Virus record (IMG/VR): IMGVR_UViG_3300020419_000021
Coordinates: 1-49,510 of that record
Source: a virus
Length of the DNA: 49,510 bases
Direction: 5' to 3' (one strand)
Shown here: positions 1 through 49,510 of the stretch, piece by piece
Layout: the number at the start of each line of letters is the position of its first letter
Numbering within the stretch: the stretch's first letter is position 1
Notes under the pieces: model-generated
Database searches by the model: none
What the model saw: the letters and a program-made list of their open reading frames with translations, nothing else
Told to the model about the DNA's origin: nothing
Program-made: the position numbers and the translations under genes

Positions 1-243
1 TCATTTTTCTTCATTGACGAGCAAGCTGTCGTCATGGTCAACACCAGAATAATCATAGTTAGTCTTTTCATAATTTCCTTTATCGTTTGCCACTAATAAA
101 CAATCTGCCTGAATTGTTTGAATAAAATTGTCTATTGTAGCTCTATCTGATTTAACAGGTCCGTATTTCATAACACGGAGCCTGTCAGCCATCTTTTTAA
201 TAGAGTCTATCTTATCGCAAAATTCACTAATTTTGTGATTCAT
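1..243 (-). CDS. Small hypothetical early protein
   Basis: About 80 aa, no recognised domain. The ATG at 243 is preferred because AGGTG sits about 6 nt upstream on the coding strand; a GTG at 252 in the same frame is possible. It overlaps the end of the upstream exported-protein gene by 17 nt, so translation is probably coupled. The N-terminal half is lysine-rich and probably helical. The C-terminus is acidic (YSGVDHDDSLL). It ends at the window edge with a TGA, so it looks complete. It belongs to the run of small early genes of unknown function. Confidence 0.6.
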   Translation of the reverse strand: MNHKISEFCDKIDSIKKMADRLRVMKYGPVKSDRATIDNFIQTIQADCLLVANDKGNYEKTNYDYSGVDHDDSLLVNEEK

Positions 244-520
244 CTTTTTCACCTAATAAACCAAATTTTTTTACTAGACTAGCAAAATCTTCTTTAGTTT
301 TTGCCCAACTCTTTTTTTGATATTCTTTTGTTTTTTCAACTTCACCTGTAAACCAGTTACCAACTTTACCTGGTACTTCAGCTACATTAGAAGCAAACTC
401 TTTTGGAGTTATAGTCTTATTTTCATCTGCATTTGCATGGTTACTTGCTAAAGCAATACCAAGTACAAATACTGCAATTACCCAAATTGTAGGTAGATTG
501 TCAAGAATGTGTTTCTTCAC
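227..520 (-). CDS. Small exported or membrane-anchored protein
   Basis: 97 aa. Starts with GTG at 520, preceded by GGGAGGAAAGT, a strong ribosome binding site, and overlapping the upstream stop as GTGA. Residues about 8-28 form a hydrophobic segment (IWVIAVFVLGIALA) followed by SNHANADE, so this is either a cleaved signal peptide ending near ANA or an N-terminal anchor. The remaining part is lysine/glutamate-rich and likely helical (VPGKVGNWFTGEVEKTKEYQ). The protein would lie in the periplasm or at the inner membrane. No family recognised; an early phage protein acting on the host envelope is possible but unproven. Confidence 0.6.
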   Translation of the reverse strand: MKKHILDNLPTIWVIAVFVLGIALASNHANADENKTITPKEFASNVAEVPGKVGNWFTGEVEKTKEYQKKSWAKTKEDFASLVKKFGLLGEKDESQN

Positions 521-897
521 ACTTTCCTCCCTGCTGTTTTTAGGTCACTTTTATTTACCACCATATAAGGACCCTTGTTATATGCCGGCACGATAGTAAA
601 GTTTTTACTTGCTTCTATCTTCCAAGAATTGTCTGGCTTTGTGCCACCAGTACCAATTTTATTAGACATTTGAACATCTGATAAGGTGTTCTCTCTTGGC
701 ATTGTTCTATGAGCAATATCAATTGTATGTCTACCATCACTCGTCAACTTAATTCTACCATCATCATCACAATCAAAACCTAATTTCTGTAGATACTTGA
801 TATGTTTTCTCAATGATTCTAAATATAATTTTGTTGGCTTTCTTCGTCTTGCTTTACGAATTGCACCACTTGATTGATTTGTGTAGATAATTGCCAT
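517..897 (-). CDS. Hypothetical basic protein
   Basis: 126 aa. The N-terminus is strongly basic (AIRKARRRKPTKLYLESLRK) and could contact nucleic acid. The rest has mixed beta-type sequence, and no catalytic motif is evident. It starts with ATG at 897, sharing one base with the upstream TAA (TAATG), and ends in a GTGA overlap with the next gene. It therefore sits in a tightly coupled three-gene run. Function unknown. Confidence 0.6.
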   Translation of the reverse strand: MAIIYTNQSSGAIRKARRRKPTKLYLESLRKHIKYLQKLGFDCDDDGRIKLTSDGRHTIDIAHRTMPRENTLSDVQMSNKIGTGGTKPDNSWKIEASKNFTIVPAYNKGPYMVVNKSDLKTAGRKV

Positions 898-1193
898 TAG
901 TTTATACTCACCTTTTCTGATTTCTCTAATTCACTTTCTTGCATTTTTTCAGCATATGATTTGCCGAATACTTTTCTATAGAAGTGGTCTCTAGGATTAG
1001 ATGAAGACCATGCCTCTAATAAATTTGTAAAGTTTATATCTAAACCATCATAATATTCTGGATGGTCTTTCTGTAACTCTACATGGTCTTTGAAAAATTG
1101 TACTCTGTTTTTGTACTTGTCTTTCTTTAATTTAGCGTCTTTGGATTTTGCAACATCAAACTCTGCAAAAAGAGTTTCTTTACTGTAGAACAT
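897..1193 (-). CDS. Hypothetical protein, first gene after promoter P1
   Basis: 98 aa, soluble, rich in charged and aromatic residues, no domain recognised. It begins with ATG at 1193 about 40 nt downstream of the predicted start of the 1241-1269 promoter. The purine-rich GAGAAAGG lies rather far (about 17 nt or more) upstream of the ATG, so the ribosome binding site is weak. The gene leads the leftmost operon of the window, which fits an early host-takeover role, although the sequence does not show one. Confidence 0.6.
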   Translation of the reverse strand: MFYSKETLFAEFDVAKSKDAKLKKDKYKNRVQFFKDHVELQKDHPEYYDGLDINFTNLLEAWSSSNPRDHFYRKVFGKSYAEKMQESELEKSEKVSIN

Positions 1194-1240
1194 AATATAA
1201 TAGTAATAAGCCTTTCTCGTTTATATTCAATTAATACTTA

Positions 1241-1269
1241 ACTATACCACAACCGTCTGGAAATGGCAA
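1241..1269 (-). promoter_or_regulatory. Sigma70-like promoter P1
   Basis: On the minus strand TTGCCA (1269-1264), a 17-nt spacer, and TATAGT (1246-1241). The predicted start near 1234 lies upstream of the 1193 ATG. It directly follows a rho-independent terminator, so it opens a new transcription unit. Confidence 0.7.
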
Positions 1270-1303
1270 GCCTTTAAAAAAGCGTGATTTTTAGTGCTTT
1301 TTT

Positions 1304-1329
1304 CAAAAAAAGAGGCGCCAGGATGCACC
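1304..1329 (-). terminator. Rho-independent terminator
   Basis: On the minus strand the stem GGTGC / GCGCC (1329-1325 with 1318-1314, one G-T pair) with a 6-nt loop is followed by TCTTTTTTT. It lies about 30 nt past the stop of the 1358-1630 gene and just before promoter P1. A second A/T-only hairpin (AAAAAAGC / GCTTTTTT, about 1274-1304) follows it. Confidence 0.65.
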
Positions 1330-1357
1330 AGGATTGGTGAATCAAAGCTTTCGTGTA

Positions 1358-1630
1358 TCATTGTACCCTCGTTTTTTTAGGTTCCCCAGCACTTCCCCAT
1401 TGATTATGCTTAGGATCCGTCATCTGCTTTATGTGTTCATCACTATATCCACTCACATAAGCGTCTTTTTGAGATTCGGCTTCTGCCCATTTCTCAAATT
1501 CTTCTACTTCTTTCTGTTTGAAACCAATCAACTTATTAATCTCATCTACGATAAGATATCTTGGTTTTTGTTCATCAACAAGTTTTCTAATAGATTCTAA
1601 CTCTTCAATATTTTTTAAAACATCAATCAT
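1358..1630 (-). CDS. Hypothetical protein
   Basis: 90 aa, acidic and helical (EELESIRKLVDEQ, KEVEEFEKWAEAESQ), ending in a basic, proline-containing tail. No known family. The ATG at 1630 overlaps the stop of the DUF3310-like gene by 4 nt (ATGA), so the two are probably co-translated. It is the last gene before the terminator at 1304-1329. Confidence 0.55.
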   Translation of the reverse strand: MIDVLKNIEELESIRKLVDEQKPRYLIVDEINKLIGFKQKEVEEFEKWAEAESQKDAYVSGYSDEHIKQMTDPKHNQWGSAGEPKKTRVQ

Positions 1631-1887
1631 TTTTTATCCTCACTTGACATCAATAACACGATATAATGTATCGCCTTTAATAGGTCTTTTCTATTACGAC
1701 CTGCTTTCTTACCATACCTACAAAGATACTTAATAGCATTTGCTTGGCAAAAATCTTTATCTATATCCAAATGTCTTAACATATCTTGCACCTGGAAACC
1801 ATCTTTTGTGGTACTATAGTGTTCACCATAAGTACCTTTTATGTAATCATGTATTTCTTTGATTATTTTATCTTCATTATATTTCAT
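1627..1887 (-). CDS. DUF3310-like small protein
   Basis: 86 aa. The pattern EHY (residues 22-24), a middle QVQDMLRHLDI stretch, then NAIKYLCRYGKKAGRNRKDL and AIHYIVLL matches the phage family known as DUF3310 (HY, then G/NAIKYLxRxxKK, then DLxKAxxY). Family members are small and widespread in phages and are related to part of the T7 gp1.7 nucleotide kinase. Here only the conserved core is present, with no P-loop, so a kinase role cannot be claimed. The assignment rests on the motif read by eye. Confidence 0.7.
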   Translation of the reverse strand: MKYNEDKIIKEIHDYIKGTYGEHYSTTKDGFQVQDMLRHLDIDKDFCQANAIKYLCRYGKKAGRNRKDLLKAIHYIVLLMSSEDKK

Positions 1888-1888
1888 A

Positions 1889-2104
1889 TTATATTCCTAA
1901 CGCTTTTATAACATCTTCCTCTGATAATGGCAACCTTTTACCAGATTGTATCCAGTCTACCATTTGTTCAAAGTTAAAGGCTTCATCTGCCTTACCTTCT
2001 TTTTCTAAAACTTTTTGTGCTACCTTAAAAAACTTTAAGATATTCATATCATTACCAGCACCATCTGGTTTGCTTTGATATTTACCTGGTCTTTGATTTG
2101 ACAT
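1889..2104 (-). CDS. Hypothetical protein
   Basis: 71 aa. Polar N-terminus (SNQRPGKYQSKPDGAG), then two probable helices and a short tail (SEEDVIKALGI). No domain recognised. The stop lies one nucleotide before the next ATG, and the start overlaps the upstream gene, so it belongs to the same small-gene operon. Confidence 0.5.
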   Translation of the reverse strand: MSNQRPGKYQSKPDGAGNDMNILKFFKVAQKVLEKEGKADEAFNFEQMVDWIQSGKRLPLSEEDVIKALGI

Positions 2105-2333
2105 ATTTTACCTCACTCTTAAAATCTTCTAAATGGTTTAAATTTGCATGACTTTGGTCTTTGATTGCATATGCTAAAGTAGCAGTATGTTCTAATATCG
2201 TTCTTTGAAACAAATCTTTTGCCTCGTCATATGTGTGAACAATAGTTTTTGTGGTCTTACCTAATGGTCGCCACTCAACTATAGAATAACTATCTGCGTT
2301 ATCAATTATATTTTTTTCCCACTCTGTAATCAT
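2082..2333 (-). CDS. Hypothetical protein
   Basis: 83 aa, soluble. It begins with ATG at 2333 sharing a base with the upstream stop (TAATG) and overlaps the following gene by 23 nt. Alternating polar and hydrophobic residues suggest a mixed alpha/beta fold, but no family is recognised. Confidence 0.55.
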   Translation of the reverse strand: MITEWEKNIIDNADSYSIVEWRPLGKTTKTIVHTYDEAKDLFQRTILEHTATLAYAIKDQSHANLNHLEDFKSEVKYVKSKTR

Positions 2334-2572
2334 TATTCTAAATCGTCTGCTTTTCTTTTAACAATTTTTACTATCTGACTAAAATAACACCAGTTAGAAC
2401 CACCAAATGTAACTGCACCTGTATATCCTAAATCTGTATCATATACTTGAGCATTGCAACTAGTATCTGACTCAGCAGCTATATCTTCTTTTTCTGTTGC
2501 GATACCTATATTGATAAGTTCACCTTGACGACCTCTTTGGTCTTCTATCGTATCACCTATTCTTATTAACAT
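2333..2572 (-). CDS. Hypothetical beta-rich protein
   Basis: 79 aa. The sequence MLIRIGDTIEDQRGRQGELI, followed by glycine-spaced strands (GYTGAVTFGGSNWCYF), looks like a small SH3-like or KOW-like beta barrel. This is a fold impression only. The N-terminus overlaps the upstream 129-aa gene by 7 nt, and the C-terminus is coupled to the next gene by TAATG. Confidence 0.5.
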   Translation of the reverse strand: MLIRIGDTIEDQRGRQGELINIGIATEKEDIAAESDTSCNAQVYDTDLGYTGAVTFGGSNWCYFSQIVKIVKRKADDLE

Positions 2573-2955
2573 ACTATACCTCCCATAAATTTAGTAACTT
2601 CTTCTTTGAAGTCATGTTTAAAAAATTCTCTTGTATTATATCTTTGACCATAATCTGTATAAAATGTATTATCATCATAATGACCAGATTTACCAAATTC
2701 ATCTGCATATGTTTTATAATACTCTGAACCATGTATCATATTCACCTCTGAATAATTGGCATAGTTACTAGCAGTTTCTTTGTAATTCTTATCACAAAAC
2801 TCTTTAACTTTTTGTTTGAATTCTTTGTTATTCAATCTAGTCAATTGTGATAATGGTAGATTTCTGAATATAGTATAATTGATAAAGAAATAATCCATAT
2901 CTTCATCATCATAATATTGTCTTTGATAGACTAGATGTATTGTTGATTCTTTCAT
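2566..2955 (-). CDS. Hypothetical tyrosine-rich protein
   Basis: 129 aa, unusually rich in Tyr, Phe and Asp/Asn (for example YYDDEDMDYFFINYTIF and HYDDNTFYTDYGQRYN). No transmembrane segment and no known motif. It starts at 2955 with a TAATG junction to the 63-aa gene before it. Function unknown. Confidence 0.55.
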   Translation of the reverse strand: MKESTIHLVYQRQYYDDEDMDYFFINYTIFRNLPLSQLTRLNNKEFKQKVKEFCDKNYKETASNYANYSEVNMIHGSEYYKTYADEFGKSGHYDDNTFYTDYGQRYNTREFFKHDFKEEVTKFMGGIVC

Positions 2956-3146
2956 TAAGCGTTCATTTCGTATTCAATAACTTCATCAACATTGTATTCA
3001 TCAATATCAACCAAGTCTAGGTTATCAACTTTAAGTATCTCAGCTTTCGCTTTTACTTTGTCAATAATACCACTCTTTAAATTTTTGATGATATCATCAA
3101 CTGCTTTCTCGGCACTATCCCATGCCCATTGTTTTACTTTACTCAT
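2955..3146 (-). CDS. Hypothetical acidic protein
   Basis: 63 aa, acidic C-terminal half (DNLDLVDIDEYNVDEVIEYE), helical N-terminal half. AAGGA lies about 8 nt upstream of ATG 3146. A sigma70-like promoter (3180-3208) would also deliver a transcript just upstream. The ATG shares its A with the stop of a 38-aa ORF (TAATG). Confidence 0.55.
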   Translation of the reverse strand: MSKVKQWAWDSAEKAVDDIIKNLKSGIIDKVKAKAEILKVDNLDLVDIDEYNVDEVIEYEMNA

Positions 3147-3262
3147 TATATAAGTCCTTTCTTATTGTTAGTTAGTAATAGTATATCAAGAATTTGAAGT
3201 AGAGTCAAGTAATTTCTTTTCTTGGCTTCTTCTATTCTTTCTTTTAGTGTTTTTTTAATCAT
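3146..3262 (-). CDS. Putative 38-aa microprotein at promoter P2
   Basis: ATG at 3262, stop TAA at 3148-3146, giving 38 aa that start MIKKTLKERIEEAKKRNY and end in LLLTNNKKGLI. It is a basic amphipathic helix followed by a leucine-rich segment. The stop overlaps the next ATG (TAATG). The start lies only about 5 nt downstream of the predicted start of promoter P2 and has no Shine-Dalgarno, so translation would be nearly leaderless. Promoter P3 is inside the frame, so the ORF could also be fortuitous. Confidence 0.4.
   Translation of the reverse strand: MIKKTLKERIEEAKKRNYLTLLQILDILLLTNNKKGLI
3180..3208 (-). promoter_or_regulatory. Sigma70-like promoter P3
   Basis: On the minus strand TTGACT (3208-3203), 17-nt spacer, TATACT (3185-3180). 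The predicted start near 3173 precedes the 3146 ATG and its AAGGA site. It lies inside the 38-aa ORF. Confidence 0.5.
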
Positions 3263-3273
3263 AATATACATAT

Positions 3274-3301
3274 ACTATACACGACCTGGCCTATAAAGCA
3301 A
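3274..3301 (-). promoter_or_regulatory. Sigma70-like promoter P2
   Basis: On the minus strand TTGCTT (3301-3296), 16-nt spacer, TATAGT (3279-3274), with start expected near 3267. It lies between the end of the glycosyltransferase operon and the small early genes. Upstream (3305-3353) are A- and T-runs and a short GGTAA / TTACC hairpin without a following T-tract on the minus strand. Confidence 0.6.
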
Positions 3302-3375
3302 GCGAAAAAAGCGTTTTTTTTGAAGTTTTTTTTGTTACCTGGTAAGGGTTACCGAGGTGCGACATAAATGACACG

Positions 3376-4065
3376 CTATTTCCAAGCGTTTTTTACCCAT
3401 TTTTTGTCTGATTCATGTGGATTCGGCTGTCCGTGAAACACGGTTACCAACGATTCGCCATTATGTTCAAATGTCCAGTCTTGAGCTGAGTATCTTCTAC
3501 CTTTTCGGTCATACCATTTATATGATTGTGTCCACGAATCAGGAAATGAGGAGACGGAGAGTTTACCTGGATTATCTTTGATAAGGTGAGATATTAGGTT
3601 TTGGTCTCCAGGATATCGTTTTAAAAACTCGGACCTACCCTTCACAAAATTTTCCCACATATGATTACTAACTGGTTTATGTTGAAACCTCATTATACTA
3701 GAATTCCATAGGCCAGTTACAGGATTAAAATCGTTCATACCCATAAAGTGGTTTCCAGGTTCGTGTTCAAAGAAACAATCTATGGATGATGTAATGACTA
3801 CATCTAAATCCATGTATAAAGTGGTATCTGGTAAATCTACATCTGGATGAAACAATTGCATTTTGTTCCACCAACCCTCTAAATCAAATAAAGGAAACTT
3901 TACAACATTTATCTCTTCACTAACCATTTTGTGCATTTTTACATGGTCAGTAAATACTGTAAATTTAAATTCTTTAGTGAGATTTCTTTTTGCCATATTG
4001 TAGAGTTTTTGAACATACTCTACAGGATACTTGTCACCATAACATACACAAACAAAATTATTCAT
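3376..4065 (-). CDS. GT-A-type glycosyltransferase
   Basis: 229 aa. A beta-strand start (FVCVCYGDKY) and the metal-binding DxD-type motif in TLYMDLDVVITSS (around residues 84-96) indicate a GT-A fold, nucleotide-sugar-dependent transferase. Downstream PGDQNLIS and a late HGQPNP segment resemble GT8-like phage and marine enzymes. The ATG at 4065 is chosen because it forms an ATGA overlap with the upstream stop and follows AGGTG; a longer form from 4077 is less likely. It is the last gene of the sugar cluster. Donor and acceptor are unknown; LPS, capsule or a virion protein are candidates. Confidence 0.75.
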   Translation of the reverse strand: MNNFVCVCYGDKYPVEYVQKLYNMAKRNLTKEFKFTVFTDHVKMHKMVSEEINVVKFPLFDLEGWWNKMQLFHPDVDLPDTTLYMDLDVVITSSIDCFFEHEPGNHFMGMNDFNPVTGLWNSSIMRFQHKPVSNHMWENFVKGRSEFLKRYPGDQNLISHLIKDNPGKLSVSSFPDSWTQSYKWYDRKGRRYSAQDWTFEHNGESLVTVFHGQPNPHESDKKWVKNAWK

Positions 4066-4298
4066 ACACCTAACCAATTAAAAACTGCTCTGATAGATAA
4101 AATCAAATACATACATTCCATTAAAGCTCTTGGCCAATCTTTATCTTTATAACCAAAATACACCCACATTATACAAGCGGCTACACTTAAACTCCACCCA
4201 ATCCATTGAGTTGCCACATTGGCACCCGATAGAATAAAAACACTAACTACAGCAAGAGAAAACCCTAACCATCTATATTTGTTCTTTAAGTATCTCAT
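4062..4298 (-). CDS. Small three-helix membrane protein
   Basis: 78 aa. Three hydrophobic segments (about 11-25, 31-50 and 57-76) are joined by short loops, with basic residues at the N-terminus (MRYLKNKYR) and GYKDKDWPR in the second loop. It lies between two glycosyltransferase-type genes, overlapping both. A role in moving or flipping a sugar intermediate, or in protecting the envelope, fits the context but is speculation. No family recognised. Confidence 0.6.
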   Translation of the reverse strand: MRYLKNKYRWLGFSLAVVSVFILSGANVATQWIGWSLSVAACIMWVYFGYKDKDWPRALMECMYLILSIRAVFNWLGV

Positions 4299-5082
4299 AA
4301 GCTATACCACTCTCTATTTCTTGTATAGTAAATTGATTATCTGCAACCATTTTAATCCATTCATTCATGGTCTTATGACCTGGTTTCATAGGCTTATTTA
4401 TTTTAGTTAAGTCTTTGCTGGAAATAAAACTACAAATATGTCTTTGATGTGTAAAGACAGGTACCATATTCATAACTGCGTCAACAGCTGCTAATGACAT
4501 ATTAGTTACTAAAGCATGACAATCTTTGAAGTCATCTCTAATATCTGTTTCCCACCATTCATTTCCTGGTCTAGGTTTATTTCTAAACTTGATAGGCATA
4601 TCTGTATGTTTTCTAATTTCGGTTGTAACTTCATCAACCCACTTTTCTTGAGTCATACCATTAATGTGATGAGTTACCGTAGGTGATGATGGTGCTAATA
4701 ATATATGTTTAGTTTCGCCACCACCCCAACCTTTGAATAGACAATCTATACCTTGACTTTCTAGTTTTGATACTCTTCTACCATCGCCAACTTTACATCT
4801 GATAGTATGAATATTGCCTTTACATATTCTAAAATATGTCTTGTCGTAATCGTGTATTTTAGGTTCGGGATATCTAGTTATTTGCTGTGTGAGGTAACCA
4901 ACATCAACATACCACCATTCTATGCCATAATCTATACATCTCTGTATTTCTCTAATATTATTACCTGCTAAACCCCAAAAAAAGTGTACAGGACGGCCTT
5001 CGTCTTGCCAACCTTTTTCAATTGCTGGCCAGATTTGGTGTGATAGGCAATGTTGCCAATTAATTTTATGTGTTTTTATCAT
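4273..5082 (-). CDS. Capsule-type glycosyltransferase-like protein (paralogue 1)
   Basis: 269 aa. It shares its plan with the products of 8215-9108 and 10428-11333. Each has a variable N-terminal half, then a strand of the type HILLAPSS, then a helix and a K/RxRxK-type strand (IKFRNKPRPG). Next come an aspartate-rich CHALVTNMSLAAVDAVM element and a C-terminal helix ending IxxGxAYxxL. This resembles the second Rossmann-like domain of KpsC-type capsule proteins or GT-B enzymes. Of the three copies this one is most divergent around residues 200-240. Probably acts on a surface or virion glycan. Confidence 0.5.
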   Translation of the reverse strand: MIKTHKINWQHCLSHQIWPAIEKGWQDEGRPVHFFWGLAGNNIREIQRCIDYGIEWWYVDVGYLTQQITRYPEPKIHDYDKTYFRICKGNIHTIRCKVGDGRRVSKLESQGIDCLFKGWGGGETKHILLAPSSPTVTHHINGMTQEKWVDEVTTEIRKHTDMPIKFRNKPRPGNEWWETDIRDDFKDCHALVTNMSLAAVDAVMNMVPVFTHQRHICSFISSKDLTKINKPMKPGHKTMNEWIKMVADNQFTIQEIESGIAYEILKEQI

Positions 5083-5167
5083 TGCGTTTGTTTCTGCCCA
5101 TGTAATAATCTCCCGGTTCGTAATTCCATTTTTTACCGTGATGACCTCTTACATCTGCATAAAACAT
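5066..5167 (-). CDS. Putative 33-aa microprotein
   Basis: An ATG at 5167, seven nucleotides after the stop of the acetyltransferase gene, opens a 33-aa frame (MFYADVRGHHGKKWNYEPGD ...), rich in Gly, Tyr and basic residues. It overlaps the next gene by 17 nt. Longer in-frame starts exist upstream inside the acetyltransferase gene, but they would force an 80-nt overlap. Its composition is protein-like and the position fits coupled translation, but there is no Shine-Dalgarno. Confidence 0.35.
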   Translation of the reverse strand: MFYADVRGHHGKKWNYEPGDYYMGRNKRNDKNT

Positions 5168-5174
5168 TCGCAAT

Positions 5175-5678
5175 TTAACTATGATTTTTCTGAGCGCTAA
5201 TGTCATATTCAAAGTTTTGTGTATCCTCGTTAATGTTAAGTTGTTTTGCACCATTTTTTATATGAAAGTGTGTTGCCATGGGCGTCAAAGGGGATAATGT
5301 TACAACTCTTTGAATTCCATTTACTCTTGCATACTCTAAAACCTTATTTATAATTTCTCTGCCTGCGCCTCGTTTTCTTGACCAAACTGTGTAGGCTATA
5401 GCAATGTTCTTTTCGTTTTTTAGATTAGCAAGTTCACTCATCATATCTAACTCTTTAACACTAATAGGGACATCATTGGTAAATGCTATACAGATAATAC
5501 CTTCAATCTCTTCATCATATTTAAGACCAAAGACTTTACGACCATGTGTTATACGCCAACCTAATGTTAAATCTGGTCTTACTGGATCCTCTGATACATC
5601 AATGTCATCTAATTCAACAAGTTCAGTACCTTTGACCCACCTATAGAAGTCTTTTATATTATCTTTCCATTTCTTCAC
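5175..5678 (-). CDS. GNAT-family acetyltransferase
   Basis: 167 aa. The central strand (NIAIAYTVWSRKRGAGREII) carries the RxxGxG/A-type acetyl-CoA pyrophosphate loop (RKRGAGR), followed by a helix and the strand VVTLSPLT. A C-terminal HFHIKNGA segment matches the usual FYxxxGF region of GNAT enzymes. The reaction would be transfer of an acetyl group from acetyl-CoA to an amine, perhaps an amino sugar or a host protein. It is tightly packed in the sugar-modification cluster, overlapping the upstream glycosyltransferase by 4 nt. Confidence 0.75.
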   Translation of the reverse strand: MKKWKDNIKDFYRWVKGTELVELDDIDVSEDPVRPDLTLGWRITHGRKVFGLKYDEEIEGIICIAFTNDVPISVKELDMMSELANLKNEKNIAIAYTVWSRKRGAGREIINKVLEYARVNGIQRVVTLSPLTPMATHFHIKNGAKQLNINEDTQNFEYDISAQKNHS

Positions 5679-6343
5679 AAATTAATCCTCTTCATATCTT
5701 CATATACTTCAAACCATTCTTTTGAATAGTCGCAATCTTTATACTCTTTAAAATATGGACCACCTAGTGTATAGTGAACATTCTTAGCGTTCTCGTTATA
5801 GTCATATTCACCAACTAACCAGTTCCATTCAAGTGGTATACTACCACATGCCAAGTCATTTGGCAACCATTTAAACTGGTGTAATTCTAAACCTGTTGCC
5901 GTATTTACATAATCTGGTGTTAATTTAGTACACATTATATTATGAAATAACATCAAACTAGACCAATTCTTTTTAGGAAATGCTTGATTCGTAGCACCTC
6001 TAAATTTTACACCCTCTTTTGGTACATAATCGTGCTGACAACACATAACAGAATATTTAAATGTTCTCTGATTCCATAATTCAACAATATCATCTCTAAA
6101 TAACATATCACAATCCATAAAAATAGACCAACCTTTATAGTTACTCAAATATGGTACCATAAATCTACTAAAAGCAAAGTCTGTAGATTGATTAGGTTGT
6201 TTTTCTCTGGTAAATTCTTTTATTTGTGAATAACATAATGGCGTTATTGATACTGGTTCACTAGCATGTTTTCTAATACTCTCTGCTAATACATGAAAGG
6301 CAACTTTTTCGCCCTCATCATAACCAATATATACATTTATCAT
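5675..6343 (-). CDS. GT-A-type glycosyltransferase
   Basis: 222 aa. The N-terminus INVYIGYDEGEKVAFHVL is typical of phage and bacterial GT8-like transferases. The metal site is in WSIFMDCDMLFRDD (DxD), and a C-terminal HYTLGGPYF segment supplies the usual histidine of this group. It overlaps both neighbours by 4 nt (ATGA). It sits between a UDP-sugar dehydrogenase-like enzyme and GNAT, so it may attach a modified sugar to a virion or host surface glycan. Confidence 0.8.
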   Translation of the reverse strand: MINVYIGYDEGEKVAFHVLAESIRKHASEPVSITPLCYSQIKEFTREKQPNQSTDFAFSRFMVPYLSNYKGWSIFMDCDMLFRDDIVELWNQRTFKYSVMCCQHDYVPKEGVKFRGATNQAFPKKNWSSLMLFHNIMCTKLTPDYVNTATGLELHQFKWLPNDLACGSIPLEWNWLVGEYDYNENAKNVHYTLGGPYFKEYKDCDYSKEWFEVYEDMKRINL

Positions 6344-7050
6344 CTTGACCTCACTAACTTGTCATTAACTTCTATAACCTTTTTTAATATCTCACTATCG
6401 GTGAAATTGGCAAATGCCTCTACATCTTTAGGAAAACAACTGCCATCATAACCTAGTTTTTCAACTTTCATATGACTAGGTCCTATATTTTCAAACATAC
6501 TTAATATGCCTATCATATCATTATACTTTGTACCATTATATATCTTACTATACAACTCATGGAAAAATGCCACTTTGGTTGCTAACCAACTATTATGTAT
6601 ATACTTTATCATACTAGCTGTTGTTCTATTAGTAATTAAATTTTGTTTCTTTAAACCTTTAAACTTTGTTAACCAAAAAGGTATATCATTACCACCCCAT
6701 ACAGATATCTTTTGATTATGAAAATCAAACTTAGCATGTTTCTCTCTTAAAAACTCTGGAGAATAAGTTACATTTTCAGGATATTTTTCTATCTGATTTG
6801 GTAGAATGGTAGACTTGATTAGTATTCTCATATCAGGCAAACCAATCACTATCTTCCAAATAATACTATCGTCTGGTTTACCTTTGACCGTAGGTGTAGG
6901 TAAACAAATGATAGCACCCTCGGCATGTTTGTAATCTCTAATTTTATTTTTATTTAATCTAGGGTCTATTCTTATAACTTCGTGGCCTAATTGTTCTAAA
7001 CTATCTGCAATTGTGCCACCTACAAACCCACAACCGATTACCATTAACAT
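6340..7050 (-). CDS. Compact UDP-glucose/GDP-mannose dehydrogenase-like protein
   Basis: 236 aa against about 400-450 for the usual family. The NAD-binding Rossmann motif GCGFVGG is at residues 6-12, SPEFLRE at about 98-104, and the K/N pair in ASMIKYIHNSW at about 145-155. The catalytic cysteine lies in GYDGSCFPKD (Cys205). The C-terminal UDP-sugar-binding domain is missing, and the frame ends cleanly just after the central domain. It starts with TAATG overlapping the cupin gene. It may oxidise a nucleotide sugar for the neighbouring transferases. The truncation makes activity uncertain, although all visible catalytic motifs remain. Confidence 0.8.
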   Translation of the reverse strand: MLMVIGCGFVGGTIADSLEQLGHEVIRIDPRLNKNKIRDYKHAEGAIICLPTPTVKGKPDDSIIWKIVIGLPDMRILIKSTILPNQIEKYPENVTYSPEFLREKHAKFDFHNQKISVWGGNDIPFWLTKFKGLKKQNLITNRTTASMIKYIHNSWLATKVAFFHELYSKIYNGTKYNDMIGILSMFENIGPSHMKVEKLGYDGSCFPKDVEAFANFTDSEILKKVIEVNDKLVRSR

Positions 7051-7475
7051 TAGATTGCCTCATTTGTATATGCGTCTTCATTAATAGGTTCTAAATTATC
7101 TTGCATTGTTTCAGATAATGTTTTAGGTTTTTCAACTTTATGTCCTACTGATTCTCTTTGTATATCATTGTGGTCAAACTCTGCCCAATATAACTCAAAC
7201 GCCACACCGTCCTCTAATCCTTCAAACTGGTGAAATACACCAGGTTTAACTCTTGTAAAATCACCTGCATTTAAAATTGTTTCATCTACAAGGTCATAAT
7301 CTTTTTGCCACACTCTTACTAACATCTTACCTGACTCTACAAAAAAACCATTCCATTTAAATTCATGTTTATGTTTTGAACAAGCAACACCTTTTTTAAA
7401 CTCTATTCTATGAAACTCTAAAACACCATTTGCATGTATCAATTCTGTTTGACCCCATATTTTTCCTGCTTTCAT
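7050..7475 (-). CDS. Cupin-domain protein
   Basis: 141 aa. Cupin motif 1 is SKHKHEFKWNGFFVESGK (HxH and a later G), and motif 2 is GDFTRVKPGVFHQFEG, including the third metal-binding histidine. Single-domain cupins of this type include sugar-phosphate isomerases and sugar epimerases. Next to a nucleotide-sugar dehydrogenase and glycosyltransferases, a sugar-isomerase role is reasonable but not shown. The C-terminal 35 residues are a polar tail outside the fold. Confidence 0.7.
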   Translation of the reverse strand: MKAGKIWGQTELIHANGVLEFHRIEFKKGVACSKHKHEFKWNGFFVESGKMLVRVWQKDYDLVDETILNAGDFTRVKPGVFHQFEGLEDGVAFELYWAEFDHNDIQRESVGHKVEKPKTLSETMQDNLEPINEDAYTNEAI

Positions 7476-8218
7476 GTTCTTGCCTCCGGACTTTTACCTG
7501 TATTTTTTCTTAAACCTTTTGTATGGTCATAAACAGGACCTAATATAGACCTCGCTTGTACATGACCATTCTGATTATCACCTATGTTAAAGTTTTTAAC
7601 AAAGTGTTGTTTTTCAAATCTCAATCTAACTACATCCCAAATCCAACTATCATGTTGTTGTTTCTCTTTGTAAATTAAATCTTCGGTATACATTTTTGCC
7701 ATTTCTTCAGCATATAATTTTACAAACTGATGGTGCATATTAAAATATAAAAATCCACATTCTGTATAAACTGGTCTACCAAGATAAGTCATCATACAAT
7801 CTTCTCTATGAATATATTTTTTAATCCACTCTGCGTCTATTGTTTTATAAAATACACTATCTGCGTCTATACAAATAACACCATCATAATCTCTATGTGT
7901 TGCTAAAAAATCTGTATATGCATAAACTTTATAACAAAATCTTACACCATCTTTCCAAAAATCTTTTCTCTTATCTGCTATTTGTCTATGACTATTTCTG
8001 TCTATAAACTTTTTACATTGTGGTGTTTCTCTAAACAAATCTCTATAAAAGAATGGAGTTTTACCATCTTTACCGTAATGATGTTGGTCTATAACTGTTT
8101 CCATTCTGTCTTCGTGATATATAAAACAATCAAAAGGCCAATTATATGTTTCAAGAAATCTATGACCGTAATCATCATACAATCTTTGATTCATTGTAGT
8201 AACAACCGCTATTTTCAT
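7472..8218 (-). CDS. GT-A-type glycosyltransferase
   Basis: 248 aa. The N-terminal strand KIAVVTTMNQ and GVICIDADSVF (DxD-type metal motif at about residues 115-125) define a GT-A fold. The C-terminal LGPVYDHTKGLRK is characteristic of a marine/phage transferase group. The ATG at 8218 is preferred because it makes an ATGA overlap with the upstream stop and follows GGAG; an ATG at 8233 is in frame. Substrate unknown. Confidence 0.7.
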   Translation of the reverse strand: MKIAVVTTMNQRLYDDYGHRFLETYNWPFDCFIYHEDRMETVIDQHHYGKDGKTPFFYRDLFRETPQCKKFIDRNSHRQIADKRKDFWKDGVRFCYKVYAYTDFLATHRDYDGVICIDADSVFYKTIDAEWIKKYIHREDCMMTYLGRPVYTECGFLYFNMHHQFVKLYAEEMAKMYTEDLIYKEKQQHDSWIWDVVRLRFEKQHFVKNFNIGDNQNGHVQARSILGPVYDHTKGLRKNTGKSPEART

Positions 8219-9108
8219 ATTAGGTGCTCCCATGGTTTACCTTGATTTATTTCCTCTACTGACCATTGCGTGTATGCTAAATCATATAACAATTGTTCTC
8301 TCTCACCTAGTTTAGGATTTTCAATTTCTGATAATGAATGAGATGATATAGGCCATAAAAAGTTGTATTCACTACAAGGTATTACTGGTACACCTGCAAT
8401 AATAGAATCAATACTTGAACCACTAGTATATGATACTGTACAATGAGCATTTTTTAAATCATCATAAATTGTACCCTTATTACTATATTCTACTTGACTT
8501 ATATGGCCAAATTTATGTTCAATATAATTTTTTAATTCTGTTTTATTTTCTGGATGGTCTCTAATTACTATCTTTCTATTAGTATGTTTTAATAACATTT
8601 TTGTAGTATTCTCAACCCAATATGAAAAATCTATACCAAATAATGAGGCGTCAAATAAGTTTTGACCTACTATTAATACATGGTCACCAGATTTTCGCCA
8701 AGGTTTTACATCTATATTAAGTTTATTAAATCTATCTGGTTTTGAATTTGTATTTTTAAAATCTGCTAAACCTCTCATAAAGTGGTTTAGACCTACTCTA
8801 TATTGGTCATGTAAACCATCATCTGATATAGTCCTATTTAATAACGGTGTTTCTATTACAATTAGTTTACCTCTATGTTCATTTACTATTTCTGCTTTTA
8901 AAAAATGGTGTGCTAACATCATCTTCCATTTTTTCTTTGGTGATTTTTTCCATGAACCAAATATAACTGCAACATCACAATCAATATATCTATCTGCGTC
9001 TTCTACAATAGCATTTACTTCGCCATCATTTATTTTCTGGCAAAAGTTTACCAATATATCTCTTTGTTTAGCTAGAGGTGTTGATTTTCTATAAAATCTT
9101 ACATTCAT
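8215..9108 (-). CDS. Capsule-type glycosyltransferase-like protein (paralogue 2)
   Basis: 297 aa. The C-terminal half carries HVLIVGQNLFDASLFGID, RKIVIRDHPEN, DDLKNAHCTVSYTSGSS and GVPVIPCSEYNFLWPIS, then a closing helix with GEREQLLYDLAYTQW. The run of a glycine/serine-rich turn after a buried strand, followed by GVP, resembles the donor-binding domain of KpsC-like and CDP-glycerol-type transferases. It aligns along its length with 10428-11333 and more weakly with 4273-5082. Located between a GT-A enzyme and an FkbM methyltransferase, so it probably contributes to the same glycan. Confidence 0.55.
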   Translation of the reverse strand: MNVRFYRKSTPLAKQRDILVNFCQKINDGEVNAIVEDADRYIDCDVAVIFGSWKKSPKKKWKMMLAHHFLKAEIVNEHRGKLIVIETPLLNRTISDDGLHDQYRVGLNHFMRGLADFKNTNSKPDRFNKLNIDVKPWRKSGDHVLIVGQNLFDASLFGIDFSYWVENTTKMLLKHTNRKIVIRDHPENKTELKNYIEHKFGHISQVEYSNKGTIYDDLKNAHCTVSYTSGSSIDSIIAGVPVIPCSEYNFLWPISSHSLSEIENPKLGEREQLLYDLAYTQWSVEEINQGKPWEHLI

Positions 9109-9794
9109 TTTTTTAATATAATTGCTTCACTTAATATTTTATTTCTAGGTCTATTTAAATATAAATCATAACCTTTTGATTTAAATTCTTTTAAAAGGTC
9201 TTCATATTGTTTGATACTAGTTTCATTGTCAATAAGTTTAACTTCAAACTCTACAGCAAAGGCTTTGAAATCTACATTTAAATCTAATACTTCTCTACAG
9301 AAATCAAACCACACACCTTCTATATCTGCTTTGATAATATCAACTTCGCCGTTTACATCATTTAAACTTTTTTCTAAATTGATTGTATCTACTTCTATAA
9401 AAGCAGGGTTTTCTCCGAATTGTGGTAATGGTAATAAAGAATAACATTTCATTAAATCTTTTTCATCATAATAAAATTTCATCTTTTCACCACCTTGAGC
9501 ATATGCCTTATTATGAAAAGTCATTTTATCTTTATGGGGAAATTCACTTTTAAACATTGATACTGTATCTGGTGTAGGGTCATAACAATGTATATTTAAA
9601 TTAGGATTTAGTTCACACATCTCCTGTTCAAAACCTACATCTCTATGTACACCATAAGATAATACATTTTTACTATCAACTACCACATCTCTAGGCAACC
9701 AATAGTTATTAAATTTCCAGAAAGAGTGAGGTTGTAAATATTCACCCTCTATTTTTTTCATTCTGTTAAATAGATTTAATTGTTCATCATTCAT
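9105..9794 (-). CDS. FkbM-family methyltransferase
   Basis: 229 aa. The SAM-binding region reads VLSYGVHRDVGFEQEM, with the acidic residue at the end of strand 2 in IHCYDPTPDT. The FkbM signature is VDIIKADIEGVWFDF (KxDIEG) at about residues 150-165. FkbM enzymes methylate sugar or glycopeptide hydroxyls, which fits the surrounding transferase genes. It overlaps the upstream oxygenase by 8 nt and the next gene by 4 nt. Confidence 0.8.
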   Translation of the reverse strand: MNDEQLNLFNRMKKIEGEYLQPHSFWKFNNYWLPRDVVVDSKNVLSYGVHRDVGFEQEMCELNPNLNIHCYDPTPDTVSMFKSEFPHKDKMTFHNKAYAQGGEKMKFYYDEKDLMKCYSLLPLPQFGENPAFIEVDTINLEKSLNDVNGEVDIIKADIEGVWFDFCREVLDLNVDFKAFAVEFEVKLIDNETSIKQYEDLLKEFKSKGYDLYLNRPRNKILSEAIILKK

Positions 9795-10431
9795 ATACTT
9801 TCCAATCAGTTTTAAAGGTTACATAATTCAATTGTATACCTCTTCTTTCAACTTGTATTTCTTTTCCTTTTTCCATACCATGCCATTTATCTGGTCCATG
9901 AAATATATAACCATAATTGTGCCAAAAAGGAACAGTTTCAATTAATTCTAGGTCCTTATTATATAGGTCGGTTCCTAAATTAACATTTTCACCTGTTTGA
10001 TTTACATAAATTAAACTTGATATTAATTTTTCTGGTATATCACAATGAGGTTGTAACCAAAATCCCTCTGTATCGTTTAATACTTCTAGTCTAACATAGG
10101 AATTTTTAAACATATCTTTATTGCCGACCATTTTAGCAATCAGTTCTCTTATAGGTTTACTTTGCAATTCTCTTATAAAAGATACTAACTCTGGATATTT
10201 ACTTCTATTATCAACTGTAATATATTCTCTTAATTTATGATTTTGTTTTGCCTCGCCGTCTTTATAACCAGACCTAGTGCCATCATGCAATACTCCACCT
10301 CTGTCTATACTAGCACCTCTGATTTCACTTATTTGTGATTGTGTTAATACTTGACCAAAAGTAAAATACTCCCATGGTGTATCATGTTTAACTGCTTTAC
10401 TTAAGCTTTCAAATAATTTTGTATAACTCAT
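9787..10431 (-). CDS. 2-oxoglutarate/Fe(II) oxygenase-like protein
   Basis: 214 aa. The double-stranded beta-helix markers are visible: LQPHCDIPEKLISSLIYV provides HxD, and FHGPDKWHGMEKG provides the distal histidine. Then ERRGIQLNYVTF gives the 2OG-binding arginine. This is the prolyl-hydroxylase-like group common in marine T4-like phages. It may hydroxylate a protein, sugar or nucleic acid; position in the glycan cluster favours a sugar or a host surface target. Overlaps both neighbours by a few bases. Confidence 0.7.
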   Translation of the reverse strand: MSYTKLFESLSKAVKHDTPWEYFTFGQVLTQSQISEIRGASIDRGGVLHDGTRSGYKDGEAKQNHKLREYITVDNRSKYPELVSFIRELQSKPIRELIAKMVGNKDMFKNSYVRLEVLNDTEGFWLQPHCDIPEKLISSLIYVNQTGENVNLGTDLYNKDLELIETVPFWHNYGYIFHGPDKWHGMEKGKEIQVERRGIQLNYVTFKTDWKVYE

Positions 10432-11333
10432 ATATTTTCTCCATTTAAATATCTATAAGCCGTGCCGTTAGCCATTTCAATTTCAGTAAATTGCGAGCCT
10501 ACTAACGACCATAACCATTGCTCTCTTTCACCAGAATATAAAGGGTCTTCTATCTGGTCAATCTCTTTTAAACTTAAACTCACAGGCCATGCTGGACTAT
10601 GTTCACTACAAAAACTAGGTATACCATGAACAACTGCTTGTGAGGCAACCATTGAATGAAAAGAAACTACAGCATGACAACCTCTTAAATCATCATATAA
10701 ATTTTTACCATTTCTTTTTCCTTCTAGTATATCATTTGCATTATTTTTATACTTATGTCTAACTCTAATTTCTCTCTTTGTATATTTTCTCAACTCATTT
10801 AAATAATATCTTTCCCAATCATGTCTATCAATACCATACCATTTTGCTGTATGATAACTAGGTGGTATTACCAATATATGTTGACCATCATAGTTCCATG
10901 GTTTTAAAGTTATCTCATCTAAAGCCGTTGGATTTGTTTTAATTTGTTCTATTAATCTTTCATATCTTCTTTTATTTCGTGGAGTTTTATCTATAAAATT
11001 CTTTTGTGTATCGTTTTTTATTATTCTATACCATCTATCTTTAAATGCCTGGTGTTCGTGATAATTAGACATAAAAAAATATGGTTGGTCTAGGTAATAA
11101 AAATCTCTTCCTAATTCTTTACATTTATCATATACTTCTTTAGTGCCTCTCAATAAACCTTGAAACACTACCTCTGTATTTTTTGGTATATCACCGTCCC
11201 ATTTAGGCCATGTGTAATTATAAAACTTTTCACCTTCTCCTTCTAAATTATTAAATACCGTGTTAGGATATTTCTTAACAAATTTATTTACAAAAGGTGA
11301 TGAAGCTCTTTTTACATCAAAAACATAAATCAT
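10428..11333 (-). CDS. Capsule-type glycosyltransferase-like protein (paralogue 3)
   Basis: 301 aa. The C-terminal half reads HILVIPPSYHTAKWYGID, REIRVRHKYKN, DDLRGCHAVVSFHSM and GIPSFCSEHSPAWPVS. It closes with GEREQWLWSLVGSQFTEIEM and GTAYRYL. The match with paralogue 2 is clear in these blocks, including the GERExxLxxL helix. The N-terminal half differs and may bind the acceptor. It starts with an ATGA overlap to the ParB-like gene. Likely a transferase in surface or virion glycan synthesis. Confidence 0.55.
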   Translation of the reverse strand: MIYVFDVKRASSPFVNKFVKKYPNTVFNNLEGEGEKFYNYTWPKWDGDIPKNTEVVFQGLLRGTKEVYDKCKELGRDFYYLDQPYFFMSNYHEHQAFKDRWYRIIKNDTQKNFIDKTPRNKRRYERLIEQIKTNPTALDEITLKPWNYDGQHILVIPPSYHTAKWYGIDRHDWERYYLNELRKYTKREIRVRHKYKNNANDILEGKRNGKNLYDDLRGCHAVVSFHSMVASQAVVHGIPSFCSEHSPAWPVSLSLKEIDQIEDPLYSGEREQWLWSLVGSQFTEIEMANGTAYRYLNGENI

Positions 11334-11716
11334 TTAGGGTAATAGTCCTTTCCCATAAAAGTAGTTCTAACTATTATGTCTTTTGTATCTTTACAATCAC
11401 AAAAATAACCTTCTATATGTGTATAATCATATTTTTTGGCATAGAATACTCTTTTATTACCATTATGTACAACATATTTGTCCCATAATGTTGGCCATCT
11501 TGTTTCTCTAGGAGGATCCCAATAATGAGCATAGTCAGTATAAGTTATAGGAAATAACATACCTGCTTTATTACAACTTTCTTCAAATGGTTGATATCTT
11601 TTTCTCAACCATTTGGCCTCTGCTGTTAATTCTATGTCATTTAAATCAACAACATCTACTTTTAAGTTTGGCAGTTGTGGAAATATTGGATGTTTATTTG
11701 CTCTTAATACTTTCAT
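11330..11716 (-). CDS. ParB/sulfiredoxin-fold-like protein
   Basis: 128 aa. The order NLKVDVVDLNDIEL, a helix, GMLFPITYTDYA, then DKYVVHNGNKRVFYAKKYDY and IEGYFC follows the plan of ParB/Srx domains. In that plan a 'contact strand' precedes PIxV, then a Y/IxxGNxRxxAA helix, then a final strand. Such domains bind nucleotides or DNA. The family call is tentative. It overlaps the RuvC-like gene by 23 nt and separates the resolvase from the glycan cluster. Confidence 0.4.
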   Translation of the reverse strand: MKVLRANKHPIFPQLPNLKVDVVDLNDIELTAEAKWLRKRYQPFEESCNKAGMLFPITYTDYAHYWDPPRETRWPTLWDKYVVHNGNKRVFYAKKYDYTHIEGYFCDCKDTKDIIVRTTFMGKDYYPK

Positions 11717-12287
11717 AACCTAACTTTGCAATATAGAATGAATCAACAATATCTGATATAGGATTGCCTATTTTTTGTGTATCAAATACTTTTTTTAAAT
11801 CTGTTTTTGTGTCTTTACAAAATGCCTCATACATCTTTTCTTTATCAGCATTACCTTTACCTGTAGCACCTTTTTTTACAACACTAGGTACAATTGTATC
11901 ATAAGGTATATGTGAATCCATTAATCTGTATTTTAAAATACCACAATTTTCTGCTATTTGAAATAATCCTTGACCTTTTGAACCATAAGAATAACCCTCA
12001 ATAAAAATTTTATTGATACTTCTAAATCCTATTTTTGGTGAGATATGTCTTCCAAGAACATGAAAGACAAAGTTTGAAATATTTTTAAATCTTTTAATAT
12101 TATCATTATATTCTTCATGTTCAAAACCTTCAATGTTTTTCATCATCTTACCTATGTACTTTTTTCTATTAGTCAAATAGTAAAAGTAACTATTTTCAAA
12201 TTTTAAATCATCTGTAATACAAACTGCTGGACTCGTTAAACTATAATCAATCCCAATTATCGTCTTCGCTTTCATATTCATGTTCAT
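11694..12287 (-). CDS. RuvC-like Holliday-junction resolvase/RNase H-fold protein
   Basis: 197 aa. RNase H-fold catalytic positions are visible: IIGIDYSLTSPAV (first Asp), IFIEGYSYGSKGQG (Glu), and ISDIVDSFYIAK near the C-terminus (Asp pair). Marine T4-like phages commonly encode such a protein. It would cut branched DNA during recombination or before packaging. The ATG at 12287 has AGGA about 5 nt upstream. Shorter starts at 12281 and 12275 lie close by. It is embedded between nrdB and zinc-ribbon genes and the sugar cluster, on the long operon starting at the primase. Confidence 0.75.
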   Translation of the reverse strand: MNMNMKAKTIIGIDYSLTSPAVCITDDLKFENSYFYYLTNRKKYIGKMMKNIEGFEHEEYNDNIKRFKNISNFVFHVLGRHISPKIGFRSINKIFIEGYSYGSKGQGLFQIAENCGILKYRLMDSHIPYDTIVPSVVKKGATGKGNADKEKMYEAFCKDTKTDLKKVFDTQKIGNPISDIVDSFYIAKLGYESIKSK

Positions 12288-12429
12288 TTTCTTCCTCTTG
12301 TACTTCTTCTACTTCAAATCCACAAAAAGGACATGTAAGAGGTTCCAAGTCCTGCTCTTCAATATCCCATGCTATGGTATATTTAGTTTCGCAGGAAGAA
12401 CATGATTTCTGGCGTTTTTCTTTAACCAT
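12247..12429 (-). CDS. Small zinc-ribbon protein
   Basis: 60 aa. Two cysteine pairs, SCSSCETKY (CxxC, residues 10-13) and TCPFCGFEV (CxxC, residues 33-36), form a zinc ribbon. The C-terminal third is almost entirely acidic (EEVQEEENEHEYESEDD). Such proteins are conserved beside RNR genes in T4-like marine phages. Binding to nucleic acid or to a polymerase is plausible. It overlaps nrdB's stop by one base (TAATG) and the resolvase gene by 41 nt. Confidence 0.75.
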   Translation of the reverse strand: MVKEKRQKSCSSCETKYTIAWDIEEQDLEPLTCPFCGFEVEEVQEEENEHEYESEDDNWD

Positions 12430-13532
12430 TATAATTTGAATTTCTTAAACTGGTCTTTTTTAACATCTTGTTTAATACCACCAATAACATAAGACTCAAT
12501 TTCTGTTTCCTGTGGTGCGTTTTGTGTTGACTTGCTGTTTAGCCAATGGTCTACCCAAGGAAGTGGATTTGTTTTTTGTTCGTACTTTGGTTCTAGGCCT
12601 ATTCCTTTCATACGCCTGTTCGCCATGTATTCTACAAATTGGTGTAACAGTTTTTCTGATAAACCAATCATACTGCCTTTTGAAAATAGATAAGTTGCCC
12701 ACCTTTTCTCCTCTGCTAATGCTTCATCATACATTTTATAAACTTCTTTTTCACATTCTTTTCTAATCTTTAACATGTCTTTATCATCATTTCTATCATG
12801 CCAATTATTAATTATAGTTTGCGACATTGCAAGATGTTGACTTTCATCTCTTGCAATAAAAGATATAATCTTAGCAGAACCTTCTAAAAGTTTTAGTTCA
12901 CCAAATGCAAAACTACAAGCAAAAGATACATAAAATCTTAAACCCTCTAGTATGTTTACAGTTACCATTGCAAGGTACATTTTCTTTTTAAGTTCGTATA
13001 AATCAATTTTATCTTTATCTAAATGCCATCTATAACCCATTTCAATTAAATCATCATAAGTTTTTGTTACTGATTGACTTCTCTTTTCAATCTTCTCATC
13101 TTTAATTATAGTATCAAAGATTTCATTAGGATTAGAATATAAATTTTTAATTATATATGTATAACTTCTACTATGAATTGTTTCCATAAAGTCCCATGTT
13201 ACAATACAGCCTTCTAATTCAGGATTAGAAACAAAAGGTAAAAATGCCAAACATGGACCTCTACCTTGTACACTATCTAACATGGTTTGATATTTCAAAT
13301 TAGATGTAAATATAAATTTTTGTTGTTCAGATAGTTCTTGATAATCGTTTCTATCTTTTTGTAAAGAAACCTCTTCAGGTCTCCAGAAATAACCTAACTG
13401 TTGTTGGTTAAGTTTATCAAATATAGGATATTTCATATCACTATATTGTTGTACTTGTAAATCTTCACCAAAAAACATTGGTTGCTTCATTACATCTAGG
13501 TTTTTATCTTTGTTAAATACACTTCTTGCCAT
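12429..13532 (-). CDS. nrdB: Ribonucleotide reductase class Ia, beta subunit
   Basis: 367 aa, normal length. The di-iron and radical region is clear: TWDFMETIHSRSYTYIIKN contains the metal-binding Glu and His and the radical Tyr in RSYTYI. SFIARDESQHLAMSQ supplies the second metal site. The subunit generates the tyrosyl radical used by NrdA to reduce ribonucleoside diphosphates, supplying dNTPs for phage replication. It lies two nucleotides after a conserved unknown gene that separates it from nrdA. Confidence 0.95.
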   Translation of the reverse strand: MARSVFNKDKNLDVMKQPMFFGEDLQVQQYSDMKYPIFDKLNQQQLGYFWRPEEVSLQKDRNDYQELSEQQKFIFTSNLKYQTMLDSVQGRGPCLAFLPFVSNPELEGCIVTWDFMETIHSRSYTYIIKNLYSNPNEIFDTIIKDEKIEKRSQSVTKTYDDLIEMGYRWHLDKDKIDLYELKKKMYLAMVTVNILEGLRFYVSFACSFAFGELKLLEGSAKIISFIARDESQHLAMSQTIINNWHDRNDDKDMLKIRKECEKEVYKMYDEALAEEKRWATYLFSKGSMIGLSEKLLHQFVEYMANRRMKGIGLEPKYEQKTNPLPWVDHWLNSKSTQNAPQETEIESYVIGGIKQDVKKDQFKKFKL

Positions 13533-13533
13533 T

Positions 13534-14178
13534 CTACTTACTCATCTCCCTTAATTCATAAAAAAAGTTATCGTCATCTCCTGCTGTCCACTTTTGCTCG
13601 CCTTCTACGCTATACTCCTTCGTGGACACTTTGAAGTCTGGAAACTTCAACTTGCTAGGAGTATATGACTTATCGTAAAAGATAACTCTATTGTTAGGTT
13701 GAGCCGCAAAATGGCCGTTCTCTAACTTTAGAATATTGAAAGATTTATGTTGACTTGGCGTTTCGCTGTAAGTAACATTTCTTTCTAAATTTGTTGCATT
13801 AGCATTATCTATTGTAAACATATACCAACCATTATACCATTCCTTTTGTGGCGATAAGTATTTACATTGATTACCGCTAAGCATTGTTTTTTCAACAATC
13901 GTAATATCATAACTAAAACAATCCCATAATTGTAGCTCTGTTAAAGGCACACTTTCTTTTATATCTTTCTTCCATACAAATGCACTAATAGGTAATTTGT
14001 CATACAAAGCACCATACTCTGGTATATAAGTTTCAAAATATAACGCTCTACCTTGTATAGATTTTGCCGTTACCCAAACACCCTCAACTAATTCACCATG
14101 TCCTTTTTCATTATCATAAAGGTATTCTTTCTTGACATAAACATCTATATGTGGTGTATTCACACATAAAAAAGCCAT
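13534..14178 (-). CDS. Conserved unknown protein between nrdA and nrdB
   Basis: 214 aa, soluble, beta-rich with many aromatic residues and no recognised catalytic motif. A good Shine-Dalgarno (GGAGG) precedes the ATG at 14178. Its place between the two RNR subunits, on the same transcript, suggests a link to nucleotide metabolism or simply conserved order. No family name can be given from sequence alone. Confidence 0.6.
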   Translation of the reverse strand: MAFLCVNTPHIDVYVKKEYLYDNEKGHGELVEGVWVTAKSIQGRALYFETYIPEYGALYDKLPISAFVWKKDIKESVPLTELQLWDCFSYDITIVEKTMLSGNQCKYLSPQKEWYNGWYMFTIDNANATNLERNVTYSETPSQHKSFNILKLENGHFAAQPNNRVIFYDKSYTPSKLKFPDFKVSTKEYSVEGEQKWTAGDDDNFFYELREMSK

Positions 14179-14187
14179 AAGTTCCTC

Positions 14188-16503
14188 CTAAATTGTACAA
14201 CTTTCACATTCCTCTTCGGTCTGTAAAGTTGCCGGTTCTGTTTCTTCAACATTATCTGTCCAACCTACTGGATGAGATGGTTCATCAATATCTTTTTTAC
14301 TATCGTATGTATTCTGATAATAAGAAGTCTTCCAACCATACTTGTATGTAGATAATAAGTCTTCGGCCATTTTACTAATGGGTACTTGATTATCTTCAAA
14401 GTGTTCAGGATTATAAGACCAATTACCAGAGATAGCCTGGTCAAAATACTTTTGCATTACTGCAACGATATTTATATATCCTTCATTTGATGGCATGTCC
14501 CATAATAGAGTATAATTGTTTTTTAATGTCGCATATTGAGGTACAACTTGTTTTAAAGTACCTTTTTTACTTTTCTTAATACTTAAATAATCTCTAGGTG
14601 GCTCAATGCCGTTTGTTGCATTTGAGACCACACTAGAGGATTCAGATGGCATTTGGGCTGAGAGTGTGCTATGTCGTAGCCCATGTTCTTTAATATCTTT
14701 TCTCAATTTATCCCATTTCATAGATAGTTTACGATTCACAATCTCATCTACCTCTTTTTTATAGGTATCAATTGGTAAGATACCATCTGAATATTTTGTC
14801 CTATTATAATACTCACACTTGCCTTTTTCTTTTGCAAGTTCATTTGAGGATTTTAATAGATAATACTGAAATGCCTCTGTTAATTCATCAACTTCTTTCC
14901 ATGCTTGTTTATCTGCATAATTAACTTTTAGTTTTGCTAGATAGTGTGCTAGTCCTATATAACCAACACCTAAAGACCTTCTTGCTTTAGTTGATACTTC
15001 AGCCGCCTTTACAGGATATTGTTGTAAATCTATAATCTCATCAAGAGCTCTTACTGCTAAATCACACAAAGGTTCTAAATCTTCCGTGTAGTTAATTTTA
15101 CCAACATTAATAGCACTTAAAATACACAATGCAATCTCACCTTTACCATCTATATGACTTATAGGGTCTGTAGGAAGTGTTATTTCCTGACACAGGTTTG
15201 ACATATAAACACGGTCCTTGAATGATGAATGAGTGTTACAATGGTCTATGTTCATTAAGTAAATCCGACCTGTTTCCGCTCGTTCTTTTAACATGTCAAA
15301 AATTAACTCTTGAGCGCCGACTTTCTTTTTCCAGACGGAAGTTTTTCTTTCCGCTGTTTCGTATAACTCGTCAAACTCTTTACTACCCCACGCCTCATAC
15401 AATTCAGGCACTTCATGGGGCGAGAACAAGGTGATGTCTTCGTCATTAATAAACCTCTCATAAAATATTTTTGACAATTGTATAGAGTAATCTAATTTTC
15501 TTACTCTATTATCCTCTGTACCTTTATTGTTCTTTAAAACAATAATGTCTTCTATTTCTTTGTGCCAAATAGGGAAATGAACCGTTGCACTCCCTCCTCT
15601 AACGCCGTTTTGAGTACAACACTTAACTGTTGATTCAAACTTTTTGAGGAATGGTATAACTCCTGTGTGCTGGACCTCACCGCCTCTAATTCTGGAATTG
15701 ATTCCACGGATTCTGCCGGCATTAATACCAATGCCAGCCCTTTGTGCAACATAATTACCAATAGCCATATCACTAGAGAAAATACTAGGTAAAGTATCAT
15801 CAACATCAACCAACACGCAACTAGCATACTGCCTAATAGGTGTCCTGACACCTGCCATAACCGGGGTAGGAATGTTGATTTTAAATTGTGAAGTAGCGTC
15901 ATAATATTTTTTAACATAACTCATCCTTTTGTCTTTTGGATAGTTTGCAAAAACTGTAGCAGATATTAACATATACATAAATTGAGGTGTTTCAAATACT
16001 GCACCTGTGCTTCTATCTTGCACCAAGTATTTGTCAATCACCTGTCTTAATCCTGCATATGTAAAATCATAATCTCTTTCGTGATTAATCCAGTTTTCCA
16101 TTCTATCAAAATCTTTTTTAGTGTACCATGTTAATATATCTGCGTCATAAACTCCTTTAGAAACACCTTCTCTAACATGGTCGTAAATATGTGGGTGGTC
16201 CCAAAGTTTATGGAATAATTGTTTTCTTAAACTATAGAGTAATAGTCTAGCAGCTACAAACTGATAATTAGGATTATCTAATGAAATTAAATCTGAAGCT
16301 GACTTGATTAAAATTTGTTGAATTTCGTCTGTAGTAATACCATCATAAAATTGTAAACCTGAATTCATCTCAACTTGCGAGGCTGAAACACCTTTTATAT
16401 CTTCACAAGCGTACTCAACCATTTCGTGAATCTTTTCAATATTAAGAGGTTCATCACCTCTGCCGTTTCTCTTCTTTACATTTATAGCAGCCTGTGTGTT
16501 CAT
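14188..16503 (-). CDS. nrdA: Ribonucleotide reductase class Ia, alpha subunit
   Basis: 771 aa from the ATG at 16503, chosen because AGGAGG lies 4 nt upstream; the frame also has an ATG at 16518. An N-terminal ATP-cone-like region is present (VKKRNGRGDEPLNIEKIHEM). RQYASCVLVDVDDTL and CILSAINVG hold the redox-active cysteine pair, and YMSNLCQEITLPT holds the Asn-Cys-Glu thiyl-radical site. The tail ends CESCTI, the redox CxxC that reloads the active site from thioredoxin or glutaredoxin. No intein or intron is seen. It follows primase on the P4 transcript. Confidence 0.96.
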   Translation of the reverse strand: MNTQAAINVKKRNGRGDEPLNIEKIHEMVEYACEDIKGVSASQVEMNSGLQFYDGITTDEIQQILIKSASDLISLDNPNYQFVAARLLLYSLRKQLFHKLWDHPHIYDHVREGVSKGVYDADILTWYTKKDFDRMENWINHERDYDFTYAGLRQVIDKYLVQDRSTGAVFETPQFMYMLISATVFANYPKDKRMSYVKKYYDATSQFKINIPTPVMAGVRTPIRQYASCVLVDVDDTLPSIFSSDMAIGNYVAQRAGIGINAGRIRGINSRIRGGEVQHTGVIPFLKKFESTVKCCTQNGVRGGSATVHFPIWHKEIEDIIVLKNNKGTEDNRVRKLDYSIQLSKIFYERFINDEDITLFSPHEVPELYEAWGSKEFDELYETAERKTSVWKKKVGAQELIFDMLKERAETGRIYLMNIDHCNTHSSFKDRVYMSNLCQEITLPTDPISHIDGKGEIALCILSAINVGKINYTEDLEPLCDLAVRALDEIIDLQQYPVKAAEVSTKARRSLGVGYIGLAHYLAKLKVNYADKQAWKEVDELTEAFQYYLLKSSNELAKEKGKCEYYNRTKYSDGILPIDTYKKEVDEIVNRKLSMKWDKLRKDIKEHGLRHSTLSAQMPSESSSVVSNATNGIEPPRDYLSIKKSKKGTLKQVVPQYATLKNNYTLLWDMPSNEGYINIVAVMQKYFDQAISGNWSYNPEHFEDNQVPISKMAEDLLSTYKYGWKTSYYQNTYDSKKDIDEPSHPVGWTDNVEETEPATLQTEEECESCTI

Positions 16504-16511
16504 CTTTCCTC

Positions 16512-17510
16512 CTAGCATTTTTTATAAAAACTTAATTTCGTAAGCGCTTCTAACTTTGAATAAGTATTGCTACTTATAATTGTTTGTAGTTCTATTTTTG
16601 TCATTCCGTTCATAATCATTTCGTTTACATCTTTTGCGTGTATGTGTTCAGGCCAAATAACAATATTGTAATCATTTTCTATCACATCATACATTCTTTT
16701 TATAATCTCTTTATTTCTTGGTTCGTTATCAAATATGTATGTAACTGTATCAGGTGAAACTCTTAATGTCAAGTCTGCACCGGCAGCTGCTAAACAATTA
16801 TCTATGAATAAGCTGTCAATAGGTCCTTCTACAATGTAAATATCTTTTTGTAGATTTACTCTATCTAGTCCATAGACCTTTTGTTTATTTTCGTCTAGTT
16901 TGACCGTTAAATACTTTGGTTGTTCTTTACCAAAGGCACGACCTTGAAATGCAAAAACTTTTTCACTCGAATCATAAAAGGGAATAATCAATCTAGGATG
17001 TTCGCCTTTTGTGTGAGGAAAAGTATTTGGCTTTGCCTTGTTCACAAATTGCATAAATTTATTACACAAAAATAATTTAGAAAAATACTTTTCAGGTATC
17101 TTTCTATTTAAGACATATTGTTTTACTGGATGGTCTTCGTTCAAATCACTAACAGGTGTTAGTCCATCTAGTATGTCTACCTCTTTAAATTGTGGTTTAA
17201 AGTCAGTAAACTTCGGCTTTGGCGTGGAGGGTGCCGACCCTTTATATCTTTCTAGTAAATAAGATTCATACTTCTTATTATCAAGAAACTTTAAAAAATT
17301 ACTAAAGTTATGTCCTTCACCACAATTATGACATTTAAAAAACATGTCATTTTTTACTCTGTAAAGGTAAGCTCTAGCTTTTGTTTTACTCTTTTGAGAA
17401 TCACCACAATATGGACATCTAAAGTTAAAAAGGTAATCACCTTTCTTTTTAAACTGTCCTAGTCTTGTAGATATTTCATTAATAAATTTTAAATCTGTAT
17501 ATGACGACAT
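16512..17510 (-). CDS. T4-type DNA primase (gp61-like)
   Basis: 332 aa. The N-terminal zinc ribbon is FRCPYCGDSQ with FKCHNCGEGHNF (about residues 29-68). The TOPRIM core has IYIVEGPIDSLFIDN (catalytic Glu and DxD-type region) and YIFDNEPRNKEI. It makes RNA primers for lagging-strand synthesis with the gp41 helicase. The ATG at 17510 is the only sensible start before the zinc ribbon. It has no Shine-Dalgarno and lies only about 5 nt from the predicted transcription start of P4, suggesting near-leaderless initiation. It heads the operon with nrdA and nrdB. Confidence 0.9.
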   Translation of the reverse strand: MSSYTDLKFINEISTRLGQFKKKGDYLFNFRCPYCGDSQKSKTKARAYLYRVKNDMFFKCHNCGEGHNFSNFLKFLDNKKYESYLLERYKGSAPSTPKPKFTDFKPQFKEVDILDGLTPVSDLNEDHPVKQYVLNRKIPEKYFSKLFLCNKFMQFVNKAKPNTFPHTKGEHPRLIIPFYDSSEKVFAFQGRAFGKEQPKYLTVKLDENKQKVYGLDRVNLQKDIYIVEGPIDSLFIDNCLAAAGADLTLRVSPDTVTYIFDNEPRNKEIIKRMYDVIENDYNIVIWPEHIHAKDVNEMIMNGMTKIELQTIISSNTYSKLEALTKLSFYKKC

Positions 17511-17521
17511 AGCAATTTCAT

Positions 17522-17550
17522 AATATATACTAAACTCTTGTTATTGTCAA
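17522..17550 (-). promoter_or_regulatory. Sigma70-like promoter P4
   Basis: On the minus strand TTGACA (17550-17545), 17-nt spacer, TATATT (17527-17522). It shares TTCCAGCATTGACAAT with promoter P9 of the clamp operon. A 6-bp hairpin (CTGGAA / TTCCAG, 17553-17569) lies 2 nt upstream of the -35 box. The rest of the gap to 17628 holds a weaker CGCC / GGCG hairpin followed by a T-run. Confidence 0.75.
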
Positions 17551-17628
17551 TGCTGGAAAAAACTTCCAGGCGAAAAAAATACTCCGCCATTTCCGGCGCT
17601 GTTTTTTCAACCGTTTTACACCAGTTGG

Positions 17629-18063
17629 TTACTTCATCATTTCTAGGATTTCGTTGCCATTTAAGGCCACAAACCAGCCTACAACAATTGCGCCACCAAG
17701 GATTAACCATCTGTATCTCTCTAGTATACCAATTCTTCCTCCAATGTCAAGCTTCAATTGTTTAATTTCTATGAGTAATCTTTTCTCTGATTGCTGGATT
17801 TCAGCTGTTAGTTCACGGTGTACATTTTCTATTTCTGATTGTCTTTCTTTTAACTTACCAAATATGACATCATCTATTTGTTCCTGTCTGGAAATCTTCT
17901 CTTCGTGAACAGCCAGCATAGACTTAATAGAAGTAGATACATCTGTTAACTTCTCAATGGCCGTATCTAAACGAGCATTGAGATTGTTAACATTCTCTAC
18001 ATCTTTTTTAAGTCCGGCTAATTGGACTTTGATATCTGTAGTTCCGTTGCCGTTCTCTGCCAT
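17629..18063 (-). CDS. Coiled-coil protein with C-terminal membrane anchor
   Basis: 144 aa. Residues about 10-112 are a long heptad-type helix (LKKDVENVNNLNARLDTAIE ...), and residues about 118-136 form a transmembrane segment (WLILGGAIVVGWFVAL). The topology resembles the XhlA-like phage membrane proteins linked to lysis, but the match is only structural. It lies downstream of the exported-protein genes in the late envelope region. Confidence 0.65.
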   Translation of the reverse strand: MAENGNGTTDIKVQLAGLKKDVENVNNLNARLDTAIEKLTDVSTSIKSMLAVHEEKISRQEQIDDVIFGKLKERQSEIENVHRELTAEIQQSEKRLLIEIKQLKLDIGGRIGILERYRWLILGGAIVVGWFVALNGNEILEMMK

Positions 18064-18067
18064 TTTA

Positions 18068-18460
18068 TTAGTTCGCTAGTGGATTGCTAGATTTAAGTTT
18101 TAATTCTTGTATCTCTAGTCTTAAAAGTTCTAGCTCTTTTTGAGCTACTGCAATTTTCTTTTCGTTTTCTTTCATCTTCTCTACATCAACTGTAGTTTCA
18201 ACTTTTTCTAAAACTGCAATTCTTTCGCTGTTCTCAGCGATACCAGAAACATCAGGTATTTTAATACCTTCTACAGTTGATTCTAATGAAGCGATTGCCT
18301 CACCATTTGCAACTATACCAGAAACATCAGCTGCCTCTGTTCCTTCAATGTTTGCTAGTCTTGTATTAAATTCTCCCCATGCATAAAAACCACCGCCAAT
18401 AGCTGCTACAACACCTACTAACGAAGCATATGTGGAAAGTTTATCTATCATATTCTTCAT
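18068..18460 (-). CDS. Membrane-anchored coiled-coil protein with internal repeat
   Basis: 130 aa. The N-terminal hydrophobic segment (YASLVGVVAAIGGGFYAW) anchors it, and the rest is a coiled coil. A repeat is visible: DVSGIVANGEAIASLE (about 45-60) and DVSGIAENSERIAVLE (about 70-85). The start overlaps the upstream gene stop by 4 nt (ATGA). It pairs naturally with the tail-anchored coiled coil encoded next. A late envelope function is likely, but its nature is unknown. Confidence 0.65.
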   Translation of the reverse strand: MKNMIDKLSTYASLVGVVAAIGGGFYAWGEFNTRLANIEGTEAADVSGIVANGEAIASLESTVEGIKIPDVSGIAENSERIAVLEKVETTVDVEKMKENEKKIAVAQKELELLRLEIQELKLKSSNPLAN

Positions 18461-20508
18461 TTTAATAAACTCCTTAATGCGGCTAATTCAGCCCTTAATG
18501 TTTGTTTTTTCATATCTATCTCCACAAGGAGACGGTTATGTACAGCAATTGGGTCATTACTTGTGTACGCATTTAAACTGGCGTCTTTATATATTTGTTG
18601 CTGTGCAATTCTATTTATATTATCAAAGAAATCATCATTTGGTACACCGACAAGATTTTTACCGTCGGGTAATGTTTTATTTATGTAAGACCCCATATCT
18701 GGTTGCAAGTTTTGTAAAGTTACTGCCAACACATATGAAGTAGCCTTAATTTTATCATCTACTCTTTTTAATTTTGCCTCTAATTTTTTAATAATTTTGG
18801 CAACTTTTTTACCTATGTCAGAATCAACCTTGGTCTTAACTGTCCCCCTCTCTTTAACTGATACATCTGATTTATTCTGTACAATTTCTCCATCACCTTC
18901 CTTCTCCTCCTGTCCTTCTGTTTCCGTATTTTCATCCATTTCTGATTCATTAGATACAGTTTCACTCTCTTGTCCTGGAGTTGTTGTTTCCTCATTGCTT
19001 TCCAAAGTTTCCTCTGTAGTAGAGGTTTCAGTTGTCGGTTCAGTAGTGGTAGCATTTGGCTCCTCTTCTTTTGGTGTATTTGTTTCAGTTGATGTTTCTA
19101 CTTCTTCTTTAGGACTTTCTGTTATGATTTCTTCATTTGTCGTTTCCTCCATGTTTGGTTTACCTCGGACATCTTCAGGTGCCTCTGCAACGGTAATATT
19201 TTCCATAGGTTCTTCTTTAATTTCTTCCATCTCTGGCATATTATTTTCCATCTCACTCGGTGGTTTTAATACTATAGTATTTTCATCTGCGAATTCTATC
19301 ATATCTGGATTTGCCTCAACAAAATCATTCATCTCTTGCTCTGTCATTATAGGTGCCATATCATTAGGCATTTCCATCATCATTTCTGGAGGTGCTACTA
19401 GGGTCATCATGTCAGCACCTAATTCTTCTACCATCTGGTCAGATAATTCATCAAAAAATTCTTGTTCAGATATATCTTCTATTATTAATTCTTGTTGGAA
19501 ATCCATTGTTAAATCATTTGTTTCTAAAAATGTTTCAAATGATTCTACTATAAACTCTTCAAAAGGTATTTCTGTAAAACCAAAATCTTCTTCTACTATT
19601 ATCTCAAACTCTACCTCTGGTACAAAAGTAATAGGATTAATTTCTATAGTTTCAAAATCTTCTATTGCCTCTGCAACATCTTCATCAACAATATCAAAGA
19701 TAGGTCTACCACTATCTTCATCTATTAAATCAACTGCGTCATTGATATCATCACCGATTGTTGTACATGTTCCTAATTGTACACATGAAGTTATGACAAC
19801 CTCCGTTGAACCTGCCGTTGTAATAGATAACTGAACATTATCCACATCTGGACCTCTATGATAGTTGTCATTACTAGAACCATCTCCTTGATTATAAAGT
19901 TCGGTTCTTATTGTGAAATCGTTTTGAGTATTTGCTGATTGTGTGTAAACATTTGTATAGTTTTCAAAATTACCACCATTAAATGGTCTATTAGGGTCGT
20001 GGTCATTTAATACTCTTGTTTGTGTGGTAACAGTACCATCAGCAGCTGTAATAGTTTGTTTTAATGTTAGGGTATTTTCAATCATGTTCCAGAACCAAAC
20101 ATCTGCTGATTGAGTTGAAGTAAAACCTTCGTTGATTTGTGATTTTGTTAAATGACCATCACCGACAAGTGATTGGTCTTGAAAAACATTATCCTCTACA
20201 TGACCCTCAAATGCTAATACACCACCTGTGCTATCTGAGCCTGAAGGATATGTAAAACCAAAGTTGCCGTGTGTGTGAATACCGTCTGAACCAGTTGTTG
20301 ACCAACCGGTTGTGGTGGTTACCTCGTTAGGGTCTGCACCTGTCCCGAATGTAGAGTTATTTAAGATATTTCCAGTAGTGGTACCGGAAGTTACTGTTGT
20401 ACATGTTCGGTCACCAAGAGCATTGGTAACACAGGTTGTTTCTGCCTTAACGCCTGTTACTAAAATCGTAAGGGTTAAGAGTATGAGCCCACTTATATAT
20501 TTTAACAT
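18457..20508 (-). CDS. Large exported acidic protein
   Basis: 683 aa. The signal peptide MLKYISGLILLTLTILVTGV ends at KA-E near residue 22. The first approximately 230 residues are Thr/Ser/Gly-rich and beta-like, with paired cysteines (TTCV, RTCT). Residues about 250-560 are extremely acidic and low in complexity (runs such as EETLESNEETTTPGQESE). The last about 110 residues form a basic coiled coil with a short loop. The ATG at 20508 lacks a clear Shine-Dalgarno and may be coupled to the 38-aa ORF before it. Expressed in the late envelope region; function unknown. It could act in the periplasm at lysis. Confidence 0.7.
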   Translation of the reverse strand: MLKYISGLILLTLTILVTGVKAETTCVTNALGDRTCTTVTSGTTTGNILNNSTFGTGADPNEVTTTTGWSTTGSDGIHTHGNFGFTYPSGSDSTGGVLAFEGHVEDNVFQDQSLVGDGHLTKSQINEGFTSTQSADVWFWNMIENTLTLKQTITAADGTVTTQTRVLNDHDPNRPFNGGNFENYTNVYTQSANTQNDFTIRTELYNQGDGSSNDNYHRGPDVDNVQLSITTAGSTEVVITSCVQLGTCTTIGDDINDAVDLIDEDSGRPIFDIVDEDVAEAIEDFETIEINPITFVPEVEFEIIVEEDFGFTEIPFEEFIVESFETFLETNDLTMDFQQELIIEDISEQEFFDELSDQMVEELGADMMTLVAPPEMMMEMPNDMAPIMTEQEMNDFVEANPDMIEFADENTIVLKPPSEMENNMPEMEEIKEEPMENITVAEAPEDVRGKPNMEETTNEEIITESPKEEVETSTETNTPKEEEPNATTTEPTTETSTTEETLESNEETTTPGQESETVSNESEMDENTETEGQEEKEGDGEIVQNKSDVSVKERGTVKTKVDSDIGKKVAKIIKKLEAKLKRVDDKIKATSYVLAVTLQNLQPDMGSYINKTLPDGKNLVGVPNDDFFDNINRIAQQQIYKDASLNAYTSNDPIAVHNRLLVEIDMKKQTLRAELAALRSLLK

Positions 20509-20563
20509 TAAAGTATACCATTAAGCCTGTTATCAGAATAAAATTGATAGTTCCTAAATCCAT
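20447..20563 (-). CDS. Putative 38-aa membrane microprotein
   Basis: ATG at 20563 shares its A with the stop of the upstream exported-protein gene (TAATG) and follows AAAGGAAAAT, a reasonable ribosome binding site. The 38-aa frame starts MDLGTINFILITGLMVYFNV, a transmembrane segment, and ends with a polar tail. It overlaps the start of the 683-aa gene by 62 nt in another frame. The coupled start and membrane segment support a real gene; the long overlap is a reason for caution. Confidence 0.4.
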   Translation of the reverse strand: MDLGTINFILITGLMVYFNVKIYKWAHTLNPYDFSNRR

Positions 20564-21360
20564 TATTTTCCTTTCGCATTAAAATCCACCTTTTTATCAT
20601 CTTTAACATCTGTCATACCATGTAATTCAGTATTTTCTAGTTTGTTAAATGAGGCGTCTTTAGCTGCTTTTTCTTTCAGTTCTTTTTCTATTATCGCTTT
20701 TTGTGCTTGCACTTTTTCAAGTTCTATTTTTCTTGCTTCTTCTAACTCTGCTTCCTCTATCTTATTTGCTTTCTCTACCACTTTTAATCTACTTACATAA
20801 ACATCATAGTCAGGTCTTAACTTATCATATTTTGACCATTGTTTTGTAGCTTCTGAACCAATCTTACCTTCAAATGGGCAAGGGGTTCCTGATTGTTCCA
20901 TTGCGAAAAATACTCTTGGATCCTGGCATAAAATTGACACAGCGGCCACCTTCATTCCTAGGTCATTTAAAACTTTGGATAGTTTAATTCTTTCACAATT
21001 CTCATCTGTACGATAAGTTCCTGCTGAAACACCAACGCCAAATGTTGATACACCACCACTCATTCCAACAACACATAAGTCCTGCGACATAGCAGACATA
21101 GATGGTGCTGAAGAGGAGTTTACAACTCTCTGGTCACCTGTGTAGGCGTTAGTAGTATTTGTAGTTGAAGTCGTTGAGCTAGAACCACTTTGATATGTGG
21201 TTGTTGACTCTTGCGAGTATCCACCTGATATTGTGGTATTTGAACCACTTGTATTTGTTTGAGCGTTGGTCGTAGCCCCGTTAGAGGTAGTGTCAGTCCA
21301 AGCAACTTGAGGAGTTGCGATAACAAAACATAACAAAAGACCAAAAATAAGTCTTTTCAT
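20563..21360 (-). CDS. Exported Ser/Thr-rich protein
   Basis: 265 aa. Signal peptide MKRLIFGLLLCFVIATPQVA, then W-TDTTS. Residues 25-85 are a Ser/Thr/Gly/Asn-rich stretch. The central part (APSMSAMSQDLCVVGMSGGV, then CERIKLSKVLNDLGMKVAAV, then CQDPRVF) looks like a small folded domain with conserved cysteines. Similar proteins occur in marine T4-like phages as unknowns. The C-terminus is a charged helix. It is the first gene after a late-type TATAAATA (21395-21402), with AGGA 6 nt from the ATG, so late expression is expected. Confidence 0.7.
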   Translation of the reverse strand: MKRLIFGLLLCFVIATPQVAWTDTTSNGATTNAQTNTSGSNTTISGGYSQESTTTYQSGSSSTTSTTNTTNAYTGDQRVVNSSSAPSMSAMSQDLCVVGMSGGVSTFGVGVSAGTYRTDENCERIKLSKVLNDLGMKVAAVSILCQDPRVFFAMEQSGTPCPFEGKIGSEATKQWSKYDKLRPDYDVYVSRLKVVEKANKIEEAELEEARKIELEKVQAQKAIIEKELKEKAAKDASFNKLENTELHGMTDVKDDKKVDFNAKGK

Positions 21361-21394
21361 ATGTTTCCTGTTCTATGTAGTCAAGTCCTAAATC

Positions 21395-21402
21395 TATTTA
21401 TA
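21395..21402 (-). promoter_or_regulatory. T4-type late promoter box
   Basis: TATAAATA on the minus strand in the 54-nt gap before the exported-protein gene starting at 21360. It fits the T4 gp55-dependent late -10 consensus and has no -35 partner. Confidence 0.65.
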
Positions 21403-21414
21403 ACTTATCTACTT

Positions 21415-21801
21415 TTAATTTGCTGTGTTATTTTCTTCGCTTGATTCATAATATTCCTTATATTTATCAAGCAAGTCGTTAGTAACCTTTAATTGATTAC
21501 GAATTCTTGCAAAGTTTTTTGATAATAATTGAAAGTCATTGTCGGTCAATCCAAAAATTACAGGATCCATTCCGTCTTCTTTCATTTTTGCAAAAACTTC
21601 CTCTGAATTTTCAGAGGTAATAATAATCCAATGTATCTTTTCCATCTCCAAAGGAGTTGGTTTTTGTAGATTTAATTGTTGTCTTGGTACCTCTTCCTTA
21701 AATATGCTCAACTCTTTTACAGAGGAACAACTAGTAAGGAATGTAACTAGGATTAGCGATACTAGGACACTCTGGATTAATTTCAGATTTCTTTGTAGCA
21801 T
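21415..21801 (-). CDS. Outer-membrane spanin lipoprotein (o-spanin, Rz1-like)
   Basis: 128 aa. The N-terminal signal ends in the lipobox FLTSC, with Cys25 the probable lipidated residue. A proline-containing segment (KPTPLEMEKIHWIIIT) and a helical C-terminus (LSKNFARIRNQLKVTND) follow the plan of o-spanins in marine phages. The gene starts inside the i-spanin gene in a different frame (71-nt overlap), the classic Rz/Rz1-type arrangement. Together the pair would fuse inner and outer membranes at the last step of lysis. Confidence 0.75.
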   Translation of the reverse strand: MLQRNLKLIQSVLVSLILVTFLTSCSSVKELSIFKEEVPRQQLNLQKPTPLEMEKIHWIIITSENSEEVFAKMKEDGMDPVIFGLTDNDFQLLSKNFARIRNQLKVTNDLLDKYKEYYESSEENNTAN

Positions 21802-22198
21802 TCTTTTCTTTTTCTGTCAATGGTGAACCACTTGCAATCTCAATACAACGAGCCGCATTTTCACCACCTTTGTTAATTATTTTCTCTATAACTGCTGTTT
21901 TTTCTACAGCCAGTTTACCGATATCTCTGTTATTCTTATTAAATCTTTTATCTAAATCTTCTAGGTCTTTCTTCAAATCTCCCATTAACTTATTCATCTC
22001 TGTATTAGCGACCAAGATTTCTTTAAAATCTTTTTTTTGGTTTTCTATAAGTTCTTTTTGTTCAGTTATTGCACTTTCCATCTTTACAGCATTGGCCTTT
22101 AATATTGCATTATCAGCCCTTAACTTAAAAACATAGGCGCCAGCGCCGATAACGGCGCTAGCTAATATACCTATAAAGAATAATCTAATTCCTAACAT
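21731..22198 (-). CDS. Inner-membrane spanin (i-spanin, Rz-like)
   Basis: 155 aa. One N-terminal transmembrane segment (IRLFFIGILASAVIGAGAYVF) is followed by a long periplasmic coiled coil (about residues 27-110) and a Pro/Cys-containing C-terminus. This is the plan of Rz proteins. The downstream o-spanin overlaps it out of frame. The start is separated by one nucleotide from the stop of the 52-aa membrane protein gene. It works with the o-spanin to disrupt the outer membrane of a Gram-negative host. Confidence 0.75.
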   Translation of the reverse strand: MLGIRLFFIGILASAVIGAGAYVFKLRADNAILKANAVKMESAITEQKELIENQKKDFKEILVANTEMNKLMGDLKKDLEDLDKRFNKNNRDIGKLAVEKTAVIEKIINKGGENAARCIEIASGSPLTEKEKNATKKSEINPECPSIANPSYIPY

Positions 22199-22199
22199 T

Positions 22200-22358
22200 T
22201 CAGTCCTTTTTTACTATGGAAAATATTCCCCAAGCCACAGCTGCCCATGCCAACATATTGACAAATGGACCTCCTAATATAATCATTGCGCCTATACCAA
22301 TCAAAGCAACCCCTGACCAGCTAGACATTTCTTTTACTCTTGACATTATCCAGTTCAT
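22200..22358 (-). CDS. 52-aa membrane protein in the lysis cluster
   Basis: ATG at 22358 with GGAGG 7 nt upstream, one of the best ribosome binding sites in the window. Stop TGA at 22202-22200. The 52 residues begin MNWIMSRVKEMSSW and contain two short hydrophobic segments (SGVALIGIGAMIILGG and VNMLAWAAVAWGIFSIV), ending KKD. Directly upstream of the spanins, size and topology suggest a holin or antiholin, but similar small proteins can have other roles. Confidence 0.7.
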   Translation of the reverse strand: MNWIMSRVKEMSSWSGVALIGIGAMIILGGPFVNMLAWAAVAWGIFSIVKKD

Positions 22359-22373
22359 ACTTGAACCTCCTTT

Positions 22374-22955
22374 TTATTTAATCTTAGCGTTAACTTTACG
22401 GTGTTTATTCCACGCCATAAAGCCACCTAGTCTTAACGACCAGTATGCTAGATAGTTCATAAGATAGAAACCATTAATCTCTATGTTAATATCTCTAAAG
22501 ATTTCGTCTGCTTTCTTTTGAGTTATAACACCCATGGTATCTTTCTTATTAGTTTTTAATAGTGTTTCATACTTATAAGCATAATCGTGTACGAGACCAC
22601 CTATTAAAAGCACACCTACTGGTGATAAGAATGTATGCAAGAATTTTGGTATACTTGCACCATCAAATTTAAACCCAGCAGGTATTACGAATTTCTTTCC
22701 GTTTATTTCATATGTAAAATCATTTACTATTTCCCAATGTCTAACACCGAGTATCCACATCAATATCATCTTGAAGAAACCTTTACCTTTTGTTTTAATA
22801 GGTATTGGTCTCATTGTCGGAAACTGTGAATATTTAAAATTAATTCTATTGTGTACCTTCTTATCAAAAAGATTTACAATAAAACCAATGATAATTAAAG
22901 CAATTAAAATAGACCATTGCCAAAATTTCATTGCTAAAGTTAATATTAATTCCAT
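22374..22955 (-). CDS. DUF1353-family protein with N-terminal membrane segment
   Basis: 193 aa. The DUF1353 signature is visible: KKFVIPAGFKFDGASIPKFL, then LLIGGLVHDYAYKY. An N-terminal hydrophobic helix (FWQWSILIALIIIGFIVNLF) precedes it, and basic residues follow. The family is phage-borne, of unproven function, and often sits near lysis genes. The conserved Asp and His-Asp could bind metal, which raises a hydrolase possibility. It heads the lysis cluster here. Confidence 0.75.
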   Translation of the reverse strand: MELILTLAMKFWQWSILIALIIIGFIVNLFDKKVHNRINFKYSQFPTMRPIPIKTKGKGFFKMILMWILGVRHWEIVNDFTYEINGKKFVIPAGFKFDGASIPKFLHTFLSPVGVLLIGGLVHDYAYKYETLLKTNKKDTMGVITQKKADEIFRDINIEINGFYLMNYLAYWSLRLGGFMAWNKHRKVNAKIK

Positions 22956-22956
22956 T

Positions 22957-23424
22957 TTAGTCCTTACTCTTTTTATTTTTATCTATATAATTTTGATAGA
23001 CTTTATGAGCCTGTCCCAAATCTTTTTTCTTTTCAGGATCCTTTGCTCTTTGACTTGCAACTTTAGCTCTTTGACTCATTGCTATAGCAGCCTGCATTTT
23101 ATGAGCATGTGTTTTACCTGAATTTCTTATCTTACTTACAGATTGATTTGCTTTTTCTTTATCTGTAAAACCTAAACCATGAATAGTTCCTTTAGGATTT
23201 TCATCTGTATATAGGTCTGAATGTTTGTCTGAACCTGCTTTTTGACCAGGTTTTCTAGCAATTCTAGGATTTTTTTCTGCTGTTAAACCAACTGCTCTTG
23301 CATGTTTACTACCTTTATTTTTTGGTGGTCTCATGTTACCAATACTTGCAATTGGATGAACACTATCAGGACTACCTAATGCAAATCCTCTAGTCATCAT
23401 AGAATATTCTTTAAACTTTTTCAT
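22957..23424 (-). CDS. Basic conserved phage protein, possibly capsid-targeted
   Basis: About 155 aa from ATG 23424 (an ATG at 23439 is also in frame). The segment HSDLYTDENPKGTIHGLGF, followed by a Lys/Ser helix and THAHKMQAAIAMSQRAKVA, is a recurrent small domain in marine phage and bacterial proteins, close to what I remember as DUF5872. The protein is very basic, like a DNA-associated internal head protein. Its start MKKFKEYSMMTRGF resembles the head-targeting tag discussed in the findings. Function unproven. Confidence 0.6.
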   Translation of the reverse strand: MKKFKEYSMMTRGFALGSPDSVHPIASIGNMRPPKNKGSKHARAVGLTAEKNPRIARKPGQKAGSDKHSDLYTDENPKGTIHGLGFTDKEKANQSVSKIRNSGKTHAHKMQAAIAMSQRAKVASQRAKDPEKKKDLGQAHKVYQNYIDKNKKSKD

Positions 23425-23809
23425 CAAATTGTTCTTCATGTGGTGTATTGTTCAATAAATCTTTTACAAATTTATCGTGAAAAGTTTGTTTCTTTTCTAC
23501 AATTTTTATTTCTTCTTTTTTAATACCACTTTTCTCATCAATTTTATCTTCTAGTTTATTTAGAGTTTCATTAATACCTTTGAGAACAACATTGTTATTA
23601 TCTGTGTTCTCTTTCACCATATTACTAATTTTCTTTTTGATTTTTTCCTGTTCAGCGCCTTGTTCTTTTTTTCTTTTCATCATTTTAGGCGACATAACAA
23701 CACCATCTGGATTCATATCTACACCACCATGAGCAACTGCATTTGTAGGTGCTTCTTCACTCATCTTATTAATGATTTCATCCATCATTTCTTTATAATG
23801 TTTTGGCAT
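23411..23809 (-). CDS. Hypothetical Lys/Glu-rich helical protein
   Basis: 132 aa. ATG 23809 is chosen because CGGAG lies 7 nt upstream; an in-frame ATG at 23860 would overlap the upstream gene more deeply. The C-terminal two thirds is a charged coiled coil (EQEKIKKKISNMVKENTD ...). A glycine-containing patch (VAHGGVDMNPDGVV) sits near residue 35. No family recognised; it lies among late virion-related genes. Confidence 0.5.
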   Translation of the reverse strand: MPKHYKEMMDEIINKMSEEAPTNAVAHGGVDMNPDGVVMSPKMMKRKKEQGAEQEKIKKKISNMVKENTDNNNVVLKGINETLNKLEDKIDEKSGIKKEEIKIVEKKQTFHDKFVKDLLNNTPHEEQFDEKV

Positions 23810-24266
23810 ATTCATACTCCGATACCAGTTCATCACCTTTTTCATATATGTCCACGCCAAAGCATGTCATAAAAGGCTCGTCATTTATTTCTGGTATTTC
23901 TTGACTTTCTTTTAATATTTCATTATATAAATTTTGTTCTTTTAAATAAGTTACAACTGCTGATTCAATTGCGTCTTTATGATTTATATAACTCTTATCT
24001 TCTTTAATTAGTAATGCTAAAGCAACACCAAAAGAACCTAATCTACTGCCTAGACCAACTTTTTTTAGTATTCTTTTTAAATTAAAAACAAATCTATGTA
24101 AAATTGTGTAGTGTTTTCTATCACCACCTTTTACATCTTTCATCTTAATTAAAACTTTACCATCTTTATCTATAATACCTCTTTTAAATGCTTGCATTTT
24201 TTCAAAAGGTGTTACTAAAGTTCTAATTACTTTATATGTTATTAATAAATCTATTGCTCTTGACAT
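23793..24266 (-). CDS. Conserved T4-like phage protein, unknown
   Basis: 157 aa. Features are LLITYKVIRTLVTPFEKMQA at the N-terminus, GIIDKDGKVLIKMKD, then YTILHRFVFNLKRIL and GSFGVALALLIKED. This series is familiar from marine T4-like phages as a conserved protein of unknown function. The middle is hydrophobic but not clearly membrane-spanning. The start overlaps the upstream stop by one base (TAATG). Probable virion or assembly role by context. Confidence 0.6.
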   Translation of the reverse strand: MSRAIDLLITYKVIRTLVTPFEKMQAFKRGIIDKDGKVLIKMKDVKGGDRKHYTILHRFVFNLKRILKKVGLGSRLGSFGVALALLIKEDKSYINHKDAIESAVVTYLKEQNLYNEILKESQEIPEINDEPFMTCFGVDIYEKGDELVSEYEYAKTL

Positions 24267-24628
24267 TATAGCGCCTTTAACATTCTATCTACATCTGCAT
24301 GTATTGGTATATCTTCTAGTTCATGTGAGTATAGATAACCAAGATAATTTAAACAAGATTTTAATATCGGCCAATATGGCTTATCAATTTTATATAACAA
24401 TAATGTTACAGCTGCGTCAGCGCCAAAAACATTTTGTAATACTATTAAATGATTTAATACCAATCTTATTTTAATATCACCTGTTATCCAATACTTACGA
24501 AATAACCTTTTTAGATACTTGAACCTTTTGATATCATCATAAAATTCTTCATCTTTTTCAAGTGTTGGGTTGTCATAATTTTGCTGAGCATATAACAACC
24601 AGTTATCTTTGGTTATCTCTTTGAACAT
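24266..24628 (-). CDS. Conserved T4-like phage protein (DUF7207-like), unknown
   Basis: 120 aa. The sequence FKEITKDNWLLYAQQNYDNP, EEFYDDIKRFKYLKRLFRKY, then RLVLNHLIVLQNVFG and LLLYKID matches my memory of a conserved cyanophage/T4-like family. It is all-helical, soluble, and coupled to the next gene. No biochemical role is known to me. The strong conservation pattern suggests an assembly or structural function. Confidence 0.65.
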   Translation of the reverse strand: MFKEITKDNWLLYAQQNYDNPTLEKDEEFYDDIKRFKYLKRLFRKYWITGDIKIRLVLNHLIVLQNVFGADAAVTLLLYKIDKPYWPILKSCLNYLGYLYSHELEDIPIHADVDRMLKAL

Positions 24629-24634
24629 AAAAGT

Positions 24635-25069
24635 CTATACTAATTTAGCAAAGACTTTATGAGAACCGTTTTCTAGTGTTTCAGATTTAAAATTAATCTT
24701 TAATCCACCTTCTTTTCTATGTGATATACCATCATCATTTAAATCGGAACCGTCAATGTCTTTACCAAATCTTCCGCCAAATTGTGAAACTTCCACAGTT
24801 GCGTTGCCTTCAGTAGGTACTTTAAAAGATAAACCAATAGTTGCTAATTTATTTGCAAGTTGCTCCATAGCAGCTTTAGGATTTAAATATTCCTGGTCTG
24901 CAATTGAACCTACAAATGCGTTAACTTTCTCCATTACTTTAGGGTCTTGTATATTGTGAGCACCAACATGTACATCATCAACTGCTTGTACTTCCGGTGT
25001 TCCTACATTACCTTTTCCGTATTTGGATTGAGTATGGTCCTCTTTTACATATTTTTTAAAAGATTTCAT
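24635..25069 (-). CDS. Putative internal head protein with targeting tag
   Basis: 144 aa. The N-terminus MKSFKKYVKEDHTQ resembles the T4 capsid-targeting sequence MKTYQEFIAE, with Glu10 as a possible prohead-protease site. The remainder has a helical section and a beta-rich C-terminus (GGLKINFKSETLENGSHKVF). No enzyme motif is visible. It begins a few bases before the stop of the coiled-coil gene upstream (ATGA). Likely an internal or scaffold-associated late protein, by inference. Confidence 0.5.
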   Translation of the reverse strand: MKSFKKYVKEDHTQSKYGKGNVGTPEVQAVDDVHVGAHNIQDPKVMEKVNAFVGSIADQEYLNPKAAMEQLANKLATIGLSFKVPTEGNATVEVSQFGGRFGKDIDGSDLNDDGISHRKEGGLKINFKSETLENGSHKVFAKLV

Positions 25070-25272
25070 TTCTCTTTTCCCTTCTTTTTACTTTCATCAC
25101 TTTGAGCCTTATTAATTAACTTACGCATTTGTTGTAATGCGCCATCAACTGCGTTCATGTTGGCCTTCATTTGTGATAAATCTAATTCTACTTTTCTTAT
25201 ATGACTAGCCATTTTGTCATAATCCGATTGTAAAATATTTTTTTCTTCAATTAACTCTTCTAATGTAATCAT
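25066..25272 (-). CDS. Small coiled-coil protein
   Basis: 68 aa, an almost uninterrupted heptad helix (LEELIEEKNILQSDYDKMAS ...) with a lysine-rich tail (ESKKKGKEK). No other domain. It could be an assembly chaperone or internal protein, by analogy with other small late proteins. The start lies 18 nt after the stop of the upstream structural gene, in the same late transcript. Confidence 0.55.
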   Translation of the reverse strand: MITLEELIEEKNILQSDYDKMASHIRKVELDLSQMKANMNAVDGALQQMRKLINKAQSDESKKKGKEK

Positions 25273-25290
25273 TATTATACCTTGTTAATA

Positions 25291-25752
25291 TTATGTAGTA
25301 GTAAATCCTCTACCAGCAATAATGTTCCAGTTTGAATTTTTAAACAATAAAACAATTGCTTCTCCAGGACCATTCAATAAAATGTTAGTTGCACCTCTTA
25401 AATTGGCAGGTGTAATTGTACAAATATTTGTTCCTGAAGTTGAAGTATTTAAAATAATTTTTAATTGTCCATCAGAACCATTTGCTAATGTAATTGTTCC
25501 GATAGCAGATGTAGCGTCAATCTCTGTAATAGATGAAGTTACATCAGCTGCTAAAGCAGTTGAACCGTCTGAAGTCAATTGCTGTGAAGCTTGAGTTAAA
25601 CCAAGCCATGTTGGAATATTGTTGAAAATATCTTGAGCAGCTATTTTTTTGTTGATTGGTGTTCCGCTAGGGTCGTCCACTACATGGAACAAATCTACGG
25701 CATTAAGACCGTCACCAAGGTCGGTCAATTGTGTGATTTTTTTATCAGCCAT
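25291..25752 (-). CDS. Predicted virion structural protein
   Basis: 153 aa. The start MADKKITQLTDLGDGLNAVD, then LFHVVDDPSGTPINKKIA, is typical of phage fibre or decoration proteins that begin with a short attachment segment. The rest is Thr/Ser/Gly/Asn-rich and beta-like (DGQLKIILNTSTSGTNICTI, ending in WNIIAGRGFTTT), as in fibre-tip or surface domains. A late box (25820-25827) and a strong Shine-Dalgarno (AGGAG) support abundant late expression. Confidence 0.7.
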   Translation of the reverse strand: MADKKITQLTDLGDGLNAVDLFHVVDDPSGTPINKKIAAQDIFNNIPTWLGLTQASQQLTSDGSTALAADVTSSITEIDATSAIGTITLANGSDGQLKIILNTSTSGTNICTITPANLRGATNILLNGPGEAIVLLFKNSNWNIIAGRGFTTT

Positions 25753-25819
25753 TTTTTTCTCCTATAAACCCTTAATGGGTATGCTACTGTAGCCAGTTGA
25801 CTACATCACTTTATTAATA

Positions 25820-25827
25820 TATTTATA
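25820..25827 (-). promoter_or_regulatory. T4-type late promoter box abutting a hairpin
   Basis: TATAAATA on the minus strand, directly next to the base of the 25828-25853 hairpin and about 70 nt before the structural gene at 25752. The context CTTATAAATAT is shared with the box at 26209-26216. Confidence 0.7.
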
Positions 25828-25853
25828 AGGGCGGACATATAGATATCCGCCCT
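25828..25853 (-). terminator. Strong hairpin between two late genes
   Basis: AGGGCGGA / TCCGCCCT, an 8-bp perfect stem, extendable by weaker pairs, with a 10-nt A/T loop. It is followed on the minus strand by an A/T-rich run. It lies after the 96-aa late gene and probably ends or slows its transcript. It could act on either strand. Confidence 0.6.
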
Positions 25854-25865
25854 ATATTTATTGAT

Positions 25866-25873
25866 TATTTATA
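25866..25873 (-). promoter_or_regulatory. Possible additional late promoter box
   Basis: A second TATAAATA on the minus strand, just past the stop of the 96-aa gene and before the hairpin. A transcript from here would immediately run into the hairpin, so its use is doubtful. Confidence 0.35.
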
Positions 25874-25876
25874 TGA

Positions 25877-26167
25877 TTAAGCGTCTGCTGAATTAGTTAA
25901 TGCAACTAAACACTCATGTGTAACTCTACTTGCTCTACCACCAGAACCAGTTATTTTTAGGTTCCAACCTGCATGTGCAACTTTATTAGCAGCTGTTTCT
26001 GAATCTTTATAGTTAAAAAGACCCATAGTAGTGCCAGTAATGAAATTATTAGCAGTTGTATCGTTGAACAAATCAGTTCTATTAGCCGAAGTAGGCTCTT
26101 TTCTGATAGCAGCTACTGACCATAATGGTGCTCCAGCAGCTTCGTCTTTATTAGTGTGTGATGACAT
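25877..26167 (-). CDS. Predicted virion decoration-type protein
   Basis: 96 aa. Pattern SSHTNKDEAAGAPLWSVAAI, a Thr/Asn-rich middle, and AHAGWNLKITGSGGRASRVT near the end. I recognise it as a conserved small late protein of marine T4-like phages, probably a capsid or tail surface protein. It has its own late box (26209-26216) and GGGAGAG Shine-Dalgarno, and a hairpin after the stop. This single-gene late transcript is consistent with a highly expressed structural protein. Confidence 0.65.
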   Translation of the reverse strand: MSSHTNKDEAAGAPLWSVAAIRKEPTSANRTDLFNDTTANNFITGTTMGLFNYKDSETAANKVAHAGWNLKITGSGGRASRVTHECLVALTNSADA

Positions 26168-26208
26168 ATTATTCTCTCCCTTTATTAGTTATTGGTACTC
26201 AATACTAA

Positions 26209-26216
26209 TATTTATA
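26209..26216 (-). promoter_or_regulatory. T4-type late promoter box
   Basis: TATAAATA on the minus strand, context CTTATAAATAT, about 40 nt upstream of the 96-aa structural gene starting at 26167. Confidence 0.7.
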
Positions 26217-26224
26217 AGGAAGAC

Positions 26225-26728
26225 TTATTTAAAACCGAGTTTTTTAAGTTGAGAGATGGTTCTTGCTGTGGAAGTGTGATGAATACCTATGCCACCTCTT
26301 TGTGTGAATTCTCTAGTATTCTTTTCGTAATCATCAATTAAGATTGCACTAGTATTTTTACCAGTTTGTGCGTAATCTTTTTTCTGATATCTTCTTACCA
26401 AGTTTATTCTATTGTTTGGTAAACCTATGTTTCTTTTAACCCACAATGTTTTACCTGGTATACAAGTTGGGTCCCTATAATCTTCAACATGTGCTGATAG
26501 AATATCAGGATTAAACTTTGATATGAATTGCCAAAGTTGTTTTCCACCTGCCATCCATGGCATTGTAGACCAAAAATCACCTTTGTTAACAATTGGATCC
26601 CACTTACCCTCTTTAGGCAAATTCATCCACTTCTTAATAGATACACCTACAGTTTTTTCTGCATGTTTTTTGAAGTCGCAAAGGACTCCATCCATATCAC
26701 AATATATTTGGGGTAATCCGTATTTCAT
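26225..26728 (-). CDS. HAD-type 5'(3')-deoxyribonucleotidase-like protein
   Basis: 167 aa. HAD motif I is IYCDMDGVLCDF (nucleophile and acid Asp, residues about 8-19), and the C-terminal acidic motif is AILIDDYEKNTREF. The helical cap region lies between. This is the plan of small phage and bacterial 5'-nucleotidases that remove phosphate from deoxynucleoside monophosphates. It follows its own sigma70-like promoter, so it is early. Exact substrate unknown; a general HAD phosphatase is the alternative. Confidence 0.75.
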   Translation of the reverse strand: MKYGLPQIYCDMDGVLCDFKKHAEKTVGVSIKKWMNLPKEGKWDPIVNKGDFWSTMPWMAGGKQLWQFISKFNPDILSAHVEDYRDPTCIPGKTLWVKRNIGLPNNRINLVRRYQKKDYAQTGKNTSAILIDDYEKNTREFTQRGGIGIHHTSTARTISQLKKLGFK

Positions 26729-26758
26729 AGTGTTTTAGTCCTTTCGTAGTGTAGATAT

Positions 26759-26787
26759 ACTATAACACATATCCACCATAAAGGCAA
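26759..26787 (-). promoter_or_regulatory. Sigma70-like promoter P5
   Basis: On the minus strand TTGCCT (26787-26782), 17-nt spacer, TATAGT (26764-26759). The start near 26752 leaves a 24-nt leader with AAGGA before ATG 26728. It isolates the nucleotidase from the late genes upstream. Confidence 0.7.
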
Positions 26788-26796
26788 GCACTTTTT

Positions 26797-27123
26797 TTAA
26801 GTTTTATAAACTATTTTTGGTTCAGTATCAATTTTAGTTGCTTTTTCACCAGTATCAGTTACTTTTTTAGAAGGCATTTTTTTATCGTCTTCTTTTTTAG
26901 TTGGTACCATAGTTTCAATACCTTCAGATTTTGCTTTATACTTATCATCTATCTTATTAAAAAATGCTTTCTTCTCTGCTGGTGACATTGAACCAATACC
27001 TTTACCAGCTTTGTCTAATTCTTTTTTAAACATTTTCTGGTAACCAGAATCTTCTCTATAAGAGCCTTGTTTTGATACAAGTTCTTCAATACTACCCGGT
27101 TTGTGTTTTAAATAATTCGTCAT
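26797..27123 (-). CDS. Small Lys-rich late protein
   Basis: 108 aa, very basic and polar, with a helical middle (SPAEKKAFFNKIDDKYKA) and a Lys/Thr-rich low-complexity C-terminus. No fold recognised. Coupled to the 791-aa gene by TAATG. Composition and position suggest an internal head or scaffold-related protein. The C-terminal part looks disordered. Confidence 0.5.
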   Translation of the reverse strand: MTNYLKHKPGSIEELVSKQGSYREDSGYQKMFKKELDKAGKGIGSMSPAEKKAFFNKIDDKYKAKSEGIETMVPTKKEDDKKMPSKKVTDTGEKATKIDTEPKIVYKT

Positions 27124-29498
27124 TATTTGCTCCCTCTAACTTGTTTCGCCAAGTCTTTATCTGCTTTACCCCAAGTTCCACTTCCTTTTGTGATAAATGA
27201 GTTTACTCTAGCAAAAGCCCATTGTTGCTGTGAAGCACCAGGTCGGTGTCCACCTCTCCAAGCAGCCATGCCTCTATCATATACTTTCTTTAAAATACCA
27301 TATGATATTCCAGATTTTTCGGCTTTCTTTTTTAAACCTTTAATCTGTTCATACATTTCTTTTGCTGGATGCTGTGAGTTTTCAGGTAACAATCTCAATT
27401 TACCTGCAACATATAAAGGGTGGTTTTTAATTGCTTTTTGAGCGTCTGATTCATCACCACCTTTATGTACTTTTACAAAAATTTTATTATTTTTTTTGAT
27501 AATTTTATGAGCAATATTTCCCATTGCTTTTTTAACATCTGCTTCAACACTTTCATTTGTTCTTTTTAATACTTTTTGAACATCTGGATGTTGAGATAAA
27601 CCTTTTGCAAGTTTCTCAATAGCTCTTACTGCACCTGAATAGTTACCTTGTTTGTATCTAGGGTCATTTGCAATACCATATGCTTGTTTAATTTGTTGAG
27701 ATGAAAATTCTAAAATAGTTTCTTCTTTCTTTAAAATCTTATCTGCAATTTCGTGACCTTTTTTGATTGTCTTTTTCTCTAAAGGTGGTTCATCATTCAT
27801 AACTTTTTTAGCCTGTGCCATACCTATTGCATAAGCGTCATCTTTTTTCATTTCTGATTTCAAAGCTTTATCTAATTCTTTTGCCTGACCAGCATGTGCC
27901 TTACTAGCACCTTTTAACATATCAATAATCTTTTTGATAGCAGGTCTATCTCTATTATCTAATTCTTCTTTGACACCGACCTTTTCTTTTTTCATTTTAT
28001 CTTTCATAAGTTTATAAGCAATGCCGACTTGAAGTAATGGCTCTCCTGTTTCAGGATTTGTTAATTTTTCAGTTTCTTTTTTAGCAACTTTTGCTTTTTC
28101 TGTTTCTGCTTTTATTTTTAATGATTGTATTTCATCATCTTTTTTATCTAAATCCGCTTTTAATTTATCAACACTTTCAGATTCTTTCTTTTCTGTATCT
28201 GCGTCAGCAGCTACATCATCTTTTTTAGGCAACTCTTCTTTTTTCTTTTTCATATCTTTGTCCATAGTCATGGCGTCATCTTGTTCTACTAATTTTGATA
28301 ACTGATTTATACCAGCGTCTTTGATTGCCAATTGTGTAGGTATATCCATATTCTTAATCATTTTTTTAACAGCGGGTGTTACATCTGAAGCCTTTTTATT
28401 CTTCCATGTATTTTTAATATTTTGAATTTGTTGTGGTGTTAATCTTGATTGTAGGTAACCTGCGTCTTCGGTTTTTAAATGTGAACCAGAAGCTAACTGC
28501 ATGTCTAAAATTTTTCTCATGTTACCTGATAACTCTATACCACCAGGTATGTCTTTTACTTTTAGACTATGTTGTTTTGCTAAAGATACCATATTAGATT
28601 TCTCTTTGTCGTTTCTGAAACCTGTAATTTTACCTGTGCCTTCAACTAAATCTTCCAGTTCTTCTTTTACAACTTCCTCTGGTACACAATTTGGTACTTG
28701 TTTACCACCTTTATTTTTCATACCAACTTGTTTATATCCTACCCAGCAAGCCTCTGTAACTGGATTATAAAAGTGTTGGTCTGCTTCTTCATCTATTGTA
28801 TAACTTTCTGCTCTCACATTTGCGCCGTAAAAATTCATTAAATCTTTTGCAAAGTTATTAAGGTCTTTACCTTTACCATCAACTTTGATAACTCCACCTG
28901 TTACTGAAACACCTAAATTTTGTTTCATTAAATCAGCGATTGCTTTTTTTCTTTTATCCATGTCTGATATAGTAACAGACATTTTTTTAAATTCGTGTAT
29001 TTCTTCTTCGCCTAGAATATCTTTTACCGTTTTTACAGGTAGTTTCATTACTTTAGCAATCTCAGCCGCTGACTTACCATCTTTTTGCATGGCATTTATT
29101 TGCGACATTTTACCTTCGCTTATTTCATCAGCAATTAAATCTTCTTCAAAGTCTTCTAGTTCTTTTTTCTTTGCTTCTCTAATCTGTTTAACTTCATCTG
29201 TTAATATTTCAACATCTTCTTTTCTAATCTGCATTAGTTGTTGAGCTTTGAAGTTATGTTTTGAAATTAATCTTGCACTAGCTAGTCCTGACACAAAAGG
29301 TATATCTGCTTTGTATAACATTGATAACATGTTTTTGTCACCATCAAATTTATCCATAATCTTCATTAATTTATTTGCGTTATCCATACTAATTTTCTTA
29401 TTTCTCATTGGCTCATAAGCCTTTTTTAAAGCCGCTATCTGCATTTGTATAGCGCCTTCATTTATGGCCTGTGCCATTGTTTTTCTATATCTACTCAT
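27123..29498 (-). CDS. Modular 791-aa protein, predicted internal head/core protein
   Basis: Several recognisable modules in series. They are an N-terminal helical part, an HTH-like segment (DGKSAAEIAKVMKLPVKTVK, about 140-159), and a Cys-containing module (EACWVGYKQVGMKNKGGKQV, about 249-268, then PNC). Next come a Lys/Glu coiled coil (about 412-480) and a helical repeat-like part (QAYGIANDPRYKQGNYSGAV, about 605-624). The C-terminal module is YDRGMAAWRGGHRPGASQQQ (about 740-759). These modules recur in marine phage proteins. Many [IL]-x-E positions (INE 12-14, ISE 126-128, LVE 284-286 and 403-405, ILE 595-597) match the T4 prohead-protease rule. Probably packaged and cut. Confidence 0.55.
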   Translation of the reverse strand: MSRYRKTMAQAINEGAIQMQIAALKKAYEPMRNKKISMDNANKLMKIMDKFDGDKNMLSMLYKADIPFVSGLASARLISKHNFKAQQLMQIRKEDVEILTDEVKQIREAKKKELEDFEEDLIADEISEGKMSQINAMQKDGKSAAEIAKVMKLPVKTVKDILGEEEIHEFKKMSVTISDMDKRKKAIADLMKQNLGVSVTGGVIKVDGKGKDLNNFAKDLMNFYGANVRAESYTIDEEADQHFYNPVTEACWVGYKQVGMKNKGGKQVPNCVPEEVVKEELEDLVEGTGKITGFRNDKEKSNMVSLAKQHSLKVKDIPGGIELSGNMRKILDMQLASGSHLKTEDAGYLQSRLTPQQIQNIKNTWKNKKASDVTPAVKKMIKNMDIPTQLAIKDAGINQLSKLVEQDDAMTMDKDMKKKKEELPKKDDVAADADTEKKESESVDKLKADLDKKDDEIQSLKIKAETEKAKVAKKETEKLTNPETGEPLLQVGIAYKLMKDKMKKEKVGVKEELDNRDRPAIKKIIDMLKGASKAHAGQAKELDKALKSEMKKDDAYAIGMAQAKKVMNDEPPLEKKTIKKGHEIADKILKKEETILEFSSQQIKQAYGIANDPRYKQGNYSGAVRAIEKLAKGLSQHPDVQKVLKRTNESVEADVKKAMGNIAHKIIKKNNKIFVKVHKGGDESDAQKAIKNHPLYVAGKLRLLPENSQHPAKEMYEQIKGLKKKAEKSGISYGILKKVYDRGMAAWRGGHRPGASQQQWAFARVNSFITKGSGTWGKADKDLAKQVRGSK

Positions 29499-29845
29499 TA
29501 GTTATTTACCTTTGCTCCTGCTCTCCATTGATAACACGACCAATATCTAGCCTTTGTTTTAGGACCTGGATTATCGCAATTGTGCCTTGCTCTAAAAGAT
29601 TTTCTTCTAGCCGGGTCATCTCTTTTAATACTTAAACCTGTTGTATCACCAAATGATACTTTTATAACATTACCTTTTTCGTTCTTAACATATACATAAA
29701 ACTTCTTACTACCACCACGAATAGGGTCATTTAATTTAACTTTTTTGCCTTGATACTCTGACTCTTCTAAAGGTTCATGTTCGTGTTCAAAGATACACTC
29801 TTCACATTTCTGGTCTATATCTTCGTATTCTTTAAATGTTTTCAT
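29498..29845 (-). CDS. Conserved phage domain protein with head-targeting-like N-terminus
   Basis: 115 aa. N-terminus MKTFKEYEDIDQ, then a short Cys/His patch (CEECIFEHEHEP), then a domain with EYQGKKVKLNDPIRGGSKKF, VYVKNEKGNVIKVSFGD and ARRKSFRARHNCDNPGPKTK, ending YWSCYQW. The last block is a common small phage domain, often in virion or head-protease-linked proteins. Cys and His residues could bind zinc. TAATG and ATGA junctions tie it to both neighbours. Function unknown. Confidence 0.6.
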   Translation of the reverse strand: MKTFKEYEDIDQKCEECIFEHEHEPLEESEYQGKKVKLNDPIRGGSKKFYVYVKNEKGNVIKVSFGDTTGLSIKRDDPARRKSFRARHNCDNPGPKTKARYWSCYQWRAGAKVNN

Positions 29846-32124
29846 TTAATTACCTTTTCGAGCATTTTATCAACGACTTGTTTTAACTTGGCTTCTGCCT
29901 CTTCTTTATATCGTTCCCTATATTTATCTATTGTGGACTCTGAAGCTGCCCACTCTTTTACATCTTTTTCAGTAGGTTCTTCTCGTTCTCTGTCTAAAAA
30001 GCCTTTTACTTTCTTTTTAGTAACCATTTCACCACTTCCAGGCTTAGATGGTGTATAGGAACCGTTTTCAAAACCATTATAACTTGGTTCTCCTGGTGTA
30101 ATAGTTGATGTATGTTTAGCATAATCTTGACCTATATCATAGGCGTCTTGTAAATCTTTTTTAAACTCTCCAAACATCTTCTTGTATTTTTGTGTGTGTT
30201 TACTAGGTTTTGTCTTAGCTCCCTTATCGCCAGGTGCTGGGTCGTTGTCATTCTTTGTTGTATCGGTATTCTTAAAGTGTGAAGCTCGTTTATCTTTTGT
30301 GTCTTTAGATAATGATTTATAGTATTTCTTTGGTTGAGTTCCATCTTTATCCTTTACATCTCTGTCCTGTGGTAATTCAGTCTTTTCTGAAACGGCTTCA
30401 AATCCATAGTCAACATTTAAGTCGTACTCTCTCATATCTACCTCTCTATCGGCGGCTATAGGAACACAATCCCATATCCACGCTTTGTGTAAATTGTTAT
30501 TAGTATCTTCTACAACAATATAATTAGTTCCTTTTCTAACCACTTTACCTTGTACATCTTCTTTGACATAATCAACCTTATCATTAATATTAAATATCAT
30601 ATCTCTAATATAAAGGTCTCTTAATTGTTGTTGTTCAAATTCTTCCATACTTGCAATCGGTTTTACATTTCTTTGATAGATATAATTAGCAGCCAATCTC
30701 ATACCTTTTCTAACACTCTTCATAATATTTTCTGCGTCAACACCACTAGGTAAACCTTTTCTAAAACTATCTAGGTCTCCTTTGGCAGCTGCAGCTCTCA
30801 TTTTACTTGCACTCATGCCTGTAGCACCTTCAGCGTCAGGATCCCTTTCACCGGCCGATAACACATTAATGTTATCAAAGTTGTAATAACCATGTCTTGA
30901 TTTTATATCATTGTATTTGTTTATGATAGTTTCAAATTCTCTTACTCTATCACTTCCTACTACCATAAAAATTTCTGTATATCCTTTTTTATATAAGATA
31001 GTACATATATCTAGTATCATATTTGTAGGATTTATTTCAATGTTTCTAGCATGTCTAGTAAACATTTTTTTCATTATAGAAAGTTTATCTCTAGGAGATA
31101 ACGGATTCTTTTTAGAGTCCTCACTTCTACTTAAATAAATTTTGTAATCATCTGCTCTTACACTTGCAACTTTATTAATTAACTTCTCATGTCCTATTGT
31201 TGGTGGATTAAATCTACCAAATGTAAATGCAATTGACTTTCTTCTTTGCTCGTGTATTTTTAAATCATCTATCTCATCATCTGTTACAACGCCATCATCT
31301 AAAATCTTTTTACACTTCTTATAGAATAACAAGTAATGATATTTTTCTAACATCTTATAGATTACATTTTTAGGTAATCTGTTTTTAATACCAAACTTTT
31401 GTATTTCATCTGGCGACATATCTTTATCAAAAGCAGCTCGTCTATCTGCGTCAACACCATCACCTATTTTTACAATTTGAGCAATACTATCTTCTATTTC
31501 TTCTAACTTATCTTTAATCTTTTCTTGTAGATTTAAAATATCATTAGGTTTTAATTCTTTTAATTCTGCATAATCAATAAGGTCTCTTTTTAATTCGCCT
31601 TTAATTACATCTAACTCTTGTACTTTTTTATTAAACTGGTCAATATAGTCATCAACATTAAATACAAAATCATCTGGTCTTTTTATAAATTTATTACCCT
31701 CTATATCATAAACTGCGTCAGCCTTTTTATTTTGGTCATCATAAGTTTCTTTATCTGTAATAAAATAATAGTTAACAGGATGCTTTGTACCAGGTATTAA
31801 TTTACCTTGTATGTTATTAGGATTTTTAGATGATAAAAATTGTTTAGATAATCTTTCTCGTTCTTCTTCTCTTTTATCTTCAGGCACATCAAATAAAACA
31901 TTGATATCTAAATCTGCGTCATTTCTATATCTATGTGTAAGAATAGAACCAATCAATGACATTTTTAAAACAGGATATTCTTTTTCAAATGTTTCTATCT
32001 GGTCATAAATCATCTTCTTGACACTAGGTTTTAAAGTAGGGTCGCTAGTATCAGAATTATTAAACACACCAGGTGCATAAGTTCTTCTTGGAATATCTAT
32101 GATACTTTCTTTAAAGGTTTTCAT
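29842..32124 (-). CDS. Two-headed nucleotidyltransferase (pol-beta-like plus NMNAT/PPAT-like)
   Basis: 760 aa from ATG 32124, chosen because it forms an ATGA overlap. The tag-like start is MKTFKESIIDIPRR. Residues about 50-125 look like a pol-beta-superfamily nucleotidyltransferase: SLIGS, then NDADLDINVLF with a DxD (Asp71/Asp73). Residues about 295-475 carry the cytidylyltransferase HxGH-type motif FGRFNPPTIGHEKL (302-315) and GMSASKMR (436-443), matching the SxTxxR site of NMN adenylyltransferases. An SH3-like segment (about 512-553) and a charged tail follow. It may transfer nucleotidyl groups in NAD or cofactor synthesis. The true substrates are unknown. Confidence 0.7.
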   Translation of the reverse strand: MKTFKESIIDIPRRTYAPGVFNNSDTSDPTLKPSVKKMIYDQIETFEKEYPVLKMSLIGSILTHRYRNDADLDINVLFDVPEDKREEERERLSKQFLSSKNPNNIQGKLIPGTKHPVNYYFITDKETYDDQNKKADAVYDIEGNKFIKRPDDFVFNVDDYIDQFNKKVQELDVIKGELKRDLIDYAELKELKPNDILNLQEKIKDKLEEIEDSIAQIVKIGDGVDADRRAAFDKDMSPDEIQKFGIKNRLPKNVIYKMLEKYHYLLFYKKCKKILDDGVVTDDEIDDLKIHEQRRKSIAFTFGRFNPPTIGHEKLINKVASVRADDYKIYLSRSEDSKKNPLSPRDKLSIMKKMFTRHARNIEINPTNMILDICTILYKKGYTEIFMVVGSDRVREFETIINKYNDIKSRHGYYNFDNINVLSAGERDPDAEGATGMSASKMRAAAAKGDLDSFRKGLPSGVDAENIMKSVRKGMRLAANYIYQRNVKPIASMEEFEQQQLRDLYIRDMIFNINDKVDYVKEDVQGKVVRKGTNYIVVEDTNNNLHKAWIWDCVPIAADREVDMREYDLNVDYGFEAVSEKTELPQDRDVKDKDGTQPKKYYKSLSKDTKDKRASHFKNTDTTKNDNDPAPGDKGAKTKPSKHTQKYKKMFGEFKKDLQDAYDIGQDYAKHTSTITPGEPSYNGFENGSYTPSKPGSGEMVTKKKVKGFLDREREEPTEKDVKEWAASESTIDKYRERYKEEAEAKLKQVVDKMLEKVIK

Positions 32125-32807
32125 CTTCTTCTTAATTTTCTTTCTGTCGCCATCCATCTTTTCGCTGTGTACGACTTAATTTTATTTGACAATAATTTTC
32201 TAACACTCTTACCTACTTTACTCATAACAATCGTTGTAAGTTCTTTATCATCTTTACTATTGTCAACAATTACCATATTTCCCATACCAAATAAATTTTG
32301 AAATCTACCTATATTACTTTGTACACCTTCCCAGGATTTTCTAGTAATATATTCTGGTACGCTTCTTTCTCTTTTAGCATTTCTATCTAAAGCGACCTGT
32401 AAACTCGTATTAACAAATATCATATAACAATCGTAACCCAATTGTCTTAATTGTGCTACTTGACTTTTAATTTTATCGTAATCTCTACCAGTACCATCAA
32501 CAACCATACCTAATCTACCTTTGATTGATAAGTCCATCATGCTACCAGTTGTTGCCTTTGCTCTTGCTCTTACTATATCTCTAGCTTCTTCTTCATCTTC
32601 AGGCATTTTAAGAGATAGATTATTTTTTTTCAATGCAACTTCAAAAGCATTATCAGAGTTTATCATTCTTAAACCTGTACCACCGAAAGAGCCTCTAGTT
32701 ACAAAAGTTTTACCTGAACCTGGACCACCTGCAAGGAAAAATGCCTTGAAGATATTAGGGTCGTATAGGCCTTCTTCTAAATATCTTATGTCGTCATATT
32801 TTTTCAT
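32121..32807 (-). CDS. P-loop kinase (polynucleotide/zeta-toxin-like)
   Basis: 228 aa. Walker A is FLAGGPGSGKTFVTR (about residues 24-38), followed by INSDNAFE, and the strand LGMVVDGTGRDYDKI (Walker B-like). Then YDCYMIFVNTSLQVALDRN leads to an arginine-rich lid-like segment (NAKRERSVPEYI). This is the plan of small ATP-dependent kinases such as the T4 PNK kinase domain or zeta-type enzymes. The start MKKYDDIRYLEEG is weakly like the head-targeting tag. Coupled on both sides by ATGA. Confidence 0.7.
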   Translation of the reverse strand: MKKYDDIRYLEEGLYDPNIFKAFFLAGGPGSGKTFVTRGSFGGTGLRMINSDNAFEVALKKNNLSLKMPEDEEEARDIVRARAKATTGSMMDLSIKGRLGMVVDGTGRDYDKIKSQVAQLRQLGYDCYMIFVNTSLQVALDRNAKRERSVPEYITRKSWEGVQSNIGRFQNLFGMGNMVIVDNSKDDKELTTIVMSKVGKSVRKLLSNKIKSYTAKRWMATERKLRRR

Positions 32808-33367
32808 TGTGTTTTATCTATAATAGTTTGTGCTATTTCCTCTGGTGTACCACCCTCTGCTTTTATGTTTATAATATCATCTTTGTAATAATATAAAAGT
32901 GGTTCTGTTTCTCTTTTAAATACTTTTAATCTATTTTTAATAATCTCTGGTTTATCGTCTGCTCTACCTCTTGCTGTCAATCTTCTTACAACTTCTTCCT
33001 CTGACACATCAAGAAATATTACATAATCATATTCAATATCTTTTTCTTCCATTGCTTTTGCTTGTTCAACATTTCTAGGAAAACCATCAAACACATAACC
33101 TTTTTGAGCGTCTGGTTTTTCTAATCTATCTTGTACAGCTTTAATAACAATAGGTGTAGGTGCAAATTCACCTTTTGATAATAAATCTTTTACTTTATCA
33201 TTTGTCTTTGCCAATTTTCTCATCATATCACCAGTATAAATGTGGGGTATGTCAAGTTTTTTTGTTATAATTTCTGAATAAGTTGATTTACCAGAACCTG
33301 GTCCACCTATCATTATGATTCTTCTTCTACCTAATGCTTCAAATATATAATCTTTAAAACTTTTCAT
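32804..33367 (-). CDS. Adenylate kinase-like enzyme with head-targeting-like N-terminus
   Basis: 187 aa from ATG 33367 (TAATG with the upstream gene). The first residues MKSFKDYIFEALGRR are extra to the normal family and resemble the T4 capsid tag, with FEA a possible cleavage site. The kinase follows: MIGGPGSGKST, IYTGDMMRKL, GYVFDGFPRNVEQA, and RLTARGRADDKPE (lid-side arginines). The short lid and lack of Cys suggest the short form of Adk. It interconverts AMP, ADP and ATP. Phage adenylate kinases are rare, which makes the tag notable. Confidence 0.85.
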   Translation of the reverse strand: MKSFKDYIFEALGRRRIIMIGGPGSGKSTYSEIITKKLDIPHIYTGDMMRKLAKTNDKVKDLLSKGEFAPTPIVIKAVQDRLEKPDAQKGYVFDGFPRNVEQAKAMEEKDIEYDYVIFLDVSEEEVVRRLTARGRADDKPEIIKNRLKVFKRETEPLLYYYKDDIINIKAEGGTPEEIAQTIIDKTQ

Positions 33368-34581
33368 TAATTCCAACCTTTTGGCATAGTAAAGTTTTGC
33401 CTACTAAATTCTAATCTATCTACAAGTTTAATTGCACCTGCAACTTTATCAACTGCAACATAACCCTCTGGTGCCGTAACTCTATAACCATTTGATGTTC
33501 TTAAAAAATTACCTATGCTTTGTATTTGATTCATTTTCTGTAATAAAGTATTTTTACAATTACCTAAAGTTATATGACTTGCAATTGCAAAATATAATGC
33601 TGTTCTGTTTCTGTCTATAAACTGTAAGTTATCTTTCTTTGCTTTAATAAATTTTTCTTTACCTCTAGGTGTTTTTCTTGAATCTATTTCCATATTAATA
33701 TAGTTTTCATAGTAATCTCTAAATTGTTTTTGCATGGTATTTACTTTTTCCATACCAGCATTTGAATTCTTTATGTAATAATTAAAATATGTTTTTAATC
33801 TATATCCTACTGATAATTCTTCTTGCGAGGACTTACTCATTAAATCTAAAATCGGACTTGCTTTTCTTAATGAACCTTCAGCCATTCTAATTTGAGAATC
33901 AAACTGTTTCAATTCTGCTGAGGTAAATGTAGAGGCGCCTGAAGTATCTTGATAACTTGCACTTGCTAAAAATATATTTCTACTACTAGAAGCTTTAACT
34001 GTACCAAAACTAGCGGATAAACTATTCATTTTTTTACCCGAATATTGAGTATGAAATACTATACCCATTTTTGCTTTAATAATTCTTCTACCTAAATCAC
34101 TCTTAATTGGTACTGCATATGTTATTGTATTAGGTGTAAATGACACCATTTTTTCACCATCTATAGTAATTGATTTTAGGTCATCTGTATATAATAAATC
34201 ACCTTGTAATATACCTTTAATATTTAATCTTGATAATTGAGCAAGACATACAGTTAACTTTTTCGCAACTTCACCACTATGATTTCTACGAATATCTGAT
34301 ACGGTATAATTTATTTTGGGAGTTACATTAAATACTGATTTAGTACCGACAAAGAATTTGCCGTTTTCTGGATTGATACCACAAATAATAGCAGGCGCAC
34401 CGTCCCACTTTACGGTAATATTAGTCTTAGCACCACTATTACCAGCCAGCATATTTCTAACTGACTTTAAAAAGTTTATTGCGTTATCTCCACCTTTAGA
34501 ACCTCTGTTAATTATATCGTCTTCTAAATGTTCTAAATGTGTATTTTTATCTTGGGTTTGAAACCCTTTAAAACTAAACAT
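33367..34581 (-). CDS. Predicted ligase-like nucleotidyltransferase (DUF6267-like)
   Basis: 404 aa. The ligase-superfamily motif I is ITVKWDGAPAIICGI, with Lys58-x-Asp-Gly as the candidate nucleotidyl-lysine. Motif III-like GILQGDLLYTDD (about 123-134), motif IV-like VSFTPNTITYAVP (about 146-158) and motif V-like IKAKMGIVFHT (about 168-178) follow in order. The C-terminal 200 residues are helical and unassigned. The start MFSFKGFQTQDKN resembles the targeting tag. I recall this family (DUF6267) in T4-like marine phages. RNA or DNA sealing, or RNA capping-type chemistry, is possible. Both early (P6) and late boxes lie upstream. Confidence 0.65.
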   Translation of the reverse strand: MFSFKGFQTQDKNTHLEHLEDDIINRGSKGGDNAINFLKSVRNMLAGNSGAKTNITVKWDGAPAIICGINPENGKFFVGTKSVFNVTPKINYTVSDIRRNHSGEVAKKLTVCLAQLSRLNIKGILQGDLLYTDDLKSITIDGEKMVSFTPNTITYAVPIKSDLGRRIIKAKMGIVFHTQYSGKKMNSLSASFGTVKASSSRNIFLASASYQDTSGASTFTSAELKQFDSQIRMAEGSLRKASPILDLMSKSSQEELSVGYRLKTYFNYYIKNSNAGMEKVNTMQKQFRDYYENYINMEIDSRKTPRGKEKFIKAKKDNLQFIDRNRTALYFAIASHITLGNCKNTLLQKMNQIQSIGNFLRTSNGYRVTAPEGYVAVDKVAGAIKLVDRLEFSRQNFTMPKGWN

Positions 34582-34602
34582 TTTTCTCTCTCATTTTTAC
34601 CC

Positions 34603-34631
34603 ATTATACTATAAATTGTGTGGTTTGGCAA
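34603..34631 (-). promoter_or_regulatory. Sigma70-like promoter P6 with hairpin at -35
   Basis: On the minus strand TTGCCA (34631-34626), 17-nt spacer, TATAAT (34608-34603). The -35 box sits within a GTGGTT / AACCAC hairpin with a 4-nt loop (34620-34635). Start near 34596, ahead of ATG 34581. Confidence 0.65.
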
Positions 34632-34666
34632 CCACTTTTCAATCAATTCATCAACAAATATACAAC

Positions 34667-34674
34667 TATTTATA
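34667..34674 (-). promoter_or_regulatory. T4-type late promoter box
   Basis: TATAAATA on the minus strand, starting immediately past the stop codon of the 423-aa gene. With P6 downstream, the ligase-like gene would have both early and late promoters. Confidence 0.55.
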
Positions 34675-35946
34675 TTAATTTTTAGCTAAGCCGTTGTATT
34701 TTACAGCAAGGTTGAAGAATTGACCTAATTTGTGTTGTACACCAACCTTATTAGACCTTACTGCCATGTTCATAGTACCTATTTCCTGTCTGCCCTCATA
34801 TAAAATCAAGTCAAAATTTTGTTTAGATGTTTTAGAGGTCTTTGCCACCACATTGGTTGCTCTTGCTAGTAAAACATTTAATTGATTAGCGTCTTTGACT
34901 TCTTGATATTGATTACCTACAGCCTTAATAATAATTACAGGTACATCTGATTGTTTTAAAATACTCTCTCTGCAAAACTTGATAAATTTTGGTAAACTTT
35001 TAGTCATTATATAGCCTAGATAGTTTCTAATTATAGCCAAGTTTGCGTCATAATATTGTTCGTATTTTTGAGGATACTGTTTTTCAAATTGTTCTAAAAT
35101 AGATAAAGTATTACCTCTTGTTGCTACATCATAGTCTGCACTCGTTATACCAGGTATATTAGAGTATGTTTCTTTATACAAAATACTTTTTAATTTTCTA
35201 ACTGATTCATTTGCCTGTGTTTCAAAACCATTAATTATAACATTAACATAAGTATTTAATAATGGTTCTTTTGATGAGCTTGAACCAGCCTTCAAACTAA
35301 CACCTAATAGTTTTTTTGGTGTAAATTCTATAACTATATCTGCCGGAGAATTACCTGGTACTCCTGGTGGTTTTGCTCTATAAGTCCAATATACTTTTTT
35401 AACTCTTTGTGTTCTCTTTACATCTTTTAAATATTTTAATATGGCAAATGCGTTATTCATTTTCTCTTTAAATAAAGAGCTATCTGGCATTTTTTCAATA
35501 AAATCTAAACCTGCTTTTTCATCTTGCGTTGTTACATAACAAGTTTGTCCTTTAGGTAATTTTAATATTTTTTGATATGCTTTGTTAATATCAGTTTCAT
35601 TTATATTATTAATAAACATTAAACAAGGCATTAACTCTGTTATTGTAGAGTTTAAAGTGGTCTCTGTCATACCACCAGATTTTGGTTTATAAACTAATCT
35701 GATTAATGAACCACCAACAAACTGAAACTCTGTAATATCTTCACTTGATAAACTAGTTTTAGTTTGTTTAAAAGGAACCTTTTTAGCTTTTAACTGTGCC
35801 TGTACAACTCTTCTAGTACCGTTTCTATCAGTAGAACGCAAATAGAAAACCGTTGCTGTTTTAGTAGATTTCTTTTTATTCTCTTCTAATACAGCACTAC
35901 CTCTGGCAGCTAACTCTGTTAAAAATTTTAATTGTTTTGGATTCAT
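34675..35946 (-). CDS. Late protein with PD-(D/E)XK-nuclease-like core
   Basis: 423 aa. The central part has PADIVIEFTPKKLLGVSLKA (about 200-225), then SSSSKEPLLNTYV. A buried Asp in one strand followed by a strand ending S-x-K resembles a PD-(D/E)XK nuclease core. The N-terminal 190 residues and C-terminal half are mixed and unassigned. A late box (35962-35969) and GAGGT ribosome site precede ATG 35946, so it is late and may be a virion protein. It could be an injected nuclease, but the fold call is tentative. Confidence 0.5.
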   Translation of the reverse strand: MNPKQLKFLTELAARGSAVLEENKKKSTKTATVFYLRSTDRNGTRRVVQAQLKAKKVPFKQTKTSLSSEDITEFQFVGGSLIRLVYKPKSGGMTETTLNSTITELMPCLMFINNINETDINKAYQKILKLPKGQTCYVTTQDEKAGLDFIEKMPDSSLFKEKMNNAFAILKYLKDVKRTQRVKKVYWTYRAKPPGVPGNSPADIVIEFTPKKLLGVSLKAGSSSSKEPLLNTYVNVIINGFETQANESVRKLKSILYKETYSNIPGITSADYDVATRGNTLSILEQFEKQYPQKYEQYYDANLAIIRNYLGYIMTKSLPKFIKFCRESILKQSDVPVIIIKAVGNQYQEVKDANQLNVLLARATNVVAKTSKTSKQNFDLILYEGRQEIGTMNMAVRSNKVGVQHKLGQFFNLAVKYNGLAKN

Positions 35947-35961
35947 GCCCCACCTCTACAC

Positions 35962-35969
35962 TATTTATA
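35962..35969 (-). promoter_or_regulatory. T4-type late promoter box
   Basis: TATAAATA on the minus strand 16 nt before the 423-aa gene. It is flanked by the inverted repeat ACACT / AGTGT. Confidence 0.65.
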
Positions 35970-35993
35970 GAAGTGTGGCAATAGTAATTTAGG

Positions 35994-36278
35994 TTATTCT
36001 ATGTGGCCTGCAGCTATGTAATTCCAAAACATTTTAGGTATTCCACCATTGACTTGCCAAACCTTATGTTTATCTTGAAACTCTGCTAATTTTCTAGCGT
36101 CTTCTTCAAAGAAATATTTACCTACAATGTTGCCTGTGGGGTGTTCAACAACATTCCAAATAATTTTCTTGCCTTCTTTACTCATTTCTGTAGAATATGA
36201 CAATTTTTTCCTCATTGTTTTTGGTGGCCTCTTATCGCCTTTGTGAAATCTTACCTTTTGTGTTCTCTTTTTCGTCAT
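35994..36278 (-). CDS. Small basic conserved phage protein
   Basis: 94 aa. Basic N-terminus (TKKRTQKVRFHKGDKRPPKT), then a beta-type segment (KIIWNVVEHPTGNIVGKYFF) and an aromatic C-terminus (GGIPKMFWNYIAAGH). No enzyme motif. It overlaps the helicase stop by 4 nt (ATGA). A nucleic-acid-binding partner of the replisome is possible from the charge and position only. Confidence 0.55.
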   Translation of the reverse strand: MTKKRTQKVRFHKGDKRPPKTMRKKLSYSTEMSKEGKKIIWNVVEHPTGNIVGKYFFEEDARKLAEFQDKHKVWQVNGGIPKMFWNYIAAGHIE

Positions 36279-37642
36279 AATTTAAAGTCTGAAAACTTAT
36301 CGTAAGCGTCTTCTTTTTCTGCTACCTGATTAGCGTCAACTATATCATTAGCCTTTTGTTGAACATCATATAATCTCATTTTTGCTCTATCAACACCAAC
36401 AATAAATGCTCTGTTAATACTAGGGTCATTATATCTGTTTTTCAACTGTTTAACTTTCATCTGACCTAATGCTTCTAACTCTTCGTTTGATATTAAAGCA
36501 AACATAAAGTCGGCAGTCGCTGGAAGGCCAAAAGATTCAGAGGTATCTTCAAGACCAATATCACTTGATACGAAACCAGTTCTTGTAGTTTGTGTAGCAG
36601 AAAATATTGGTACATCAAATTCTACAGCTAAACCTCTTAACTCTTCAGCGATTGCCTTTACATAAAAGTATGATGAAATATTGCCACCTTTAAATCTACT
36701 TGAAGCACATATGTTCAAATAATCAATAAAGATAACATCTGGCCTAAAGGACTTCTTTAGAGCAAGCTCGTTCATTAACGACTTAAAATGTCCACTATGA
36801 GCAGACGCCGTTGGATATTCTTTAACAATGAGTTGACCTTGAGTCTTCTCTCTTAAATTTTTCATTTTACCATCATATAATTGTTTAGGCATATCATGTA
36901 GGTCTTCCATTGTAACATCTAATAAGTTGGCGTCAATTCTTTCTGCAATTCTTTCCTCTGCCATCTCTAAAGTAATATACAATACATTAAGACCTTGCAA
37001 CAAATAACTTGAAGCAACATGACACATAAACAAAGATTTACCAACACCAGTACCAGCAAGAGCAATATTTAAAGTCTTACTAGGAACACCACCTTTGGTA
37101 ATTCTATTCATATAATCTAAATCAAACTGATATCTTTTTTCTTTTGTATGATAAAATTTAAATCTGGCCTCTGCGTCTTCAATATAATCGTGACCAACTG
37201 ACTTGTCAAATGATACTGCTAATGCTTCTGATAAGATATGTGGTATTGCTTCTGCGTTTCTTTCTTTATCTTTCTTATCAAGTATTTTGATACCACTTAA
37301 TACTGCATTATGAACAGCACGGTCTTTACAAAACTTTTCTGTTGTTTCTACTAACCATTGTTCATCTGATTCAGTATTCTCAACACTATTTACATAATCT
37401 TTTAAGTGTGTTAATTCTTCTTCATTAATATCTTTTCTTGAACCAAGTTCAATAAGCATTGCGTCTTTTGTAGGTAAATTATTATACTTTTCTACAAACT
37501 TAAATATTTCACCAAACAATAATTGTTCAACACGATTGCCAAAGTATTCTTCTTTAATAAAAGGTAAAACTTTTCTAGTGTAATCTTCTCTATAAAATAA
37601 ACTAGATATTATTGTATTTTCAATTCGTGATTGCTGTACCAT
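36275..37642 (-). CDS. DnaB-like replicative helicase (gp41-like)
   Basis: 455 aa, normal for the T4 gp41 family. The N-terminal helical domain (about 1-160) is followed by the RecA-like ATPase with Walker A ALAGTGVGKSLFMCH. Then come VLYITLEMAEERIAERID, Walker B VIFIDYLNIC, and the conserved SATQTTRTGF and DTSESFGLPATADF segments. It unwinds DNA 5'-3' at the fork with the primase encoded at 16512-17510. No intein. It follows uvsX in the P7 operon, as in T4 gene order. Confidence 0.92.
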   Translation of the reverse strand: MVQQSRIENTIISSLFYREDYTRKVLPFIKEEYFGNRVEQLLFGEIFKFVEKYNNLPTKDAMLIELGSRKDINEEELTHLKDYVNSVENTESDEQWLVETTEKFCKDRAVHNAVLSGIKILDKKDKERNAEAIPHILSEALAVSFDKSVGHDYIEDAEARFKFYHTKEKRYQFDLDYMNRITKGGVPSKTLNIALAGTGVGKSLFMCHVASSYLLQGLNVLYITLEMAEERIAERIDANLLDVTMEDLHDMPKQLYDGKMKNLREKTQGQLIVKEYPTASAHSGHFKSLMNELALKKSFRPDVIFIDYLNICASSRFKGGNISSYFYVKAIAEELRGLAVEFDVPIFSATQTTRTGFVSSDIGLEDTSESFGLPATADFMFALISNEELEALGQMKVKQLKNRYNDPSINRAFIVGVDRAKMRLYDVQQKANDIVDANQVAEKEDAYDKFSDFKL

Positions 37643-37943
37643 TCTCTACCTTTTCTGCTAAAAGTTCTACTAAAATATCACCGATAAAATCTATGAATTT
37701 GTTATCTTCTAAATCAACATTGTTTGGATTTCTGTCAACAACATAATCAAACTTCATAGGTAATTTACCATCAGGATTCTCATTCTCAGCAAATCCTACT
37801 TTGCCATAGTGATAAATTATATCTTTGAATTTACCTTTTGTTATTTTTATACAAGAGTAATCTTTATCATCTCTTTGTACAAAAACAAAAGGTTTATTGT
37901 TCGTCTTGTCCGTATGTGAATTTCTTTTGGGTATATTCATCAA
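37620..37943 (-). CDS. Conserved small protein between uvsX and gp41
   Basis: 107 aa from ATG 37943, which overlaps uvsX by 50 nt. A shorter, non-ATG start soon after the uvsX stop is possible. The conserved part reads [20 protein letters not shown], then [20 protein letters not shown] and [11 protein letters not shown], ending in a helix. Placed between recombinase and helicase, where T4 has gene 40. I see no similarity to gp40, which is a membrane protein. Role unknown. Confidence 0.6.
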
Positions 37944-38919
37944 TTTGTTTTAGTATCTCCGTTGTAAAATATTTTTCAGCGTTCTCATTTATTTGTTTAC
38001 CAAATACTTTCGTACCATCAGGCATTTCAAATCTTGTAGATACTTTCTTAAATATACCTGCCTCTTCAGCAAGTTCTAAAAGTCCGTAATGTCTATCAAG
38101 ACCATCTTTGTATGATAGTCTTACATCTATTTGAGCATTCTCTTTTGTTATTCTTGATTTATAATTTTTACAATGTATGATATTACCAACTACCTCGGTG
38201 CCGTCTTTGTCTTTTCTTTTACCAAGATAGATAATTGATGAAGCAGCGTATTTCAAACCTGAACCACCACCCATTTCTTTTTGAGGAAACATAGAACCAA
38301 TTACATCATAGGTGTGATTGGTCATAATCATAGGAACATTTGCTTGTCCTAATTTAAGTGTTAAAACTCTAAATGTAGATTTGACAATTTGCGACCTTGT
38401 CATATCTCTTGTTTCTTTACCAGCAGCTGTGTCTTCCATTTCTTTTGTAGTAGATAACATACCTAAACTATCTAATACAAACAACATAGGTTTTCTACTT
38501 GCCTCTGGTTGTTCTAAATATTTGTCTATAACTTTTATTGATTGATTTCTAAATTCTTGTACAGTTGAAACAGGCATTACCACCAATCTTTTACTATCAA
38601 CACCTCTACTCTCAATCATATTTTTAGAGATAGCATTTTCTGATTCAAAGTATATTACACCTGCGTCTTTATCATTATCCAAAAATGACTTTACTACACC
38701 TAATGCAAAGAATGTTTTTCCTGTGGCAGCCTCACCTGCAATTGCTGTAATACGATTACCTGGTAAACCACCGTGAATTGAACCTGATAGAAGAGCATTG
38801 AAAGAATAAGAACCTGTATCTATAAACGAATCTACATCACCACCTGTAATGCCTTCACTTGCTAAACCAGCATATTCATTACCAGTTTGTTTAATTATGT
38901 CCTTTAAAAAGTCGCTCAT
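37894..38919 (-). CDS. uvsX: RecA-like recombinase UvsX
   Basis: 341 aa. Walker A is [15 protein letters not shown] (about residues 56-70) and Walker [12 protein letters not shown] (about 144-154). These are followed by [20 protein letters not shown] and [15 protein letters not shown], the DNA-binding loop region of UvsX. It forms filaments on ssDNA for recombination-dependent replication and repair. GGAG lies 8 nt upstream of the ATG. Promoter P7 drives it together with the small gene and gp41. Confidence 0.92.
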
Positions 38920-39064
38920 ACTCTATCATCTCCGTTTCTGTATAACTTATTGTATACCATTTTATATTTAGACTATACAATACTTTCTTAATATTGTCAA
39001 GCTCCTGGGGAGGAAAATCATGGCTAATATAATCATTGTATTTTCTGTATATTGTTATTCTCAT
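38891..39064 (-). CDS. 57-aa small protein overlapping uvsX start
   Basis: An ATG at 39064, three nucleotides after the stop of the preceding micro-ORF, opens a 57-aa frame that ends inside uvsX (TAA 38893-38891, 29-nt overlap). The product starts [20 protein letters not shown], contains [18 protein letters not shown] and ends LFKGHN, a normal protein composition. Promoter P7 lies inside the frame. Conservation in related phages would be the decisive test. Confidence 0.5.
38972..39000 (-). promoter_or_regulatory. Sigma70-like promoter P7 (uvsX)
   Basis: On the minus strand TTGACA (39000-38995), 17-nt spacer, TATAGT (38977-38972). A CTCC / GGAG mini-hairpin (39002-39012) lies just upstream. 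Start near 38965, 46 nt before the uvsX ATG. Confidence 0.75.
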
Positions 39065-39067
39065 AAA

Positions 39068-39160
39068 TCATTGGAATAGTCCTATGACTATTGCGTTTAA
39101 TAGGAATGTTCCACCTATTAATATGACTACCATTGTTAATAATGCTTGGCCTTCGTTCAT
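39068..39160 (-). CDS. Putative 30-aa membrane microprotein
   Basis: ATG at 39160 overlaps the stop of the oxygenase-like gene (ATGA). The frame encodes 30 residues, MNEGQALLTMVVILIGGTFL and then LNAIVIGLFQ: a polar N-terminus and one long transmembrane segment. The next ORF begins 3 nt after its stop. Coupled start and clean membrane segment support a real gene, although the short length makes chance possible. Confidence 0.45.
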   Translation of the reverse strand: MNEGQALLTMVVILIGGTFLLNAIVIGLFQ

Positions 39161-39660
39161 AAGTATTTGTCCAAATCTGTGCCTTTTTCAATAAAACACA
39201 TTAAGTTTAATCTATAATCATCAACTGGTTCACCTTTGTGCCAATATTCTCTTGACTTTAACCAGTAGGCGTCACCAGGTCCATACTCCATGGTTTCTAT
39301 AGGTGTATGGTCATTTTCACCAACAAGTGTTGATGTTTTAAATCTACCTATAAGAGGTATAATTAAACTTGTTTCAAATAATTGTATAAAGTCATCACAA
39401 TGAGGTGCTAATTTACCTGATTGCTGATATTCTTGAATAGTACAATATCTAGGTCCGCTTTCTTTGTACATACTCAATAAAGGAATTAAACTATTTAAAT
39501 AATTCCATAAATTTTCTGGCATTTGTTCTTCCCAAAAATATTGTCCAGGTCCTAGATAATCTGGTGATGTAGAACCTGAATTTTTTAATTGTGCTTTTCT
39601 AGCCCATACCCTAACACTATCCAGGTCATAGTCTAGTTTAAATTTATTCATTGTCTTCAT
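39157..39660 (-). CDS. 2OG/Fe(II) oxygenase-like protein
   Basis: 167 aa. GKLAPHCDDFIQLFETSLII gives an HxD-type pair; ETMEYGPGDAYWLKSREYWH gives a GD turn and the distal histidine. DYRLNLMCFIEKG supplies the arginine. The order matches aspartyl/asparaginyl hydroxylase-like beta-helix proteins. The substrate may be a protein or nucleotide. It is encoded after the DruA-like gene with a 4-nt overlap. The call is weaker than for 9787-10431. Confidence 0.55.
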   Translation of the reverse strand: MKTMNKFKLDYDLDSVRVWARKAQLKNSGSTSPDYLGPGQYFWEEQMPENLWNYLNSLIPLLSMYKESGPRYCTIQEYQQSGKLAPHCDDFIQLFETSLIIPLIGRFKTSTLVGENDHTPIETMEYGPGDAYWLKSREYWHKGEPVDDYRLNLMCFIEKGTDLDKYL

Positions 39661-40754
39661 CTGATTATATCAATCTTACTATCTTTAGTCCAAACTTCAA
39701 GTTCATTTCTTAATCTTCCTTCTTGGCTAAGTTTATCAAATCTTTTTGTGGCAAGTTTTCGCCACCATTCTATTAGTTCATTATCATAATATCTATCAAA
39801 ATTAGGAGCCTTAACTATCTTATCAGTTTTACCATTTACTATATCAATATAATTTTCAATACCATAGTTTGATACATAATATCTTTTTCTTTCAGTAAGT
39901 CTTTTTGCATTTGTTATAGTATCTTTAAACTTTTGTAAATCATCTCCGTCTAATGCTTTTTTAATTAGACCTTGAATTGCTGTTGTTACTTTGAGTTTTC
40001 TGCTTGAAGCGTCTTCTTTGATAAAGACACCAATTCTATCTTCAACATATTTTACCATATCTTTATATGGTTTTCCATGTATCATAGGAATAAAATCACT
40101 ATCTGTTAAACCTCTATTTCTTAACATAGGTTTCATGCCATCATATTGACTTGATGATTTACTATTACCATATAAAGATGTGGTTTCAAACATAACTAAA
40201 TTCATATCATATTTTTTATTCAGCATTTCTCTTACTTCATGCGAACAACATAAGGCAGCCAATAATTTACCACCAAGATAATTATAACCAAAAGGTTGTG
40301 ATGGCACAATAACAAAACCCATAATAGAAGTTTTATTGAATACTGTCAAGTTAGGAACATTTCCTAGTAAAACATTTCTAGGTCTCATATTAATAACTGG
40401 CGAACCGAATCTCATAAAACCAACATACTTGCCTGTGTTCATTTCTTTTACTGCAAGTTTTAAACTTTTACCTGGAATACTTACCATATTACTATGACTT
40501 GATATCATATTAATACAAGTGTCCCATGTATGATTATCTAATTCAACAACTTGTAAATCCATTACCTGTGGAGACATGGTAAAGTCATCAAATAATTCTG
40601 TATCTAAACCCATACCAGGTAAAGCAGTAGGTATAGTTTCAATTTGAGCCATTTTCTGGTCTCTCATATATTGGTCTATACGATTAAACTGGTCAAAGTA
40701 ATCTGAAAAGATATTGGCAACATGTTTTGCCTCTGATTTATTTAGGGTCTTCAT
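39657..40754 (-). CDS. DruA/DUF4338-like protein
   Basis: 365 aa. The block YVGFMRFGSPVINMRPRNVL is followed by a strand IMGFVIVPSQPFGYNYLGGK, then LLAALCCSHEVREMLNKKY and NLVMFETTSLYG. The sequence order, with two Arg, then xxIVP, a long helix, a W/Y-containing turn and E-T, recalls DUF4338 (DruA of the Druantia defence system). The second half is helical and unassigned. Phage copies are known to me only as unknown proteins, so this is a tentative homology. Promoter P8 precedes it. Confidence 0.4.
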   Translation of the reverse strand: MKTLNKSEAKHVANIFSDYFDQFNRIDQYMRDQKMAQIETIPTALPGMGLDTELFDDFTMSPQVMDLQVVELDNHTWDTCINMISSHSNMVSIPGKSLKLAVKEMNTGKYVGFMRFGSPVINMRPRNVLLGNVPNLTVFNKTSIMGFVIVPSQPFGYNYLGGKLLAALCCSHEVREMLNKKYDMNLVMFETTSLYGNSKSSSQYDGMKPMLRNRGLTDSDFIPMIHGKPYKDMVKYVEDRIGVFIKEDASSRKLKVTTAIQGLIKKALDGDDLQKFKDTITNAKRLTERKRYYVSNYGIENYIDIVNGKTDKIVKAPNFDRYYDNELIEWWRKLATKRFDKLSQEGRLRNELEVWTKDSKIDIIR

Positions 40755-40830
40755 AGTTCCACATTAATAATAATAAAGCAGGTATCATAACACACAGGAT
40801 AGAAATTGTCAAGGCTAGTATTATTGTCAT
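40738..40830 (-). CDS. Putative 30-aa membrane microprotein
   Basis: ATG at 40830 overlaps the thyX stop as ATGA; TAA at 40740-40738. The 30 residues start MTIILALTISILCVMIPALL, a hydrophobic helix, and end WNYEDPK. It overlaps the next gene by 17 nt. Promoter P8 lies within the frame. Same design as the 39068-39160 ORF: ATGA start, one transmembrane segment, 30 aa. Confidence 0.45.
   Translation of the reverse strand: MTIILALTISILCVMIPALLLLMWNYEDPK
40784..40812 (-). promoter_or_regulatory. Sigma70-like promoter P8
   Basis: On the minus strand TTGACA (40812-40807), 17-nt spacer, TATGAT (40789-40784). Start near 40777, 23 nt ahead of the DruA-like gene. Confidence 0.7.
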
Positions 40831-41438
40831 TCAATTATATATTTTGCACTCATAGGAAAATGGTCTTTTAAATGTCTAGTAATAAGTTGAGATATTTGAC
40901 GAGTTTCCGATTGTGAGTCTTCTTTGTTTCTTAAATTACATACTCTGGCAAATGCATAAAGAGTACCAGACCAATACCATTCTGTCATCATACATTGAGG
41001 TAATATCATTCTTGCCATTTCAGGAGCAATATCTTCTTTTAACATATTATTATATGTTTCTTTACACCATTTAATAGTAGGTGTTATATCATATTCAATT
41101 TCCTCATCACTAGAACCTTGTTTTTTATCTTCAGCCTTTTTACGCCACATGAATGGTAAATAAAATTCTGGTTCATCATCTACATATCTTCTACTAACTT
41201 CATTCCAAGTTAAACCTACTTGATGTTTTACTAATTGTCTTGCTACAAATATAGGTGCCTTAATTTTAAATTGTAAACTAGCATGACCAAAAGGTGACCA
41301 ATGATTATGTTTTGCCAGATATTTAATAAGTTTTTCATCTCTGTTGTCAAATTCTTTTTTCATTTTTGCAAACGAAACACGAGCTGCATTTACTACCGAT
41401 AAATCATTACCCATTTTATCTATTAATTGTACATCCAT
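40827..41438 (-). CDS. thyX: Flavin-dependent thymidylate synthase ThyX
   Basis: 203 aa from ATG 41438, chosen because GAGG lies 8 nt upstream; in-frame ATGs further upstream would overlap the methyltransferase gene. The ThyX signature is present as ARQLVKHQVGLTWNEVSRRY (about residues 67-86), where KHQ replaces the more usual RHR. NAARVSFAK and LAKHNHWSPFGHASLQFKI also fit ThyX. It makes dTMP from dUMP using FAD and methylenetetrahydrofolate, supplying the AT-rich genome. It ends the clamp-polymerase operon. Confidence 0.9.
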   Translation of the reverse strand: MDVQLIDKMGNDLSVVNAARVSFAKMKKEFDNRDEKLIKYLAKHNHWSPFGHASLQFKIKAPIFVARQLVKHQVGLTWNEVSRRYVDDEPEFYLPFMWRKKAEDKKQGSSDEEIEYDITPTIKWCKETYNNMLKEDIAPEMARMILPQCMMTEWYWSGTLYAFARVCNLRNKEDSQSETRQISQLITRHLKDHFPMSAKYIIE

Positions 41439-41439
41439 T

Positions 41440-41976
41440 TTATACCTCGTTTCCCCAATAATCCCAATTCTCATATGGTTTTTTTCTTGCAAACATTTCA
41501 AGATAAGGTCCTGGAACCAATCGTTCTATTTCTTTATGTAATAAAGGTTTCTCGGAATGTTTACGCCTTTCAGATATAACTAATTGAGCCACATCTTTAT
41601 GAATTCTTTTTGGTTTGCCTTTGGTTGCAAGTAAACACATTTCAGGATTGCCTCTGGTCCAGTAACCTAGACCTGTAAAAAATCCCATAGTGTTTTTATT
41701 TGTCTTTGCCCATGTAAAACCTACGGTCTTATATTGAAAACCCCAGGCCTCTATTACATCAAATGCTAGGTCTAACATAGGGTCAATAACCCACATTAAT
41801 AATACAGAGTCATCATCTGCAATATCTTTTACAGGTAAATCGCATATGTCTTTTAACTCCATGCAATTGTAATGTTGATTAGGATTTCTGCCTTCTCCTT
41901 TTTTAGACCTTGATTTAAAATACCAAGGTGGGTCGGCGTAAATACATTTATATTTTTTAGTAGGAAAATTAACCAA
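41440..41976 (-). CDS. MT-A70-family adenine methyltransferase
   Basis: 178 aa if it starts at the TTG 41976, which follows the perfect GGAGG by 6 nt; an ATG at 42018 without a ribosome site gives 192 aa. Catalytic motif DPPW is in YKCIYADPPWYFKS. SVLLMWVIDPMLDLAFDVIE and GYWTRGNPEMCLLATKG follow the MT-A70 plan. It would N6-methylate adenine in DNA (or RNA) using SAM, possibly to protect the genome from host restriction. It overlaps the polymerase gene by 8 nt with the TTG start. Confidence 0.8.
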   Translation of the reverse strand: MVNFPTKKYKCIYADPPWYFKSRSKKGEGRNPNQHYNCMELKDICDLPVKDIADDDSVLLMWVIDPMLDLAFDVIEAWGFQYKTVGFTWAKTNKNTMGFFTGLGYWTRGNPEMCLLATKGKPKRIHKDVAQLVISERRKHSEKPLLHKEIERLVPGPYLEMFARKKPYENWDYWGNEV

Positions 41977-44458
41977 AGAAGGCCTCCAAGTTTGCTTGAG
42001 GTTCTGCTTTCCATCCAACTGCGTCTAATATAAATCTCATAGGGTCAAGGAAAGTTTTCTCAAATTGTATATCATAATTGACATAAGGTTTTATTTTAAA
42101 CTCATCTGGTAATGTAGTCATATAACTTATGACATCAAATTTAAATGGGTTGGCGTCTTTTAATTTAATAAACTTAATCTTATCTCCTTCTTGTATTAAA
42201 GGATACTTTTGTTGTAAACCAAGTTTCTGTATTTGATAGTTATATATCAATGCACCTTTCACATGGATTGGTGTGCCTTTGATAAAGATATTAGAATGGT
42301 CACGATACTTTTTAAGATTATTACAACTTCTAGGAAAAGCAATAGATTCTGGTGGCAATTCAAAAAATTCTTTTCTAAATTCTGAAACAAGATTTTGTAA
42401 ATCAGTTTGTTCTTTACCCATGATAACCTTAATTGCCTCTTTAATTTTACCACGACAAACTTGTGGTGTGCTAGATTTAACTGCTTCTATTCCCATAAGT
42501 TTAAGTTTAGGTTCAGAAAGTCTTACACCTTCCTCATCTAATACATTTAACATATATCTTTTCTTTGCAACCCATATACCTTTATCGGCGATTACTTCTC
42601 GTTTCATAACCATGGCATTTTTAAATGCATTGGAATAATCTGCTAACTCATCAAAACATTTTTCTATATATGGTTCAATTTTATTATCACAAACTTTACC
42701 AAGAAAATCTATAATCTGTTCTTTAGTTTTACCTTGACAAGTTTTTTCTACAAGTTTATCAAATCTTACATAGATTGAATCTGTATCAGAGGCAACAATA
42801 TAATCTGTTTCGCCTTTTGTTTGTAACACTTGATTTAGATATTCATTTACTTTCTTTTCAATAAATCTAATAATAAACTGGCCAGCAGTTGTAATACCAC
42901 TCGCCTGTCTTACATCATAATATCTAAAGTATTGATTGCCTACTGCACCATAAGCTGAGTTCAAGGCAATCTTTTTTGACCATTGAATATTATGACACCT
43001 TGCAATCTCTTTGACAAGTTTAGGGTCTTTAGTCTTTTGATATTCTTTCTTCGCCTTTAACATTCTTTGTTTAAAGACAACTCTTTCATTATACATTTTC
43101 TCCATCATTTCAGGAAGAAAACCTTGACTATCGTTTTTAAACTTCGCACCATTAGGTGTTAAACATGCACCCTCTGTTTTAAGATAATTAAGTGGTACTT
43201 TCATGTCAATCATTTTATTAACATTGACACCGTGAGAAGACTCACCAATGATTTTTTCTGGCGAAATATTGTATTGAATAATTATGTGTGGATATAGAGA
43301 GTTAATATCAAATGAAACAATCCAATTATGACCACCTAATATAGGTTCTTTTACATAGGCGCCTTCGTATTTTGTTTCTTTACTATGTTCTTCTCTTGGT
43401 GGTACACATATACCTTTTTGCATTAAATGGTTTGCAATCAATGTGTCCCATACTCTAACTTGTGAAAAGATATCATCATAGTTTACTTTTGAATCATATG
43501 CAACTGTCAATGACAAATCAATAAGACCAAGTTTATCTTCTAATGCGTCAACAATTTCAACATCTTGAATATTATAATCAACAAATGATTGAAAGTCTTT
43601 AGTATACCAATCTTTAAATGTATCATAACCTGCGTCATCTTTACCACGACCAAGTTCTAGTTCACCAATAAAATCTAATCTATAACTTTCTTGTCTTGTA
43701 GGAATAAACCATTTGTATAAGTCAAGATAATCTAACATGGCAATACCATATAGATTGTAAACAGTTTGTGGTCTGCCTCTTACATTAATTTCTTCTCTAT
43801 TCGCCAAGTTCCAAGGCGACATTCTATTTGCAATTTTATCACCTGCAATTAATTTAATTCTATTCATTAAATAAGGTAAGTCAAAAAACTTGGTGTTCCA
43901 ACCTGTGATAACATCTGGATGATTTTTAATCCAGAATTTCATAAACTCAAACATCAATTGTTTTTCGTCTTTACATTCCACATAAGTTACATCTGGCCGG
44001 TCAGTTACAAATTTACCGACACCCCAAGTTAATATCTGTTTGTTAGATTGATTCTTTACTGTAATACATAACAACTCTTCTACAGGATTTTCTACATCTG
44101 GAAAACCACCTTCACAGGTTGTTTCTATATCAAGTGTGAATATTTTTATTTGGTCTTTGTCCCATTGTATATCCTCTGGATATTCTGAACCAATGTATTG
44201 ATAGTGATATCTTTCAAGACCAAAAATAGGAGAATTTTGAGTAGCAACATCTTTACGAAATCTACGAGCTGCACTTATATTTGTAAACTCTATAGGTTTT
44301 AAATGTTGACCTTGTAAGGTCTTATATTGAGATTGTTCCTGTGTTAGGGCGTAGAGGGTAGGACCGAAATCTATTTTTTCTTTGTAATCTTTTCCGTTTA
44401 AAATACCACGAATTAAAAGTTTACCTTTGTGTTCTATTACATTCTTATAAAAGTTCAT
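41969..44458 (-). CDS. Family-B DNA polymerase (gp43-like)
   Basis: 829 aa, slightly shorter than T4 gp43 (898). Exonuclease motifs: FTLDIETTCEGGFPD, ITGWNTKFFDLPYLMNR and YNIQDVEIVDAL. Polymerase motifs: SFDINSLYPHIIIQYN (A), KKIALNSAYGAVGNQYF (B) and VASDTDSIYVRFD (C). The C-terminal end (EAFFG) fits the clamp-binding tail of gp43-type enzymes. It replicates the phage DNA with gp45 and gp44/62. No intein seen. It overlaps the ferredoxin gene by 14 nt. Confidence 0.96.
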   Translation of the reverse strand: MNFYKNVIEHKGKLLIRGILNGKDYKEKIDFGPTLYALTQEQSQYKTLQGQHLKPIEFTNISAARRFRKDVATQNSPIFGLERYHYQYIGSEYPEDIQWDKDQIKIFTLDIETTCEGGFPDVENPVEELLCITVKNQSNKQILTWGVGKFVTDRPDVTYVECKDEKQLMFEFMKFWIKNHPDVITGWNTKFFDLPYLMNRIKLIAGDKIANRMSPWNLANREEINVRGRPQTVYNLYGIAMLDYLDLYKWFIPTRQESYRLDFIGELELGRGKDDAGYDTFKDWYTKDFQSFVDYNIQDVEIVDALEDKLGLIDLSLTVAYDSKVNYDDIFSQVRVWDTLIANHLMQKGICVPPREEHSKETKYEGAYVKEPILGGHNWIVSFDINSLYPHIIIQYNISPEKIIGESSHGVNVNKMIDMKVPLNYLKTEGACLTPNGAKFKNDSQGFLPEMMEKMYNERVVFKQRMLKAKKEYQKTKDPKLVKEIARCHNIQWSKKIALNSAYGAVGNQYFRYYDVRQASGITTAGQFIIRFIEKKVNEYLNQVLQTKGETDYIVASDTDSIYVRFDKLVEKTCQGKTKEQIIDFLGKVCDNKIEPYIEKCFDELADYSNAFKNAMVMKREVIADKGIWVAKKRYMLNVLDEEGVRLSEPKLKLMGIEAVKSSTPQVCRGKIKEAIKVIMGKEQTDLQNLVSEFRKEFFELPPESIAFPRSCNNLKKYRDHSNIFIKGTPIHVKGALIYNYQIQKLGLQQKYPLIQEGDKIKFIKLKDANPFKFDVISYMTTLPDEFKIKPYVNYDIQFEKTFLDPMRFILDAVGWKAEPQANLEAFFG

Positions 44459-44777
44459 GCTCTCTCAATTTCACCGTTACATTATTTAAATCATCATTTA
44501 ATTGTATTTGACATGCCAACCTAGACACGCCTTCTTTATAATCTTTTTCATACTCTAATAGAGATTGTTCTAAAGAGTTTTCTTTTATCTTCAACTTTTC
44601 CAACCATACATCATCTACATACACATGGCAAGTACCACACGCACATGAGCCGCCACAATCAGCAGGTATTTCTCTTAAACCAAGTTCTTTAGCTGCCTCC
44701 ATCATAGTTGTCCCTACAGGAACATCTACAGATTGAACAAGGGTTCCGTCAGCGCTAACAAAGTTAACTTTTACCAT
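44445..44777 (-). CDS. Adrenodoxin-type 2Fe-2S ferredoxin
   Basis: 110 aa, full length. Cluster ligands are Cys41, Cys47, Cys50 and Cys89 in the classical C-x5-C-x2-C-x38-C spacing; DCGGSCACGTCHVYVDDVW is typical of adrenodoxin/ISC-type ferredoxins. It differs from the plant-type PetF ferredoxins of cyanophages. It could deliver electrons to a host reductase, to iron-sulfur assembly or to a phage oxygenase. It overlaps the Sm-like gene by one base (TAATG) and the polymerase gene by 14 nt, so expression is tied to replication proteins. Confidence 0.9.
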   Translation of the reverse strand: MVKVNFVSADGTLVQSVDVPVGTTMMEAAKELGLREIPADCGGSCACGTCHVYVDDVWLEKLKIKENSLEQSLLEYEKDYKEGVSRLACQIQLNDDLNNVTVKLREHELL

Positions 44778-45088
44778 TAAGGTAATTTTGTTTCAGTTAT
44801 TAATTCTGGTTTTGGAGCGATAATGCTACTTGTATTTTGTTGATAAGATTTTAAAATCTCTGGTTTAGGTGTAACCATTGTTACTACCTTACTTTCATCA
44901 ATTATTACCTCATCATCTGCCGAGTATGGCATATAAGGCGACATCATCAATTGCACAGGTTTACCTGGCGCCGATTGTGTTGGTATAATCACAAACGATT
45001 TTTCTATTGTAATCAACTGCTGTGATATAGTTACTTTACCTATAACATCTTCGCCAGTTGACATTCTTAATATTTTCACTTCACTCAT
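44777..45088 (-). CDS. Sm-like-fold conserved phage protein
   Basis: 103 aa. The pattern RMSTGEDVIGKV, then a beta strand with IEKSFVIIPTQ, then LMMSPYMPYSADDEVIIDES and VTMVTPKPEILKSY matches a small family common in T4-like marine phages. It looks like an Sm/LSm-type barrel followed by a polar tail. Sm-like proteins bind RNA, so a role in RNA control near RegA would fit, but it is not shown. The start lies 8 nt from the RimK-like stop. Confidence 0.65.
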   Translation of the reverse strand: MSEVKILRMSTGEDVIGKVTISQQLITIEKSFVIIPTQSAPGKPVQLMMSPYMPYSADDEVIIDESKVVTMVTPKPEILKSYQQNTSSIIAPKPELITETKLP

Positions 45089-45096
45089 ATTATCTC

Positions 45097-46488
45097 CTAA
45101 TCTAAACTATATTTAGTAGTTATCACATACTTTCTTTGTGGATTTACCATAACATTTAATCTTTTCATAAATGCTCTATCAAGTAAAATAGGTGTTCTAT
45201 CTTCTCTATCATCTATAGTAAATTCTACATCTTTATAATATCCACCAGCAAACTCTACATCAAGAGTTACAACATATCTTGTTTCGTCATAATCTCTTAA
45301 TCCGCCTACTTTGATTTCTTCTTTTCTTATTATTTTAGATGTAATGGTTTTGTTTAACAAAGTCCATGTGATTTCATTTCCTTTTATCTTATATTTGTCG
45401 GCATGAATTACAGGCATGCCAGAATTACCCGTATCAAATTTTGATACTAATTCGCCAAACGGTTTTATGGTTAAAATTTCTTTAAAACCACACTCCGTCG
45501 GAACGGTGTATCTGTTTTCTCCATTAGCAAAATGATTGATAACTAATTTTGCAATGTTCATTTTAGTAGCGTCTTCTATACCCTCTGTACCAGGTGAAGA
45601 GTTTACTTCAAGAAAATAAGGTGGTTCTTTATCTCTGTTTTTACTTGGTATAAAGTCAACAGCAGTCCAGTATCCACCAACTGCCTTAGCAGCTTTTAAT
45701 GTTTCTTCTATTTCTAATTCTGTTAGTTGTATATTTTGTGGTTTAGAACCTTGCGATACATTAGACCTAAAATCTCCTTCAATTACAGGTCGTTTCATAG
45801 CCGCTAATACTTTACCACCTAAAACATGAGCTCTTACATCATACTCTGTTTTAATATATTCTTGTATTAATAAATCTGCGTCTTCATCTTGTTTGTGAAT
45901 TAATTGTACAATCGAATCTAAACCTTTTGCACTATCAACAAATAATACACCAACACCCTTACTACCTCTTAATGTTTTCATAATCAAAGGAAACTTAATG
46001 TCTGCCTCTGCTACTTGTTCATTTGCTTTTTCGGGGTCATTTATTAATTTTGTTTTTGGTTGTGTTAAACCATAATCTGCAAGTCTTAATGCTGTTCTAT
46101 ATTTGTCAGCACAAATATTAATTGTAGTTCTAGGATTTACTAGAGTTGCATTTGCTCTTTCAAGTATAGATACAAAGTCCATCCAACTATCTTTTCTAGT
46201 TACTGAACCTCTTACTATTGCAACGGTCATAGAGCCAACTTCAAATCCTTTTTTATCGTCTTTGTTATGGAATCTACGAATACCGTCCTCGTAAGTTGTA
46301 TAACCACCTGTAAGTTTGAACAGGTAATATGGATAGTTTAACTTCTTACATTCTTCTTGAAGTCTATCGGCAGTATGAAACTCTTTAGCATTATCAGGCT
46401 CGTCTGTAATAATCAATAGACGCAAGAATGCCTTGTCGCCTTTAGCTTCATCTATGAATTGTTTAAACTTTGGTATTTCCATCGCCAT
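45097..46488 (-). CDS. RimK-like ATP-grasp ligase fused to a retropepsin-like domain
   Basis: 463 aa. The N-terminus (IPKFKQFIDEAKGDK) resembles the T4 head-targeting tag. Residues about 21-330 hold a RimK-type module: a pre-ATP-grasp domain (LLIITDEPDNAKEFHTADRL), IMKTLRGSKGVGVLFV, LLIQEYIKTEYDVRAHVLGG, RSNVSQGSKPQNI and YFLEVNSSPGTEG. Residues about 345-455 resemble the RimK-associated aspartic-protease-like domain (FDTGNSGMPVIHADKY, TPILLDRAFM, NPQRKYVIT). RimK adds glutamates to ribosomal protein S6. Here an amino acid would be ligated to an unknown target. Start at 46488 or 46482. Confidence 0.75.
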   Translation of the reverse strand: MAMEIPKFKQFIDEAKGDKAFLRLLIITDEPDNAKEFHTADRLQEECKKLNYPYYLFKLTGGYTTYEDGIRRFHNKDDKKGFEVGSMTVAIVRGSVTRKDSWMDFVSILERANATLVNPRTTINICADKYRTALRLADYGLTQPKTKLINDPEKANEQVAEADIKFPLIMKTLRGSKGVGVLFVDSAKGLDSIVQLIHKQDEDADLLIQEYIKTEYDVRAHVLGGKVLAAMKRPVIEGDFRSNVSQGSKPQNIQLTELEIEETLKAAKAVGGYWTAVDFIPSKNRDKEPPYFLEVNSSPGTEGIEDATKMNIAKLVINHFANGENRYTVPTECGFKEILTIKPFGELVSKFDTGNSGMPVIHADKYKIKGNEITWTLLNKTITSKIIRKEEIKVGGLRDYDETRYVVTLDVEFAGGYYKDVEFTIDDREDRTPILLDRAFMKRLNVMVNPQRKYVITTKYSLD

Positions 46489-46909
46489 CTTTGTTCTCGT
46501 CTGATTTTTTACCTATATTATATTTAGCGGTTAAGTTCCACTCGTTTTTCTCTTTGAAAGGTAATACTTTAATCTGACTCAATGGCGCTTTGTTTTCTAT
46601 AGCGGATTTAACAACAATATCTATTAGGTTCCAATCTTGCAATAACACAGCAATTGTATTTCTTCGTTCAATATCGTTTGATGTTAATGTAGATTTTTTG
46701 CCATCAAGAGCAAATAATTCTTTGAAATGTGTTATGTAATACTTACCTTGTTTATGTAGAATATGACAAGATTGAAATAATGTTTTGTCTTTTCTTGACG
46801 CAACACCTATTCTTGTTAAGGTTTCTCTTACTTTTAAAAAGTCGTCTGGTTGTTTTATGGTCACCTCAAGCATATCTGCCGGTGCCCAATTTATAATTTC
46901 TTCACTCAT
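46463..46909 (-). CDS. regA: Translational repressor RegA
   Basis: 148 aa. FLKVRETLTRIGVASRKDKT, SCHILHKQGKYYITHFKELF and DIERRNTIAVLLQDWNLIDI follow T4 RegA closely. An extra N-terminal stretch (SEEIINWAPADM) and an acidic tail are additions to the T4 form. RegA binds early mRNAs at their start sites and blocks translation, including those of clamp-loader genes. The gene order gp62-regA is the T4 order. It overlaps gp62 by 4 nt. Confidence 0.95.
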   Translation of the reverse strand: MSEEIINWAPADMLEVTIKQPDDFLKVRETLTRIGVASRKDKTLFQSCHILHKQGKYYITHFKELFALDGKKSTLTSNDIERRNTIAVLLQDWNLIDIVVKSAIENKAPLSQIKVLPFKEKNEWNLTAKYNIGKKSDENKDGDGNTKV

Positions 46910-47301
46910 TTTTTTCTCCCACCTTTTGACAGGCTCATTTTGATTTCATCAATTTGGCTGTCTGACAAGAGGTTAAGAGCTTCTTTTGCCTTTGTATTGC
47001 TATAACCATAATACTCTTTTACTACTTCTAGGTCTTTAACTTTCTTTTGGGAAAGCCATTTACCACCAAATCGCTTTTTCTTTCTAATACTATTTAGTAA
47101 ATAGTGAAATTGCATACGCTTTGGTAAGAAGTGAAAACCGTTCATCTCATTACTATGCATTATTGTATCATAGAACATTGATAAACAACGATTAATTATA
47201 TAAGTTGGGTACTTCTTCTCCCACATAATATCATCTGTATCTAAAAGAGGAGTTTTTGTTTCATTAATTGCTTTTAGATAGTCTTTTAATTCATACATCA
47301 T
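46906..47301 (-). CDS. Clamp-loader small subunit (gp62-like)
   Basis: 131 aa, shorter than T4 gp62 (187). The sequence YELKDYLKAINETKTPLLDT, then INRCLSMFYDTIMHSNEMNG, PKRMQFHYLLNSIRKKKRFG and VKEYYGYSNTKAKEALNLLS fits marine gp62 proteins. It joins gp44 to load the gp45 clamp. The usual gp44-gp62 junction is interrupted by an HNH gene, but ATGA overlaps persist on both sides. Confidence 0.85.
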   Translation of the reverse strand: MMYELKDYLKAINETKTPLLDTDDIMWEKKYPTYIINRCLSMFYDTIMHSNEMNGFHFLPKRMQFHYLLNSIRKKKRFGGKWLSQKKVKDLEVVKEYYGYSNTKAKEALNLLSDSQIDEIKMSLSKGGRKK

Positions 47302-47642
47302 TCATATCCTGGTAAAACTGCTGTGCTTCCTCTATGCTCCCAATCACGGCAGTTTGAAGTTTTACTTTTATGACATTCATAACACAATGTCTGTAAGTTA
47401 CTTGCTTGATTGTTTTTTCTATTACCATCTTTATGGTCTACCTGTAAACAACTTGGTCCAATGGCATTATCATTTTTACCACACATCTCACAAAAATGTT
47501 TCTTATGTCTGGTATATTTGCCGTTTGCATAATTATATGTTTCTTCATTATGCTTTTGGCAATACTTTCCATAGTTACCATAACCTTTATTTTGTTGAAG
47601 TTTACCACAACCTGGTATTACACATACACCTCTTATCTTCAT
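47298..47642 (-). CDS. HNH endonuclease inserted between gp44 and gp62
   Basis: 114 aa. Zinc-linked HNH core: HFCEMCGKNDNA (Cys51, Cys54), LQVDHKDGNRKNNQASNLQT (Asp69-His70, Asn82) and LCYECHKSKT (Cys87, Cys90, His91). An extra N-terminal Cys/His set (VCVIPGCG ... KYCQKHN) suggests a second zinc site. In T4, gp44 and gp62 adjoin, so this looks like a freestanding homing endonuclease. It fits exactly by ATGA overlaps on both sides, so the operon remains translationally coupled. Confidence 0.85.
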   Translation of the reverse strand: MKIRGVCVIPGCGKLQQNKGYGNYGKYCQKHNEETYNYANGKYTRHKKHFCEMCGKNDNAIGPSCLQVDHKDGNRKNNQASNLQTLCYECHKSKTSNCRDWEHRGSTAVLPGYE

Positions 47643-48583
47643 TTAAACTTACAACTTGCCATAATTTCAGTTAAACATGCGACCATATTAATTTCTTGGT
47701 CGGCTACAAAGGCAGATTTATATTGATAACCTGCTATAACTAATACTGCTTTAGGTATTGAATTAGAATCTAAAGTAGAATATAACAACTCGTAAATTGT
47801 AGTAAATAATGAAGATGGTTCTTTGTCAAGATTATTAATGACCCACTTTCTCATATCATTAAATCTTTTTTCTTTTAGTGTCTTAGCCAGTTCTTTAGTA
47901 TTTGCCTCTGATATACTAAACAATATACCACTATCAATTTTACCTCTTACTGAATACCTTTGAAGTTCATTAATAGTTCTTCTAAAGTCTGGATAATGTT
48001 TTTGTATTAACTCTGCTAATACTTTTTTATCATATTCAACATGTTCATCATCAAGTATCTTACCTAGTCTTTTCATTAATGCCTGTGCTGTCTTGACTTT
48101 TTGACCATTCTTGATTGCAAAATCAATTACGGTACAACGACTATGTAATGGTTTGATAATTTTGTTTTTGTAGTTACAAGTAAATATAAATCTACAATTT
48201 TGATGAAATGATTCTATGAAGTTTCTTAAAGCAGGTTGTACAGACTCGGCATTCATATAATCTGCCTCATCTATTATTACAACTTTATGTTTAGATGTTT
48301 CTGCCAAAGATACAGTTGAAGCAAAGTTTTTAATCTTATGCCTTAAAGTATCAATTTGACGGCCTTCATCTGAACCATTGATTATAATATAATCAGTACC
48401 TAGTTCTTCACATAAAGCACGAGCAACCGTTGTCTTACCAGTACCTTGCGTACCAGATAATAACAAGTTAGGTATTTCTTTTTGCTTTAGAAACTCTGAA
48501 AAAGTATGTTTAATATCTTCAGTTAAGATACATTCTTTTATAGATTTAGGACGGTATTTCTCCACCCATAAGTATTCGGACAT
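47639..48583 (-). CDS. Clamp-loader large subunit (gp44-like AAA+ ATPase)
   Basis: 314 aa, normal size. KYRPKSIKECILTED, then Walker A LLSGTQGTGKTTVAR, Walker B VVIIDEADYMN, sensor-1 FIFTCNYKNK and the arginine-finger motif LHSRCTVIDF are all present. It uses ATP to open the clamp for the polymerase. The gene follows gp45 by 10 nt. Confidence 0.95.
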   Translation of the reverse strand: MSEYLWVEKYRPKSIKECILTEDIKHTFSEFLKQKEIPNLLLSGTQGTGKTTVARALCEELGTDYIIINGSDEGRQIDTLRHKIKNFASTVSLAETSKHKVVIIDEADYMNAESVQPALRNFIESFHQNCRFIFTCNYKNKIIKPLHSRCTVIDFAIKNGQKVKTAQALMKRLGKILDDEHVEYDKKVLAELIQKHYPDFRRTINELQRYSVRGKIDSGILFSISEANTKELAKTLKEKRFNDMRKWVINNLDKEPSSLFTTIYELLYSTLDSNSIPKAVLVIAGYQYKSAFVADQEINMVACLTEIMASCKFK

Positions 48584-48593
48584 ATAACCTCAC

Positions 48594-49259
48594 TTAAAAT
48601 GTTGAATCAGATTCAATAGCAACCCAATATTGAATTGGTTTGTTTGTATTGATAAAGTGAGATATTTTCTGTGAAGATATTGCCACATCATAATCTCCTG
48701 GAATCATCTTAAAGTTTTCCGTTTTGAAATATGCTGTGAATTCTTTGTCTGTTTCACCTACACTAATCTTATAATTATTAGAGCCTGGTGTTTTTTTGTC
48801 CATAGCAGTTAAACTAATCTCTTTACCATCACCTGTTACAGCAATGTCTGGTAAATTAAGAGTGGTTACACCTCTCATAAGTTTAGTAAACATATCACTC
48901 TTTAATTGAAAAGTAACATACTTATCTGGCATAGTAATTGCTTTTGACGGTGCAACTACAACCGATTTATCTGCAAAATAATATTTAATTTGTTGTCTTG
49001 AATTATCATCTGCTATTGTCAAATTCTGACCACCATTAAATTTAAGTGTCTTCTTGTCAAACAAGTCAACTGCTCTTAAAAATTCTGGTAAATCATAGAT
49101 AGCAAACTCTTGTTCAAACTTCTCTGATATTTCAGCCTCTGCTAAAATGTTTTTCAAAGTAGAGATAGTTTGAAGTTTGTTGCCTGGTTTCACCAGAATA
49201 TTCTGGTTGATATCTGAAAAGTTTTTCAGAATGGCAACTGTATCACTTGATAGGTTCAT
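48594..49259 (-). CDS. Sliding clamp (gp45-like)
   Basis: 221 aa, close to T4 gp45 (228). Typical features are MNLSSDTVAILKNFSDINQN, ILVKPGNKLQTIST, and a C-terminal strand with YWVAIESDSTF. GGAG lies about 8 nt upstream of the ATG. A 100-nt leader with a tRNA-like element (49287-49360) separates the start from promoter P9. It is the first protein of the replication operon. Confidence 0.92.
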   Translation of the reverse strand: MNLSSDTVAILKNFSDINQNILVKPGNKLQTISTLKNILAEAEISEKFEQEFAIYDLPEFLRAVDLFDKKTLKFNGGQNLTIADDNSRQQIKYYFADKSVVVAPSKAITMPDKYVTFQLKSDMFTKLMRGVTTLNLPDIAVTGDGKEISLTAMDKKTPGSNNYKISVGETDKEFTAYFKTENFKMIPGDYDVAISSQKISHFINTNKPIQYWVAIESDSTF

Positions 49260-49286
49260 TATATAATCTCCGTTTCATAATTTAAT

Positions 49287-49360
49287 TGGAGCGGATAAGA
49301 GGTACTGCCCCTCTTTCTGCAAGTTGGTAACCTGCCATAATACTTTTATACGATATCCGC
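49287..49360 (-). tRNA. tRNA-Gly-like element (anticodon ACC, encoded CCA)
   Basis: A cloverleaf can be folded on the minus strand. Acceptor GCGGATA / TATCCGC is 7 perfect pairs, followed by discriminator T and CCA. There is a short D-arm (GTA / TAT), an anticodon arm GCAGG / CTTGC with loop TTACCAA (anticodon ACC, 49328-49326), a 4-nt variable loop and a T-arm AGAGG / CCTCT. Gly identity features (G1-C72, C2-G71, G3-C70, U73, C35, C36) are present. The T-loop GGCAGTA and D-loop lack the usual TTCRA and GG, so it may be degenerate or specialised. Its 5' end coincides with the predicted start of P9. Confidence 0.7.
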
Positions 49361-49368
49361 ATTATCTT

Positions 49369-49397
49369 AATATACACTAAAGGCGTCCCATTGTCAA
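49369..49397 (-). promoter_or_regulatory. Sigma70-like promoter P9 (replication operon)
   Basis: On the minus strand TTGACA (49397-49392), 17-nt spacer, TATATT (49374-49369); start expected near 49362. The -35 box lies in the loop of a 9-bp hairpin, AGGCGTTCC / GGGACGCCT (49381-49410), with one T-G pair. The hairpin follows the hsp20 stop and may also act as a weak terminator. Confidence 0.75.
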
Positions 49398-49423
49398 TGC
49401 TGGAACGCCTATAGTTTTATTCT

Positions 49424-49510
49424 TTATTTAATGTTGATAGTTCTAGCCTTTTTATGGTCTGGAACAATCTTCTCTAAAGATACTTTTAAAAGTCCGTCTT
49501 TTAATTCAGC
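49424..49510 (-). CDS. Hsp20-family small heat-shock protein, C-terminal part
   Basis: The last 28 codons of a gene that continues beyond the right edge. AELKDGLLKVSLEKIVPDHK followed by KARTINIK matches the end of the alpha-crystallin domain and the C-terminal tail of IbpA-like Hsp20 proteins. Stop TAA at 49426-49424. Hsp20 genes are common in T4-like cyanophages and other marine T4-like phages. It would act as an ATP-independent chaperone during infection. Confidence 0.85.
   Translation of the reverse strand, partial: AELKDGLLKVSLEKIVPDHKKARTINIK

Follow-up and report, generated by a model that had tools for sequence, protein, structure and literature searches.

A probable glycine tRNA gene with a coupled A18/G55 elbow exchange upstream of the gp45 clamp gene in a T4-like pelagiphage

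A 74-nt element at the predicted start of the DNA-replication transcript of a T4-like pelagiphage, directly upstream of its gp45 sliding clamp gene, forms a tRNA-Gly-like cloverleaf in which two bases of the elbow, 18 and 55, have been exchanged together (A18 and G55). The window examined here is the whole 49,510-nt stretch of IMG/VR record IMGVR_UViG_3300020419_000021. The element lies far beyond chance, and we lean, with moderate confidence based on sequence comparison, toward a genuine phage tRNA-Gly of an A18-G55 class, related to the tRNA-Gly of T4-like phages, that is released from its transcript and works as a tRNA. What the compared sequences show directly is the cloverleaf, the glycine identity features, the coupled exchange together with its repeated origin, and where the promoter is placed; the start site, processing, charging, participation in translation and the reason for the swap are what we infer from them.

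The perfect 7-bp acceptor stem, the ACC anticodon arm and the encoded CCA reported in the first-pass annotation are all present (Table 1). The remaining bases are TC between the acceptor stem and the D arm, a single G between the D and anticodon arms, and AGAA in the variable region. The predicted fold is a cloverleaf of -23.5 kcal/mol, a stability reached by 1 of 200 shuffled sequences (z = -3.0), and it has the arrangement of Rfam family RF00005 (7-bp acceptor stem, D stem, 5-bp anticodon stem and 5-bp T stem). The loop consensus of that family (G18 G19 / T54 U55 C56 R57 A58) is replaced by A18 G19 and G54 G55 C56 A57 G58, and the element is therefore classed as a variant rather than a standard tRNA. 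Sister copies score 40 to 56 bits with RF00005 (gathering cut-off 29) and the copy in phage HTVC008M is called tRNA-Gly(acc) by ARAGORN; the window copy yielded no ARAGORN call, no Rfam report and, like the copy in phage Mosig, no RF00005 hit. A weak match to the Rfam mt-tmRNA model at the element was not significant. The 3' end of the tRNA lies 27 nt from the clamp gene, whose product shares 81% identity with its counterpart in Pelagibacter phage Mosig and 50% with that in HTVC008M (tblastn).

Table 1. Features of the tRNA-Gly element and its surroundings (window coordinates).
Feature	Position	Strand	Basis
-35 hexamer TTGACA	49392-49397	-	Promoter scan; conserved in relatives
-10 hexamer TATATT	49369-49374	-	Promoter scan; ends 8 nt before G1
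tRNA-Gly(ACC) gene, A18/G55 elbow, 74 nt, encoded CCA (G1 at 49360, 3' A at 49287)	49287-49360	-	Sequence, fold, covariance model R1 (93 bits), covariation
Acceptor stem, 5' strand GCGGATA	49354-49360	-	Perfect pairing with 49291-49297; 99.8% of cells paired in 73 relatives
D arm GTAT-AAAAGTA-TTAT (A18 at 49344, G19 at 49343)	49337-49351	-	Sequence
Anticodon arm GCAGG-TTACCAA-CTTGC (anticodon ACC at 49328-49326)	49319-49335	-	Sequence
T arm AGAGG-GGCAGTA-CCTCT (G54 at 49309, G55 at 49308, C56 at 49307, G58 at 49305)	49298-49314	-	Sequence
Acceptor stem, 3' strand TATCCGC	49291-49297	-	Perfect pairing with 49354-49360
Discriminator U73 and encoded CCA	49287-49290	-	Sequence; U73 common to 76/76 distinct copies listed
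gp45 ribosome-binding site GGAG, between tRNA and ORF	49268-49271	-	Sequence
gp45 sliding clamp, 221 aa, downstream gene (ATG at 49259)	48594-49259	-	tblastn

Pattern scans of sequence collections located copies of the element in many contigs, with at least 120 matches in some scans; all counts refer to the matches listed, the patterns bias the samples, copies from a single lineage are not independent, and the contigs are fragments. In most IMG/VR gp45 relatives the element occupies this same position and is immediately preceded by a promoter, covariance-model hits of 80 to 100 bits occur in many phages, and two isolates, Mosig and HTVC008M, carry it. Among the 73 distinct relatives listed, 95.4% of pair cells hold standard pairs and 14 of 21 pairs show changes on both sides, so that base pairing is conserved and compensated across related phages. 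Double-changed cells numbered 270 compared with 62.6 in shuffles, and the covariation score was 0.542, whereas shuffles gave 0.167 and sliding the partners gave no more than 0.10 (73 copies listed). In a collection of 84,980 cellular species genomes, seven of eight pattern hits were not cloverleaves on inspection and the eighth was the same gp45 element in a MAG contig. A set of 398 genomes from a single phylum gave four pattern hits that seem fortuitous, being no more numerous than in the reversed-pattern control; two further pattern hits (L183 and L190) are chance. At E 1e-15, model R1 matched nothing else in 385 genomes from a single class. Its weak hits to tmRNA regions of phages were left aside; in two phage contigs (L139, 4234-4307, and L166) the element directly adjoins a permuted tmRNA gene.

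Bacterial glycine identity features include G1:C72, C2:G71, U73 and C35 C36. All are invariant in the 73 of 73 aligned relatives listed, with position 34 occupied by U, A or G, and together with the covarying cloverleaf this bears out the earlier description of a tRNA-Gly-like RNA. Among 76 distinct copies listed, the anticodon is UCC in 55, ACC in 20 and GCC in one; CCA is encoded in 61, and U73 is kept in the 15 copies that do not encode it. A scan in which the anticodon was left free still returned glycine tRNAs in about 79 of the 87 matches listed. An ACC anticodon is unusual for tRNA-Gly in bacteria; it would directly read GGT, which makes up 68.5% of the glycine codons in the window. Canonical-elbow tRNA-Gly genes with ACC were also observed (L150, 9558-9632; L179, 6068-6142) in phages that additionally carry a swapped UCC copy.

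The closest known counterpart considered, T4 tRNA-Gly(UCC) (NC_000866.4, 72291-72364), is likewise 74 nt long and shares the acceptor stem, positions 8-15, a 7-nt D-loop, a 4-nt variable region, U73 and an encoded CCA, with 49 of 74 positions identical overall. Where T4 has G18, U54 U55, A58 and UCC, the window copy has A18, G54 G55, G58 and ACC, the D-loop being AATGGTA in T4 and AAAAGTA in the window and the T-loop TTCGATT and GGCAGTA, respectively. The T4 gene also differs in location, lying in a tRNA cluster and not before gp45.

Few tRNA positions are as highly conserved as 18 and 55, whose bases touch in the folded molecule and carry the modifications Gm and psi. In the element G18 has become A and U55 has become G. 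The first-pass annotation had described a D-loop lacking GG; G18 is indeed replaced, but G19 is kept, as is its partner C56. Its view that both loop changes affect a single tertiary contact holds, since 18 and 55 change together, and by comparison of the sequences the elbow it termed degenerate is a compensated swap. To avoid selecting the answer, one scan was run with the T-loop fixed and the D-loop free, and another with U55 fixed. With the D-loop unconstrained, A18 G19 was present in 86 of 86 distinct G55 tRNAs among the matches listed, while the 97 distinct U55 tRNAs listed in the U55-selected set kept the GG motif. A wider census covered cloverleaves with either G or U at position 55; the 531 distinct ones listed comprised 107 A18/G55 and 424 U55 tRNAs. 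GG was assigned by rule to 362 of the U55 tRNAs; the other 62 were unclassed, having other D-loop lengths, and nearly all of those printed have GG. No mixed G18/G55 class appeared among the 531 cloverleaves listed. Furthermore, G55 and C56 are invariant in relatives, and in copies with the T-loop TGCAATA the U55 to G substitution is the main change. A near-identical pair of pelagiphage tRNA-Gly(GCC) genes, each 75 nt, differs at five positions, namely 18, 55 and three others in the T arm or acceptor stem. The literature searched yielded no usable report of an A18-G55 elbow, and novelty is claimed, as far as that search goes, only for natural tRNAs; earlier studies of suppressor tRNAs in which the D- and T-loops were randomised may bear on it.

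The same elbow was found in tRNAs of other identities, namely fMet (4), Asp (2), Thr (2), Lys, Arg, Gln, Ile and His among the matches listed, several of them located in ordinary phage tRNA arrays. When both loops were masked, the A18/G55 bodies of Lys, Thr, Arg, Gln and most fMet tRNAs resembled the canonical tRNAs that share their identity more closely than they did the swapped tRNA-Gly, and the swap has, on this sequence evidence, arisen several times in phage tRNAs. A repeated and fully coupled natural exchange constitutes direct evolutionary evidence for the 18-55 tertiary contact. Because the exchange arose repeatedly, the reason for it is testable, and the A18/G55 tRNAs offer a ready natural variant set for asking what the modified elbow is for. 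In one pelagiphage operon a canonical tRNA-Thr lies a few bases past a swapped tRNA-Gly(GCC), so the swap is specific to the tRNA rather than genome-wide. The tRNA-His copies, which have the same loops and C73, are unannotated in the cultured Streptomyces phages Anedea and Riptide; Anedea (PP978811.1, 93873-93946 and 94167-94242) carries, besides the swapped tRNA-His, an annotated tRNA-His(gtg) that is labelled as rRNA.

The top promoter-like site of the region consists of TTGACA and TATATT separated by 17 nt (11 of 12 matches). Because its -10 hexamer ends 8 nt before G1, transcription is predicted to start at about 49362-49360. Both this spacing and the relatives agree with the first-pass proposal of a promoter aimed at G1, with a predicted start within about two bases. 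Promoter-like sites were no more frequent across the region than in shuffles (5 versus 4.8), so the case for the promoter rests on the relatives. A promoter-like site is present within 75 nt upstream in 94 of 146 distinct copies listed compared with 0.9% of random 75-mers, and in 64 of the 146 distinct contexts listed its -10 hexamer ends 7 to 8 nt before G1. Copies with T-loops GGCAGTA or AGCGTTA often start at a promoter and TGC-type copies hardly ever do, an association that may be only phylogeny. In the window, an 8-bp hairpin (GGCGTTCC...GGGACGCC; 49382-49409, minus strand) with TTT after it has the -35 hexamer in its loop. Several relatives have other stem sequences there (GGCCGAGG, GGCCAGGA); since the stems differ while TTGAC stays in the loop, an overlapping terminator-promoter is likely. 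A second gp45-like promoter (CCAGCATTGACAATAA...TATATT), 79% identical over 47 nt to the gp45 promoter region, precedes another gene at 17550 on the minus strand.

If the element is a working tRNA-Gly, the phage promoter would start the transcript at, or about two bases from, G1, and little or no 5' trimming would then be needed. The tRNA would fold as the 5'-terminal part of the gp45 transcript and be cleaved off behind CCA, so that a short leader bearing the ribosome-binding site would remain. Host glycyl-tRNA synthetase would charge the released RNA through the kept identity bases, and it would serve as a glycine tRNA with ACC matching GGU. The swapped elbow would keep the L shape while removing the bases read by factors that recognize G18 or U55 (psi55 and Gm18 enzymes, elbow-reading nucleases), and the loss of these targets is probably the reason the swap was selected. 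The ribosome, RNase P, RNase Z and modification enzymes all recognize the tRNA elbow (PMC4810234). In three swapped tRNA-Gly-like copies (L447, 4168; L450; L456, 5557), all preceded by a promoter-like site, the anticodon loop is one nucleotide shorter than usual; a 6-nt loop is odd for a decoding tRNA and counts against this reading.

It is rather unlikely, though to be taken seriously, that the RNA is instead a non-translational tRNA-Gly, charged but kept from elongation by its altered elbow and a T stem that binds EF-Tu weakly, and used in another Gly-tRNA step or as a decoy. Pair 51-63 of the T stem is U-A or A-U in 74 of 86 swapped tRNA-Gly and G-C or C-G in 88 of 97 canonical tRNA-Gly among the matches listed, from which weaker EF-Tu binding is predicted, as would fit such a role; this is the main ground for doubting a working tRNA-Gly. 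The shift in the glycine lineage parallels the non-proteinogenic tRNA-Gly of S. aureus, which have UU or CU at 18-19 and the weak EF-Tu pairs A49-U65 and A51-U63 (PMC4052509). Both weak pairs occur in the window stem (AGAGG/CCTCT) but not family-wide, 49-65 being mostly G-C and 51-63 mostly U-A in the 86 relatives listed. The staphylococcal analogy drawn in the first-pass annotation thus holds for the altered position 18 and the two weak pairs, but not for the remainder of the elbow, which has A18 G19 in place of UU/CU, keeps G19-C56 and compensates 18-55; no cell-wall role is indicated. The 15-48 pair is lost in most swapped Gly copies, in keeping with a non-translational role, and a canonical tRNA-Gly lies beside the swapped one in several phages, so the swapped tRNA may not be needed for decoding. 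Against this, the same swap affects fMet, Lys, Arg, Asp, Thr, His, Ile and Gln tRNAs, several in ordinary arrays, swapped UCC and GCC isoacceptors occur together, and no enzyme using Gly-tRNA was identified in the locus.

Phage tRNAs are known to dodge anticodon nucleases through changes in the anticodon loop (PMC10264068). The element resembles such defence-evading tRNAs in being altered where host factors may read it, although the known cases concern the anticodon loop; a text search of PMC10264068 and PMC11555353 found no mention of the T-loop, D-loop or elbow. By analogy, the swap may represent an elbow version of anticodon-nuclease evasion. We propose only tentatively that phages have repeatedly evolved a second elbow, A18-G55, in about nine identities, giving tRNAs that fold and work while remaining unseen by host factors acting on the standard elbow, whether by recognizing or by modifying it (tRNA nucleases, psi55 and Gm18 enzymes), and that it is Gly-specific in pelagiphages. 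A glycine-only swap beside a canonical tRNA-Thr would be expected if tRNA-Gly were the target of some factor in SAR11 cells. Such a role would widen phage evasion of tRNA-directed defences from the anticodon loop to the elbow.

Where the downstream gene is clear among the distinct copies listed, it is gp45 in 31, a small conserved gene beginning MSIKLVLLKSNEE in 10 (copies that lack both promoter and CCA) and a peroxiredoxin-like gene in nine; others precede gp62, S21 (in HTVC008M) or unrelated genes, the names being taken from protein reading and annotation. Some copies are directly followed by a terminator, and in five contigs a UCC copy has another swapped tRNA, a tRNA-Gly(GCC), 7 nt downstream, with the peroxiredoxin-like gene next in line. 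As contexts vary among other genes, terminators, tandem arrangements and promoters, the RNA behaves like a tRNA gene whose location shifts and which frequently, though not in every case, is transcribed first. This variety also bears on whether the tRNA fold stays in the gp45 mRNA as a cis-acting leader that raises or gates clamp translation, which we judge improbable. The copy lies 9 to 39 nt before the ATG in gp45 contexts, a ribosome-binding site and ATG follow within 45 nt in 79 of 146 distinct contexts listed, and tRNAs grafted into mRNA leaders raised translation 2- to 6.3-fold in another system (PMC9142559), all of which would suit a leader. A leader would, however, give no reason to conserve C35, C36, U73 and CCA, and the whole leader (z = -0.9) has no unusual fold beyond the tRNA. 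Because copies precede other genes, sit in tandem or stand alone with terminators, a gp45-only leader is unlikely; the first-pass option of a leader controlling gp45 is not supported as the main role given close copies before peroxiredoxin-like, gp62, S21 and other genes, and the varied contexts rule out a gp45-specific riboswitch in that capacity. The yjdF riboswitch likewise places a tRNA-related fold ahead of an ORF, but it lacks a free 3' end, its ligands are azaaromatic compounds, and its T-loop base-pairs to the Shine-Dalgarno sequence (PMC9142559). None of these traits was seen in the sequence of the element, whose T-loop is unpaired in the predicted leader fold and whose contexts extend beyond one gene family. 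A decaying or pseudo tRNA, an option raised earlier and suggested by the off-consensus loops and by the failure of standard tools on the window copy, is scarcely credible and is ruled out by compensatory changes throughout the stems, invariant identity bases, the coupled change at 18 and 55 and wide conservation.

SAR11 bacteria are very abundant in the ocean, and tRNA genes of their phages escape standard annotation, HTVC008M being an example. This cultured pelagiphage is listed with no tRNA (PMC7029224). In phage Mosig, the hypothetical protein Mosig_000011 (MT647606.1, 7774-7869, equivalent to L083, 6135-6230) overlaps the tRNA and is probably not a gene.
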